Shown here: one piece after another, positions 1-45,082 of the stretch
Numbering within the stretch: the first letter of the stretch is position 1
Layout: the number at the start of each line of letters is the position of its first letter
NCBI GenBank assembly: GCA_014874185.1
Contig: JACWAF010000028.1
Location: forward strand, 1 to 45,082
Source of the DNA: Nitrospirota bacterium
GTDB taxonomy: Bacteria > Nitrospirota > Thermodesulfovibrionia > Thermodesulfovibrionales > JdFR-88
Length of the DNA stretch: 45,082 nt
Direction: 5' to 3'
Made by a program: the position numbers and the translations under genes
The notes under the pieces: model-generated
What the model saw: the letters and a program-made list of their open reading frames with translations, nothing else
Told to the model about the DNA's origin: nothing
Databases searched by the model: none

Positions 1-516
1 GAATCCAGGAGGCGGGTGACAGAGACTTTGCGGAGCTTATGTTTCAGTTCCCTCTTCATAGGGACAAAGAATGAATCGCTCGTGGGCCTGGGCGTGACCG
101 CGGCCGAGGCGGCCAGTTTCAGTTCCCTCTTCATAGGGACAAAGAATGAATCACAAAATATGAAGTTGCCGTCGCATGCGAAAACGAGCGTTTCAGTTCC
201 CTCTTCATAGGGACAAAGAATGAATCAGGCGTCCCCAAAGACCCTGGCATCTCCAAAGACCCGTTTCAGTTCCCTCTTCATAGGGACAAAGAATGAATCG
301 CCCTCGTGCTGGCGCTTGTGACCGTTGCTAGTGCGTTTCAGTTCCCTCTTCATAGGGACAAAGCATGAATCCGCACGGGTCTATGAGGACGCCAGGGTCT
401 TTGGAGAGTTTCAGTTCCCTCTTCATAGGGACAAAGAATGAATCAACCCAGCGCCGTGGTATACAGTAGCGGACGGAACGTTTCAGTTCCCTCTTCATAG
501 GGACAAAGAATGAATC
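1..516 (-). CRISPR. CRISPR array, 7 full repeats, open at left edge
   Basis: Seven complete 37-bp repeats start at 41, 116, 190, 263, 335, 408 and 480. The last five bases of another lie at 1-5, so the array continues outside the window. Seven spacers of 35-38 bp separate them. Read on the minus strand the repeat begins GATTCATTC and ends GAACTGAAAC, the usual 3' end of type I repeats. It holds a TCCCT/AGGGA stem with a six-base loop. Minus-strand transcription puts the leader at 517-619, next to cas4. The repeat at 335-371 has one substitution (AAAGC for AAAGA). Spacers 227-262 and 372-407 are related in opposite orientation (see findings). Confidence 0.98.
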
Positions 517-619
517 CGCTCTAAATTTACCATAAAAACGGGCAGTTTTTCAGCCCTTTGCCGCAAATTTTCCGCAACCCCTGTTTCTGCACTAAACCCC
601 GCTGATATTTGCGAAAAAA
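517..619 (-). promoter_or_regulatory. CRISPR leader
   Basis: This 103-bp AT-rich gap lies between the cas4 stop and the first (newest) repeat, on the side where new spacers should enter. It contains an inverted repeat AAAAAC/GTTTTT (534-539 and 545-550) and two copies of a CCGCAA motif around 562-577. No convincing -35/-10 pair is visible, so crRNA may come from a weak leader promoter or from readthrough of the co-directional cas operon. Confidence 0.75.
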
Positions 620-1204
620 CTAAAAGACATCGCCGCAGTAGTTCCTGTATTCGCAATCTATGCATTTATTCCTGTTTTCCACTGCCGGAGGCATGTACTT
701 TTCCAAAAGCATCCCGCGGATCTCATTTGCCATCGCCAATGCCTGCTCTTTGAGAGTGTGCGTAAGATCGAAGGCAACCGCATCATCAGCAGGTATCAGG
801 TAGACAAACCCCGTGCTTATTTCTTTCTTATAAATGTCCTCTAAAATCAGTGCATAACCGCAAAGCTGATAGACATGGTTCTTATGAGGCCTGCCGCTTG
901 TGAATTTAAAATCGACAGGAAAGCATTCGCCGTCCTTTTCGATCAGCATGTCTATCTTCCCGGAGAGGCCAAGCCGGTCCGAGCTTACTCCCTGATGAAA
1001 GAGCCTTTTCCCTTCGGCGAGGCCGTACTTATGGAACTTGCGCCTTTTTTCCAGCCGGTCAATCCGCAACTCCTCGGATTTTCCGCATTCCATCTTGAAA
1101 GTGGTTTTTTTCCCGACCGGCATGAGATACTGGTAATAAACCACTCGCGGGCAATACGCATATTGCTTCAGATCAGCCACCCTAAGGGATATCGGCCCCG
1201 CCAT
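620..1204 (-). CDS. cas4: CRISPR-associated Cas4 exonuclease
   Basis: Cas4 is a RecB-like Fe-S nuclease that trims and selects PAM-bearing prespacers with Cas1-Cas2. The 194-aa product has the four expected cluster cysteines (C18, and C181, C184, C190 in CIDCEYRNYC). It also has the RecB motifs GKIDMLIE and FPVDFKF followed by a QLCGYA helix. The frame is open back to a TTG at 1228. I prefer the ATG at 1204 because AAGGA lies 8 nt upstream and the protein then has normal family length. It overlaps the cas2 3' end by 23 nt, indicating translational coupling, and is the last cas gene before the leader. Confidence 0.93.
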   Translation of the reverse strand: MAGPISLRVADLKQYAYCPRVVYYQYLMPVGKKTTFKMECGKSEELRIDRLEKRRKFHKYGLAEGKRLFHQGVSSDRLGLSGKIDMLIEKDGECFPVDFKFTSGRPHKNHVYQLCGYALILEDIYKKEISTGFVYLIPADDAVAFDLTHTLKEQALAMANEIRGMLLEKYMPPAVENRNKCIDCEYRNYCGDVF

Positions 1205-1472
1205 CTTCCTTTTCCTTGAAATACTCAATGGAGTTTTTCATGTCCTTAGCGCATACGGGCAGGATCAGAAACCTGCCTGGTGTGTCCTTCATGGCTCTTT
1301 TCAGCTTAAGATAGAGCTCTTCGCGCCGATTTCTGCCTAGACTTCCTGAAAATCCGCTGAACTGGATCCGCTCAAGACCGTAATCCTTGCATATTTCGGC
1401 AACCTTGTTCCTTATCCCGTCTATTTCGATATCATAAAAAACGTAATGTATCAGCTCGTCCCGATTTACCAT
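1182..1472 (-). CDS. cas2: CRISPR-associated endoribonuclease-fold protein Cas2
   Basis: This 96-aa protein of normal Cas2 length is the dimeric core that bridges two Cas1 dimers during spacer integration. The ferredoxin-like first strand carries the family motif (HYVFYDIEIDG, with conserved D14). It is followed by the typical KVAEICKDYGLERIQFSGFSG helix-strand, the segment that normally contains the second conserved region. The ATG overlaps the cas1 stop by 7 nt (ATGGTAA), so cas1 and cas2 are translationally coupled. Its own 3' end overlaps cas4. Confidence 0.95.
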   Translation of the reverse strand: MVNRDELIHYVFYDIEIDGIRNKVAEICKDYGLERIQFSGFSGSLGRNRREELYLKLKRAMKDTPGRFLILPVCAKDMKNSIEYFKEKEDGGADIP

Positions 1473-2659
1473 TTAAAGGTAAAGGGCTTGTACTCTTTCC
1501 GTCCGCCCCTCATGAAGGACGCAAGATTTCTTGCCTGCATCTGGATAATGGAACGTATCTTGAATTTTTTGCCGTCGAAGCGCTCGGGGCTTTCGAGACG
1601 CTCCAGTATCTTTTCGCCGATGCCTTTTCTTGTTTCGGAGTCCAGAAGGCCGTCCGCGATCTTAATATCCTGCCCCAGGTTGACGTATGAGATTACCACT
1701 CTGTCCACTACAGGCTGGCGGAACTCCTCTACCAGGTCCAGAACAAGCGAGGGCTTGCCCGGCCTGTCCACATGCAGAAAACCCGCAAACGGCTCAAGCC
1801 CGGCGCTGACCAGCGCGCCCCAGATCATGGAATAGAGAATTCCGTATCCATAATTCAGGAGCGAGTTGACGGGGTCTGTCGCCCCTCTCGTCTCGCGTCC
1901 CATGAATTCGGTGCGGTTTGCCAGTATCGCCTTCACGCCCTCCCAGTAAAGCCTTCCAGCGGTTCCCTCCATTCCCATCAGAGAGCCGCGCGACTCCTCA
2001 ATATCTCTGCCCGTAACCAGTTCAACCTCCGCCTGCAATGCCTTGAGGCTGCCCGCTATGTAGGCCACAGACCTGAATCTATCGGGGTCCGCCTGTTTCA
2101 TGTATTTACCGAAATACCTGAGCAGCTTTTCCTGGTTTTTTATCTTCCCGCTGACGACGGCCCTCGAAAAAATCAACCCTCGCTCGTCGGAGAGGGCCTC
2201 CATCTGCCCCCGCCTTGCCTCCACTACGGCCGTGAGCATCGGGGAGGTGATCATGGCGTATGGCCTGTTTCCGCCGGAGAGAAAATGGAGTCCAATCCCC
2301 CTTTGGCAGAGTTCTCCTATAAGGTCGGTGGAGACGGTTATGCCTCTTGACGCGAGCACCACGTCCTTAATGCGGAAGAGGGGGAACTGGTATATGATTT
2401 CCTTGCCCTTTCTTACGAGCATGCGCTCGCTCTTTTTGGACAGAAACGCCCCGTAGCCGGAGACTATAACCTGGGACATATCTCCGGATTGAACCATCGT
2501 GATATCGTCGCCTATGCGATGTTCGCCCTCCGGCGTTTGGTCAATCAGAAAAGGTATAGGCTCGGCCTCGCCTGTGAAGAGGTTGAACTGGGCAGGCGGA
2601 AGGGACTTGACCGGTTGCTCGGACCCTGTATCGGCCCGTTTCGCATTGGCCCTTGGCAT
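1466..2659 (-). CDS. cas1: CRISPR-associated integrase Cas1, with N-terminal extension
   Basis: Cas1 is the metal-dependent integrase that inserts spacers at the leader-repeat junction. The catalytic residues are visible: E231 in MEGTAGRLYW, H296 in GFLHVDRPG and D308 or E311 in VLDLVEEFR. At 397 aa it is longer than the usual 320-345. The canonical start of the fold (SQVIVSGYGAFL) begins near residue 62. Residues 1-54 are proline- and charge-rich and match no domain I know; they are not a Cas4 fusion. Translation could instead start at M55 or M61. The SD before the first ATG (2659) is poor. A 133-bp gap with a strong hairpin separates it from cas5. Confidence 0.95.
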   Translation of the reverse strand: MPRANAKRADTGSEQPVKSLPPAQFNLFTGEAEPIPFLIDQTPEGEHRIGDDITMVQSGDMSQVIVSGYGAFLSKKSERMLVRKGKEIIYQFPLFRIKDVVLASRGITVSTDLIGELCQRGIGLHFLSGGNRPYAMITSPMLTAVVEARRGQMEALSDERGLIFSRAVVSGKIKNQEKLLRYFGKYMKQADPDRFRSVAYIAGSLKALQAEVELVTGRDIEESRGSLMGMEGTAGRLYWEGVKAILANRTEFMGRETRGATDPVNSLLNYGYGILYSMIWGALVSAGLEPFAGFLHVDRPGKPSLVLDLVEEFRQPVVDRVVISYVNLGQDIKIADGLLDSETRKGIGEKILERLESPERFDGKKFKIRSIIQMQARNLASFMRGGRKEYKPFTFKW

Positions 2660-2717
2660 ACAACCTATTTACCACATAGCGGGGACGCTTTCAAGAGGCA
2701 AGGGAAAGAGAATATTG

Positions 2718-2742
2718 ACGGGGGCGTGATATCCGCCCCCGT
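2718..2742. terminator. Hairpin between interference and adaptation cas genes
   Basis: A perfect 9-bp stem (ACGGGGGCG at 2718-2726 with CGCCCCCGT at 2734-2742) encloses a 7-nt loop. On the plus strand it is followed by TTTT. On the minus strand, the direction of the operon, no U-run follows, so it may attenuate or stabilise mRNA rather than terminate fully. It sits in the only sizeable gap inside the cas operon (2660-2792). Confidence 0.5.
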
Positions 2743-2792
2743 TTTGGTTCGATACGCCCGGTACAGTTGTCAAAGAGCGAAAAAATAAATAC

Positions 2793-3602
2793 CTACTTTG
2801 CCCGATACTCGCTGAATCCAGGCCCAGTGTTCACCAAACCGAGAGGGACAATAACATCTACAAATCGACGGTGCTTATCACGCTTAGGAGTCCTATCGGT
2901 ATAAGAACTTAATGTTTCCATGTCAGCCTCTTTACCAAAATCATCCAAGGCAACTATATGAAGGCGCTCAGGGGGTGTCCATGGCTTTTCATTTTGGACA
3001 GGCTGGGTAAAGTTGGGCCCAAGCTCTGTCCGGCGGGAAAATCCACAAAACTGGACGAAAGAGCCTCGCTTGCCTATATAAGATACATGGGGTGCAATTA
3101 AAACAAGTCTCTCCGCCAGTGTATCATCGCCTGCGCCAAGGTCGAAGGCCCACTGCCAAATACCGTGGTGGTGAACAATCTCACGATACGCTATGTTGGG
3201 GGTGTATGGTTTCAGCGGATCGGCATCCCTAGATTCCTGACGCACTTTGATAAACGTATGCGTAACGCATGCGGCTTCAGGTGGGGCAATGCGTACATCC
3301 AGATTAACCAGTGACCGCAAAAAATCAGCACATTCCACATCAGACAATCCTGCCCTGAAGGCCGCATCGACGAAAGCCATCTTGATACTATATGGAGTTG
3401 GAATAACGAGAGTCTTTCCCACCGAGCTGGTCGCCAAGCTAATCTTTAAAGAAAAAAGAGCAGCCGGTTGATATTCGACTACAAGCCATCGGCCAGGATC
3501 TGGAATACCAGCTACAGGTTTGGCTTCGTGCAGCGCCGCCAGGCGTTCTGCCGATATATTTTCTACACCCGCAACGGGCTGGATCTTCCTTTTCTTTGCC
3601 AT
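2793..3602 (-). CDS. cas5: CRISPR-associated Cas5 (Cascade subunit)
   Basis: This 269-aa RAMP protein is likely Cas5, which caps the 5' handle of the crRNA in type I Cascade. Supporting signs are a VVEYQPAALFSLK first strand, the LVIPTPYSIKMAFVDAAFR segment equivalent to the Cas5 helix after the conserved proline stretch, and a YIGKRGSFVQF motif like the YLGRR motif of Cas5 proteins. It lies directly after cas7 (2-nt gap; a GAGAG-like SD overlaps the cas7 end), the usual cas7-cas5 order. It is on the large side for Cas5. The name rests on these motifs plus position. Confidence 0.8.
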   Translation of the reverse strand: MAKKRKIQPVAGVENISAERLAALHEAKPVAGIPDPGRWLVVEYQPAALFSLKISLATSSVGKTLVIPTPYSIKMAFVDAAFRAGLSDVECADFLRSLVNLDVRIAPPEAACVTHTFIKVRQESRDADPLKPYTPNIAYREIVHHHGIWQWAFDLGAGDDTLAERLVLIAPHVSYIGKRGSFVQFCGFSRRTELGPNFTQPVQNEKPWTPPERLHIVALDDFGKEADMETLSSYTDRTPKRDKHRRFVDVIVPLGLVNTGPGFSEYRAK

Positions 3603-3604
3603 TA

Positions 3605-4615
3605 TTACTCTCTCGGAAGCTGCAGACCTGCCGCTATCTCAACTAATACTTTTGCCCCATCGGCAAGCGTGCTAAATGACTTGACGGTCACGCCATCTTT
3701 CTTGATATTGTTTAGCACAGCGGCCGCTTGTTCCATCTGACTACGATAGTTGTCGTTGAGCGGGCTGACCGTAGGAGCGGGAAGCGAGGTAGAGGAAACC
3801 GAGACAATACCCTCACAACCAACGATATGAGGATTCTGTGTATTGCGCTGCGCCCCTATGGGCTTAAGCAGAGTGGAAGCTAGGGCATGAATCAATGCTT
3901 TGCTGCGCGCTTTCCGTCCGTTCGCATCTACCACATATTGTCTTGTGATATCATTGAGGCCTATGCGATAGAGATCAAGGTTACAAATAAGCGCGTAAAT
4001 GCCCGAAGAAGCCGGACGGTGAAAGATCGCCTGCTTGCCGGTTACGGTCTCGCCGCCTGCCGCAGTTTCGCGCCCTTCAGGAGCGTACTTGACGTGGAAG
4101 TATTGTTCAGTCGACGTAAGCGGCTGACCAGCTCCATCTTCCGGAAGACCGACTACCCATCCGAATTCCGCAACCGATTTCCGGCCAACAGCACGCCCTC
4201 GTGTTACCAGTGTGCCAGCCATGTCTGTCAGACTGCAATCAGTGAGCATCTTTGCCATGACCTCCGACTCGGTCGCTTTTCTATTTTCTTTCTTCCCATT
4301 TTTATTAAATTCCTGCTCCTTTTCACAGAAGTCCACAAAATCCTGGTTAAGTGCATTGATCCGGTCCGCATCGTGCACTTTCGCACCCGGAGAAAGCGGC
4401 TCCCCAGCTTCCTTGAGTAACGGGATCATGTGTTCCACCAGAATGTGCTTAAACATGTCTCCGCTTACCGCATTTACTACGGCACGTTTTCCTTTTTGAT
4501 CAATGATGTACACCATGCGGGTTTGTTGCTGGTTCCCTTCAGTACCTTCATTGTTCAGACTGTGAAGGTCAAGCGTGATGCGAGCGCAAAGCGACAAAGA
4601 ATGTACAATTGCCAT
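3605..4615 (-). CDS. cas7: CRISPR-associated Cas7 (DevR/Csa2-type Cascade backbone)
   Basis: Cas7 polymerises along the crRNA spacer to form the Cascade backbone. This 336-aa protein begins with a SLSLCARITLDLHSLNNEG RAMP strand-helix and has the RGRAVGRKSVAEFGWVVGLP segment typical of DevR/Csa2-type Cas7. A later conserved stretch carries NLDLYRIGLND and RSKALIHALAS, where the family has its G-rich and basic elements. The start is clear: AAAGGAG lies 6 nt before the ATG at 4615. A 27-bp gap separates it from cas8. Confidence 0.88.
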   Translation of the reverse strand: MAIVHSLSLCARITLDLHSLNNEGTEGNQQQTRMVYIIDQKGKRAVVNAVSGDMFKHILVEHMIPLLKEAGEPLSPGAKVHDADRINALNQDFVDFCEKEQEFNKNGKKENRKATESEVMAKMLTDCSLTDMAGTLVTRGRAVGRKSVAEFGWVVGLPEDGAGQPLTSTEQYFHVKYAPEGRETAAGGETVTGKQAIFHRPASSGIYALICNLDLYRIGLNDITRQYVVDANGRKARSKALIHALASTLLKPIGAQRNTQNPHIVGCEGIVSVSSTSLPAPTVSPLNDNYRSQMEQAAAVLNNIKKDGVTVKSFSTLADGAKVLVEIAAGLQLPRE

Positions 4616-4642
4616 GATTAGCTCCTTTTCATAAATAATGCG

Positions 4643-5086
4643 CTATTTTAAGTCTGGATCAGACGGTTCCTGCGCAACATCTGGTGCCTCTGTAACGTCT
4701 TCTTCGCGCGGCTCCCTGCAAGACCCATAGGCACATAGCAGAGACCCGACTAAAGAAGCACCGTATGTCTCTACCAGGCTTGCAAATGCTGAAAACTCTT
4801 CTGTGGTAACATTACGAGATGCCTGCTTACCCATCTCCCATCTGCGGGCATTCTCCGCATTATATTTAGAGATGAAGTCGGCAACGGTCTCAATTAACGG
4901 CTCGTTACCCGGCAAGCTGCGCCTACGCCGCAAGTCATGTAAGAGATCGTAACGAATCTCCCGGTAATCCGGTTTTTTCATGGCTTTCTGGGCCTGTGCG
5001 CTTACTGTCGCCTTACGTACTGCGGCGGAGATGGCCTGGAAACCGGAGTCTTTAAGAATTTCAGTCAATTTAGGTGCCATTCCCAT
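4643..5086 (-). CDS. cas11: Candidate Cas11 small subunit from internal start in cas8
   Basis: Within cas8, codons for FFRRIVMGM contain a consensus Shine-Dalgarno AGGAGG at 5098-5093, exactly 6 nt before an in-frame ATG at 5086. Translation from it would give a 147-aa, largely helical, basic protein equal to Cas8 residues 439-585. Its size matches Cas11 small subunits. In types I-B, I-C and I-D, Cas11 is known to be made by internal initiation inside the large-subunit gene, and no separate cas11 gene is present here. An SD this strong, at this spacing and exactly at the domain boundary, is unlikely by chance, but expression is not shown. Confidence 0.6.
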   Translation of the reverse strand: MGMAPKLTEILKDSGFQAISAAVRKATVSAQAQKAMKKPDYREIRYDLLHDLRRRRSLPGNEPLIETVADFISKYNAENARRWEMGKQASRNVTTEEFSAFASLVETYGASLVGSLLCAYGSCREPREEDVTEAPDVAQEPSDPDLK

Positions 5087-6400
5087 AACAATCCTCCTGA
5101 AGAAATCTGTGCGAAATGATCGGACCTTACGCCCCTGTTCCCGTGCCCGAATGAGAAAGGGTCCATAGTACTCCATAAATGTTATTAAGGCGAAGATCGA
5201 CCCCTCGCCCCGTTTTTCCGAAAAACGTCTGTAGGCGACAAGCATACCTATCTCATCGGAGTGATCGTCCTGAAGCCCCCGGATGACGCGCTGGTGTTCG
5301 TCCAGAATAGCCAGCCAATCCTCTGCATCCTGCCTATTATTAATAGGAAACCATCCTGGTAAAGCCATAGTTGCCATGGCAGAGACAGCGTTGGCGTTAC
5401 CGAGGGACTGGTAATTAGTCACCATCACGCCCGAGATTGCTTCAGCAGGGGTTTTCCCATGCAGGTTCAGACCCGGAAGCACCTCTTCATCTTGATCGTG
5501 GTATTCCTCCGAATGGCGAATTAGCAGTTCAGCAAGTTTGAGGACGGCGAGAGTATCAAGCTTTGGAGGGCCGCCATATACTTTAGACCCACGCAGCTGG
5601 CGTGCAACAGATTCGAGAGCGCGAATCGATATGTCATGGGGGAGTGGACACAGAAGCCGGACATGTTCGGCCTTGGTGCCTTGAAAAAAGGGGCAGGCAA
5701 CGCGGAAGTATCCACGGTATTTCAACCATTCTACAAAAGGATCTGCCCACTGTTCTTTAGTCTTGTCATTACGCCCGGTACTATCCGGTTTGAGGCGACT
5801 ATATCCCTTGGCTGCCAAAGGTGTAAAAAGTTGTACGGTGCTGACCTTCCAATCAAGTCCGGAGGGCATACGATGTGAAAAGGCCTTAAACGATGCAACC
5901 ATTTCGTCGTAAAATTCTTCAGGGTCTAGGCGAACAATTATTTCATGGACTTTATTGGCAGTCTTGTAACCTTTCAACTTATTGAGAACCTGGAGAAGAC
6001 GCCAATCCTCACGCAATTCTTCCATCTGCATCATTTGCTGAGTTTCAGAATCAACTTCTTTTCCTCTTCTTTTTCCGCGAGGGTCGAAGAGTTTCTTTCT
6101 TCGGTCAGCCTTGGCCTTCTCGGCTTTATAATCAACGAAATCTGATACTCTATCTGGGACTTTTACTTTTTCTTTTGCTTTGAGGAAGGGGTAACCCGCT
6201 ATCTGCGGAATCTGCTCAAAAACACTTGAGGTGACTGGTTCAGCAAGACAGACCTCAAACTCGGATTCCCGCTCAACCAGGCGGACAGTATCTATAGCAG
6301 GGATCGAAGCAAGCAGGTCAGCTAATCCCACGGAGGCAAACACATCAGCATGTGTGCCTGTCCTCTTGGGGACCCGAAAGACCTGATAATTTTCATTCAT
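4643..6400 (-). CDS. cas8: CRISPR-associated Cas8-family large subunit
   Basis: Probable Cascade large subunit (585 aa), which reads the PAM. Cas8 proteins diverge quickly and I cannot fix the subtype from sequence alone; the call rests on its place between cas3 and cas7 and on size. The frame is open to 6436, but the ATG at 6400 has AAGGAG 6 nt upstream. It overlaps the cas3 stop by 8 nt (GATGAATGA), so it is translationally coupled to cas3. No zinc-finger cysteine set is obvious. The C-terminal 147 residues look like a small-subunit domain with its own internal ribosome binding site (see the Cas11 entry). Confidence 0.75.
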   Translation of the reverse strand: MNENYQVFRVPKRTGTHADVFASVGLADLLASIPAIDTVRLVERESEFEVCLAEPVTSSVFEQIPQIAGYPFLKAKEKVKVPDRVSDFVDYKAEKAKADRRKKLFDPRGKRRGKEVDSETQQMMQMEELREDWRLLQVLNKLKGYKTANKVHEIIVRLDPEEFYDEMVASFKAFSHRMPSGLDWKVSTVQLFTPLAAKGYSRLKPDSTGRNDKTKEQWADPFVEWLKYRGYFRVACPFFQGTKAEHVRLLCPLPHDISIRALESVARQLRGSKVYGGPPKLDTLAVLKLAELLIRHSEEYHDQDEEVLPGLNLHGKTPAEAISGVMVTNYQSLGNANAVSAMATMALPGWFPINNRQDAEDWLAILDEHQRVIRGLQDDHSDEIGMLVAYRRFSEKRGEGSIFALITFMEYYGPFLIRAREQGRKVRSFRTDFFRRIVMGMAPKLTEILKDSGFQAISAAVRKATVSAQAQKAMKKPDYREIRYDLLHDLRRRRSLPGNEPLIETVADFISKYNAENARRWEMGKQASRNVTTEEFSAFASLVETYGASLVGSLLCAYGSCREPREEDVTEAPDVAQEPSDPDLK

Positions 6401-8831
6401 CGGCTGCTCCTTCTGCTGTCGCCCGCTGGTCAGCAAGCCTGAGTGTCCGGGTTAAATATGCCACAAGCGGCCACCATTCAGCAAGATTATCTGCGCCCGT
6501 TGTGGCTTTTAGCAGTTTCTCGACCTTGTGCTTTCGAAGATTGGCCAGCTCCGTTTGATCAGGTATCCGCCCGAAAACCTGGTTGATCGCAACCTCCCAT
6601 CGGCCGCAAAGTTTGGGGGGAAACAATTCCAAGTCCGTCTGCCACCATCCGCCATGGTGCGCGAGAATAGCGGCAACGCACGCCGATGCAACATATGACT
6701 TATGTTTGTGCGGCACCGAAGTCAACAAATCCATTAAGAACACCCTGCTATAGTACGCCCCCGCAGGTGCATGCGGTGGCCGATGAATTCCTGAGTTTCG
6801 CTCCCTTTGCCGGTCCTCACGCTTACCAGAATCGAAATCCGTATGCGCCAACGGAACCATGTATTGATAGCTCGGATCTTGTGCCCGTTGGCTCGCTTCC
6901 GCCCATCGTTGCCACGCATCCTGAAGTTTTCCAAGGTCATGGAGGAGTGCACAAGCACGGACGGCCTCCAACAAACACTGGACAGTAAGCCCATACCGTA
7001 GCTTCATACCCCTGGCAATCAGCCCTGTACGCCAATGCTCGCGGTCAAGCCTCTTTTCCGCCTCTGCGGCAACCAATCGTGCATGTTCAGCCCACGGCTC
7101 AGCGCGCATTGGTGAATATCCAGGACGAGGCGGTTCAATCCTTTCCGGGCTTTCGTATGTTCCCGGAATGCCAAGGCGAAGGCCAATATCAGAATCATAC
7201 GCTGCTACGGAGGGACGGAGACACACCACATAAGTGCTCTTGACGTCTTCCCGATTCTTTAACTCCTTCCATGGCGCTTCATCATCTCCGGACCAGTACC
7301 AACCAATCTGCCTGCATTCATTCCTAAATAGAGATGAAAGCGTCCACCGGGATATATTAACCCCCTCGCGATGAGCGGGGTTATCAGGCCGCCGATCTTC
7401 ATCATTGACGATTACACGTATGCTCTCCGTATCCCCGCCCCTTATCAGATCAGCTACCCTCTTATGATTGCGCAAAAAAGCATTCTGCTCTATTCGGCCT
7501 AAACACTTGCCAAGCCGCATATGCCAACCTTCTCTTAATGCCCGCTCATCATTCCGGCCATGTGCTTCTTGCACCCATTCAGCAGACAAACGCGGATGGA
7601 GTGATCCTTCGCCGGACCTATGAAGAAGTTCTCTCGTCTTTGTCAGCGTTTCATCTTCCCGGTGAACATCACCGTATGGCAGCCACGCCCGTTCCTCCAT
7701 CGGAAGCTGGTAGACATGAACTGTCCCCTTTTCACCGGCAAACCTTGCACACCGCCCGGCCCGTTGAACCAAAGCATTCATTGGACATAACTCTGTATGA
7801 AGGTGATCAGCGGAGATGTCTATACCAGCTTCGATGACTTGCGTTGCAACAAGAATCGCATCGGAATTCCGCTCCTCTTTGCCAAAGAGGGAACGCAAAA
7901 TTTCTTCTTTGGCCCTTCGGTCTTCCTTAAAGAAGCGAGAATGCAACAAAATAACCTTGTTTTCTTTACCTTCCCCCCTCAGAGTCTGCATCAACTCTTC
8001 AAACATTTTCTGAGCTCGCTTAACAGTATTAAGCAATACTATCGAACGTCCATCATGACATCTGAGAACAGCATCTGCTGAAAGCGGCTCTTTCTCTAAT
8101 GTAAAATTTTTGGTAACTGTCGAGACGCTCGGCACTGATGCCATAAGGGCAGCCGTTTCTGCATCGTCTTCTGGGACAGAAACCGTCTGTAAGCCATCGG
8201 CAAGGACCTGTTCAAGCGGCAGCGTTGCTGTCGCGGTCATCCATACTGATTGACAGAGGTCCCGAAACAGATGGAGGCCGGCAACTGCCGTCAAAAAGGC
8301 TCTGTGAGGCTCCATAAGATGAAATTCATCGAAGACAACAAGTGACCCGACTGGAATTGCGGCATTCACGTTACAAAGGCGGATCGAAATTCCATAAGGT
8401 GCATTGAGAACTCCGCTCAAGACCTGATCATATGTCGTTATTATGATTCGGCCTCTGTTGAAGAACCGATCATCCGGTTGTTCACCGGTCTGTAGGGTAA
8501 CGAAAGGGGAAATAATCTCTCGCCCCCGTTCATCTATTTCCCCCTCAACCGGTAGCCCGAGCCTAGTAGCTGCTTCACAAGCTTCATAATAAATTCCCTG
8601 GGCGAGCGTCCTAAGAGGGAGCGCGTAAATCAAACGAGCCGGGTGCTCTTCCCAACCGGGGAAAAGAAAAGGAGCTAAGACTGACCACGTTTTCCCAGCG
8701 CCTGTTGGCGCACGTAGGACTATGTTTCGGCCTTCATACAATAACCGAGCAACTTTGACCTGATATTCAAAGGGATTATATCCTGTGAGCTGGCAGAAGA
8801 ATTTAGCATAGATGGCTTCAAAGCTACTCAT
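6393..8831 (-). CDS. cas3: CRISPR-associated helicase-nuclease Cas3 (helicase-HD order)
   Basis: Cas3 is recruited by target-bound Cascade to unwind and degrade DNA. The 812-aa protein has an N-terminal SF2 helicase: P-loop APTGAGKT (41-48), DEFH box (168-171), MTATAT motif III (198-203) and a later QVIEAGIDI/QRAGRCAR motif V-VI block. The HD nuclease is at the C-terminus: H631-D632 in LLHDLGK, H725-H726 in AHHGGWW and D801 in RLADQR. Most Cas3 proteins have HD first. The reversed order is known mainly from I-G (formerly I-U) and some other variants. The gene starts 3 nt after cas6 and overlaps cas8. Confidence 0.95.
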   Translation of the reverse strand: MSSFEAIYAKFFCQLTGYNPFEYQVKVARLLYEGRNIVLRAPTGAGKTWSVLAPFLFPGWEEHPARLIYALPLRTLAQGIYYEACEAATRLGLPVEGEIDERGREIISPFVTLQTGEQPDDRFFNRGRIIITTYDQVLSGVLNAPYGISIRLCNVNAAIPVGSLVVFDEFHLMEPHRAFLTAVAGLHLFRDLCQSVWMTATATLPLEQVLADGLQTVSVPEDDAETAALMASVPSVSTVTKNFTLEKEPLSADAVLRCHDGRSIVLLNTVKRAQKMFEELMQTLRGEGKENKVILLHSRFFKEDRRAKEEILRSLFGKEERNSDAILVATQVIEAGIDISADHLHTELCPMNALVQRAGRCARFAGEKGTVHVYQLPMEERAWLPYGDVHREDETLTKTRELLHRSGEGSLHPRLSAEWVQEAHGRNDERALREGWHMRLGKCLGRIEQNAFLRNHKRVADLIRGGDTESIRVIVNDEDRRPDNPAHREGVNISRWTLSSLFRNECRQIGWYWSGDDEAPWKELKNREDVKSTYVVCLRPSVAAYDSDIGLRLGIPGTYESPERIEPPRPGYSPMRAEPWAEHARLVAAEAEKRLDREHWRTGLIARGMKLRYGLTVQCLLEAVRACALLHDLGKLQDAWQRWAEASQRAQDPSYQYMVPLAHTDFDSGKREDRQRERNSGIHRPPHAPAGAYYSRVFLMDLLTSVPHKHKSYVASACVAAILAHHGGWWQTDLELFPPKLCGRWEVAINQVFGRIPDQTELANLRKHKVEKLLKATTGADNLAEWWPLVAYLTRTLRLADQRATAEGAADE

Positions 8832-8834
8832 ATT

Positions 8835-9797
8835 TCATTCCACCTTGTACCATCCGTTGCCGAAGACCGCGTCGTCGCCTATGTGCACGAATTCGCCCGC
8901 GATGAGCATAGGGATAAATTCTTCCAGGTCTCCTTCGAAAGATATCCTCCCCATAAAACCGCTCTGGTCATGAGTGGCTTGCTGGGTCCTGCTCTTTCTT
9001 CGAGTCTCGACCCACCTCGCATCGGAGCGCGCCTTTTTGATCATCATGGCCCTTTCGGCAAGCCCCTTGAAATCCATATCGAGCGGGCCGCCGCAATAGG
9101 CAGACGACAGGGCGTTCAGCCTGTCCCGCAGTCTTCTTATTATGTGGTGGAATTCAGGGTCCCTCACGACAGCGCTTTTCCCCTTCTCGCCAGTGGGGTT
9201 GTATTTGAGCCTGGTGGGTGTGAGAAACCGGAGGGTCATCCGTCCGCTGGCGAGGTCATCCGCCTTCTTCAAAAGTTCCCTGCCTGTTATCCGCTGAATG
9301 GAATTCGTGACGACGCCCGACCTGGAGTCATATACAGTCGAGGATGTCCCGTCCTTCACGGAGGCGATCTCCGCAAGCCTGAACCTGCCCCTGTTCAGGC
9401 CAATCCCCGACTTGCCCACCTCGATAAAAGGCATGATGATGTACGGAAAATAATCTATGCGGTCTCCGATAAGCACCAAATCGAAACGAAGTGGAGTTGA
9501 AGGCGTGTATAAGGCCGTTTCGGAAAGGGGAGGCTTGAAGACATACCCTCTTGGCGGGTTCTGCAGCCGCTTTGCCTGGGCAAGCCCCAAGGGATTGAAG
9601 ACAAGGGAGTATGCGCACCTGGACCGGAGCATGCACTCCGAGCAGTCCATGCCGAGGTCTGTGCACACGAGCTTTCGGAGCGAGGAGCCGAACGCGCCCC
9701 TCAGCACGTTCCCCTTGTTGAAAGCAGGCAGGTGGATCTCCGTCTCGGGCAGAAGGGTGATCCTGAGGTGAGCCAGTTCGAAGCCTTCGAGCATCAT
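8835..9797 (-). CDS. cas6: CRISPR pre-crRNA processing endoribonuclease Cas6
   Basis: Cas6 cleaves the repeat in pre-crRNA. This 320-aa RAMP protein has the N-terminal LRGAFGSSLRKLVC segment and a four-cysteine motif (C45, then CSECMLRSRCAYS) seen in one large Cas6 family. The C-terminal half has the G-rich signature HIGDDAVFGNGWYKV that ends Cas6 folds. It is the first gene of the cas operon. Two adjacent ATGs (9797, 9794) follow a perfect -10 box by 2 or 5 nt, so the mRNA may be leaderless. Codon use looks more GC-rich than in the cas3-cas8-cas7-cas5 block. Confidence 0.92.
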   Translation of the reverse strand: MMLEGFELAHLRITLLPETEIHLPAFNKGNVLRGAFGSSLRKLVCTDLGMDCSECMLRSRCAYSLVFNPLGLAQAKRLQNPPRGYVFKPPLSETALYTPSTPLRFDLVLIGDRIDYFPYIIMPFIEVGKSGIGLNRGRFRLAEIASVKDGTSSTVYDSRSGVVTNSIQRITGRELLKKADDLASGRMTLRFLTPTRLKYNPTGEKGKSAVVRDPEFHHIIRRLRDRLNALSSAYCGGPLDMDFKGLAERAMMIKKARSDARWVETRRKSRTQQATHDQSGFMGRISFEGDLEEFIPMLIAGEFVHIGDDAVFGNGWYKVE

Positions 9798-9799
9798 CC

Positions 9800-9828
9800 A
9801 TTATAACCGCTCAAGTATCGCGGGACAA
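9800..9828 (-). promoter_or_regulatory. Promoter of the cas operon
   Basis: A -35 hexamer TTGTCC (9828-9823) and a perfect -10 TATAAT (9805-9800) are separated by 17 bp on the minus strand. Expected initiation falls at about 9793, on the cas6 start codons, and no Shine-Dalgarno sequence precedes them. A second -35-like TTGACA (9837-9832) is too far from the -10 (26 bp). Confidence 0.6.
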
Positions 9829-9837
9829 GCCTGTCAA

Positions 9838-10299
9838 TGGGCATTAAAAAGTGTACCACCTGGGGTCTCCCTCGGGGTTAGTACGATGTGAGAGGCGGTT
9901 TTGGATAGAGGGACCGGATTGCCGAACACATAAAAAGGGCCTCGAATATTACACACCAATTCCATGAATTCCAATTTCCCTTTTATTTACACTTAGTCCG
10001 TTTTTTGTGGTCTCTCGTTAGCTGAACACGTTAAACACTGCGGAACACCTAGTTTTGGGCTTTTGGGGGCGGGTAGAGAGAGGTAGACACCCCGGGGGGT
10101 GAGGGCATCCGGAGAGGAATCGTTTGAGGATACACTTCTATCGTGCCGACGAAAAAGAAAAAGTGAATAAGCGAGTTTGGGCGCGGTTTTATCTGCTACT
10201 TTCACCGATATGTCCACAGAAGATAATCGCTTTGAGAAGCAGCGCTTCATTAAGAGAAAGAAACTTCGGAACCAGCCTTTCAACTCCGAAGTACAGTAA
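9838..10299. other. Gene-poor stretch between cas operon and integrase remnant
   Basis: I see no credible gene here. The reading frames (for example 9993-10283 on the minus strand) encode proteins of unusual composition with no recognisable motif. The segment includes AT-rich runs near 9945-10000 and GC-rich tracts near 10060-10100. It looks like degraded mobile DNA, consistent with the recombinase fragment that follows. Confidence 0.4.
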
Positions 10300-10652
10300 G
10301 GGCAGCGAGTGGCGTTTACTGGTGAAGAGGCGTTTGGAATGCAACCTCCTTTTTCATAAAGATGGGAAACCCCTTTTCCAGATGCAAGTTGACAGGGCTT
10401 TCAAAAAGGCCTGTAAGCTGGCTGGCATCAAGGACTTCCGTTTCAATGACTTGAGGCACACATTTGCATCTCTTCCAGGATGGGATTGACCTCTACACGG
10501 TTCAGAAACTTCTTGGCCATAAGGATGGCAGGATGACGCAGCGTTATGCCCATCTCACTCACGACAGGTTGGCTTCTGCCGTGATGAGTCTGGAGCGGTT
10601 ACGTCATAATTCTGCCATAGTTGAGGAGAAAATCGGAGATGCTCGCCCGTAA
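10300..10652 (+). pseudogene. Tyrosine recombinase (phage-type integrase), frameshifted C-terminal remnant
   Basis: Two overlapping plus-strand frames together encode the catalytic C-terminus of a tyrosine recombinase. The first frame (to 10489) gives RAFKKACKLAGIKDFRFNDLRHTFAS, containing the R of box II; the usual histidine of HxxR is N here. The second frame (from about 10464) continues with GIDLYTVQKLLGHKDGRMTQRYAHL, containing the LGH motif and nucleophilic tyrosine. A frameshift lies at about 10470-10490, inside the segment that normally reads HTFASWL.MAG. The N-terminal arm-binding and core domains are absent. The fragment ends 16 bp from the 3' end of tRNA-Glu, a typical attachment site, so it is probably a relic of an integrated element. 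Confidence 0.85.
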
Positions 10653-10668
10653 CACCCCTTGATTTTTT

Positions 10669-10744
10669 TGGCGGTCCCAACGGGATTCGAACCCGTGTTT
10701 TAGCCTTGAGAGGGCCACGTCCTAGGCCTCTAGACGATGGGACC
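10669..10744 (-). tRNA. tRNA-Glu (CUC)
   Basis: A 76-nt cloverleaf on the minus strand. The acceptor stem is GGTCCCA/TGGGACC, the anticodon loop is CTCTCAA (anticodon CUC), the T-loop is GGTTCGAATC, and GCCA is encoded at the 3' end. It is the second gene of a tRNA pair. The adjacent recombinase remnant makes its 3' end a likely attachment site. Confidence 0.96.
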
Positions 10745-10747
10745 TTT

Positions 10748-10821
10748 TGGCTGGGGAGAGAGGATTCGAACCCCTATAAGCAGATCCAGAATCTGCCGTC
10801 CTGCCCTTGGACGACTCCCCA
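10748..10821 (-). tRNA. tRNA-Gln (CUG)
   Basis: A 74-nt cloverleaf on the minus strand. The acceptor stem is TGGGGAG/CTCCCCA, the anticodon stem is GCAGA/TCTGC around loop TTCTGGA (anticodon CUG), the T-loop is GGTTCGAATC, and GCCA is encoded. Only 3 nt separate it from tRNA-Glu downstream, so both must be processed from one transcript. Confidence 0.95.
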
Positions 10822-10855
10822 ATTTCCAATACTTTCCGATAGTTGAAGCATATCA

Positions 10856-10885
10856 AGAATATCATAAAGCTTCAAAAACCGTCAA
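10856..10885 (-). promoter_or_regulatory. Probable promoter of the tRNA-Gln/tRNA-Glu pair
   Basis: On the minus strand TTGACG (10885-10880) and TATTCT (10861-10856) are 18 bp apart, about 35 nt upstream of tRNA-Gln. A 7-bp inverted repeat TTGAAGC/GCTTCAA (10843-10849, 10869-10875) overlaps the -10 region. Confidence 0.45.
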
Positions 10886-10938
10886 CAAACGCCGGCAAAT
10901 CCCTTATCAACCGCCCCGAATCGGGGTAGAATCTAATC

Positions 10939-11781
10939 ATGGACAAAAGAAAGCTGGGCCAGACCGGGTTCGAGGCCACCATCATGGGGCTTGGCGGCGA
11001 GGGCATACTGCGCACCTTCGGGCACGAGGAAGAGGCCTACAGGCTCATCAACCGCGCGCTGGACCTGGGGATAAATTACATGGAAAGCGCCAGCGCATAC
11101 TCCGGAAGCGAGGCCTACTACGGCCTGGCCCTGAAAGAGCGCAGAAAAGACGTATTCCTGGCCAGCAAGTCCCATGCGCGCATCAAAAACGAAGCCCGTA
11201 AACAGCTTGAAGAGACCCTTCAGAACATGAAGACTGACCACCTTGACCTCTGGCAGATGCACGACGTGCGCACGGAGGCGGACGTGCTGCGCATCTTCGG
11301 CCCGGGCGGCGCGTACGAGGCCTTCCTCGAGGCCAAAGAACAAGGCCTGGCTAGGTTCATCGGCATCACCGGCCACGAGGACCCGGACATCATCCGCTAC
11401 TGCATAGAGCGCCACCAGTTCGACACCGTGCTCATCCCCGTGAACCCGGCCGAGCCGCAGTTCAAGAGCTTTCTGGCGGGCGTCATCCCGGCCGCGCAGA
11501 GGAAGCGGATGGGCATAATCGGGATGAAGATATACTGCCGCGGGCTTGCGGAGCGCGTGCGCGTAGCGCGCGGGCTGGAAAAATTTTTTCAGTTCGCGCT
11601 CTCGCTGCCCGTCACCACCGCGGTGATCGGCTGCGATAACCTGGAGCAACTGGAACAGAATGTGATATTCGCCGAGAGGTTCCTCCCCATTGGTGAGGCC
11701 AAGCGCACCGAACTTATCAACCAGGTGGCCCCCTTCGCCCAGGACTTGATGTACTACAAGGCGATAGAGCTGAACAGGTAA
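10939..11781 (+). CDS. Aldo/keto reductase family protein
   Basis: A 280-aa TIM-barrel NADPH-dependent oxidoreductase of the AKR superfamily; substrate unknown. It starts with the typical RKLGQTGFEATIMGLGGEG strand. The catalytic set can be placed as Y54 (SAY), K77 (ASK) and H108 (QMH). The catalytic aspartate, normally in a DTA motif, is glutamate here (E49 in MESA). There is no C-terminal ferredoxin domain. It stands alone, divergent from the tRNA pair. TAGAAT lies 6 nt before the ATG and there is no clear SD, so it may be leaderless. A terminator follows at 11784. Confidence 0.9.
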   Translation: MDKRKLGQTGFEATIMGLGGEGILRTFGHEEEAYRLINRALDLGINYMESASAYSGSEAYYGLALKERRKDVFLASKSHARIKNEARKQLEETLQNMKTDHLDLWQMHDVRTEADVLRIFGPGGAYEAFLEAKEQGLARFIGITGHEDPDIIRYCIERHQFDTVLIPVNPAEPQFKSFLAGVIPAAQRKRMGIIGMKIYCRGLAERVRVARGLEKFFQFALSLPVTTAVIGCDNLEQLEQNVIFAERFLPIGEAKRTELINQVAPFAQDLMYYKAIELNR

Positions 11782-11783
11782 AA

Positions 11784-11809
11784 AACCCTGTTATTAGGGT
11801 TATTTTTTT
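11784..11809 (+). terminator. Rho-independent terminator after the aldo/keto reductase
   Basis: Stem AACCCT/AGGGTT (11784-11789, 11796-11801) with a 6-nt loop is followed by ATTTTTTT, directly after the stop codon. Confidence 0.75.
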
Positions 11810-11853
11810 GACCACGTCACCCTGCCCTATCATCCCCGGCATGGCATGAAACG

Positions 11854-11873
11854 GAGGCCGACCGGCCTCTTTT
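11854..11873. terminator. GAGGCC hairpin between convergent genes
   Basis: GAGGCC/GGCCTC (11854-11859, 11864-11869) with a 4-nt loop is followed by TTTT on the plus strand. It lies between the convergent aldo/keto reductase and cytochrome peroxidase genes and could serve as a backup terminator. The minus-strand U-run is poor. Confidence 0.5.
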
Positions 11874-11957
11874 CATCTCGCCCCATTTTTTGACTTTTTT
11901 GTATTTTGGAGTCCAGCGCACGGGGCATGAAACCCCGTGCATGGCTGGGTTGAGCTA

Positions 11958-12998
11958 TCAGTCAACTTCCGGCTTGGGAGTAGCATCGGTAGCGGCTGGC
12001 AATACGGGGTATCCCACTTTCGGCTGGACTCCGGTCGTGCTGTGCAGAAAAAGGGCGATCTCCTGTACATCGGTCTTCGTGAGGGAGATGCCAAGCTGCA
12101 CGGAACCCATTATGCCAATGGCCTCTTCCAGGGACCAGACCTTCCCGGAATGAAAATAGGGCGCGGTCAGGGCGATGTTGCGCAAAGAGGGCGATTTGAA
12201 GAAGTACTGGTCCTTCTGAAGGGAAGTGACCTTGAACCTTCCCGTGTCGCCCGCAAGGAGTTCGGCCCTCGGCCTCTCCATAACCCCGAACTTGTAATAG
12301 CCGGTGCCGCCCATGTTGATGCCGCCGTGGCAGGCGGAGCATCCTTTTGACATGAACAGGCCCAGGCCGCTTTTTTCCCGTGGGCCAAGCGCGTTCCCGT
12401 CCCCTTTCAGAAATTTGTCGAAGCGCGAATCCGGGGTGAGCAGGGTTGCTTCAAATATCTCGATGGCAAGGGCCATGTTGTTGAAGGTAACCGGGTCTTT
12501 TTCGTCCGGGAAGGCGTCCGCAAACATCTCTTTATAGCCGGGCATGCTCTTCAGGGTCTGCACCACGCGCCCTGGCGTGCTGTTCATTTCAACGGCGGCC
12601 TGCACGGGGCCCTTGGCCTGCTCTGCCAGGTCGCTGGCGCGCCCGTCCCAGAACTGCGCGATGTTGAAGACGGAGTTGAATACAGTTGGCGCGTTGCGCG
12701 GGCCCTTCCTCCAGCCATGCCCGATGGAGGTCTCCTCGTAATCCGCACCGCCCATGCCCATGTTGTGACAGGAATTGCAGCTTATGAACCCGCTCTTTGA
12801 GAGCCTGGGGTCGAAGTAGAGGGCGCGCCCCAGTTCCACCAGTTCCGGCGTAACCGGCTTGCCTTTGATGGTCTTCAGGTCATGGGGAATGGGTTTGAAG
12901 ACCTCGTTTGCCCGTTCCATAAGGCCGTCCCCGTATGTGACCGCCGGGAGGAAAAGCGCCAAAAAAGCCGCGCATAAAAAGCTGTATATGAATTTCAT
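11958..12998 (-). CDS. Dihaem cytochrome c peroxidase (CcpA/MauG family), periplasmic
   Basis: A 346-aa exported protein with an N-terminal signal peptide (hydrophobic residues 3-20, AVTYG cleavage region). It has two haem c sites: C74-NS-CH78 and C220-SA-CH224. Flanking segments (LGRALYFDPRLSKSGFISC, RNAPTVFNSVF, SLRNIALTAPYFHSG) are those of bacterial dihaem cytochrome c peroxidases, which reduce H2O2 in the periplasm with electrons from small cytochromes. MauG-like oxidases share the fold, so peroxidase activity is inferred. It is monocistronic with a good promoter at 13034-13061; a GGGGGG SD precedes the ATG. The nearby ccdA could support its haem attachment. Confidence 0.93.
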   Translation of the reverse strand: MKFIYSFLCAAFLALFLPAVTYGDGLMERANEVFKPIPHDLKTIKGKPVTPELVELGRALYFDPRLSKSGFISCNSCHNMGMGGADYEETSIGHGWRKGPRNAPTVFNSVFNIAQFWDGRASDLAEQAKGPVQAAVEMNSTPGRVVQTLKSMPGYKEMFADAFPDEKDPVTFNNMALAIEIFEATLLTPDSRFDKFLKGDGNALGPREKSGLGLFMSKGCSACHGGINMGGTGYYKFGVMERPRAELLAGDTGRFKVTSLQKDQYFFKSPSLRNIALTAPYFHSGKVWSLEEAIGIMGSVQLGISLTKTDVQEIALFLHSTTGVQPKVGYPVLPAATDATPKPEVD

Positions 12999-13033
12999 CG
13001 AAGCCCCCCCCTGAATCTTCCCTTATGTAACAA

Positions 13034-13061
13034 AGTATATCAGCCCTCTCAGGAATGGCAA
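13034..13061 (-). promoter_or_regulatory. Promoter of the cytochrome c peroxidase gene
   Basis: TTGCCA (13061-13056) and TATACT (13039-13034) are 16 bp apart on the minus strand. They give a leader of roughly 30 nt before the ATG at 12998. Confidence 0.6.
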
Positions 13062-13066
13062 CCGGG

Positions 13067-13338
13067 ATGGGCGGACGGAGCGCCGCCCGCGATTTCAGGC
13101 GTTTAGCACTGAAATGTATGAGATTGTAAATATTTCCGGCAACGGCTATGGCTCCTTGCCGGTTCATAACTAAGGTGTCATTCCCGCAACCCCGCCTTGG
13201 CGGGGGCGTCGTGAATCCAACCCACCCCCGTCCCCTCCCAGGAGGGGATTAAGGGGTGGGTAGATTCCGGACACGCCGGAATAACAACGAGGTAATCATA
13301 GGAGCAATGCTTAAATCTAATTTACTTTTCGTTTGGTG
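13067..13338. repeat. Intergenic block with nested palindromic repeat (13177-13285)
   Basis: No gene is visible. GGGCGG/CCGCCC forms a hairpin at about 13067-13086. A repeat unit bounded by GTCATTCC (13177) and GGAATAAC (to 13285) contains CCCGCC-TT-GGCGGG and two nested stems, CCCACCCC/GGGGTGGG (13221-13228, 13253-13260) and TCCCCTCC/GGAGGGGA (13231-13238, 13241-13248). A fragment of the same nested stem recurs after khpA (16664-16698). The terminal inverted repeats suggest a non-autonomous mobile repeat. Confidence 0.65.
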
Positions 13339-13419
13339 GTCATTGCGAGGAGCGCAGGCGACGAAGCAATCTTGAAGTGATTAATTTGAGCCGGATTGCT
13401 TCGCTTCGCTTGCAATGAC
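13339..13419. repeat. 81-bp terminal-inverted-repeat element (GTCATTGCGAGG type)
   Basis: The element begins GTCATTGCGAGGAGCG and ends CGCTTGCAATGAC. The inner arms CGAAGCAATC and GGATTGCTTCG extend the inverted repeat. From memory, elements with these ends are scattered in many unrelated bacterial genomes as MITE-like repeats. It lies between the nested repeat and the truncated MOSC copy. Confidence 0.8.
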
Positions 13420-13446
13420 GATGATAACAGGTTTTTCAGCATCCTG

Positions 13447-13560
13447 TTAAAATATACCCATGAAGGGCAAAGTCGTCTCCCTTAACATCAGCCCGGCAAA
13501 GGGCACGCGGAAGACCCCGGTGGAGACCGCCGTGCTGAAAGCGAACTTCGGCATGGAGGG
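13447..13560 (+). pseudogene. Truncated 5' copy of the MOSC gene (direct repeat flanking hicAB)
   Basis: These 114 bp match 14242-14355 with two differences (13450 A/G; 13492 C/T, silent). They include the -10-like TAAAAT, the ATG at 13460 and the first 33 codons of the MOSC gene. Homology stops abruptly after GGAGGG at 13560, where the hicAB cassette begins. An inverted repeat AACAGG/CCTGTT (13426-13431, 13443-13448) just upstream may be the original regulatory site of the MOSC gene, now separated from the intact copy. Confidence 0.9.
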
Positions 13561-13580
13561 TACGGAAATCGCCCTCACTT

Positions 13581-13910
13581 TTACCGGCTTAATTTAGCGG
13601 CGGCAAGGCGATTGAGGCTTATCCCGGTTTCGGCTGACTGTATAGCGAGGGCCCTGTGGGTTTCAGGGGTCACCCGGACAACAAATTTACCGCTATACCG
13701 GCGGTTTGCTATCGGCTCCGGTATGGGATCGCCCGTCTTTTTCATGTCCTCTATCACTCCAGCGACAACCTTCCGAATGCCTTTTAACGCGCCCTCCGGA
13801 GTTTTCGCCAGCCAGCTCAGGCTTGGAAATTCGGCGCACAGGCCGACATATTCCTTGTCTTCCGCAGACCATGTTACCCTGTAAGTATAATGATCATCCT
13901 TCAGTATCAT
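13581..13910 (-). CDS. hicB: HicB-family antitoxin
   Basis: A 109-aa antitoxin. The N-terminal part has the degenerate RNase-H-like HicB fold (YTYRVTWSAEDKEYVGLCAEFPSLSWLAKTPEGAL). The C-terminal 35 residues form a ribbon-helix-helix DNA-binding domain (KFVVRVTPETHRALAIQSAETGISLNRL). It should bind and block HicA and repress its own promoter. It overlaps hicA by 17 nt. The operon runs opposite to the surrounding MOSC gene and lies exactly between the two MOSC direct repeats. Confidence 0.92.
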   Translation of the reverse strand: MILKDDHYTYRVTWSAEDKEYVGLCAEFPSLSWLAKTPEGALKGIRKVVAGVIEDMKKTGDPIPEPIANRRYSGKFVVRVTPETHRALAIQSAETGISLNRLAAAKLSR

Positions 13911-14154
13911 GGTTCACCTCCAAAATCCCGATAGCTTTAAGCACTTGTTTCACCTGGTATGCCTTGGCCTTCCCTTTATCGTTTTGAATATTGATGCGCG
14001 GATCGCCCTGCCAAGGCGTTTTGTAAATTCTATGGCTACTGCCCTTATGCCGGGCTGGTCCGAAATAATAATCGCAGACCAGGCATAAATCCGTAAATCT
14101 TATATTCTGCGGATTGCTTCTCATCATCAAGACCGTTTTAGCAATCCTGTCCAT
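13894..14154 (-). CDS. hicA: HicA-family mRNA interferase toxin
   Basis: HicA is a small dsRNA-binding-fold toxin that cleaves mRNA. The 86-aa product has the conserved catalytic histidine in GSSHRIYKTPW and the family ending INIQNDKGKAKAYQVKQVLKAI. The start is the ATG at 14154; a TTG at 14157 is also in frame. The -10 box ends 5 nt before the ATG and no SD is present, so the message is probably leaderless. hicA first, then overlapping hicB, is the normal order. Confidence 0.92.
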   Translation of the reverse strand: MDRIAKTVLMMRSNPQNIRFTDLCLVCDYYFGPARHKGSSHRIYKTPWQGDPRINIQNDKGKAKAYQVKQVLKAIGILEVNHDTEG

Positions 14155-14159
14155 CAAAA

Positions 14160-14189
14160 ATTATAATATCAATATTAGTATCATGTCAA
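14160..14189 (-). promoter_or_regulatory. Promoter and likely operator of hicAB
   Basis: TTGACA (14189-14184) and TATAAT (14165-14160) are both perfect and 18 bp apart on the minus strand. The spacer holds an imperfect palindrome centred on AATATT (ATAC..AATATT..GTAT-like arms). This is a plausible site for the ribbon-helix-helix domain of HicB. Confidence 0.75.
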
Positions 14190-14254
14190 TAAAAAAACAT
14201 TTGCGCAGCAAGCCTCTCCCCCACAATCCCTCATAAATCCATTAGAATATACCC

Positions 14255-14689
14255 ATGAAGGGCAAAGTCGTCTCCCTTAACATCAGTCCGGCAAAGGGCA
14301 CGCGGAAGACCCCGGTGGAGACCGCCGTGCTGAAAGCGAACTTCGGCATGGAGGGGGATGCGCACGCCTCCGCCCTGTGGCACAGGCAGGTGAGCCTGCT
14401 TGCGGAGGAAAGCATCCAGAAAATGCGCGAAAAGGGGCTTGCGGTTGCAGAGGGGGACTTCGCGGAGAACATCACCACGCGGGGGCTGGACCTACTCTCG
14501 CTCCCTGTGGGCACAAAGATCCGAATTGGGGAGACCCTCTGCGAAATTACCCAGCACGGAAAGCATTGCCACACCAAATGCGAGATATACAGGCTGGCCG
14601 GAGACTGCATCATGCCCACCGAGGGCATCTTCGTGAAGGTGCTTGTGGGCGGCCCGGTGAGGCGTGGCGACCCCATCACAATAGAGTAA
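14255..14689 (+). CDS. MOSC domain protein
   Basis: A 144-aa single-domain MOSC protein. MOSC domains bind the molybdenum cofactor or transfer sulfur to it (as in the MoCo sulfurase C-terminus and YiiM). The domain is seen as VVSLNISPAKGTRKTPV, the GMEGDAHA turn, LAVAEGDFAENITTRGLDL, and the conserved cysteine segment around KHCHTKCEIYRLAGDC. It is followed by mogA after a repeat element, which supports a role in molybdenum cofactor metabolism. There is no SD. TAGAAT lies 6 nt before the ATG, suggesting a leaderless mRNA. Its first 33 codons are duplicated upstream of hicAB. Confidence 0.9.
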   Translation: MKGKVVSLNISPAKGTRKTPVETAVLKANFGMEGDAHASALWHRQVSLLAEESIQKMREKGLAVAEGDFAENITTRGLDLLSLPVGTKIRIGETLCEITQHGKHCHTKCEIYRLAGDCIMPTEGIFVKVLVGGPVRRGDPITIE

Positions 14690-14720
14690 GAAGGAAATCA
14701 CTTATGGACTTTTTAATAAT

Positions 14721-14840
14721 ATGGGAAAATCCCTCCTGAACCTCCCTTTGCCAAAGGGAGGGAATGCTTTCCAAGGAATTGTATCTTTTTGGGAGGGATT
14801 ACCCCTCTTTGCAAAAGAGGGGCGAGGGGAGATTTTCCAT
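14721..14840. repeat. Palindromic repeat family A, copy 1
   Basis: Bounded by ATGGGAAAATCCCTCC and GGGGAGATTTTCCAT, which are inverted copies. Inside are two palindromes, CCTCCCTTTG/CAAAGGGAGG and CCCCTCTTT/AAAGAGGGG. It fills the gap between MOSC and mogA. Related copies are at 16764-16918, 19667-19746 and 20457-20578. Confidence 0.9.
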
Positions 14841-14857
14841 AAGATATTAATTCAATT

Positions 14858-15346
14858 ATGAAACCGTCAATTAAGGCCGCAGTAATCACATTAAGCGACA
14901 AGGGCGCGGCGGGACTTCGCGCGGATGAGGGCGGCCCGCTTATAAAGGAGATGCTGGCCTCAATCGGGGCCGAGACCGCCTTTTACGAGATAATCCCAGA
15001 CGACAGGGAAATTATAAAATCAAAACTGTTAGAATATTCCAGGCTGGTTGACCTTATAGTGACCACCGGGGGGACGGGGCTTGCCCCGCGCGACGTGACC
15101 CCCGAGGCCACGCGCGAGGTAATAGAGAAAGAGGTGCCCGGCATGGCCGAGGCGATGAGGATGGAAGGGCTTAAAAAGACAAACAGGGCGATGCTTTCAA
15201 GGGGTGTGGCGGGCGTAAGGGGCCGGTGCCTCATCATAAACCTGCCCGGAAGCCCGAAGGCCGTGCGCGACGGGCTCTCCGCCGTGCTGGACGTGCTGCC
15301 CCACGCGATAGAAAAGATAAAGGGCTCCACGGAGGACTGCGGCTAG
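14858..15346 (+). CDS. mogA: Molybdenum cofactor biosynthesis protein MogA/MoaB family
   Basis: A 162-aa MoCF-fold protein that adenylylates molybdopterin before molybdenum insertion. The family signature is clear: LIVTTGGTGLAPRDVTPEATREV, and GVRGRCLIINLPGSPKAV near the C-terminus. MogA and MoaB are hard to separate by sequence. The MOSC gene upstream favours a role in cofactor maturation. The ATG at 14858 has no obvious SD. Its stop (TAG) overlaps the GTG start of ccdA. Confidence 0.93.
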   Translation: MKPSIKAAVITLSDKGAAGLRADEGGPLIKEMLASIGAETAFYEIIPDDREIIKSKLLEYSRLVDLIVTTGGTGLAPRDVTPEATREVIEKEVPGMAEAMRMEGLKKTNRAMLSRGVAGVRGRCLIINLPGSPKAVRDGLSAVLDVLPHAIEKIKGSTEDCG

Positions 15347-16074
15347 TGCACCATGTGACATTCCCATTGGCGTTCGCGGCGGGCCTTTTGTCGTTCCTCT
15401 CCCCGTGCGTCCTGCCCCTGGTACCATCTTACGTGTCGTTCATAACCGGGTTCTCGTTCGAGAGCCTTACCGCGCAGTCCAGCCCGGACAGGGCGCGGAT
15501 ACGCAGGCTTACCATCACCAATTCCATAGCCTTCATACTGGGGTTTTCAACCATATTCATGGCCCTGGGGGCGTCTTCGTCATTCCTTGGAAAATGGCTT
15601 TTACACTACCAGGACACCATCCGCATAGCGGGCGGGATACTGACGATAATATTCGGCCTGTTTATAAGCGGCGTGATAAAGCTCAATTTCCTGATGAGGG
15701 AGCGAAAGATGCACCTTCAGGGCCGCCCGGCTGGTTACCTGGGGGCGTTTCTGATCGGGATGACATTTGCCGCGGGCTGGACGCCCTGCATAGGCCCGAT
15801 ACTGGGGAGCATACTGTTCTACTCGATGGCGCAGGGCTCCACGGCCTATGGGCTGAAGCTCCTTTCTGTCTACTCGGTGGGGCTTGCCCTGCCGTTTTTA
15901 ATCTCGGCCCTGGCGATAAACAGCTTCCTCCTGTACTCCAGGAAGCTCCTCAAGTACATGCGGGTGATCATGTTCATAAGCGGGCTGATACTGATCGCCT
16001 TCGGGGTGCTATTGCTCTCAAACAACGTCCGGATGCTCTCAAACCTCTTCCCGGACCTGGGCGTGAAGTTCTGA
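15346..16074 (+). CDS. ccdA: CcdA/DsbD-type thiol-disulfide transporter (cytochrome c biogenesis)
   Basis: A 242-aa inner-membrane protein with six predicted transmembrane segments. It carries the two cysteines of the CcdA family in FLSPCVLPLVPSY and GWTPCIGPIL, which carry reducing equivalents to periplasmic haem-binding cysteines. The frame extends further upstream, but the GTG at 15346 has GGAGGA 9 nt before it and gives normal length. The GTG overlaps the mogA stop (TAGTG). Window neighbours with CXXCH motifs (11958-12998, 27624-28505) are plausible clients. Confidence 0.93.
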   Translation: MHHVTFPLAFAAGLLSFLSPCVLPLVPSYVSFITGFSFESLTAQSSPDRARIRRLTITNSIAFILGFSTIFMALGASSSFLGKWLLHYQDTIRIAGGILTIIFGLFISGVIKLNFLMRERKMHLQGRPAGYLGAFLIGMTFAAGWTPCIGPILGSILFYSMAQGSTAYGLKLLSVYSVGLALPFLISALAINSFLLYSRKLLKYMRVIMFISGLILIAFGVLLLSNNVRMLSNLFPDLGVKF

Positions 16075-16079
16075 TTTCC

Positions 16080-16108
16080 TTTACAATAAAAGGCAAATAT
16101 ATTAAAAT
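16080..16108 (+). promoter_or_regulatory. Promoter of rpsP-khpA
   Basis: TTTACA (16080-16085) and TAAAAT (16103-16108) are 17 bp apart, 37 nt before the rpsP start. Confidence 0.55.
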
Positions 16109-16144
16109 TGAACACAATTTGCACGGAGATGGAGGTATTTTAAT

Positions 16145-16390
16145 TTGGTAAAGATGAGGCTTATGAGACTGGGCGCGCACAAGCAGCCCTTTTACAGAGT
16201 TGTCGTGGCGGACTCCAGGGCCAGGCGCAACGGCCCGTTTGTCGAGATCTTAGGTACTTACGACCCGAAGAAGAACCCTTTCGAGCTGGTTCTGGACAAG
16301 GACAAGGCCCAGAGCTGGCTTCAGCAGGGGGCTCAACCGACCGATACAGTGAAAAAGCTGTTGCAAAAGGCTGGAGTGCTTACAGCCTAA
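16145..16390 (+). CDS. rpsP: 30S ribosomal protein S16
   Basis: An 81-aa S16 protein: [24 protein letters not shown] and [23 protein letters not shown] are diagnostic. A TTG start at 16145 is supported by GGAGGT 8 nt upstream; an ATG at 16154 would remove the conserved first residues. First gene of the rpsP-khpA unit. Confidence 0.97.
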
Positions 16391-16416
16391 TCTCTCGCGC
16401 GGGGGGTACCGACAGG

Positions 16417-16647
16417 ATGAAAGAGTTGATCGAGGCTATGGCGAGGGCGCTGGTCGACAAGCCGGAAAGTGTGTCCGTGGCCGAAGTGGAAGGCGAGAAG
16501 ACCACTGTGTTTGAACTGAGGGTGGACCAGAACGACCTCGGCAAGGTGATAGGCAAGCAGGGCAAGACCGCACGCGCCATGAGGACGATCCTCAGCGCGG
16601 CTGGCACCAAGATCGGCAAGCGCTGCGTACTGGAAATCCTCGAATAA
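16417..16647 (+). CDS. khpA: KH-domain RNA-binding protein KhpA
   Basis: A 76-aa single KH-domain protein with the [18 protein letters not shown] loop (GxxG). KhpA (YlqC) usually sits between rpsP and rimM and works with KhpB in RNA binding and cell-envelope control. Here it follows rpsP by 26 bp and is closed by a terminator. rimM, the usual next gene, is absent. Confidence 0.93.
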
Positions 16648-16663
16648 CCAGATAAGCGAATTG

Positions 16664-16733
16664 AATCTCCCCTCTTGGGAGGGGATAAAGGGGTGGGTCA
16701 ACCGGGGGCGCAAGCGCCCCCGGTTTGTTTTTT
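16664..16733 (+). terminator. Strong terminator after khpA, preceded by repeat fragment
   Basis: A 10-bp perfect stem ACCGGGGGCG/CGCCCCCGGT (16701-16710, 16715-16724) with a CAAG tetraloop is followed by TTGTTTTTT. Just before it, 16664-16698 holds a TCCCCTC/GAGGGGA stem and AAAGGGGTGGGT like the nested repeat at 13221-13260. Confidence 0.92.
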
Positions 16734-16763
16734 ACTAATTTAATAGGATGTACATAAATCATA

Positions 16764-16918
16764 AGAGAATCCCTCCTAACCTCCCTTTGCCAAAGGGAGG
16801 AATCGTTTTCCAATGGAGGGATTACTTTAGTGGAGGGATTACCCCTCTTTGGAACGGGGTTCCCGAAAAGTCGCAGACTTTTTGGGGTGCAGGTTGAGGG
16901 GCAAGGGGAGATTTTCCT
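16764..16918. repeat. Palindromic repeat family A, copy 2 (long form)
   Basis: Starts AAGAGAATCCCTCC and ends GGGGAGATTTTCC. It contains CCTCCCTTTG/CAAAGGGAGG, then ATTACCCCTCTTTGG. Between these and the end it has an extra nested hairpin (AAAAGTCGCAGACTTTTT) shared with copy 4. Together with the terminator it fills the 320-bp khpA-trmD gap where rimM would be expected. No open frame with RimM features is present. Confidence 0.88.
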
Positions 16919-16967
16919 ATCAAAAAACCTATTTCAATTTTAGAGACTTAATAAAAGGTACGGGTTT

Positions 16968-17720
16968 TTGGAAATATCGGTACTGACCCTTTTCCCGGAA
17001 ATCTTTCATTCCTACATGGGCGTGAGCATCATGAAGCGGGCCGTGGAACGGGGGATTGTGGATTTCAGCGTTCATAACCTGCGGGATTACACGCACGACA
17101 GGCACCGCACCGTGGACGACTACCCCTACGGCGGAGGGCCGGGGATGGTCCTGAAGCCGGGGCCCGTCTCGGAGGCCGTGGACGCCATCAAGGCAGACGG
17201 CCGGGAGACCCTGACCATCCTCCTCAGCGCCGGGGGCAGGCTCTTCACCCAGAAGATGGCCGAGGATTTCTCCAGAGAGGGCAGAAGGCTTCTTTTCATA
17301 GCGGGGCGGTACGAGGGGGTGGACGAACGGGTTGCCATTGGGGTGGCCGATATGGAATTATCCATTGGGGATTACGTACTTACTGGCGGAGAGCTGCCTG
17401 CATTGGTTATAATAGACGCTCTTGTCCGGCTGATGCCGGGGGCGCTTGGCGACGAGGCGAGCGCCGAAGAGGAGTCTTTCGCATGGGGGATACTGGATTA
17501 TCCCCATTACACAAGGCCCCCGGAGTGGAAGGGCATGAGGGTGCCGGATATGCTGTTGTCTGGCAATCATAAAGAGATCGCCAGATGGCGCAGGAAAGAG
17601 GCCCTGCGGAAGACGCTCCGCATGAGGCCGGAGCTTATCGAGAGGGAAAAAGACAGGCTTACGGAAGAAGACAGAAAACTGATTATCGAGATAAAGGAGG
17701 AAGGCTATGGACGCGATTAA
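16968..17720 (+). CDS. trmD: tRNA (guanine-37-N1) methyltransferase TrmD
   Basis: A 250-aa SPOUT methyltransferase that makes m1G37 in tRNAs to prevent frameshifting. Family motifs are present: [34 protein letters not shown], the trefoil-knot segment [12 protein letters not shown] and [14 protein letters not shown]. The start is a TTG (16968) with an AAAGG-like SD. The 3' end overlaps rplS by 14 nt. In most genomes rimM precedes trmD, but not here. Confidence 0.96.
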
Positions 17721-18063
17721 GACCATCGAGGAAGGCTTCAAGAAAGAGGTCCCCTATTTCGTGGTGGGCGACACGGTGCGCGTGTTCACCAGGGTCGTGG
17801 AGGGGGACAAGGAAAGGATACAGCCCTTCGAGGGCCTGGTGATAGCCCGCAAAGGGGACGGTGCGAGGGAGACGTTCATGGTCAGGAAGATCTCCTTCGG
17901 CGTGGGCGTGGAGAGGATATTTCCCGTCCATTCGCCCTTTATAGAAAGCATAAAGGTAGTACGGCAGGGCTCCGTCAGAAAGGCCAAGCTCTATTACATC
18001 AGGGAGAAGAAGGGCAAGGCCGCCAAGATAAAGGAGAAGGCGAGGCAGTACCCGAAGCAGTAA
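17707..18063 (+). CDS. rplS: 50S ribosomal protein L19
   Basis: A 118-aa L19 protein with [45 protein letters not shown] and the [20 protein letters not shown]-terminus. GGAGGAAGGCT upstream of the ATG lies within trmD, so the two genes are translationally coupled. Confidence 0.97.
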
Positions 18064-18078
18064 ACCCGCTGGTTTCTG

Positions 18079-18738
18079 ATGCGAGGGCTTTACAGCTACG
18101 ACAGCAGCTTCAGGGCCCGGGGATATGCCCGCGTGGCCGGCATGGACGAGGCCGGGCGCGGGCCGATGGCCGGGCCGGTGGTGGCCGCCTGCGTGGTGCT
18201 CCCCGAAGGGCATGTCATAAAGGGCCTCAGGGACTCCAAGCTAATCCCCGAAAAAGACCGTGAAAAATTCTTCCGCAAGGTGATGGACTGCGCCCTTGAC
18301 GTGGGCGTGGGCGTCTCCGACGTGGAGACCATAGACAGCCTCAATATCTACCAGGCCACGAAGCTGGCCATGCGCCGTGCCGTGACCCGCCTCACTGAAC
18401 CCCCGGATATCCTGCTGATAGACGCGGTAAAACTCCCCGAAGTGCAGGTGAAGCAGGTCTCTATCATCAAGGGCGAGCTTAAGAGCGCCTCGATAGCCGC
18501 CGCCTCGGTGATTGCCAAATACGTGCGGGACAGGATGATGTACCACTACCACAAGCTTTATCCCCAATACGGCTTCGACAGGCACAAGGGCTACTGCACC
18601 AAAGAGCACAGGGAGATTGTGCAAAAGATTGGCCCCTGCCCGCTTCACCGCAAAAGCTGGGAAGGGGTGATGACGCTGGAACTGCCGTTCGGGGATGAGG
18701 GGGAAAGTGGGCAGAGTAAGCGGCGGAAATCTAATTAA
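18079..18738 (+). CDS. rnhB: Ribonuclease HII
   Basis: A 219-aa RNase HII that removes ribonucleotides from DNA. The catalytic acidic residues are in AGMDEAGRGPMAGPVVA (D, E), DSKLIPE and ILLIDAVKL. SIAAASVIAKYVRDRMM and YGFDRHKGYCTKEH are typical. Last gene of the trmD-rplS-rnhB unit, 15 bp after rplS. Confidence 0.96.
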   Translation: MRGLYSYDSSFRARGYARVAGMDEAGRGPMAGPVVAACVVLPEGHVIKGLRDSKLIPEKDREKFFRKVMDCALDVGVGVSDVETIDSLNIYQATKLAMRRAVTRLTEPPDILLIDAVKLPEVQVKQVSIIKGELKSASIAAASVIAKYVRDRMMYHYHKLYPQYGFDRHKGYCTKEHREIVQKIGPCPLHRKSWEGVMTLELPFGDEGESGQSKRRKSN

Positions 18739-18750
18739 AGCTCACGGAAT

Positions 18751-18780
18751 TTGTCGGGTTAACGGAGCGTAACCCGACAA
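18751..18780. terminator. Bidirectional hairpin between rnhB and the chorismate-binding synthase
   Basis: A perfect 11-bp inverted repeat TTGTCGGGTTA/TAACCCGACAA encloses an 8-nt loop (ACGGAGCG), with T- or A-rich flanks. It lies between convergent genes and can terminate both. The GGGTTA-CGGAGCG-TAACCC core resembles a dispersed repeat found in many genomes (memory only). Confidence 0.7.
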
Positions 18781-18811
18781 TTCCTTAAATTCATTTCTTT
18801 TTTTAAACTCC

Positions 18812-20446
18812 TCATTTCCCCAGTTTCCTCAGCGTCTCCATCAGCGCTTGGGCCTTCTTTAAACTCTCATAATACTCCCTTTCCGGGTCGCTGTCGGCCA
18901 CAATCCCCGCCCCGGCCTGCACATAGGCCGCCTTGTCCTTTATCAAAAACGTCCGGATTATGATGTTCAAGTCCATATTCCCGCTGAACCCGAAATACCC
19001 GGCGGAGCCCGTGTAAGGCCCCCGCGAGACCGGCTCCAGCTCGTCAATTATCTCCATGCAGCGCACCTTGGGCACGCCCGTGATCGTCCCGCCCGGAAAC
19101 GCCGCCCGCACCGCGCTGAACATGTCATGGCCCCTGGCAAGCCGCCCGTGGATATTGGAAACTATGTGCATCACGTGGGAGTAGTCCTCCGTGACCATAA
19201 GCTCGTCCACCTCCACGCTGCCGTAGTCGCAGACCTTTCCGATATCGTTTCTCTCCAGGTCTATAAGCATTATGTGCTCGGCCTTTTCCTTGGCATTCAG
19301 AAGAAGCTCGGCGCGCATCTCCTCGTCCCCGGCGCGGTCACGCCCCCTGGGCCTTGTGCCAGCTATGGGGCGGGTGTCCACCACGCCCCCTCGCACCCTT
19401 ATAAGCCTCTCCGGCGAGGAGCTTGCTATCTGGAAATCCCCGAAATCCATGTAGCAGGCGAATGGCGAGGGGTTTATCTCCTTTAAAAGGGAATAAATCT
19501 TCCACGGATGAGCGCCTCCGATTTCGGCTTTGACCCTTAGCGAGAGGTTCGCCTGAAAGATGTCCCCCGCCGCGATGTACTCCTTGGCCCGGCGCACAAT
19601 CTCCATGTATCTTTTTTTCGTCATCTCGTGAGTTATCGATATCTGCGGGGCTGGAGAATCTAACATAAGAAAATCCCTCCCAACCTCCCTTTTCCAAAGG
19701 GAGGGATTACCCCTCTTTGGAAAAGAGGGGCGAGGGGAGATTTTCCGATAGATATTTGGTAAATTTCCATCTAAACGTAAATCAGCAGGCGCTTTTTGAA
19801 GTCCTTCAAGAATTCCCCTTAAAAGGGATTCCGTTTCATCGTATTTCCGCCCCCAATCGAGCCCCGAAATGTCTCCATATCCAAGCCCTGTGTCCCTCGC
19901 ACCGGGGCAGACAATGATCCAGGCCTTTTTCTCCAAGTGGTCGAAGGCTATTACCCGGTCATATAAATAGAAGGCCGCATCGGGCAGGTTAAGGGTATCA
20001 ACCGCCTTCCGGGGAAGCTTTTCAAAATAATGGACGAACTCGTAGCAGAACAGCCCCATCAGGCCGCCCTGAAACGGGGGAAGCCCCGGAACGGGTTTTT
20101 GCCGGTAAATGTTTATAAATTCCCTCAGCCTGTCGAGAGGCTTTTCCTTGCTGGAGACGGCCCTTCTGCCCCCCGCCTCTATCTCCACCTCGCCCGCTTT
20201 TATCCTGACAGAGGCATAGGGCTCTATTCCGATGAACGAATACCGGGCGATGTTGGAGGGGCCTTTCGCGCTGTGGAGGAGGACTCCACCCGGCCCGGAA
20301 TAGACCCGCCCGAAGCAGTCCGCCGGGTCCAGCCTCGCCTCAGGCAGGGGAATCTCGGCATAAATGGGCGGTATGAGGCCGCTTTCCGCCTCGCGGACAA
20401 AACTGCCCTTTTCGGGAAAAACTCTTCCTTTTAAAAATGGATTCAT
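18812..20446 (-). CDS. Anthranilate/aminodeoxychorismate synthase component I
   Basis: A 544-aa chorismate-utilising synthase. The N-terminal part matches the component I N-domain (GGLMGLFCYEFVHYFEKLP). The C-terminal chorismate-binding domain has DIFQANLSLR, SSSPERLIRV, PIAGTRPRGRD, LIDLERNDIGKV, FPGGTITGVPK and YTGSAGYFGFSG. The alanine in PIAGT is the TrpE form; typical PabB has lysine. However, the gene stands alone without trp neighbours, so I do not choose between them. The frame extends to 20527, but those codons are repeat copy 4, so ATG 20446 is preferred. Residues of about 234-260, in the inter-domain linker, are encoded by repeat copy 3. Confidence 0.88.
   Translation of the reverse strand: MNPFLKGRVFPEKGSFVREAESGLIPPIYAEIPLPEARLDPADCFGRVYSGPGGVLLHSAKGPSNIARYSFIGIEPYASVRIKAGEVEIEAGGRRAVSSKEKPLDRLREFINIYRQKPVPGLPPFQGGLMGLFCYEFVHYFEKLPRKAVDTLNLPDAAFYLYDRVIAFDHLEKKAWIIVCPGARDTGLGYGDISGLDWGRKYDETESLLRGILEGLQKAPADLRLDGNLPNIYRKISPRPSFPKRGNPSLWKREVGRDFLMLDSPAPQISITHEMTKKRYMEIVRRAKEYIAAGDIFQANLSLRVKAEIGGAHPWKIYSLLKEINPSPFACYMDFGDFQIASSSPERLIRVRGGVVDTRPIAGTRPRGRDRAGDEEMRAELLLNAKEKAEHIMLIDLERNDIGKVCDYGSVEVDELMVTEDYSHVMHIVSNIHGRLARGHDMFSAVRAAFPGGTITGVPKVRCMEIIDELEPVSRGPYTGSAGYFGFSGNMDLNIIIRTFLIKDKAAYVQAGAGIVADSDPEREYYESLKKAQALMETLRKLGK
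19667..19746. repeat. Palindromic repeat family A, copy 3 (in-frame inside a gene)
   Basis: This 80-bp copy begins AAGAAAATCCCTCC and ends GGGGAGATTTTCC. It carries both internal palindromes (CCTCCCTTTTCCAAAGGGAGG-type and CCCCTCTTT/AAAGAGGGG). It lies inside the chorismate-binding synthase gene and is translated on the minus strand without a stop, adding about 27 basic residues (ISPRPSFPKRGNPSLWKR) between the two enzyme domains. Confidence 0.93.
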
Positions 20447-20456
20447 TGATAATTCA

Positions 20457-20578
20457 AGAGAAAATCTCTCCTCGCCCCTCAACCTGCACCCCAAAAAGTC
20501 TGCGACTTTTCGGGGCCCCCGTTCCAAAGAGGGGTAATCCCTCCCTTTGGAAAAGGGAGGTCAGGAGGGATTTTTTTA
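20457..20578. repeat. Palindromic repeat family A, copy 4 (long form, inverted)
   Basis: The reverse complement of the long form at 16764-16918. It starts AGAGAAAATCTCTCC, has the AAAAAGTCTGCGACTTTT hairpin and CTGCACCCC, and ends GGAGGTCAGGAGGGATTTT. It lies immediately upstream of the chorismate-binding synthase and creates a spurious N-terminal extension of that frame. Confidence 0.9.
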
Positions 20579-20630
20579 TAACCAAAAATAGTCCTCTAAG
20601 AGAATTTCTTTAAAACGGGCACCAGGGCGA

Positions 20631-21182
20631 TTACAGCTTGGAGAGGGTTATGCCCTTCTGGGCCTGGTACTTCCCCGACTTGTCCTTGTAAGATGTCCGG
20701 CAGGGCCCGTCAGAGGCGATGAAGACCACCTGCGCGATCCCCTCACCGGCATAGACCCTCACCGGCAGGGGGCCGGTATTGGAGATGGAGATGGTCACGT
20801 AACCCTCCCACTCCGGCTCCAGCGGGGTCACGTTCACCACCACTCCGCACCGGGCATAAGTGGACTTCCCGAAACAGATGGCCAGCACGTCCCGGGGTAT
20901 CCTGAAGTACTCAAGCGACCTGCCCAGGGCGAAGGAGCCCGCCGGGATGACGCAGGAGTCCCCTTTTACCGGCTGGAAATTCCCGTCCGCCGCGCTTTTG
21001 GGGTCCATGACCTCCAGCCCCTCAGGCCGGAAGACCCTGAACTCGTCCCAAAGCCTCATATCGTAACCGTAAGAGCTGACCCCGTAGGATATCTCCCCCG
21101 GCACCTTACTGACGTTTCCGCCGAAGGGCTCTATCATCCCCTTCCCGGCCATCTCACCGATCCATATATCGCTTTTTACCAT
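20631..21182 (-). CDS. dcd: dCTP deaminase
   Basis: A 183-aa dCTP deaminase, which converts dCTP to dUTP for thymidylate synthesis. Diagnostic segments are [62 protein letters not shown] (active-site S, R, E) and EGIAQVVF. The length and start match the family, although the SD before ATG 21182 is weak. It stands between repeat-rich DNA and the RNA-bearing gap before rny. Confidence 0.95.
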
Positions 21183-21282
21183 GCAGTGAAATTAACATAA
21201 AAAGTGCTTTAAAAACAATGCAAGGGTATGTACAAAAGGGCCTTTCTCATATACACTGGGAAGTGCAAAGAAATTAAATACA

Positions 21283-21312
21283 TTGAAAAAAAGGGCTTTT
21301 TTCTGCTATAAA
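21283..21312 (+). promoter_or_regulatory. Promoter of the 6S-like RNA
   Basis: TTGAAA (21283-21288) and TATAAA (21307-21312) are 18 bp apart. Initiation is expected near 21319, exactly where the foldable RNA begins. Confidence 0.6.
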
Positions 21313-21318
21313 AAGATA

Positions 21319-21514
21319 TAAGGGTCGGACAAGAAGGCCTGCCCTGTGCGTGATGGATAAAGGATGTTGATCCACAAGTTAGATCTGAATGGGAGCGGGA
21401 ATAAGGAGAACGGTGTGCATGTCTTCATAACTGAAGAAAGCCTAAAGTCTCTTTCAAGGCACCCACTTAAACAAGAGGATCTAACTCTTTTGTCCACACG
21501 GCAGGGTGGGTTTT
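21319..21514 (+). ncRNA. ssrS: Candidate 6S RNA (RNA polymerase regulator)
   Basis: About 195 nt fold into one long rod. Paired segments from base to tip are CCCTG/CAGGG (21342-21346, 21502-21506), CGTG/CACG (21349-21352, 21497-21500), TGGATAAAG/CTTTTGTCCA, GTTAGATC/GATCTAAC (21378-21385, 21478-21485), TGGG.GC/GC.CCCA, AAGGAGA/TCTCTTT and the tip TCTTCA/TGAAGA. An asymmetric bubble of about 15 nt on the 5' side interrupts it. Length, rod shape, own promoter and a T-run at the end fit 6S RNA, which mimics an open promoter and binds RNA polymerase. In Geobacter-like genomes I recall 6S lying just upstream of rny, as here. No primary-sequence hallmark was checked. Confidence 0.55.
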
Positions 21515-21524
21515 AATTATGGCA

Positions 21525-21690
21525 GGGGCGGACGCCTTGTATATAAAGAGGAATACAGTATCCGGTATAGGAAAAAGCCCGGATTTTAAAATAGATTTGA
21601 ACGCTCCTCTGATAGAAGGCATCTCTGCCCGAACTACTCTCCGCCTGAGCTGAAGGCAGCCATAAGATTGCCCGTCCGCCCCTTTATCGA
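21525..21690 (+). ncRNA. Structured region upstream of rny
   Basis: A perfect 10-bp stem GGGGCGGACG/CGTCCGCCCC (21525-21534, 21673-21682) closes about 158 nt. Inside, GCCTT.TAT...AGAGGA pairs with TCCTCT.ATA.AAGGC (about 21534-21550 with 21606-21623), and GCCT/AGGC forms another hairpin near 21650. The outer stem ends about 20 nt before the rny SD, so it could be a cis-acting leader of rny or a separate RNA. I do not recognise a known riboswitch class. Confidence 0.4.
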
Positions 21691-21709
21691 ATAAAGGAGA
21701 GGGGGTCAT

Positions 21710-23269
21710 ATGAACGGGACGCTCTACACACTGATCGCAATCGCAGTTGGAATAGCAGTAGGGGCCGCCCTCGGTTTCTTCTTCAAGCTTACCCTGAAGG
21801 GCAAGGCCGAAGAACTGAAGAAAGAGTCCGAGGGGATAGCCGAAGAGGCCAGGAAGACCGCTGAAAGGATAAAAAAAGACGCCTCTTACGAGGCAAAAGG
21901 CATCCTTTACCAGGCCCGCACCGACGCGGAGAAGGAGTTCAAGGACCGCCGGGGCGAGCTTCTGCAGCTTGAAAAAAGACTCCGCAACAGGGAAGAGACT
22001 CTCGAAAGAAAACTGGACCAGATCGAGCGCAGAGAAAACGATTTCAACCGCAGGGACAAGGAATTCCTCCAGCGGGAACGGGCACTCCAGGAGAAGGAAA
22101 AGGGGCTCGAAGACACCGTAAGCCAGCAGAAGTCCATCCTGGAAAGGCTTTCCAATTTAAGTTCCGAGGAGGCCAGGGCCGAGCTTTTGAGGCGCGTGGA
22201 GGAGGAATCCCGCTTTGAGGCCGCGAAGCTGGCTAAAAAAGTTGAGGACGAGGCCAGGGAGACGGCCGAGAAGAAGGCCAAGGAGATAATCGGCCTCACC
22301 GTCCAGCGGTACGCCAGCGACTACGTGGCCGACGCCACCGTCAGCGCCGTAAGCCTGCCTTCTGACGACATGAAGGGCCGCATCATAGGACGCGAAGGCA
22401 GGAACATCCGCGCCCTCGAGGCCGCAACCGGCGTGGACCTCATCGTGGACGACACGCCCGAGGTGATAACCCTCTCCACCTTCAACCCGGTGCGCAGGGA
22501 GGTGGCCCGGCTCGCCATCGAGCGCCTCATAGCGGACGGCCGCATACACCCCGCCCGCATCGAGGAGATCGTCGAAAAGACCCGCAAGGAGGTCGAGAAC
22601 ACCATACGCGAGGAAGGCGAGAAGGCCGCGTTCGACTTGGGCATCTCCGGCATCAACCCCGAGGTCATCAAGCTCATCGGAAGGCTCAAGTACCGCACAT
22701 CATACGGCCAGAACGTGCTCCAGCACTCCAGGGAGGTGGCCTACTTCGCCGGGATGATGGCCTCCGAACTGAAAGTTGACGTAAAACTGGCCAAACGGGC
22801 CGGCCTGCTCCATGACATAGGCAAGGCCGTTGACCATGAGGTGGAAGGCCCGCACCAGGAGATAGGCGCCAACCTGGCCAAAAAATACGGCGAGTCCGAG
22901 CCCGTTGTGGCCGCCATAGTGAGCCACCACGACAGCGAGGCCCCTTCCGTAGAGGCCGCGCTGGTCGCCGCCGCCGACGCCCTCTCGGCCGCAAGACCCG
23001 GCGTCCGCAGCGAGAGCATAGAGAACTACCTGAAACGCCTCGCCAAACTGGAAGAGCTGGCCCTCTCCTATACCGGCGTGGAAAAGTGCTACGCCATACA
23101 GGCCGGGCGCGAGGTGAGGATAATCGTCAAGCCCGAAGAGGTCACCGACGAGGCCTCCTGGATGCTCTCAAAAGACCTGGCCAGGAAGATAGAGACCGAG
23201 ATGACTTACCCCGGCCAGATAAAGGTCACCGTCATCCGCGAGAACCGCTTCGTGGATTACGCGAAGTAA
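21710..23269 (+). CDS. rny: Ribonuclease Y
   Basis: A 519-aa membrane-anchored endoribonuclease that starts mRNA decay. Domains in order: an N-terminal transmembrane helix (about residues 4-24), a long E/K/R-rich coiled coil (about 25-200), a KH domain with [15 protein letters not shown], and an HD domain with [12 protein letters not shown] and [24 protein letters not shown] precedes the ATG. It is followed by a ymdB-like gene, the usual partner. A long 5' region with structured RNA lies upstream. Confidence 0.97.
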
Positions 23270-23281
23270 AAGATAAAAGGA

Positions 23282-23402
23282 CTACTTCTCTTTTTTGTAA
23301 AAAAGAGAAGTAGCAAGAGAAAAAATTCTTGCATTTTTCCGCTCCCTTTCGGGAGCGGAAAAATCTAAAAATTCTCTTTGCTTATTTCTCTTACAAGAGA
23401 AA
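23282..23402. repeat. Serial-hairpin repeat family B, copy 1
   Basis: Four consecutive perfect hairpins in 121 bp: CTACTTCTCTTTTTT/AAAAAAGAGAAGTAG (23282-23313), GCAAGA/TCTTGC (23313-23332), a 14-bp stem with TTTC loop (23333-23364) and TTTCTCTT/AAGAGAAA (23385-23402). The last two hairpins and the sequence between them recur at about 27532-27600. It lies between rny and the ymdB-like gene. Confidence 0.85.
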
Positions 23403-23412
23403 GAAGCGGGGT

Positions 23413-23438
23413 GCGGGGCAGAGCCCCGCTTTAATTTT
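23413..23438 (+). terminator. Terminator-like hairpin before the ymdB-like gene
   Basis: GCGGGGC-AGA-GCCCCGC (23413-23429) followed by TTTAATTTT. It lies only 5 bp before the next start codon, so it could end rny transcripts or attenuate expression of the next gene. Confidence 0.6.
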
Positions 23439-23442
23439 ACTA

Positions 23443-24234
23443 ATGAAGATACTTTTCATAGGCGATATAGTGGGCAGGGTGGGAAGGCAGGCCACGAGGG
23501 CGCTCCTGCCCAAGATAAGCGAGCGGTACAAGATAGATTTCGTGATTGCGAACGGGGAGAACGCGGCTGGGGGGTTCGGGATCACGGAGGAGAAGGCGAA
23601 CGAGCTTTTCGGGATGGGGATAGACGTGATCACCACCGGAAACCACATCTGGGACAAGAAGGATGTGATCCCTTATTTGAACAAGGAGGACCGGGTGCTG
23701 AGGCCGCTCAATTATCCGGAGGGGGTGCCGGGGTACGGGAGCGTGATAAAGTCCGCGAGGGACGGCCAGGCTGTTGGGGTGATAAACCTCTCCGGGCGGG
23801 TCTTCATGGGTGTGGGGCTGATGGACTGCCCATTCAGAAGGGGACTGGCTGAGGTGAAGGCCCTGAAGGAAAAGACCCCAGTCGTGATCGTGGATTTACA
23901 TGCCGAGGCCACGTCGGAGAAGATAGCTTTTGGCTATTACGTGGACGGAAAGGCCAGCGCGGTGATCGGGACGCACACGCACGTGCAGACGGCGGACGAG
24001 ACGGTGCTTCCGGGTGGGACGGCGTATATCTCGGATGCGGGGATGACCGGGCCTGTTGGCACAGTGATAGGGGTGAAGAAGGAGCAGATAATAGACCGGT
24101 TTCTCTACCAGATGCCGATGAGGTTCGAGGTGCCGCAGACCGGCCCCGCCATTTTTAACGGACTGGTGCTGGATGTGGACGAAAAGACGGGCCGCGCGAA
24201 TTCCATTTCCCGCCTGATGCTGAACTATCCCTGA
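23443..24234 (+). CDS. YmdB-like metallophosphoesterase (TIGR00282 family)
   Basis: A 263-aa calcineurin-like phosphoesterase. Metal-binding motifs are clear: GDIVGRVGR, ANGENAAGG, TTGNHIWDKKD, VDLHAEATSEK and GTHTHVQTADE. Homologues (B. subtilis YmdB) hydrolyse 2',3'-cyclic nucleotides and interact functionally with RNase Y. The frame is open further upstream through the repeat, but ATG 23443 begins the conserved MKILFIGD strand. No SD is evident, perhaps because the preceding hairpin occupies the site. Confidence 0.93.
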   Translation: MKILFIGDIVGRVGRQATRALLPKISERYKIDFVIANGENAAGGFGITEEKANELFGMGIDVITTGNHIWDKKDVIPYLNKEDRVLRPLNYPEGVPGYGSVIKSARDGQAVGVINLSGRVFMGVGLMDCPFRRGLAEVKALKEKTPVVIVDLHAEATSEKIAFGYYVDGKASAVIGTHTHVQTADETVLPGGTAYISDAGMTGPVGTVIGVKKEQIIDRFLYQMPMRFEVPQTGPAIFNGLVLDVDEKTGRANSISRLMLNYP

Positions 24235-24258
24235 ACTGGCCGTGGGCAGAGCAAGTAA

Positions 24259-24645
24259 TTACTTTTCCCCGGTGCGCACGGCGATGACCGTTTTGACGTT
24301 CCCGCGCGGGTTGAAGTCGCCAACCACTTCGAGGTAGCGCGGAGAAAGTTTTTTTTTCAACTCGTCGAAGATCCTGTTCGTTACGTCCTCGTGCGAGATA
24401 TGGACGCCCCTGAAGGAATTGAGATAGAGTTTCAATGATTTAAGCTCCACTATGCTCTTGTCAGGCACATAGAGGACTTTTATCACGGCGAAGTCCGGAT
24501 AGCCCGAGCGCGGGCAGAGACAGGTGAACTCCGGAAAGCTTATGTCTATGTCGTAGTCCCTGTCCGGCGAGGGGTTGGGCCATGTCTCGAGCGCGGCCTT
24601 TTGTATTTCTTCTTCACCGTATTTAAGCTTTTTTCTAGTGCTCAT
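24259..24645 (-). CDS. queF: NADPH-dependent 7-cyano-7-deazaguanine reductase QueF
   Basis: A 128-aa unimodular QueF that reduces preQ0 to preQ1 in queuosine synthesis. It has the catalytic cysteine segment [15 protein letters not shown], the substrate-binding [15 protein letters not shown] motif and the terminal GDFNPRG. The ATG overlaps the end of the dtxR-like gene by 11 nt. It is the last gene of the feoB operon; a functional link to iron is not obvious. Confidence 0.95.
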
Positions 24646-25306
24646 GTTTTTTTACAAAGATCCCTTTCGCCACCTCTTCCTCTATAGCGAGCGTGGTCTC
24701 GTCTATCGTGAGGACGCAGGAGGGTTTTTTCTGCTGGAGTTTTATCACCGAGCCCGCCACCAGCCCGATGGCGGCAAGCCGCTCCATCATCGGGGTAGTG
24801 AGAAACACCACCCGGTAGGGCTGGCCCACTTCGGCCTCGGAGAGCGCCACGACAAGGGGCGTTATCTTGCGCGCGTATATCTTGCAGCACCTGCCCCTGG
24901 GGATCGGCCTTCCATGCGGGCAGGTCGGCGGGTGTCCAAGCAGTGTACAGATGGCCTCCTCCACCTCCGGGCTTATCGCGTGCTCCAGCCGGCAGGCGTT
25001 AATCTCCAGGTCGGCGTCTTCCTTGAACGCGAGCACGTCTACAAAAAGCCTTTCGGCAAGCATGTGCCTGCGGGTGATGTCTTTCGCCCTGGCCCTGCCC
25101 TCCTCCGTGAACTGGACCTTTCCGTCCGCTATCCTCAAGAGCCCGTCGGCTTCCATGCCGAGGACCGTGTCCCTGTTTTTTGTATGAGAGATCAGCTCTT
25201 CCAGCCCCACTTCGTCTTTCTTCTCAAAAAGCTCCCAGAGGGTCTCCAGGGCTTCGTCTTCTATGAGCTTTTTTTCGGTTTCGGGGGCCGCCTTGGGCTC
25301 AGCCAT
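24635..25306 (-). CDS. DtxR-family metal-dependent transcriptional regulator with FeoA domain
   Basis: A 223-aa regulator. The N-terminal winged helix is seen as [21 protein letters not shown]...[24 protein letters not shown]. The dimerisation and metal-binding helices follow: [45 protein letters not shown]. The C-terminal 75 residues form an SH3-like FeoA domain ([18 protein letters not shown]...[14 protein letters not shown]). GGAGGATAT lies 8 nt before the ATG. Lying 38 bp after feoB, it probably controls this operon by iron or manganese. No separate feoA gene is present here. Confidence 0.93.
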
Positions 25307-25344
25307 TCAGATATCCTCCACGCATCAGGAATTTTAACATACGC

Positions 25345-27330
25345 CTACACGCTTATTCCGAAACGCCTCAAAAACCAGTTCAGCGCCCCCCCGAACCCTA
25401 TGGCCACAGGGGTTATCACCAGGAGCATTGAGACGGCGGTCCTCATGCCGCGCTCTTTTATTATAACGAAGAAGCTGGCCAGGCACGGGATGAAGAGCGT
25501 GATGGTGACAAGGCTGACAAGCGCCTGCACGTGCGAGAGCAGCCCCCCGCGGAACATCGCGAAGAGCCCCGCCGCCCCGTAATCCCTCCTCAAAAAACCT
25601 ATCAAAAACGCCTCCGTCGCCTTCTGGGGAAGCCCCAGGACACCCACGATGACGGGTGACGCCAGCCGCTCTATTACCGCAAGGAGGGCCAGCTTGTCGA
25701 ATACAAAGAGCACCAGCGTGCCCAGCACGAAGAGCGGCACCGCCTCCTTCAGATACCAGACCACCCTGCCCATCGTCTTCACAAGGATATTTGAGAGCTT
25801 CGGCATCCTCAGGGGCGGTATCTCCATGAAGAACTCGGACCGCTTCCCCGGGAGCAGCCTGCCGGCAAGCCAGCCCGAAAAGAGCAGGACCGCCAGCATG
25901 AAAAGTATCCAGATGGCCAGGGCCATTCCGGAAAGAGCGCTCAACATGCCTAATATGACACCCAATTGAGCGGAGCACGGGATGGCAAGGGCCAGCAGGA
26001 AGGTGGCTATCAGCCTGTCCCTCCTCGTCTCCAGTATCCTGGTGGTCATCACCGCCATCGTGCCGCAGCCAAGCCCCAGCACCATCGGCAGGACGGCCTT
26101 GCCGTTAAGTCCCATGATGTTGAATAACCGGTTGCTCATTATGGCAAGCCTCGGCAGGTACCCGGAGTCCTCCAGCACGGAGAACGCTATGAAGAACGTG
26201 GTCGTAATAGGAAGGATTATCCCTATGGCGTAAGTGAGCGCCATGGTAATTACGCCGTACTGCCCCACCAGCAGGTCCTGTATGAACGGGATTGGGATGA
26301 GAAGTTTTATCACCTTCGTGAACATGGGGTTCAGATAATAGCCGAAGATGGTCTTTTCCACCAGGTCCACAAGCGTGCCCGCGCCTAAGACCCCCACGAA
26401 CTCGTAGAGGCAAAAAAGAACAACCAGCAGTACGGGAAGCCCCATCACCGGGTGCATGCTGCTTTTTGCGATGAAATTCACGAACCTGTGCTCTGGCTGG
26501 CCGGTCTTTTTGAAGACCGCCCCCGTTATCTCCCCCGCCCTGGCAAGCCTGGCCTCGTTTATCACAAGCCCCACCGGGCGGCCAAGCTTCAGCGCGCATT
26601 CGTCCCTCAGGGCCTCCACCTTCTCAAGGTTCCCGTTCAGAAGGTTCAGTTTCAGCCAGTTGCCAAGGCTCTCGTCCCCGGCCAGTATCATAAGGGCCAG
26701 CGAGCGGCGGGTTATATTGGCCCTGGGCAGGAGGGCGGAAACAGCGGTTATGCATTTCTCAAGGACCGGGCCGTAATCGACCTCGACGGAGGGCACGCTG
26801 GAGCCGTCCAGGATGGCGGCCTTCAGCTCCCGGACGCCCTTTCTCTCAGGGGCAACGGTGCCGATCACATGCGTGCCTATCAGCTTTCTCAGCTTCTCTT
26901 TATCAATCGTTATCCCCCTGTCCATGGCCTCGTCTTCCATGTTCAGGTCCAGGGCAACGGGAAGCCCCATCTCCGCAAGCTGGATGGTTATGACCAGCGT
27001 GCGCTTAAGGTTCTTCGCGTCCCCCACCTGCACCACCAGAGACGGCCTTTCAGCAAGGAGGATGTCGCGCGTCACCTGCTCGTCCTCACTCATTGGAAGA
27101 AGGTTGTTCACGCCGGGGGTGTCCACCAGAAGCAGACGCTTTCCGTCCAGATTGATGTTGCCGGAAGAGACCTCTACCGTGGTGCCGGGGTAATTGGAGA
27201 CCGTGGCGTACTTGCCCGTGAGGAGGCCGAAGATAACGCTCTTTCCCACGTTGGGGTTGCCGATAAGGGCGACCTTCTTCAGGCCGCCTCCGTCCCTGCC
27301 CTTCCCGGGCCTCTCCTCGCAGCAGTCCAC
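25345..27330 (-). CDS. feoB: Ferrous iron transporter FeoB
   Basis: A 661-aa inner-membrane Fe(II) transporter. The N-terminal G domain has G1 GNPNVGKS (24-31), a switch region YATVSNYPGTT, G3 DTPGVN and G4 NMED. The membrane part has two Gate modules, including GLGCGTMAVMTTRILETRRDR and a final FIPCLASFFVIIKERG segment. The start is a GTG at 27330 with GGGGAGG upstream, giving an N-terminal MDCCEERPGKG extension with paired cysteines. First gene of feoB-dtxR-queF. A repeat-rich 290-bp region lies upstream. Confidence 0.96.
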   Translation of the reverse strand: MDCCEERPGKGRDGGGLKKVALIGNPNVGKSVIFGLLTGKYATVSNYPGTTVEVSSGNINLDGKRLLLVDTPGVNNLLPMSEDEQVTRDILLAERPSLVVQVGDAKNLKRTLVITIQLAEMGLPVALDLNMEDEAMDRGITIDKEKLRKLIGTHVIGTVAPERKGVRELKAAILDGSSVPSVEVDYGPVLEKCITAVSALLPRANITRRSLALMILAGDESLGNWLKLNLLNGNLEKVEALRDECALKLGRPVGLVINEARLARAGEITGAVFKKTGQPEHRFVNFIAKSSMHPVMGLPVLLVVLFCLYEFVGVLGAGTLVDLVEKTIFGYYLNPMFTKVIKLLIPIPFIQDLLVGQYGVITMALTYAIGIILPITTTFFIAFSVLEDSGYLPRLAIMSNRLFNIMGLNGKAVLPMVLGLGCGTMAVMTTRILETRRDRLIATFLLALAIPCSAQLGVILGMLSALSGMALAIWILFMLAVLLFSGWLAGRLLPGKRSEFFMEIPPLRMPKLSNILVKTMGRVVWYLKEAVPLFVLGTLVLFVFDKLALLAVIERLASPVIVGVLGLPQKATEAFLIGFLRRDYGAAGLFAMFRGGLLSHVQALVSLVTITLFIPCLASFFVIIKERGMRTAVSMLLVITPVAIGFGGALNWFLRRFGISV

Positions 27331-27422
27331 CTGACCTCCCCTGAAAACCCCGAAGCTAATTGATATTAAGTCTCAGTTTCATCTATTTTAAAGAAAGCCG
27401 TAACGGATTGTCAAGGCGAATA

Positions 27423-27607
27423 AGACGGACTACTTTTCTTTTTTGCCCCAAGGCGGATTTCATCCGCCCATTCGGTAATCCATCTTTTTTGAAAAAAAGC
27501 AGTCCGTCTCCAAAGCCCTCTTGGGTCTTACATTTTTTCCGCTTCACAGAAGCGGGAAAAATCCAAAAGTTCTCTTTGCTTCTTTCTCTTGCAAGAGAAA
27601 GAAGAAG
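27423..27607. repeat. Serial-hairpin repeat family B, copy 2
   Basis: An outer inverted repeat AGACGGACT/AGTCCGTCT (27423-27431, 27501-27509) encloses a GGCGGAT/ATCCGCC hairpin and a T-run/A-run stem. Then follow ATTTTT.CCGCTT/AAGCGGGAAAAAT (about 27532-27562) and TTTCTCTT-GC-AAGAGAAA (27583-27600). The second half matches copy 1 at 23333-23405. It fills the gap between feoB and the multihaem cytochrome gene; no gene is visible in 27331-27623. Confidence 0.85.
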
Positions 27608-27623
27608 CCGGCAGTCCTTGTCT

Positions 27624-28505
27624 TTAATACAGAAATCTTTTAGGGTCTTTAAGCGGATGGCAGCGGGTGCAGAGGGCGCGGGCATTTTTTGGGCCCACGG
27701 CCCAGGAATGGGGCCTGTGGCAGTCCAGGCATTTCAGGCCGGCCTTTTCCATATGCAGGCGGTGCTGGCCGACCTCCACTTCATTGCCATGGCAGCGCTC
27801 AAGGCAGTCCTGGCTGGTGAGGCTTATCTGTTTGTGGGGCTTGTGGCAGTCGAAGCACTTGAGGCCGCCCATGGGGCCGGAGGGCCGGACCTTCTTATGG
27901 CAGCCCAGGCATCGCTGCATGTTGACCGTCTCTTTTACGTTTTCCCTGTAGTTGTGGCATTTCAGGCAGGAGAGCCCTTCCATGCCGAGGCCGTGCACCA
28001 GTTTGTCCTTGTGGCAGGAAGCGCAGGCATGTTCGTCGGGCCTGAAGTTGTGCATTTCCCCGGAATGGCACCTCTGGCAGGGGATGTTCTCCATGAAGAC
28101 GTGCCTTGCGTGGCCGACCGAGCGCCTCACGCTGATGGAGCCCTGCTCGGCGGTCTCCAGATGGCATCTCCTGCAGGCATTCCAGGGGGCGGTCCTGCCA
28201 TGCCGCTCTTTTATGGGGCCCTGGGAGCCGTTTGTCACGTAGGCCACAAGGAGCCGGTTCTGCTCGAATATGCTCATCCGATGGCAGGTCTGGCATTTAA
28301 TTTCCCAGTGCTTGCTCTTCTGCCATGAGAGATAGGCGTCGCGCATCATATGGCAGGTAGTGCAGAATTGGGGGTCGTTCCTGGTATAGTCGTAATATTT
28401 CCAGCCCACGACGGAGCCGGTCAGGGTTATCAGGAAGAAGATGAGCAGGATTCCAAGCCTGTTGCCCTGCACAAGCCTTTCAAGCCAGTCAACCAGCCGG
28501 CTCAT
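27624..28505 (-). CDS. Membrane-anchored multihaem cytochrome c (NapC/NirT-like N-terminus)
   Basis: A 293-aa protein with one N-terminal membrane helix (about 19-36, LGILLIFFLITLTGSVVGW) and a periplasmic haem domain. I count ten CXXCH motifs (CTTCH, CQTCH, CRRCH, CQRCH, CASCH, CLKCH, CLGCH, CFDCH, CLDCH, CTRCH) and one wider CX3CH (CLERCH), so up to eleven haems. The first motifs resemble NapC/NirT quinol dehydrogenases, so it may pass electrons from quinol to periplasmic acceptors; the partner is unknown. It overlaps the upstream thioesterase gene by 17 nt and is last in the rho operon. Confidence 0.93.
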   Translation of the reverse strand: MSRLVDWLERLVQGNRLGILLIFFLITLTGSVVGWKYYDYTRNDPQFCTTCHMMRDAYLSWQKSKHWEIKCQTCHRMSIFEQNRLLVAYVTNGSQGPIKERHGRTAPWNACRRCHLETAEQGSISVRRSVGHARHVFMENIPCQRCHSGEMHNFRPDEHACASCHKDKLVHGLGMEGLSCLKCHNYRENVKETVNMQRCLGCHKKVRPSGPMGGLKCFDCHKPHKQISLTSQDCLERCHGNEVEVGQHRLHMEKAGLKCLDCHRPHSWAVGPKNARALCTRCHPLKDPKRFLY

Positions 28506-28896
28506 CTATGAAAAGCCTGCCCCTGGCCGTGGCCACCAGGGTGCCTTCGGACTGCAGGGTGAGCGAGGCCCCGGCGATGATGAGTCTGCCTTTCTTCTTT
28601 TCTATCCACCCTTCGGCCAGCACCTTCTGCCCCTCGTGAAGGGGGGCCTTGAACCTCACTTCCATTTCGGCCGTAACGGGCCACATCCCTTTTTTAATGG
28701 CGGCCCAGCTCATGGCCTCATCCAGCACCATTGATATTATCCCACCGTGCACGATATTTTTATAGCCCTGGTGCTCCCGCCTGGGCGTAAAGGACGCCCT
28801 TGCCCCGGTTTCGGTCTCCTCGAACCGGAGCCTGAGGCCGATCGGGTTGTCTTTTCCGCAGGCTATGCAGTAGTTGTCGTTTTCGAGAGGGATCAT
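28489..28896 (-). CDS. PaaI-type hotdog-fold thioesterase
   Basis: A 135-aa hotdog protein with the PaaI/YbgC-like NIVHGGIISMVLDEAMSWAA helix. The conserved HGG and acidic residue form the acyl-CoA thioesterase site. The N-terminal CIACGKDNPIGLRLRF motif (CFxCGxxNPxGL type) marks one common subfamily. The acyl substrate cannot be predicted. The ATG overlaps the preceding membrane-protein gene by 4 nt. Confidence 0.88.
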   Translation of the reverse strand: MIPLENDNYCIACGKDNPIGLRLRFEETETGARASFTPRREHQGYKNIVHGGIISMVLDEAMSWAAIKKGMWPVTAEMEVRFKAPLHEGQKVLAEGWIEKKKGRLIIAGASLTLQSEGTLVATARGRLFIDEPAG

Positions 28897-29198
28897 TTCC
28901 CGGCGAGGAAGTCGTAGAACTTGTAAATGAAAAACGAGAAGACCATCCCCGCAAACGCGCCGAAGGCCCCCAATATCGCAAGTATGACCGCGTAGATACC
29001 GAGGACGAGGAAGTCGTCTTTCCCGGCCTGGATTGAAAGGAAGACATTAAGGTCGTGGACGATGGCGTCACGCCACGAGCCCTCGAACCTGCTGCCGTAG
29101 AGTGCGTCCATTGAGATGGCGAGACCTATCCCAAGCGCCGCCCCCAGAATGGCGCCCGCAAGGAGGATCCGCTTCAGCCCCCGGGCGCCATCCTCCAT
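28893..29198 (-). CDS. Small hypothetical membrane protein
   Basis: A 101-aa protein of unknown function. It has an N-terminal hydrophobic segment (LLAGAILGAALGIGLAISM) and two more near the C-terminus (FLVLGIYAVILAILGAFGAFAG and MVFSFFIYKFYDFL), so probably three membrane helices. It starts 1 nt after rho, suggesting co-translation, and overlaps the thioesterase. I recognise no family. Confidence 0.75.
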   Translation of the reverse strand: MEDGARGLKRILLAGAILGAALGIGLAISMDALYGSRFEGSWRDAIVHDLNVFLSIQAGKDDFLVLGIYAVILAILGAFGAFAGMVFSFFIYKFYDFLAGK

Positions 29199-29199
29199 C

Positions 29200-30459
<1,260 letters not shown>

Positions 30460-30555
30460 GTCTTGATTCTCCCCTGGATTATCTGGTGATTTATACCCGG
30501 CAGGCCTGAGCCTATCCTGATTGTTTTTGAAATTTCAGCAAATGAAGTATATGAA

Positions 30556-30585
30556 AAAATACAGGAAACGGGAGCCGTTTGTCAA
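30556..30585 (-). promoter_or_regulatory. Probable promoter of the rho operon
   Basis: TTGACA (30585-30580) and TATTTT (30561-30556) are 18 bp apart on the minus strand, giving a leader of about 90 nt before rho. The TTGACA overlaps a small CCGTT/AACGG hairpin after the preceding ORF. Confidence 0.5.
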
Positions 30586-30593
30586 CGGGTAGC

Positions 30594-30740
30594 CTAGATT
30601 TTTTTGCCGGGGCCTTTTTTCGGAGGGCACGCCTCCCCTGGAGCCGGCATTCAGGAGCGCACTCCCAGCCTGGGAAACACTATCATCTGGAGCACTATCC
30701 AGACCACAAGTATTATCAGTCCCAGTGCCCAACCGCTCAC
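30594..30740 (-). CDS. Small membrane protein after rplQ; possible UGA-Sec readthrough
   Basis: A GTG at 30740 overlaps the rplQ stop (GTGA) and opens a 29-codon frame. It encodes one membrane helix (ALGLIILVVWIVLQMIVF) ending PRLGVRS at an in-frame TGA (30653-30651). Past that TGA the frame stays open for 18 more codons (MPAPGEACPPKKGPGKKI) to TAG at 30596-30594. That tail has a cysteine and many lysines. A hairpin GGAGG-CGTGC-CCTCC (30636-30622) has its loop 19 nt after the TGA, within the range of bacterial SECIS elements. From memory, small proteins ending in P-[KR]-LGVPT-[C/U]-M exist. Either a 29-aa peptide or a 48-aa selenoprotein is possible. Confidence 0.5.
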
Positions 30741-31213
30741 TTCTTCTCCTTCTTTTCCTTTGGTTCTTTCTTCTCCCCCTCCTGTTTTTTCGCCTTGGGC
30801 TCCTTCCCGGCCTTCTCCGGCTTCTTCTCCCCGGCTTCCTTCTTTCCCCTCTCCTCCTCGAAGTCCACGAACTCCAGGACGGCCATCCCGGCCCCGTCGT
30901 TCACCCTTCTCCTGGTCTGCACAATCCTCAGATAGCCGCCGTTTCTGCCCTGGAGCCTGGGCGCTATCGTGTTGAAGAGCTTCGTGACGGCCTCCTTGTT
31001 GGCCAAGGTGGAAACCGCGACCCTCCTGGAGTTGAGGTCGCCTCTGACGCCAAGGGTTATGAGCCTTTCGGCAAGCTTCCTGGCCTCCTTGGCGCGGGCT
31101 ATGGTGGTCTCTATCCTTTCATGCAGTAATAACGCGCTTATCACGCCCCTTAGAAGGGCCTTCCTCTGGTTGGCAGTACGCCCGAAATGTCTGCCTGCTA
31201 TCTTATGCCGCAC
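30737..31213 (-). CDS. rplQ: 50S ribosomal protein L17
   Basis: Residues 1-117 are a normal L17 (MRHKIAGRHFGRTANQRKALL, TTIARAKEARKLAERLITLG, GYLRIVQTRRRVNDGAGMAVLEFVD). Residues of about 118-158 are an added lysine- and glutamate-rich tail with no known fold. The ATG overlaps the rpoA 3' end by 11 nt. Confidence 0.97.
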   Translation of the reverse strand: MRHKIAGRHFGRTANQRKALLRGVISALLLHERIETTIARAKEARKLAERLITLGVRGDLNSRRVAVSTLANKEAVTKLFNTIAPRLQGRNGGYLRIVQTRRRVNDGAGMAVLEFVDFEEERGKKEAGEKKPEKAGKEPKAKKQEGEKKEPKEKKEKK

Positions 31214-32228
31214 TTCCGCCTCCTCCCTGCACCTGGTCGGCTTCCACCTTCATTCCGAACCGGAGCCCCATGCTGTTCAGGATATCTTTTATCTCGTTCA
31301 GGGATTTTCTTCCGAAGTTTTTTGTCTTGAGCATGTCGTGCTCGGTCTTCTGCACAAGCTCGCTAATCGTCTTTATGTTCGCATTCTTAAGGCAGTTCTG
31401 GGCCCGGACGGAAAGCTCCAGCTCCTCAACGCTCCTCGACAGGTTCTCGTTGAAGACCGGATCGTCCGTGTAGGCTCCGCCCACCGAAGAAAACGAGCTT
31501 TTGGCCTCCCTCTCCTCATCATCCTCGTCCTTTTCGAAGATGAAGAAGTTCAAGTGCTCTATAAGGATCCCTGCGGCCTGCGAGATGGCCTTCTCGGGGT
31601 CTATGCTCCCATCGGTCCAGAACTCCAGTATCAGCCTGTCGTAATCCGTGGACCTGCCCACACGGGCCTTCTCCACCCAGAAATTCACCTTTTTTATCGG
31701 GCTGAAGACCGAGTCCACCGCGATGACGTCCACCGGCAGGCTCTCGTCCTTATTGAGTTCCGAGGGCACGTAGCCCTTGCCCTTCTTTATGAATATCTCG
31801 GCCTCGAATGTGGTGCCCTTGTCTATTGTGGCGATGGGCTGCTCGGGGGTGAGGACATCTATATCGCCCCCCATGGCTATATCCGAGCCCCTCACCACGG
31901 CGGGGCCCTTCACGCTTATGGTGGCCGTCTTCACGCCGTTTCCGTGCATCACGACCCTGAGCTTCTTCAGGTTCAGGATGATGTTCATCACGTCTTCCTT
32001 AACGCCCTCTATCGAGGAGAACTCGTGGACGGCGCCCCTGATGCGGACCGCCGAGACGGCGGCGCCTTCCAGAGAGGAAAGGAGCACTCTTCTAAGCGAG
32101 TTCCCAAGAGTGGTGCCGTATCCCCTCTCCAGGGGTTCGGCAATCAGCTTGCCGTATATATCGGTAAGGGTCTCTTCGTCAAACCTGATCTTTTCCGGTA
32201 ACTGAAAACCCTTCTTTTTTAAATCCAT
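31203..32228 (-). CDS. rpoA: DNA-directed RNA polymerase subunit alpha
   Basis: A 341-aa alpha subunit. The N-terminal assembly domain has LERGYGTTLGNSLRRVLLSSLEGAAV. The C-terminal domain (VEELELSVRAQNCLKNANIKTISELV...NFGRKSLNEIKDIL) contacts UP elements and activators. The normal length includes a charged linker. Within rpsM-rpsK-rpsD-rpoA-rplQ. Confidence 0.98.
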   Translation of the reverse strand: MDLKKKGFQLPEKIRFDEETLTDIYGKLIAEPLERGYGTTLGNSLRRVLLSSLEGAAVSAVRIRGAVHEFSSIEGVKEDVMNIILNLKKLRVVMHGNGVKTATISVKGPAVVRGSDIAMGGDIDVLTPEQPIATIDKGTTFEAEIFIKKGKGYVPSELNKDESLPVDVIAVDSVFSPIKKVNFWVEKARVGRSTDYDRLILEFWTDGSIDPEKAISQAAGILIEHLNFFIFEKDEDDEEREAKSSFSSVGGAYTDDPVFNENLSRSVEELELSVRAQNCLKNANIKTISELVQKTEHDMLKTKNFGRKSLNEIKDILNSMGLRFGMKVEADQVQGGGGSAA

Positions 32229-32261
32229 AAAGGCCTCCCCTTTATTTTGAACTTGGACAAA

Positions 32262-32888
32262 TTACTTGGAGTAAAGCTCCACTATGAGCTGTTCCTGCAC
32301 CGGAAGCGGAATCTCGTCCCTCGTCGGCAGATGCAGGACCTTGCCCTTCCGGTTCTCTGCCTCAAGCTCAAGCCACTCCGGCCTGCCTCTGTGCTCGGCC
32401 CTGGAAAGGCTTTCTTCTATGTAAAGGTGCTGGCGCTTGTCCGCGGCCACTTCTATTACGTCGCCGGGTTTTACCAGGAACGAGGGTATATTCACCTTCC
32501 TGCCGTTCACCATGAAGAAACCATGGGTGACGAACTGCCTGGCCTGTCCCCTGTTCAGGGCGAACCCCAGCCTGTAGGCCACGTTGTCGAGCCTGCGCTC
32601 CAGGAGCTGCAGGAGCGTCTCGCCGGTGGCGCCTTTCTTCTTCGCGGCCTCTTCGAAATACTTCCGGAACTGCGCCTCGAGCACCCTGTATATGTTCTTT
32701 ACCTTCTGCTTCTCCCTGAGCTGGACGCCGTAGTCGGAGAGCTTGCCCCTCCTCTGCCCGTGCTGCCCGGGGGGATACTTGCGCCTTTCAACCGAGCACT
32801 TCTCGGTGTTGCACCTGTCGCCCTTCAGGAAGAGCTTCTCGCCATCCCTGCGGCAGACCCTGCACAGCGCGCCCGTATATCTTGCCAT
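32262..32888 (-). CDS. rpsD: 30S ribosomal protein S4
   Basis: A 208-aa S4 protein ([16 protein letters not shown] start at 32888; upstream in-frame codons belong to the rpsK overlap). It has the S4 RNA-binding domain [26 protein letters not shown]. Four cysteines (CRVC and CNTEKC) make it the zinc-binding form. S4 often autoregulates this operon. Confidence 0.97.
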
Positions 32889-33274
32889 CAGACTCTCCTC
32901 CTCTTGGGCGGCCTGCATCCGTTATGCGGCACGGGGGTGACGTCCTTTATCAGGTTGATCTCCAGCCCCGCGGCCTGGAGCGCCCTGATTGCGGCCTCCC
33001 TGCCCACGCCCGGCCCCTTCACAAAGACGTCTATCTGCCTCATCCCGTAGTCCATGACTTTCTTGGCCGCAGTCTCCGCCGCCATCTGCGCGGCGTAGAG
33101 CGTGCCCTTTCTGGAGCCCTTGAAGCCGAGGCTGCCGGCCGAACTCCAGGCCAGCACCCCGCCGTTGGGGTCGGTTATGGTGACAATCGTATTATTAAAG
33201 CTTGCCTGTATATGGGCGGAGCCCACCGGTATGCTCTTCTTCTCTTTTTTTCCTGTCTTTTTTCTCTGTGCCAT
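32888..33274 (-). CDS. rpsK: 30S ribosomal protein S11
   Basis: A 128-aa S11 protein: [44 protein letters not shown] and the terminal [18 protein letters not shown]. The stop overlaps the rpsD ATG by one base (TGATG). Confidence 0.98.
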
Positions 33275-33289
33275 CTGGTATGAGCCCCC

Positions 33290-33658
33290 CTACTTCTTCT
33301 TTCCGGCAATGGCCCTGCGGGGCCCTTTCCTGGTCCTTGCGTTCGTGCGCGTCCTCTGGCCCCTGACGGGCAACCCGTGCCTGTGCCTCTGCCCGGCATA
33401 GCTGCCTATGTCGACAAGGCGCTTTATGTTCATGGCCACCTCGCGCCGGAGGTCGCCCTCTACCTTGTAGTCGCGCTCTATGACGCCCCTTATTTTTACT
33501 ATGTCGTCGTCCTTCAGGTCCTTCACCCGGGCGTTCATGTCCACCCCGGTCTCGGTGAGTATCTTCCTGGAGAGAGTCCGCCCGATGCCGAAGATGCGGG
33601 TAAGCCCGATCTCGACCCTTTCCTTGCCCGGCAAATCGACTCCTGATATTCTTGCCAT
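33290..33658 (-). CDS. rpsM: 30S ribosomal protein S13
   Basis: A 122-aa S13 protein: [63 protein letters not shown]. Complete; starts one base after rpmJ. Confidence 0.98.
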
Positions 33659-33659
33659 C

Positions 33660-33773
33660 CTATCCCTGCCTCTGCTTGTGCCTTGGGTTCTCGCAGATCA
33701 CCCTCACGACACCCTTGCGCTTTATTACTTTGCACTTCTGGCAAAGCGGCTTCACTGATGAACGCACTTTCAT
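33660..33773 (-). CDS. rpmJ: 50S ribosomal protein L36
   Basis: A 37-aa zinc-form L36: [21 protein letters not shown] with the second metal pair C and H in [14 protein letters not shown] longer frame exists upstream, but ATG 33773 with AAGGAG before it is the true start. Confidence 0.97.
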
Positions 33774-33789
33774 GGAAAGCTCCTTCCTG

Positions 33790-34008
33790 CTATTTAAACC
33801 TGTATGTAATCCTGCCCCTGGTAAGATCATAGGGGGAAAGTTCCACAAGGACCTTGTCGCCGGGCAGGATCTTTATGAAATGCATCCTCATCTTGCCCGA
33901 GACGTAGGCGAGAATGACCTGCCCGCCTTCCAGCTCCACCCTGAAGGTGGCGTTGGGCAGGGTCTCCACGACCGTGCCCTGAACTTCTATGTTATCTTCT
34001 TTCGGCAC
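33790..34008 (-). CDS. infA: Translation initiation factor IF-1
   Basis: A 72-aa S1/OB-fold protein: [53 protein letters not shown]. The usual neighbour of map and rpmJ. Confidence 0.98.
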
Positions 34009-34052
34009 TATATCCTTTTTTGGCTATGATTGCGCAACTTAATAGTTTACAA

Positions 34053-34805
34053 TTAATGGCCCGTTTCCGTCAAGATTTCGGGCTCCCCCCTGGTCACAAG
34101 CACCGTGTGCTCGAAATGCGCCGAAAGACTTCCGTCCGATGTTACCGCGGTCCAGCCGTCCGCGAGTACCCTCACCTTCCAGTCCCCGGCGTTTATCATG
34201 GGCTCTATGGCCAGCGCCATCCCGGCCTTCAGTCTCGGTCCCATCCCCGGCGGCCCGAAATTGGGCACCTGCGGCTCCTCATGCAGCGCCCTGCCTATCC
34301 CGTGCCCCACGAACATCCTTACGACCGAAAACCCGTTTGCCTCCGCGTGCTCCTGGACGGCATGCGAAATATCAGACAGCCGGTTTCCCTCCCTGGCCTG
34401 CCCGATCCCCAGCATCAGGGCCTCCCTGGTTACCAGGATCAGCTTTTTCGCCTGCGGGGTTACCGCGCCCACGGGCAGCGTGACAGCCATGTCCCCGAAA
34501 TAGCCCTTATGGTTCACGCCGAGATCCAGGCTAAGTATGTCGCCTTCCCTGAGCTTCCTTGAAGAGGGCATGCCGTGCACCACCTGGTCGTTCACCGAGA
34601 CGCAGATGCTGGCCGGATATCCGCGGTAGCCCTTGAATGCCGGGGTCCCGCCTCTTTCGATTATGGCCGCCTCCGCGATCTCTTCAAGCTCGCTGGTGGC
34701 GATCCCCGGCGCAACCGCCGCCTTTACCTTTTCCAGGGCCTCCGCCACGATGCGGCCGGCCACCCTCATCAGGGAAATCTCTTCGGCCGACTTGATGAGG
34801 ATCAA
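34053..34805 (-). CDS. map: Methionine aminopeptidase, type I
   Basis: A 250-aa type I enzyme that removes the initiator methionine. Metal ligands lie in LSLDLGVNHKGYFGDMAVTL (two D), GHGIGRALHEEP (H), LAIEPMI (E) and SAHFEHTVLV (E). The frame is open back into secY. The first in-frame start matching family length is the TTG at 34805 (ILIKSAEEISLMRVAGRI); its SD is weak. adk, which normally separates secY and map, is absent. Confidence 0.95.
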   Translation of the reverse strand: MILIKSAEEISLMRVAGRIVAEALEKVKAAVAPGIATSELEEIAEAAIIERGGTPAFKGYRGYPASICVSVNDQVVHGMPSSRKLREGDILSLDLGVNHKGYFGDMAVTLPVGAVTPQAKKLILVTREALMLGIGQAREGNRLSDISHAVQEHAEANGFSVVRMFVGHGIGRALHEEPQVPNFGPPGMGPRLKAGMALAIEPMINAGDWKVRVLADGWTAVTSDGSLSAHFEHTVLVTRGEPEILTETGH

Positions 34806-34849
34806 TTCCGGGACTGTTCTTTCAAAGAGCCTGGTCCTTCCGGCAAAAC

Positions 34850-36157
34850 CTAGCCGCGCCTGCCCCTCATGCGGCCGCGCTTCAGGAAGCCCTCGTAGGA
34901 GCGCGTGACCAGATGCGACTCTATCTGGCTCACCGTGTCCAGGGCGACGCCGACCACTATGAGGAGCGATGTGCCGCCGAAATAGAACGGCACGTTGAAC
35001 TTGTATATGAGTATCTCGGGCAGTATGCACACCGCCGAGAGATATATCCCGCCTGCGAAGGTAAGCCTGCTCAGGACCCTGTAAATGTAATCGGACGTCT
35101 TCTGCCCCGGCCTGATCCCTGGTATGAACCCGCCGTTCTTCTTCAGGTTGTCCGCCACGTCCACCGGGTTGAAGACCACGGCCGTGTAGAAATACGCGAA
35201 GAAGATTATCATGGTCACGTAGAGGACCGTGTGCACCACGGAGCCAGGCGAGAGCTGCCTCGCGATGGCCTGCACCCAGGGTATCGCTATGAACCCGGCT
35301 ATCGTGGCCGGGAACATTATGATCGAAGACGCGAATATGGGCGGTATGACGCCCGATGTGTTTATCTTCAGGGGCAGGTGCGTGCTGCCGCCGCCGTACA
35401 TCTTCCTTCCCACTATCCGCTTGGCGTACTGGACTGGTATCTTCCTCTGCCCGCGCTCCACGTAGATTATGAAGGCCACAACCGCTATCGCCATTGCCAT
35501 TATGAACAGCAGCAGGAAGAGGTTCAGCTCTTTCGCCTGCACCAGCCTTGCCGTGCTGATCATGGCCGATGGGAAGCGCGCCACGATGCCAGCGAAGATT
35601 ATGAGCGATATGCCGTTTCCTATGCCTCGCTCGGTTATCTGCTCGCCAAGCCACATGATGAACGCCGTTCCGGAGGTGAGGGTTATCATCGTAAGGAGCC
35701 TGAAGCCCCAGCCGGGATGCGGCACGAAGGCCCCTCCCTCCATGCCTTCCAGACCAACGGCTATGCCGAAGCTCTGTATGGCGCTTATCACCACCGTGCC
35801 GTAGCGGGTGTATTTGGTGATCTTCTTATGGCCCTCTTCGCCTTCCTTGGCCAGCTTGCCTATGGACGGGACCACGACCGTAAGGAGCTGCAATATGATC
35901 GACGCGCTTATGTAGGGCATGATGCCCAGCGCGAACACGGTCATCCTTGAGAGGGCGCCGCCCGAGAACATGTCGAAGAAGCCCATTATGGCCCCGCCCT
36001 TCTGGAGGAGGAACTTCGAGAGCTGTTCGCCGTTTATGCCAGGGGTGGGTATGTGAGCCCCTATCCTGTAGACCGCAAGCAGGGCGAACGTGAAAAGGAC
36101 CCTGCTTTTAAGCTCCGCTATCTTGAATATGTTCTGAAAGCTTGAAAGCACTCCCAA
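34850..36157 (-). CDS. secY: Preprotein translocase subunit SecY
   Basis: A 435-aa, ten-helix channel protein. Typical motifs: [63 protein letters not shown] and [22 protein letters not shown]. Complete. Starts 1 nt after rplO. Confidence 0.98.
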
Positions 36158-36158
36158 T

Positions 36159-36596
36159 TTAAATTACCTCTGCCTTGCCGCCTGCCCCGGCTATCTTCTT
36201 CATGGCGGACTCGCTGAACGCATGGGCCTTTATGGTAACGGCCCTGGTCAGCTCGCCCTTGCCGAGGACCTTCACTCCGTCCTTGAGAGAGCCTATTACC
36301 TTGTTCTTTATCAGGAACTCCGGGGTTATATCGGCCGCCTCCAGTGCATTGAGCCTGTCCAGGTTCACGACGGCATACTCCTTCGCGTTTATGTTCTTGA
36401 AGCCCCTCTTCGGGAGCCTCCTCTGGAGGGGCATCTGGCCGCCCTCGAAACCTGCGCCCTTGGTGCCGCCCGAACGCGCCTTCTGCCCTTTATGCCCCTT
36501 GGTGGACGTCTTCCCGTGCCCCGAGCCGGGGCCCCTGCCCACCCTCTTGGACTTCTTTCTACTTCCCGGAGCCGGCTTTAACTCCTCTATCCTCAT
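36159..36596 (-). CDS. rplO: 50S ribosomal protein L15
   Basis: A 145-aa L15 protein ([53 protein letters not shown]). Its start overlaps the end of rpsE by 38 nt. rpmD (L30), which normally lies between them, is missing. Confidence 0.97.
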
Positions 36597-37113
36597 CGGT
36601 CTTCTCCTTTTCAGCCTGTGATTCCTCTTCGCCCCTGCCCCGGACCTTCATTACGCTGTCGAAGTCCTTCAGTTTCATCAGCCCGTCCAGCGTGGCCCTT
36701 ACCGTATTGAACGGGTTGTGGCTTCCGAGGGATTTCGCCACTATGTCATGGATGCCGCTTACTTCGAGGATCGCCCTCACCGGCCCGCCGGCGATGAGCC
36801 CCGTCCCTTTCTTGGCCGGGTTCATCACCACGCTTACCGAGCCGTACCTGCCTACAACCCTGTGGGGTATGGATGTGGACCTGAGAGGGAAGTTTATGAG
36901 TGACTTTTTTGCGCTCTCGACGGCCTTCCTTATGGCTTCCGGCACCTCGGATGCCTTTCCCTTGCCGATGCCCACGGTGCCTTCGCCGTCACCTACCACT
37001 ACCAGCGCGCTGAAGGAGAACCTCCTCCCGCCTTTTACGACTTTGGCCACTCTGTTGATGTATACGACCTTGTCCTTTAAAGTCAGTCCCTCAGGTTCGA
37101 TCCTTCCCACCAT
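36559..37113 (-). CDS. rpsE: 30S ribosomal protein S5
   Basis: A 184-aa S5 protein: [38 protein letters not shown], and [24 protein letters not shown] charged C-terminal tail (about residues 160-184) runs into the rplO start, making a 38-nt overlap unusual for this operon. Confidence 0.97.
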
Positions 37114-37136
37114 ACCTCCTTGGAATTTATGCGGGC

Positions 37137-37499
37137 CTAAAACTCGAGGCCGCCCTCTCTGGCCGCCTCGGCCAATTCTTTTATGATTCCGTGATAACTG
37201 TATCCGCCTTTGTCGAAGACCACCCTCTTGAGACCCCTTTCAACCGCCTTGCCGGCTATCATGGAGCCCACCTTCTGGGCCACGGCCTTGTTGGCCCTGT
37301 TGCCCTTCAGGGCGGCGAACTCCTTTTCGCGGGTGGAGGCGGCCACGAGCGTGTGCCCCTTCGTGTCGTCTATCAGCTGGGCATAGACGTGGTTAAGGCT
37401 CCTGTAGACCGAAAGCCTCGGCCTTTCGGCCGTGCCGCTCACTTTCTTTCTTACCCTCTTGTGCCTTCTCTCTCTTGCAAGTACCGCTTTCTCAGTCAA
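37137..37499 (-). CDS. rplR: 50S ribosomal protein L18
   Basis: A 120-aa L18 protein: [35 protein letters not shown] and [26 protein letters not shown]. It binds 5S rRNA. Complete. Confidence 0.97.
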
Positions 37500-37517
37500 C
37501 TTACGACCTCCGCGCCT

Positions 37518-38060
37518 TTATTTCTTGCCGGTCTTGCCAGCTTTGAGCTTTATGCGCTCACCCTGGTAACGGATGCCCTTGCCCTTGTACGCATCCGGCG
37601 GCCTCAGTGCCTTCAGCTCGGCAGCCACCTGCCCGATCTTCTGCTTGTCTATCCCGGATAGGGTAATCAGCACCTGCTTCTTGTCCACCTCGGCATTGAT
37701 GCCCTCGGGGAGGTTGTACTCCACCGGGTGCGAATAGCCCAGAGCCAGAACAAGCTTCCTGCCCTGCACCTGGGCCCTGTAACCGACGCCCACGATCTCA
37801 AGGTTCTTCGTGTAGCCCTGGGACACGCCGGCGACCATGTTGTTTACCAGGCTCCTTGAGAGCCCGTGGAGCGCCCTGGCCTCCCTGGCCTCGTCCTCCC
37901 TTTCGAGGACGATCTTCCCGTCGGCCTGCTTCACGCTTATGCGCTGCGGGACCTCCCAGGAGAGCGAGCCCCTTGGGCCTTTCACGGCGATGCTCCTGCC
38001 GGAGAGGCTTACGCTGACGCCATTCGGCAAATCTATCGGTTTTTTCCCTATTCTAGACAT
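37518..38060 (-). CDS. rplF: 50S ribosomal protein L6
   Basis: A 180-aa L6 protein: MSRIGKKPIDLPNGVSV, LVNNMVAGVSQGYTKNLEIVGVGYRAQ and PPDAYKGKGIRYQGE near the C-terminus. Complete. Confidence 0.98.
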   Translation of the reverse strand: MSRIGKKPIDLPNGVSVSLSGRSIAVKGPRGSLSWEVPQRISVKQADGKIVLEREDEAREARALHGLSRSLVNNMVAGVSQGYTKNLEIVGVGYRAQVQGRKLVLALGYSHPVEYNLPEGINAEVDKKQVLITLSGIDKQKIGQVAAELKALRPPDAYKGKGIRYQGERIKLKAGKTGKK

Positions 38061-38072
38061 ATCGCTGCTCCC

Positions 38073-38465
38073 TTACCAGACGAAGCAGAGGAGTTCCCCG
38101 CCCACCTTGTCGCTGCGGCAGGTCTTGTCCGAGAGCACCCCGCGCGGGGTGGTCAGGATGGCAACGCCGACCCCGCCCATCACCTTCGGTATCTCGGCCG
38201 AGCCCACGTAGACGCGCCGGCCGGGCTTGCTCACCTTCTGCAGGTCCGTGATGACGGACTCTCCGTCTGTATATTTGAGATTAACCCTCAGTATTCCCTG
38301 CTTGCGGTCTTTTATGACCTTGTACGCCCTTATGAAGCCCTCTTCCTTCAGTATCTTGGCTATCTCCAGCTTCATCTTTGAGGCGGGGATGTCCACCTTC
38401 TCCGCCCTGATGCGCGAGGCGTTCCTTATCCTTGTCAGCATGTCCGCTATTGGGTCAGTAAGCAT
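38073..38465 (-). CDS. rpsH: 30S ribosomal protein S8
   Basis: A 130-aa S8 protein: [54 protein letters not shown]8 commonly autoregulates the spc operon by binding mRNA near rplE. Confidence 0.98.
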
Positions 38466-38475
38466 TCTTCGCCCC

Positions 38476-38661
38476 CTACCAGCTCGACTTGGCCACGCCG
38501 GGTACCTGGCCCTTCAGGGCGAGGTTGCGGAAGCAGATCCTGCATATCCCGAACTCCCTCATATAGGCCCTGGGCCTTCCGCAGATGTTGCAGCGGTTGT
38601 GGGCCCTGACCTTGTACTTGGGCGGCCTCTTCGATTTCTCTATCATTGACGTCCTTGCCAT
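38476..38661 (-). CDS. rpsN: 30S ribosomal protein S14, zinc-binding type
   Basis: A 61-aa short S14 with the four-cysteine site [20 protein letters not shown]. Small zinc-form S14 of about 61 aa is the ancestral type. Followed (upstream on the strand) by a 106-bp gap before rplE. Confidence 0.97.
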
Positions 38662-38767
38662 TAAGCCTCCGCTCCTTTATCTTCTTTTCTTGAAAAGCCT
38701 GTCATGCTTAAAAACACCTGTCTGCCGTAATTTATAATTTCGCGGCTCATTCCCTGCCCACCCCGCA
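38662..38767 (-). other. 106-bp gap inside the spc operon between rplE and rpsN
   Basis: An unusually long spacer for this otherwise tightly packed operon. It contains CTTTTC/GAAAAG (about 38682-38694) and AT-rich sequence but no gene. It could hold a regulatory site, for example the S8 target that other bacteria have near rplE. Confidence 0.35.
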
Positions 38768-39310
38768 CTACTTCCTGAACGGCACGCCAACGTACCTGAG
38801 GAGTTTCTTGCTCTCCTCGTCCGTCCGGGCGCTTGTGCAGATGGTTATGTCCATCCCGTGGACTATCTCAACCTTGTCATAGTTTATCTCCGGGAATATG
38901 AACTGCTCTTTTATGCCGAAATTATAGTTGCCCCGGCCGTCGAAGGACCTGTCCGAAAGCCCCCTGAAGTCCCTGATGCGGGGCAGGGCCACGCTGATGA
39001 GCCTGTCCAGGAACTCGTACATCCTGTTCCCGCGGAGGGTCACCCTGCAACCTATGGGCATCCCCTTACGGAGCTTGAAGGTGGCTATCGCCTTCTTCGC
39101 CTTGGTCTGCACGGCCTTCTGACCGGCTATCATGGTAAGCTCTTTCTGCACCGAATCCAGCAGCTTTATATTCTGCACGGCCTCTCCGAGGCCCACGTTC
39201 AGTACCACCTTCTCTATCTTCGGCACCTGCATGATGTTGTCGTAAGCGTAATCCTTCATCATGGCCGGCGCTATCTCTTTAGCGTATCTTTCCCTGAGTC
39301 TCGGTGCCAT
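38768..39310 (-). CDS. rplE: 50S ribosomal protein L5
   Basis: A 180-aa L5 protein: [36 protein letters not shown], and [31 protein letters not shown]. It binds 5S rRNA. Complete. Confidence 0.98.
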
Positions 39311-39313
39311 CTG

Positions 39314-39631
39314 CTAGTCGATTACCTCCTTGCACTTTTTGCAGAGCCGGAGCTTCCTGCCGTCCTCGAGCACCTGGTTGCCTATCTTGGAAGGCGCGCT
39401 GCATTTGGGGCACACGAGCACCACATTGGAGATGTGTATCGGGTTCTCCTTCTCTATGATGCCCCCCTGCTGGTACTTCTTCGAGGGCTTCTGGTGCTTC
39501 TTTATCACGTTGACCTTCTCCACTATGACCTTGTCCTTGACGGGGAGCACGAAGAGCACCCTTCCGCTCTTCCCCCTCTCCTTGCCCGCCAGAACTTTAA
39601 CCGTATCGCCTTTTCTTATTCCAAATCCCAT
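39314..39631 (-). CDS. rplX: 50S ribosomal protein L24
   Basis: A 105-aa L24 with the KOW motif (IRKGDTVKVLAGKERGKSGRVLFV). A C-terminal CPKC/CKKC pair looks like a small zinc site. Complete. Confidence 0.97.
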   Translation of the reverse strand: MGFGIRKGDTVKVLAGKERGKSGRVLFVLPVKDKVIVEKVNVIKKHQKPSKKYQQGGIIEKENPIHISNVVLVCPKCSAPSKIGNQVLEDGRKLRLCKKCKEVID

Positions 39632-39640
39632 TTCGTCTCC

Positions 39641-40009
39641 TTAAAGCACCTCGGGGGCAAGCGATATTATCTTCATGTATTCCTTCCAGCGGAGTTCCCT
39701 GGCCACGGGCCCGAATATGCGCGTGCCCACCGGCTCCCCGGCCGGGTTTATGAGCACCACGGCGTTCTGGTCGAACCTTATGTAAGATCCATCCGGCCTC
39801 CTGTGCTCTTTCCTGGTCCTCACTACAACCGCCTTGGCCTTGGCGCCTTTCTTCACCGTTCCCTCGGGGGAGGACTCCTTCACGCTCACCACGATAACGT
39901 CCCCCAGCCCGGCATAGCGCCTCCGCGAGCCGCCCAGCACTTTTATGCAGGCCACCTTCTTGGCGCCGGAGTTGTCGGCAACGTCGAGGATCGTCTGGAC
40001 CTGTATCAT
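39641..40009 (-). CDS. rplN: 50S ribosomal protein L14
   Basis: A 122-aa L14 protein: [44 protein letters not shown] and the C-terminal [19 protein letters not shown]. The ATG at 40009 overlaps the rpsQ stop by 4 nt; upstream codons in the same frame belong to rpsQ. Confidence 0.98.
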
Positions 40010-40263
40010 TTGCCCGCCTCCTGCCCCTGCCCGGCCGCACCGATTACCCTCCAGCGCTTGTCCTTGCTGTAGGGCTTCGACTCGACTATGGTCACCTTGT
40101 CGCCCACCTTGCACCGGTTCTCCTCGTCGTGGGCCTTGAAGCGGGTGACCTTCTTCATGGTCTTTTTATAGGTGGGGTGCTGGAAGAGCCTGGTCACGGT
40201 GACCACAACCGTCTTGTCCATCTTGTCGCTTACTACCGTTCCGGTAAATGTCTTTTTAGCCAT
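40006..40263 (-). CDS. rpsQ: 30S ribosomal protein S17
   Basis: An 85-aa S17 protein: [35 protein letters not shown] and [27 protein letters not shown]. Starts 2 nt after rpmC. Confidence 0.97.
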
Positions 40264-40265
40264 GT

Positions 40266-40475
40266 TTAGCGCCCGCCCTGCTTCGCTTTTTCTGATATTA
40301 TGGTAAGAATCCTCGCGATGTCCTTCTTTACCGCGCCCATCCGCTTTGGGTTTTCCATCTCGCCCGTGGCCTGCTGGAACCGGAGGTTGAATATCTCCCT
40401 TCTCATATCGGCCTCGTGCAACTTCAACTCGTCTATTGTCATGTTCCTGAATTCGGTTACCCTGCTCGATTTCAC
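40266..40475 (-). CDS. rpmC: 50S ribosomal protein L29
   Basis: A 69-aa helical L29 protein with [44 protein letters not shown]. The ATG overlaps rplP by 4 nt. Confidence 0.97.
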
Positions 40476-40891
40476 AGGAGTTCCTCCTGCCTCTTTACGA
40501 ATTTGGTGGCTATGGGCAGCTTGTGGCTGGCCAGCCTCATGGCCTCCTTGGCCACGTCCTCCCCTATGCCCGAGACCTCATAGAGTATCTTGCCCGGCTT
40601 CACAACGGCCACCCAGTACTCCGGCGCGCCCTTGCCCTTTCCCATACGCGTCTCGGCGGGCTTCTTGGTGATGGGCTTGTCCGGGAACACGCGTATCCAG
40701 ACCTTCACGCCCCTCTTGGCGTGCCTCGTTATGGCCACCCTGGCGGCCTCTATCTGCCTGCTCGTGATCCAGCCCGGCTCCATGGCCTTCAGGCCGAAGT
40801 CCCCGAAGTTCACGTCAGAACCCCTGTAGGCCTTCCCGTCCATGTTGCCCTTCTGCATCTTCCTGAATTTGACTTTTTTAGGCGCTAGCAT
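40472..40891 (-). CDS. rplP: 50S ribosomal protein L16
   Basis: A 139-aa L16 protein: [48 protein letters not shown] and [19 protein letters not shown]. Complete. Confidence 0.98.
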
Positions 40892-40909
40892 TTCCTGGAA
40901 ACCCCTTCT

Positions 40910-41551
40910 TTATGATATCGAGCTCTCGGGAAGTATGTCCCCGTGATATATCCAGACCTTGACGCCTATGATGCCGTAAGTGGTCGAGGCCTCGGCAAGC
41001 CCGTACTCTATATTCGCCCTGAAAGTGTGAAGCGGCACCCTGCCTTCCCTGTACCACTCCGTCCTGGCAATCTCGGCCCCGGCAAGCCTCCCCGAACAGG
41101 TGACCTTTATCCCCTGCGCCCCGAAACGGAGCGCACTGGCCACGGCCTTCTTCATGGCGCGGCGGAAGGCCACGCGCTTTTCTATCTGCAGCGCGATGTT
41201 CTCGGCCACAAGCTGCGCGTTTATCTCGGGCTTCCTCACTTCCTTTATGTCCACGGCCACTTCCTTGCCGGTGGCGCCTTCCAGGTCTTTCCTGAGCTTC
41301 TCGGCCTCGGAGCCCTTCTTCCCGATTACTATGCCGGGCCTTGCCGTATGTATTATGACACGGAGCTTCTGGGTCGTGCGCTCTATCTCTATGCTGGAAA
41401 CTCCCGCGTGGTAAAGCCTCTCTTTGATGCTCTTTCTGATGTGGTAGTCTTCCACAAGCTGGTCCGCGTAGCCTTTCTTCTGGAACCAGCGGGAATCCCA
41501 GGTCCTCGTTATCTTAAGCCTTACCCCTATGGGATGCGTCTTCTGACCCAA
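40910..41551 (-). CDS. rpsC: 30S ribosomal protein S3
   Basis: A 213-aa S3 protein with N-terminal [23 protein letters not shown], the KH motif [18 protein letters not shown] and the C-terminal [36 protein letters not shown]. Complete. Confidence 0.98.
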
Positions 41552-41560
41552 AATCTCCTC

Positions 41561-41893
41561 CTATTGCTCGTCCGTAAGCTGCACGGTTATATGCGAACTC
41601 TTTTTCTTTATCACGTTTGCCCTGCCCATTGAACGGGGTTCCATCCTCTTCATCACCGGGCCCTCGTCCACGCAGATCTTCTCTATCTTCATCTTCTCCG
41701 GGTCCGCGTTCTTCTGCTCGGCGTTGGCCATCGCGGAGCGGAGCACCTTTGCCACCAGCCTGGCCCCCCTGTACGGCATGAACTTGAGAGCGGTAAGTGC
41801 CTCCCCCGCGTTCTTGTCCCGTATCAGGTCCACCACCCTCCTGGCCTTCCGGGGTGTTATCCTTGCGTATTTCCAAACCGCCTTGGTCTGCAT
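41561..41893 (-). CDS. rplV: 50S ribosomal protein L22
   Basis: A 110-aa L22 protein: KYARITPRKARRVVDLIRDKNAGEALTALKF, VDEGPVMKRMEPRSMGRANVIKKKSSHITV. Its beta-hairpin lines the exit tunnel. Complete. Confidence 0.98.
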   Translation of the reverse strand: MQTKAVWKYARITPRKARRVVDLIRDKNAGEALTALKFMPYRGARLVAKVLRSAMANAEQKNADPEKMKIEKICVDEGPVMKRMEPRSMGRANVIKKKSSHITVQLTDEQ

Positions 41894-41906
41894 TTATGCT
41901 TCCCCT

Positions 41907-42176
41907 CTATTTCTTCTCGGAGCCCGCGTGCCCCTTGAACGTCCTTGTGGGGGCGAACTCGCCAAGTTTGTGCCCGACCATGTTGTCCGTCACGTAAACC
42001 GGTATGAACTTCCTTCCGTTGTGGACCGCAAACGTGAACCCGATGAACTCGGGCACTATGGTGGAGCGCCGCGACCAGGTCTTGATAGGCTTCTTGTCCC
42101 CGGTATTGATGCTCACGGTCACCTTCTTCATAAGCTTCTCGTCCACGAACGGGCCTTTTCTCAGGGACCTCGCCAT
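41907..42176 (-). CDS. rpsS: 30S ribosomal protein S19
   Basis: An 89-aa S19 protein: [64 protein letters not shown]. The start at 42176 overlaps the rplB stop by one base; the longer frame upstream is rplB in another frame. Confidence 0.98.
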
Positions 42177-42994
42177 TATTTCCTTCTCCTTACTATGTAC
42201 TTGTCCGTCCTCGGGTTCTTGCGGGTCTTGACGCCCTCGGGCTTGCCCCACGGGGAGCACGCCGGACGTCCGCCCGAACTGCGGCCTTCACCGCCCCCGA
42301 GCGGATGGTCTACCGGGTTCATGACAACGCCCCTCACGTGGGGCCTCTTGCCAAGATAGCGTTTTCTGCCGGCCTTGCCGTAAGAGATGTTCTCGTGCTC
42401 GGAGTTGCCCACGGCCCCAACCGTGGCCATGCATATGGTGAGGACCATCCTCACCTCTCCGGAGGAGAGCTTCATCTGGGCATACCGGTCTTCCTTGGCC
42501 ACCAGCTGGGCCGATGCGCCCGCGCTCCTGGCCAGTTTCGCGCCGCCCCCCGGACGCAGCTCTATATTATGCACTACGGTGCCAAGCGGAATGTCCGAGA
42601 TGGGGAGCGCGTTTCCGGGCTTTATATCCACGCCGGGGCCGCTGATCACACTGTCGCCAGCCTTCAGTCCCTCGGGCGCGATTATGTACCTCTTCTCGCC
42701 GTCCTTGTACTTGAGCAGGGCTATCCGCGATGAGCGGTTCGGGTCGTACTCGATCGCCTCTACCACGGCGGGCACGCCCGTTTTGTCCCTGAGGAAGTCT
42801 ATTTGGCGGTACGCCCTCCTGGAGCCTCCGCCCCTCCACCAGACGCTTATGCCTCCGGTGTTCATCCTGCCGCCCGATTTCCTCATCCCTCTCGAGAGGG
42901 CCTTCTCGGGCTTCTTCTTTGTTATCTCGGCGAAATCATAGCCGGACTGGAACCTCCTGCCCGGAGATGTCGGATTGAACTTCTTTATTGCCAT
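42176..42994 (-). CDS. rplB: 50S ribosomal protein L2
   Basis: A 272-aa L2 protein: [45 protein letters not shown] and the conserved [23 protein letters not shown] with the peptidyl-transferase-centre histidine. Complete. Confidence 0.98.
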
Positions 42995-43077
42995 CTGCCA
43001 GTCCCCTTTATAATCTTTCTCTTTTTTATTTTTATATTAAGTTTCATATTAAGCTTTCCAGGTTCGGATTCCCGCCC

Positions 43078-43368
43078 TTACGCGCCCTCGATAAAGTCGA
43101 GCTTCTGCCCGGCTTTGAGGGTGACCAGGGCCTTTTTGCGCTCCGGCGAGCGCCCAATGGATTTGCCCCACCTTTTTTTCTTGCTGTGCACCTTGATGGT
43201 GGCCACCTTGTCAACCTTCACCTTGAATATCTCTTCAATGGCCTTTTTTATCTCTATCTTATTGGCATCCAGGCCCACCTCGACCAGGACCTTGTTGCCG
43301 GCCTCTTTAAGGGCGGCCCCTTTCTCGGTAAACAGCGGTTTCTTTATCACTGAATATATGTTCATCAT
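43078..43368 (-). CDS. rplW: 50S ribosomal protein L23
   Basis: A 96-aa L23 protein: MNIYSVIKKPLFTEKGAAL, VEVGLDANKIEIKKAIEEIFKVKVDKVATIKVHSKKKRWGKSIGR. It is the docking site for trigger factor and SRP. The ATG overlaps the rplD stop by 4 nt; an 83-bp spacer precedes rplB. Confidence 0.97.
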   Translation of the reverse strand: MMNIYSVIKKPLFTEKGAALKEAGNKVLVEVGLDANKIEIKKAIEEIFKVKVDKVATIKVHSKKKRWGKSIGRSPERKKALVTLKAGQKLDFIEGA

Positions 43369-43991
43369 AGCGGTCTCGCCTCCAGGGTCTCCATCGCCTG
43401 CCTTGTGGCCAGCACTTTGTTATGTACCACCACATCATAAACGTTCAGGTCTCCGGCCTGCATCACGCTCACCCGCGGCATGTTCCTTGCCGAACGAAGT
43501 ATCTGCTCGTCCGGGTTCGCGAGGACTATCAGCACGCTCCCCTCTTTATCCGCCCCAAGGCCCTTCAGGATGCCCGCAAGCTCTTTCGTCCTGGGCTTTT
43601 CCATCGTGAGCCCGTCCAGCACGGTCAACTCCCCGTCGGCCAGCTTTTTGGAGAGCGCGGCGAACAGGGCCGTCCTCCTGGCCGTCTTCGGCATCTCGTA
43701 GGAGTAGTCCCTTGGCTGGGGGCCGAATATCGTGCCGCCCCCTCTCCAGAGCGGGCTCCTCAAGCTTCCGCTCCTTGCGCGTCCGGTATGCTTCTGTTTC
43801 CAGGGTTTTTTGCCTCCCCCGGAGACCAGCCCTTTTGTCTTGGTGGCGTGCGTGCCCTGCCTCTGGTTGGCAAGGTAGTTCACCACGGCCTCATGGATGA
43901 GACTCTCCTTACCGGAGAGGGCGAACCTCTCGGACGCCTCAAAATTGCTGACTACTTTATTATTTATATCTTTTATTTCTATGGCAGGCAT
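43365..43991 (-). CDS. rplD: 50S ribosomal protein L4
   Basis: A 208-aa L4 protein: NYLANQRQGTHATKTKGLVSGGGKKPWKQKHTGRARSGSLRSPLWRGGG (tunnel loop), and a C-terminal NVYDVVVHNKVLATRQAMETLE. In many bacteria L4 autoregulates the S10 operon. Complete. Confidence 0.97.
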   Translation of the reverse strand: MPAIEIKDINNKVVSNFEASERFALSGKESLIHEAVVNYLANQRQGTHATKTKGLVSGGGKKPWKQKHTGRARSGSLRSPLWRGGGTIFGPQPRDYSYEMPKTARRTALFAALSKKLADGELTVLDGLTMEKPRTKELAGILKGLGADKEGSVLIVLANPDEQILRSARNMPRVSVMQAGDLNVYDVVVHNKVLATRQAMETLEARPL

Positions 43992-43992
43992 C

Positions 43993-44610
43993 TCAGCTGT
44001 CCTTCCTTATCTCGACTATTGTGCCTTTCGCCCCGGGCACCGAGCCTCCTAAAAGGATAAGGTTCTGCTCGGCCCTTATTTCCACAATCTCAACATTCTT
44101 CGTTGTGACGCGCTCGGAGCCCATATGGCCCGGCATGCCCTGGCCCTTCCACACCCTTGAGGGGAAGGAGCTTGCGCCTATCGAGCCCGGGGCCCTGTTG
44201 AACATCGAGCCGTGCGAGCCGGGGCCGCCCTTGAATTTTTCCCTTTTCATGACGCCCTGGAAGCCCTTGCCCTTGGAGATGCCGCTCACGGAGACCTTGT
44301 CGCCTTTGGCGAACTTCTCAACGGTTATGGTCTCGCCCGCCTGCAGGCCGCCCATCGGGAATTCCTTCAGCTTTCTATAATAGGTCTTCACGCCGGCCTT
44401 CTCGAAGACGCCCTTTTCGGGCCTGGTGAGCTGTTTGGCCCTGGCGGTCTCGAAGAAGCCGACCTTCACGGCCTCGTAGCCGTGCTTTTCGCGGGTCTTC
44501 ACTTCAAGGACGAGACCTGGCGCGGCCTCTATGACCGTCACCGGCAGCATGCGGCCGTCCTGTGTGAATATCTGGGTCATTCCGAGTTTCTTTCCTACTA
44601 TCCCCGTCAT
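43993..44610 (-). CDS. rplC: 50S ribosomal protein L3
   Basis: A 205-aa L3 protein: [83 protein letters not shown]. The start overlaps the end of rpsJ by 4 nt. Confidence 0.98.
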
Positions 44611-44924
44611 TGTTTGATCTCCACGTCCACGCCCGCGGCGATCTCAAGCTTCATCAGCGCGTCCATCGTCTGCTGGGTGGGCTCGTATATGTCTATAAGC
44701 CTCTTATGGGTGCGGATCTCGAACTGCTCCCTGGACTTCTTGTCCACGTGCGGCGACCGCAGTACGGTGTACTTGCTTATCTTGGTGGGAAGCGGCACCG
44801 GCCCGGCCACTCTGGCGCCGGTCCTCTTTGCGGCCTCCACTATCTCCCTGACCGACATGTCCAGAAGCCTGTGGTCGTATGCCCTTAACTTGATCCTGAT
44901 CTTCTGCTGGTTCATTCTCGCCAC
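44607..44924 (-). CDS. rpsJ: 30S ribosomal protein S10
   Basis: A 105-aa S10 (NusE): [82 protein letters not shown]. It begins one base after the tuf stop, so tuf and the S10 operon are joined. Confidence 0.98.
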
Positions 44925-44925
44925 T

Positions 44926-45082
44926 CTATTCCAGTATTTCAGTCACGACGCCTGCGCCAACTGTCCTTCCGCCTTCTCTGATCGCGAACCTCATCCCCTG
45001 CTCCATCGCAACGGGGCCGATCAGCTCCACCAGGAAGGTCACGTTATCACCCGGCATTACCATCTCTACACCCTCGGCAAGC
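44926..45082 (-). CDS. tuf: Elongation factor Tu, C-terminal end (partial)
   Basis: The last 51 codons of EF-Tu read in from the right edge: [51 protein letters not shown]. This is the domain III barrel end. The remainder of the gene lies outside the window. Confidence 0.97.

Follow-up and report, generated by a model that had tools for sequence, protein, structure and literature searches.

A hicAB toxin–antitoxin cassette enclosed by 114-bp direct copies of a MOSC gene start in a Nitrospirota bacterium

Insertion with long target duplication has been reported for restriction-modification systems, the duplications measuring about 100 bp (PMC3874152, PMC1643837). The original descriptions (Nobusato et al. 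2000; Furuta et al. 2010) are cited here through PMC3874152, PMC1643837 and PMC3031569, according to whose accounts the cases came from the comparison of two strains, whereas the locus described below is known from its occupied allele alone. A second precedent are the effector-immunity arrays of Vibrio cholerae, for which homology-facilitated illegitimate recombination has been proposed as the process that leaves partial gene copies as scars, and which is rare where it has been measured (PMC5361080). The entry of toxin–antitoxin pairs into chromosomes without mobile-element enzymes is poorly understood, and the locus presented here, and especially an array in another genome of the same order (G141), provide concrete junctions.

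The locus lies in a 45,082-nt stretch of a Nitrospirota genome (hereafter the window; contig JACWAF010000028.1 of assembly GCA_014874185.1, order Thermodesulfovibrionales). A repeat search and direct comparison identified two direct repeats of 114 nt, D1 and D2, which are identical at 112 positions (98.2%), start 795 nt apart and enclose a 681-bp insert that holds hicA and hicB as its sole genes (Table 1), reproducing the coordinates and identity put forward in the initial annotation. D1 consists of 13 nt of leader and the first 101 nt of the MOSC frame (33 codons and 2 nt) and is broken off at the cassette edge; its reading frame runs into 11 foreign codons to give a 45-aa ORF, and 20 bp separate the end of D1 from the hicB stop codon. 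D2 continues unbroken into a MOSC gene of 144 codons, confirming that the upstream copy is cut at the edge of the cassette and that the host gene has been left intact.

Table 1. Features of the hicAB–MOSC region, in window coordinates (a dot marks features given without strand).
Feature	Coordinates	Strand	Evidence
Dispersed palindromic REP/MITE-like repeat, right end abutting D1	13329..13447	.	84% identical copy at G000:C31:3297-3418, plus partial copies
Left copy D1: 13-bp leader and 101 nt of MOSC, truncated	13447..13560	+	112/114 match to 14242-14355
45-codon remnant ORF: MOSC start and 11 cassette-edge codons	13460..13597	+	ORF list
Insert, 681 bp	13561..14241	.	G+C 47.7%
hicB antitoxin, 109 aa, intact, C-terminal HicB domain PF05534	13581..13910	-	Profile match and purifying selection
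hicA toxin, 86 aa, intact, overlapping the hicB start	13894..14154	-	G-S-S-H motif, relatives, predicted fold
hicAB promoter, TTGACA-18-TATAAT	14160..14189	-	12/12 consensus positions
Right copy D2, running into intact MOSC	14242..14355	+	Repeat comparison
Complete MOSC-domain gene, 144 aa, first in the conserved MOSC-mogA-ccdA-rpsP run	14255..14689	+	Domain and synteny

A chance origin of the repeat is ruled out by a flank-versus-flank BLASTN comparison (E = 5e-54). The 114-bp block occurs in two copies in the 2.43-Mb genome and a third was not found there, which also rules out a dispersed repeat or a gene family as its source. Among the 757 kb of this genome that were scanned, D1 and D2 form the sole closely spaced long repeat pair of coding sequence; the remaining such pairs are non-coding and resemble dispersed repeats. 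As the genome is a metagenome-type draft of 42 contigs, known here from a single assembly, the structure might reflect faulty assembly or the mixing of strains. We regard such an artefact as highly improbable, since the sequences meeting at 13560/13561 share nothing likely to confuse an assembler, D1 and D2 are distinguished by two bases, with 68 bp as their longest exact run, and other assemblies of the order contain similar structures.

The two mismatches between the copies are both silent. One (13450 A versus 14245 G) lies ten bases 5′ of the ATG, and the other (13492 C versus 14287 T) is synonymous, exchanging the serine codons AGC and AGT. It is the dead copy D1 that carries AGC, as do 11 of 12 relatives, and the functional D2 that carries the derived AGT. 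With at most one change in D1, either the duplication event was recent or D1 and D2 represent alleles of two strains. Two differences are too few to choose between routes of integration.

At 47.7% G+C, the insert stands beside a window average of 55.4% and a MOSC gene of 60.5%. Its genes form a minus-strand operon in which hicA comes first, followed by the overlapping hicB. HicB matches PF05534 with 45.2 bits (cut-off 21), whereas HicA scores 18.7 bits against PF07927, under the cut-off of 27. The assignment of HicA is based on other evidence: it shares with its relatives a G-S-S-H motif (the G-x-S-H context with the conserved catalytic histidine), is 57–60% identical to plasmid-encoded proteins that bear the annotation toxin HicA and ~51% identical to HicA-like toxins of phages, and has a confidently predicted structure (pLDDT 89.6), for which the sole plausible PDB matches are to the HicA of 6g26, although these are not significant (TM 0.64–0.67 by target length, E >1). 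The ATG at 14154, rather than the TTG at 14157, is most probably the start codon of hicA. Relative to their closest relatives, both genes evolve under purifying selection (hicA, dN ~0.10 and dS ~1.3; hicB, dN 0.06 and dS 0.8–1.0). Given intact genes, purifying selection, a promoter of perfect consensus and the evidence for the identity of HicA and HicB, the pair looks functional from its sequence. The location of HicA relatives of 50–60% identity on plasmids and prophages further suggests that the pair is mobile, and the proposal that hicAB is an acquired cassette is supported.

What travels with hicAB can be read from its nearest relatives in the order, which have 72–82% DNA identity. Homology to them is bounded by the –35 box (~14190) and the hicB stop codon (13580), ending there on both sides, and the 71 bp of the insert beyond this block are unique. 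The relatives have only the promoter and genes in common, with no conserved element ends, and most of their hicAB pairs lack flanking gene copies. The repeats are thus not intrinsic to the cassette; relatives carrying hicAB without a repeat had been named in the initial annotation as a finding that would count against its account. In line with that annotation, neither a transposase nor an integrase is encoded within the 681 bp. No terminal sequence travels with hicAB, the repeat search found no inverted-repeat pair at the insert ends, and the insert is present just once in the 2.43-Mb genome, all of which speaks against a transposon or site-specific element.

Some integrating elements are known to rebuild the 5′ part of the gene they target. 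The insert might accordingly be what is left of a mobile element, or a non-autonomous version of one, served by an integrase or transposase in trans or moving as an integron cassette, and the start of MOSC would be its long attachment site. A decayed tyrosine recombinase gene with stops and frameshifts (10124–10652) does lie 3 kb away, outside the insert. It adjoins genes for tRNA-Glu and tRNA-Gln (10669–10821), in the interval that separates the CRISPR locus from hicAB, and is likely the remnant of an element integrated at a tRNA, with tRNA-Glu as its own target; we therefore rejected this fragment as the mobiliser of hicAB. An integron cassette was likewise rejected, as the genome encodes no integron integrase above the TIGR02249 cut-off and the repeat is MOSC coding sequence. 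Taken with the absence of conserved ends among the relatives' hicAB and the single copy of the insert in the genome, these observations render a mobile-element origin highly improbable. The CRISPR locus comprises an array with seven repeats of the GTTTCAGTTCCC... type (window positions 41–535) and a minus-strand type I cas locus (620–9797) encoding Cas4, Cas1, Csa2/DevR (Cas7), Cas3 and Cas6.

At the target site, MOSC, mogA and ccdA are syntenic in most relatives, with rpsP next in some. Members of the family have one MOSC copy each, preceded by sequence that differs from that in the window, and none of the MOSC loci examined across the order has hicAB beside MOSC. The window locus itself was compared only outside its genus, and the MOSC genes met in the contig scan were all distant. 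Two dispersed repeats have entered beside MOSC in the window genome, namely the palindromic element that abuts D1 and a repeat between MOSC and mogA. The latter, at 14713–14857, belongs to an abundant type (CCCCTCTTTGCAAAAGAGGGG) with ~40 more places in the genome; it splits MOSC from mogA, two genes that in many relatives abut or overlap. A second, partial relative of MOSC is encoded elsewhere in the same genome (G000:C14:4374-4502; residues 99–141, 65% identity). As D2 retains the –10 box and lacks the –35 region present upstream of D1, MOSC expression may be altered.

The initial annotation had suggested a search for other hicAB cassettes flanked by partial copies of the next gene, and similar forms do occur in the order. 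Across the order, 118 hicA loci were informative (PF07927 matches, mostly of other HicA subfamilies). We surveyed them for direct repeats, ≥60 bp long and ≥90% identical, that span hicA with a gap of 300–1600 bp. Repeats of this kind spanned 8 of the 118 loci, compared with 19 of 1065 control positions (1.8%) in the same stretches (Fisher p = 0.003); as the control positions are non-independent and several of the matches appear to be intergenic repeats, this enrichment around hicA is suggestive only. Inspection yielded two strong parallels. The clearest is G141:C63 (L271; 387–2770), where three cassettes (433–1099, 1244–1786 with hicBA, and 1922–2662) lie between an outer-membrane-protein-like gene and deoA, each trailed by a copy of the 3′ end of the former gene and the intergenic region. 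In the congeners G035, G024 and G142, the outer-membrane-protein-like gene directly precedes deoA, representing the empty site. The trailing copies are 97–100% alike and closer to each other than to the 3′ end of the resident gene itself, a pattern that imported alleles fit better than the copying of resident sequence. In the other parallel, G016:C32 (L220; 4692–7045), three copies, 80–95% identical, of a methylase 3′ end alternate with a DUF4258/DUF2283 pair and a hicBA pair that follow the methylase gene, whose product has an M.Eco57I C-terminal domain. A third candidate in G061 (L152/L219), with 284-bp repeats around hicA, is weaker than these two, the flanking gene being a member of a multi-copy cytochrome-like family.

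Several further matches were set aside. The 97-bp repeats around a related hicAB at L069 appear to derive not from a host gene but from a group II intron remnant, which is what we take their sequence to be, and the repeats at L155, L158, L251, L268 and L273, as well as the longer pair at L260, appear to be of intergenic or terminator type. L260 also contains two stretches, G159:C48 2065–2163 and 3556–3655, that are 92% identical and each hold the promoter and initial codons of a small gene lying upstream of a DUF2283-like gene; these copies flank the small gene/DUF2283-like gene pair together with a hicBA pair, and by their sequence would constitute a further gene-start duplication around a toxin–antitoxin pair. 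Upstream of an intact hicAB at L065, a fragment matching the last 29 hicB codons (G141:C53, 1028–1114) suggests turnover of hicAB at one site.

We favour a one-ended, homology-anchored integration of hicAB upstream of MOSC, to which we assign a probability of roughly 45%. It would have begun with the uptake of DNA from a related strain whose hicAB already sat immediately upstream of MOSC. The MOSC part of this donor fragment would have paired with the resident MOSC by homologous recombination, while an illegitimate joining event would have placed its hicAB end in the resident reading frame of MOSC, at codon 34. The outcome would be a single new joint at 13560/13561, with the dead start of the resident MOSC on its left and a whole MOSC on its right. 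The joint is illegitimate in appearance. Several observations speak for this route: the anatomy of the repeats and the insert; the need for one new joint alone; the silent differences between D1 and D2, with the common AGC in D1 and the derived AGT in D2, which would be expected of alleles of two strains or of a recent event; the G141 copies, which are not resident sequence; the lack of element ends in the relatives' hicAB; HicA relatives on plasmids and prophages, which point to a mobile pair; and the similar scars in V. cholerae for which homology-facilitated illegitimate recombination has been proposed (PMC5361080). A donor with hicAB directly upstream of MOSC was not found among the MOSC loci examined in the order, and the rarity of such recombination where it has been measured (PMC5361080) likewise weighs against this route. 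The order of events and the donor are our inference, as is selection by HicA against loss of the cassette through the repeats.

Its close rival, possible if somewhat doubtful, is a local duplication, in which a staggered break or a template switch during replication copied the 114-bp start of the resident MOSC around a captured hicAB fragment; in the strict sense, this is what insertion with long target duplication denotes for restriction-modification genes. The repeat length corresponds to the 'order of 100 bp' of restriction-modification insertions (PMC3874152), the copies are 98.2% identical and the block is found nowhere else in the genome, and G016, where small gene pairs, including a hicBA pair, are interspersed with three methylase 3′-end copies, offers an analogous arrangement. 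Two differences in 114 bp are moreover compatible with local duplication followed by drift, which counts against the anchored route. Local duplication would, however, need two new joints instead of one and leaves unaccounted for repeated copies in G141 that are unlike the end of the resident gene itself. An unselected relic would also be expected to accumulate mostly non-silent changes and both differences are silent, a weak argument at n = 2. Least probable, and in our judgement very much so, is a Campbell-type single crossover that integrated a small circle bearing both hicAB and the start of MOSC. Such a circle, 795 bp long and with a single 114-bp homology, would produce precisely the observed structure in one step, but no such circle or plasmid is known, and the MOSC start and hicAB would still have had to be joined earlier.

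Whichever way the repeats arose, recombination between D1 and D2 would delete the cassette and restore a normal MOSC locus. The addiction behaviour of toxin–antitoxin pairs is established, and as hicAB appears intact, such a loss should be counter-selected by the HicA toxin. Chromosomal toxin–antitoxin pairs do not always stabilise their surroundings (PMC2654758), and the direct repeats of this locus permit a clean test of whether HicA counter-selects against the loss of its own cassette. A broader and unlikely reading would have HicAB-type pairs spreading in the order as autonomous cassettes that are recurrently added to gene ends with duplications of 100–300 bp, toxin addiction locking in direct repeats that would otherwise be deleted quickly.

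Compared with described HicAB systems, the pair has the usual HicB-domain antitoxin, G-x-S-H toxin and near-consensus promoter before the operon, and differs in a HicA of 86 aa that falls below the Pfam cut-off and in its hicA-then-hicB order, which its relatives share. The ccdO157 islet of Escherichia coli is likewise a lone toxin–antitoxin pair between housekeeping genes with no mobile element, but a long duplication of a neighbouring gene is not mentioned there (PMC2654758). The orphan immunity arrays of V. cholerae (PMC5361080) resemble the favoured reading in having one homologous side, one illegitimate joint and a partial gene copy as the scar; there, the anchor is the region upstream of the effector gene and immunity genes remain, whereas in the present locus what is left is a 5′ gene fragment, and hicAB is the cargo.

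The anatomy of the locus matches insertion with long target duplication. As in the restriction-modification cases, a two-gene unit of the addiction type, without a mobile-element enzyme, is flanked by direct target copies of ~100 bp, and transposase, integrase and terminal inverted repeats are all lacking; the difference is the cargo, a type II toxin–antitoxin pair in place of a restriction-modification system. The initial annotation, whose overall interpretation is partly supported, had called the long duplication unusual, which is correct for a transposon; it is, however, a known signature of this class of insertion (PMC3874152, PMC1643837). The literature searched, whose coverage leaves out most subscription papers, held no report of a long target duplication for a toxin–antitoxin pair. 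The duplication is real and probably recent, ordinary in kind of mechanism and likely the work of ordinary machinery. New is the recurrence of a known, little-studied footprint around a toxin–antitoxin pair, a new class of cargo: like restriction-modification systems, these pairs arrive bounded by partial copies of core genes, and, if this holds true, the two classes of addiction genes would share one enzyme-independent route.
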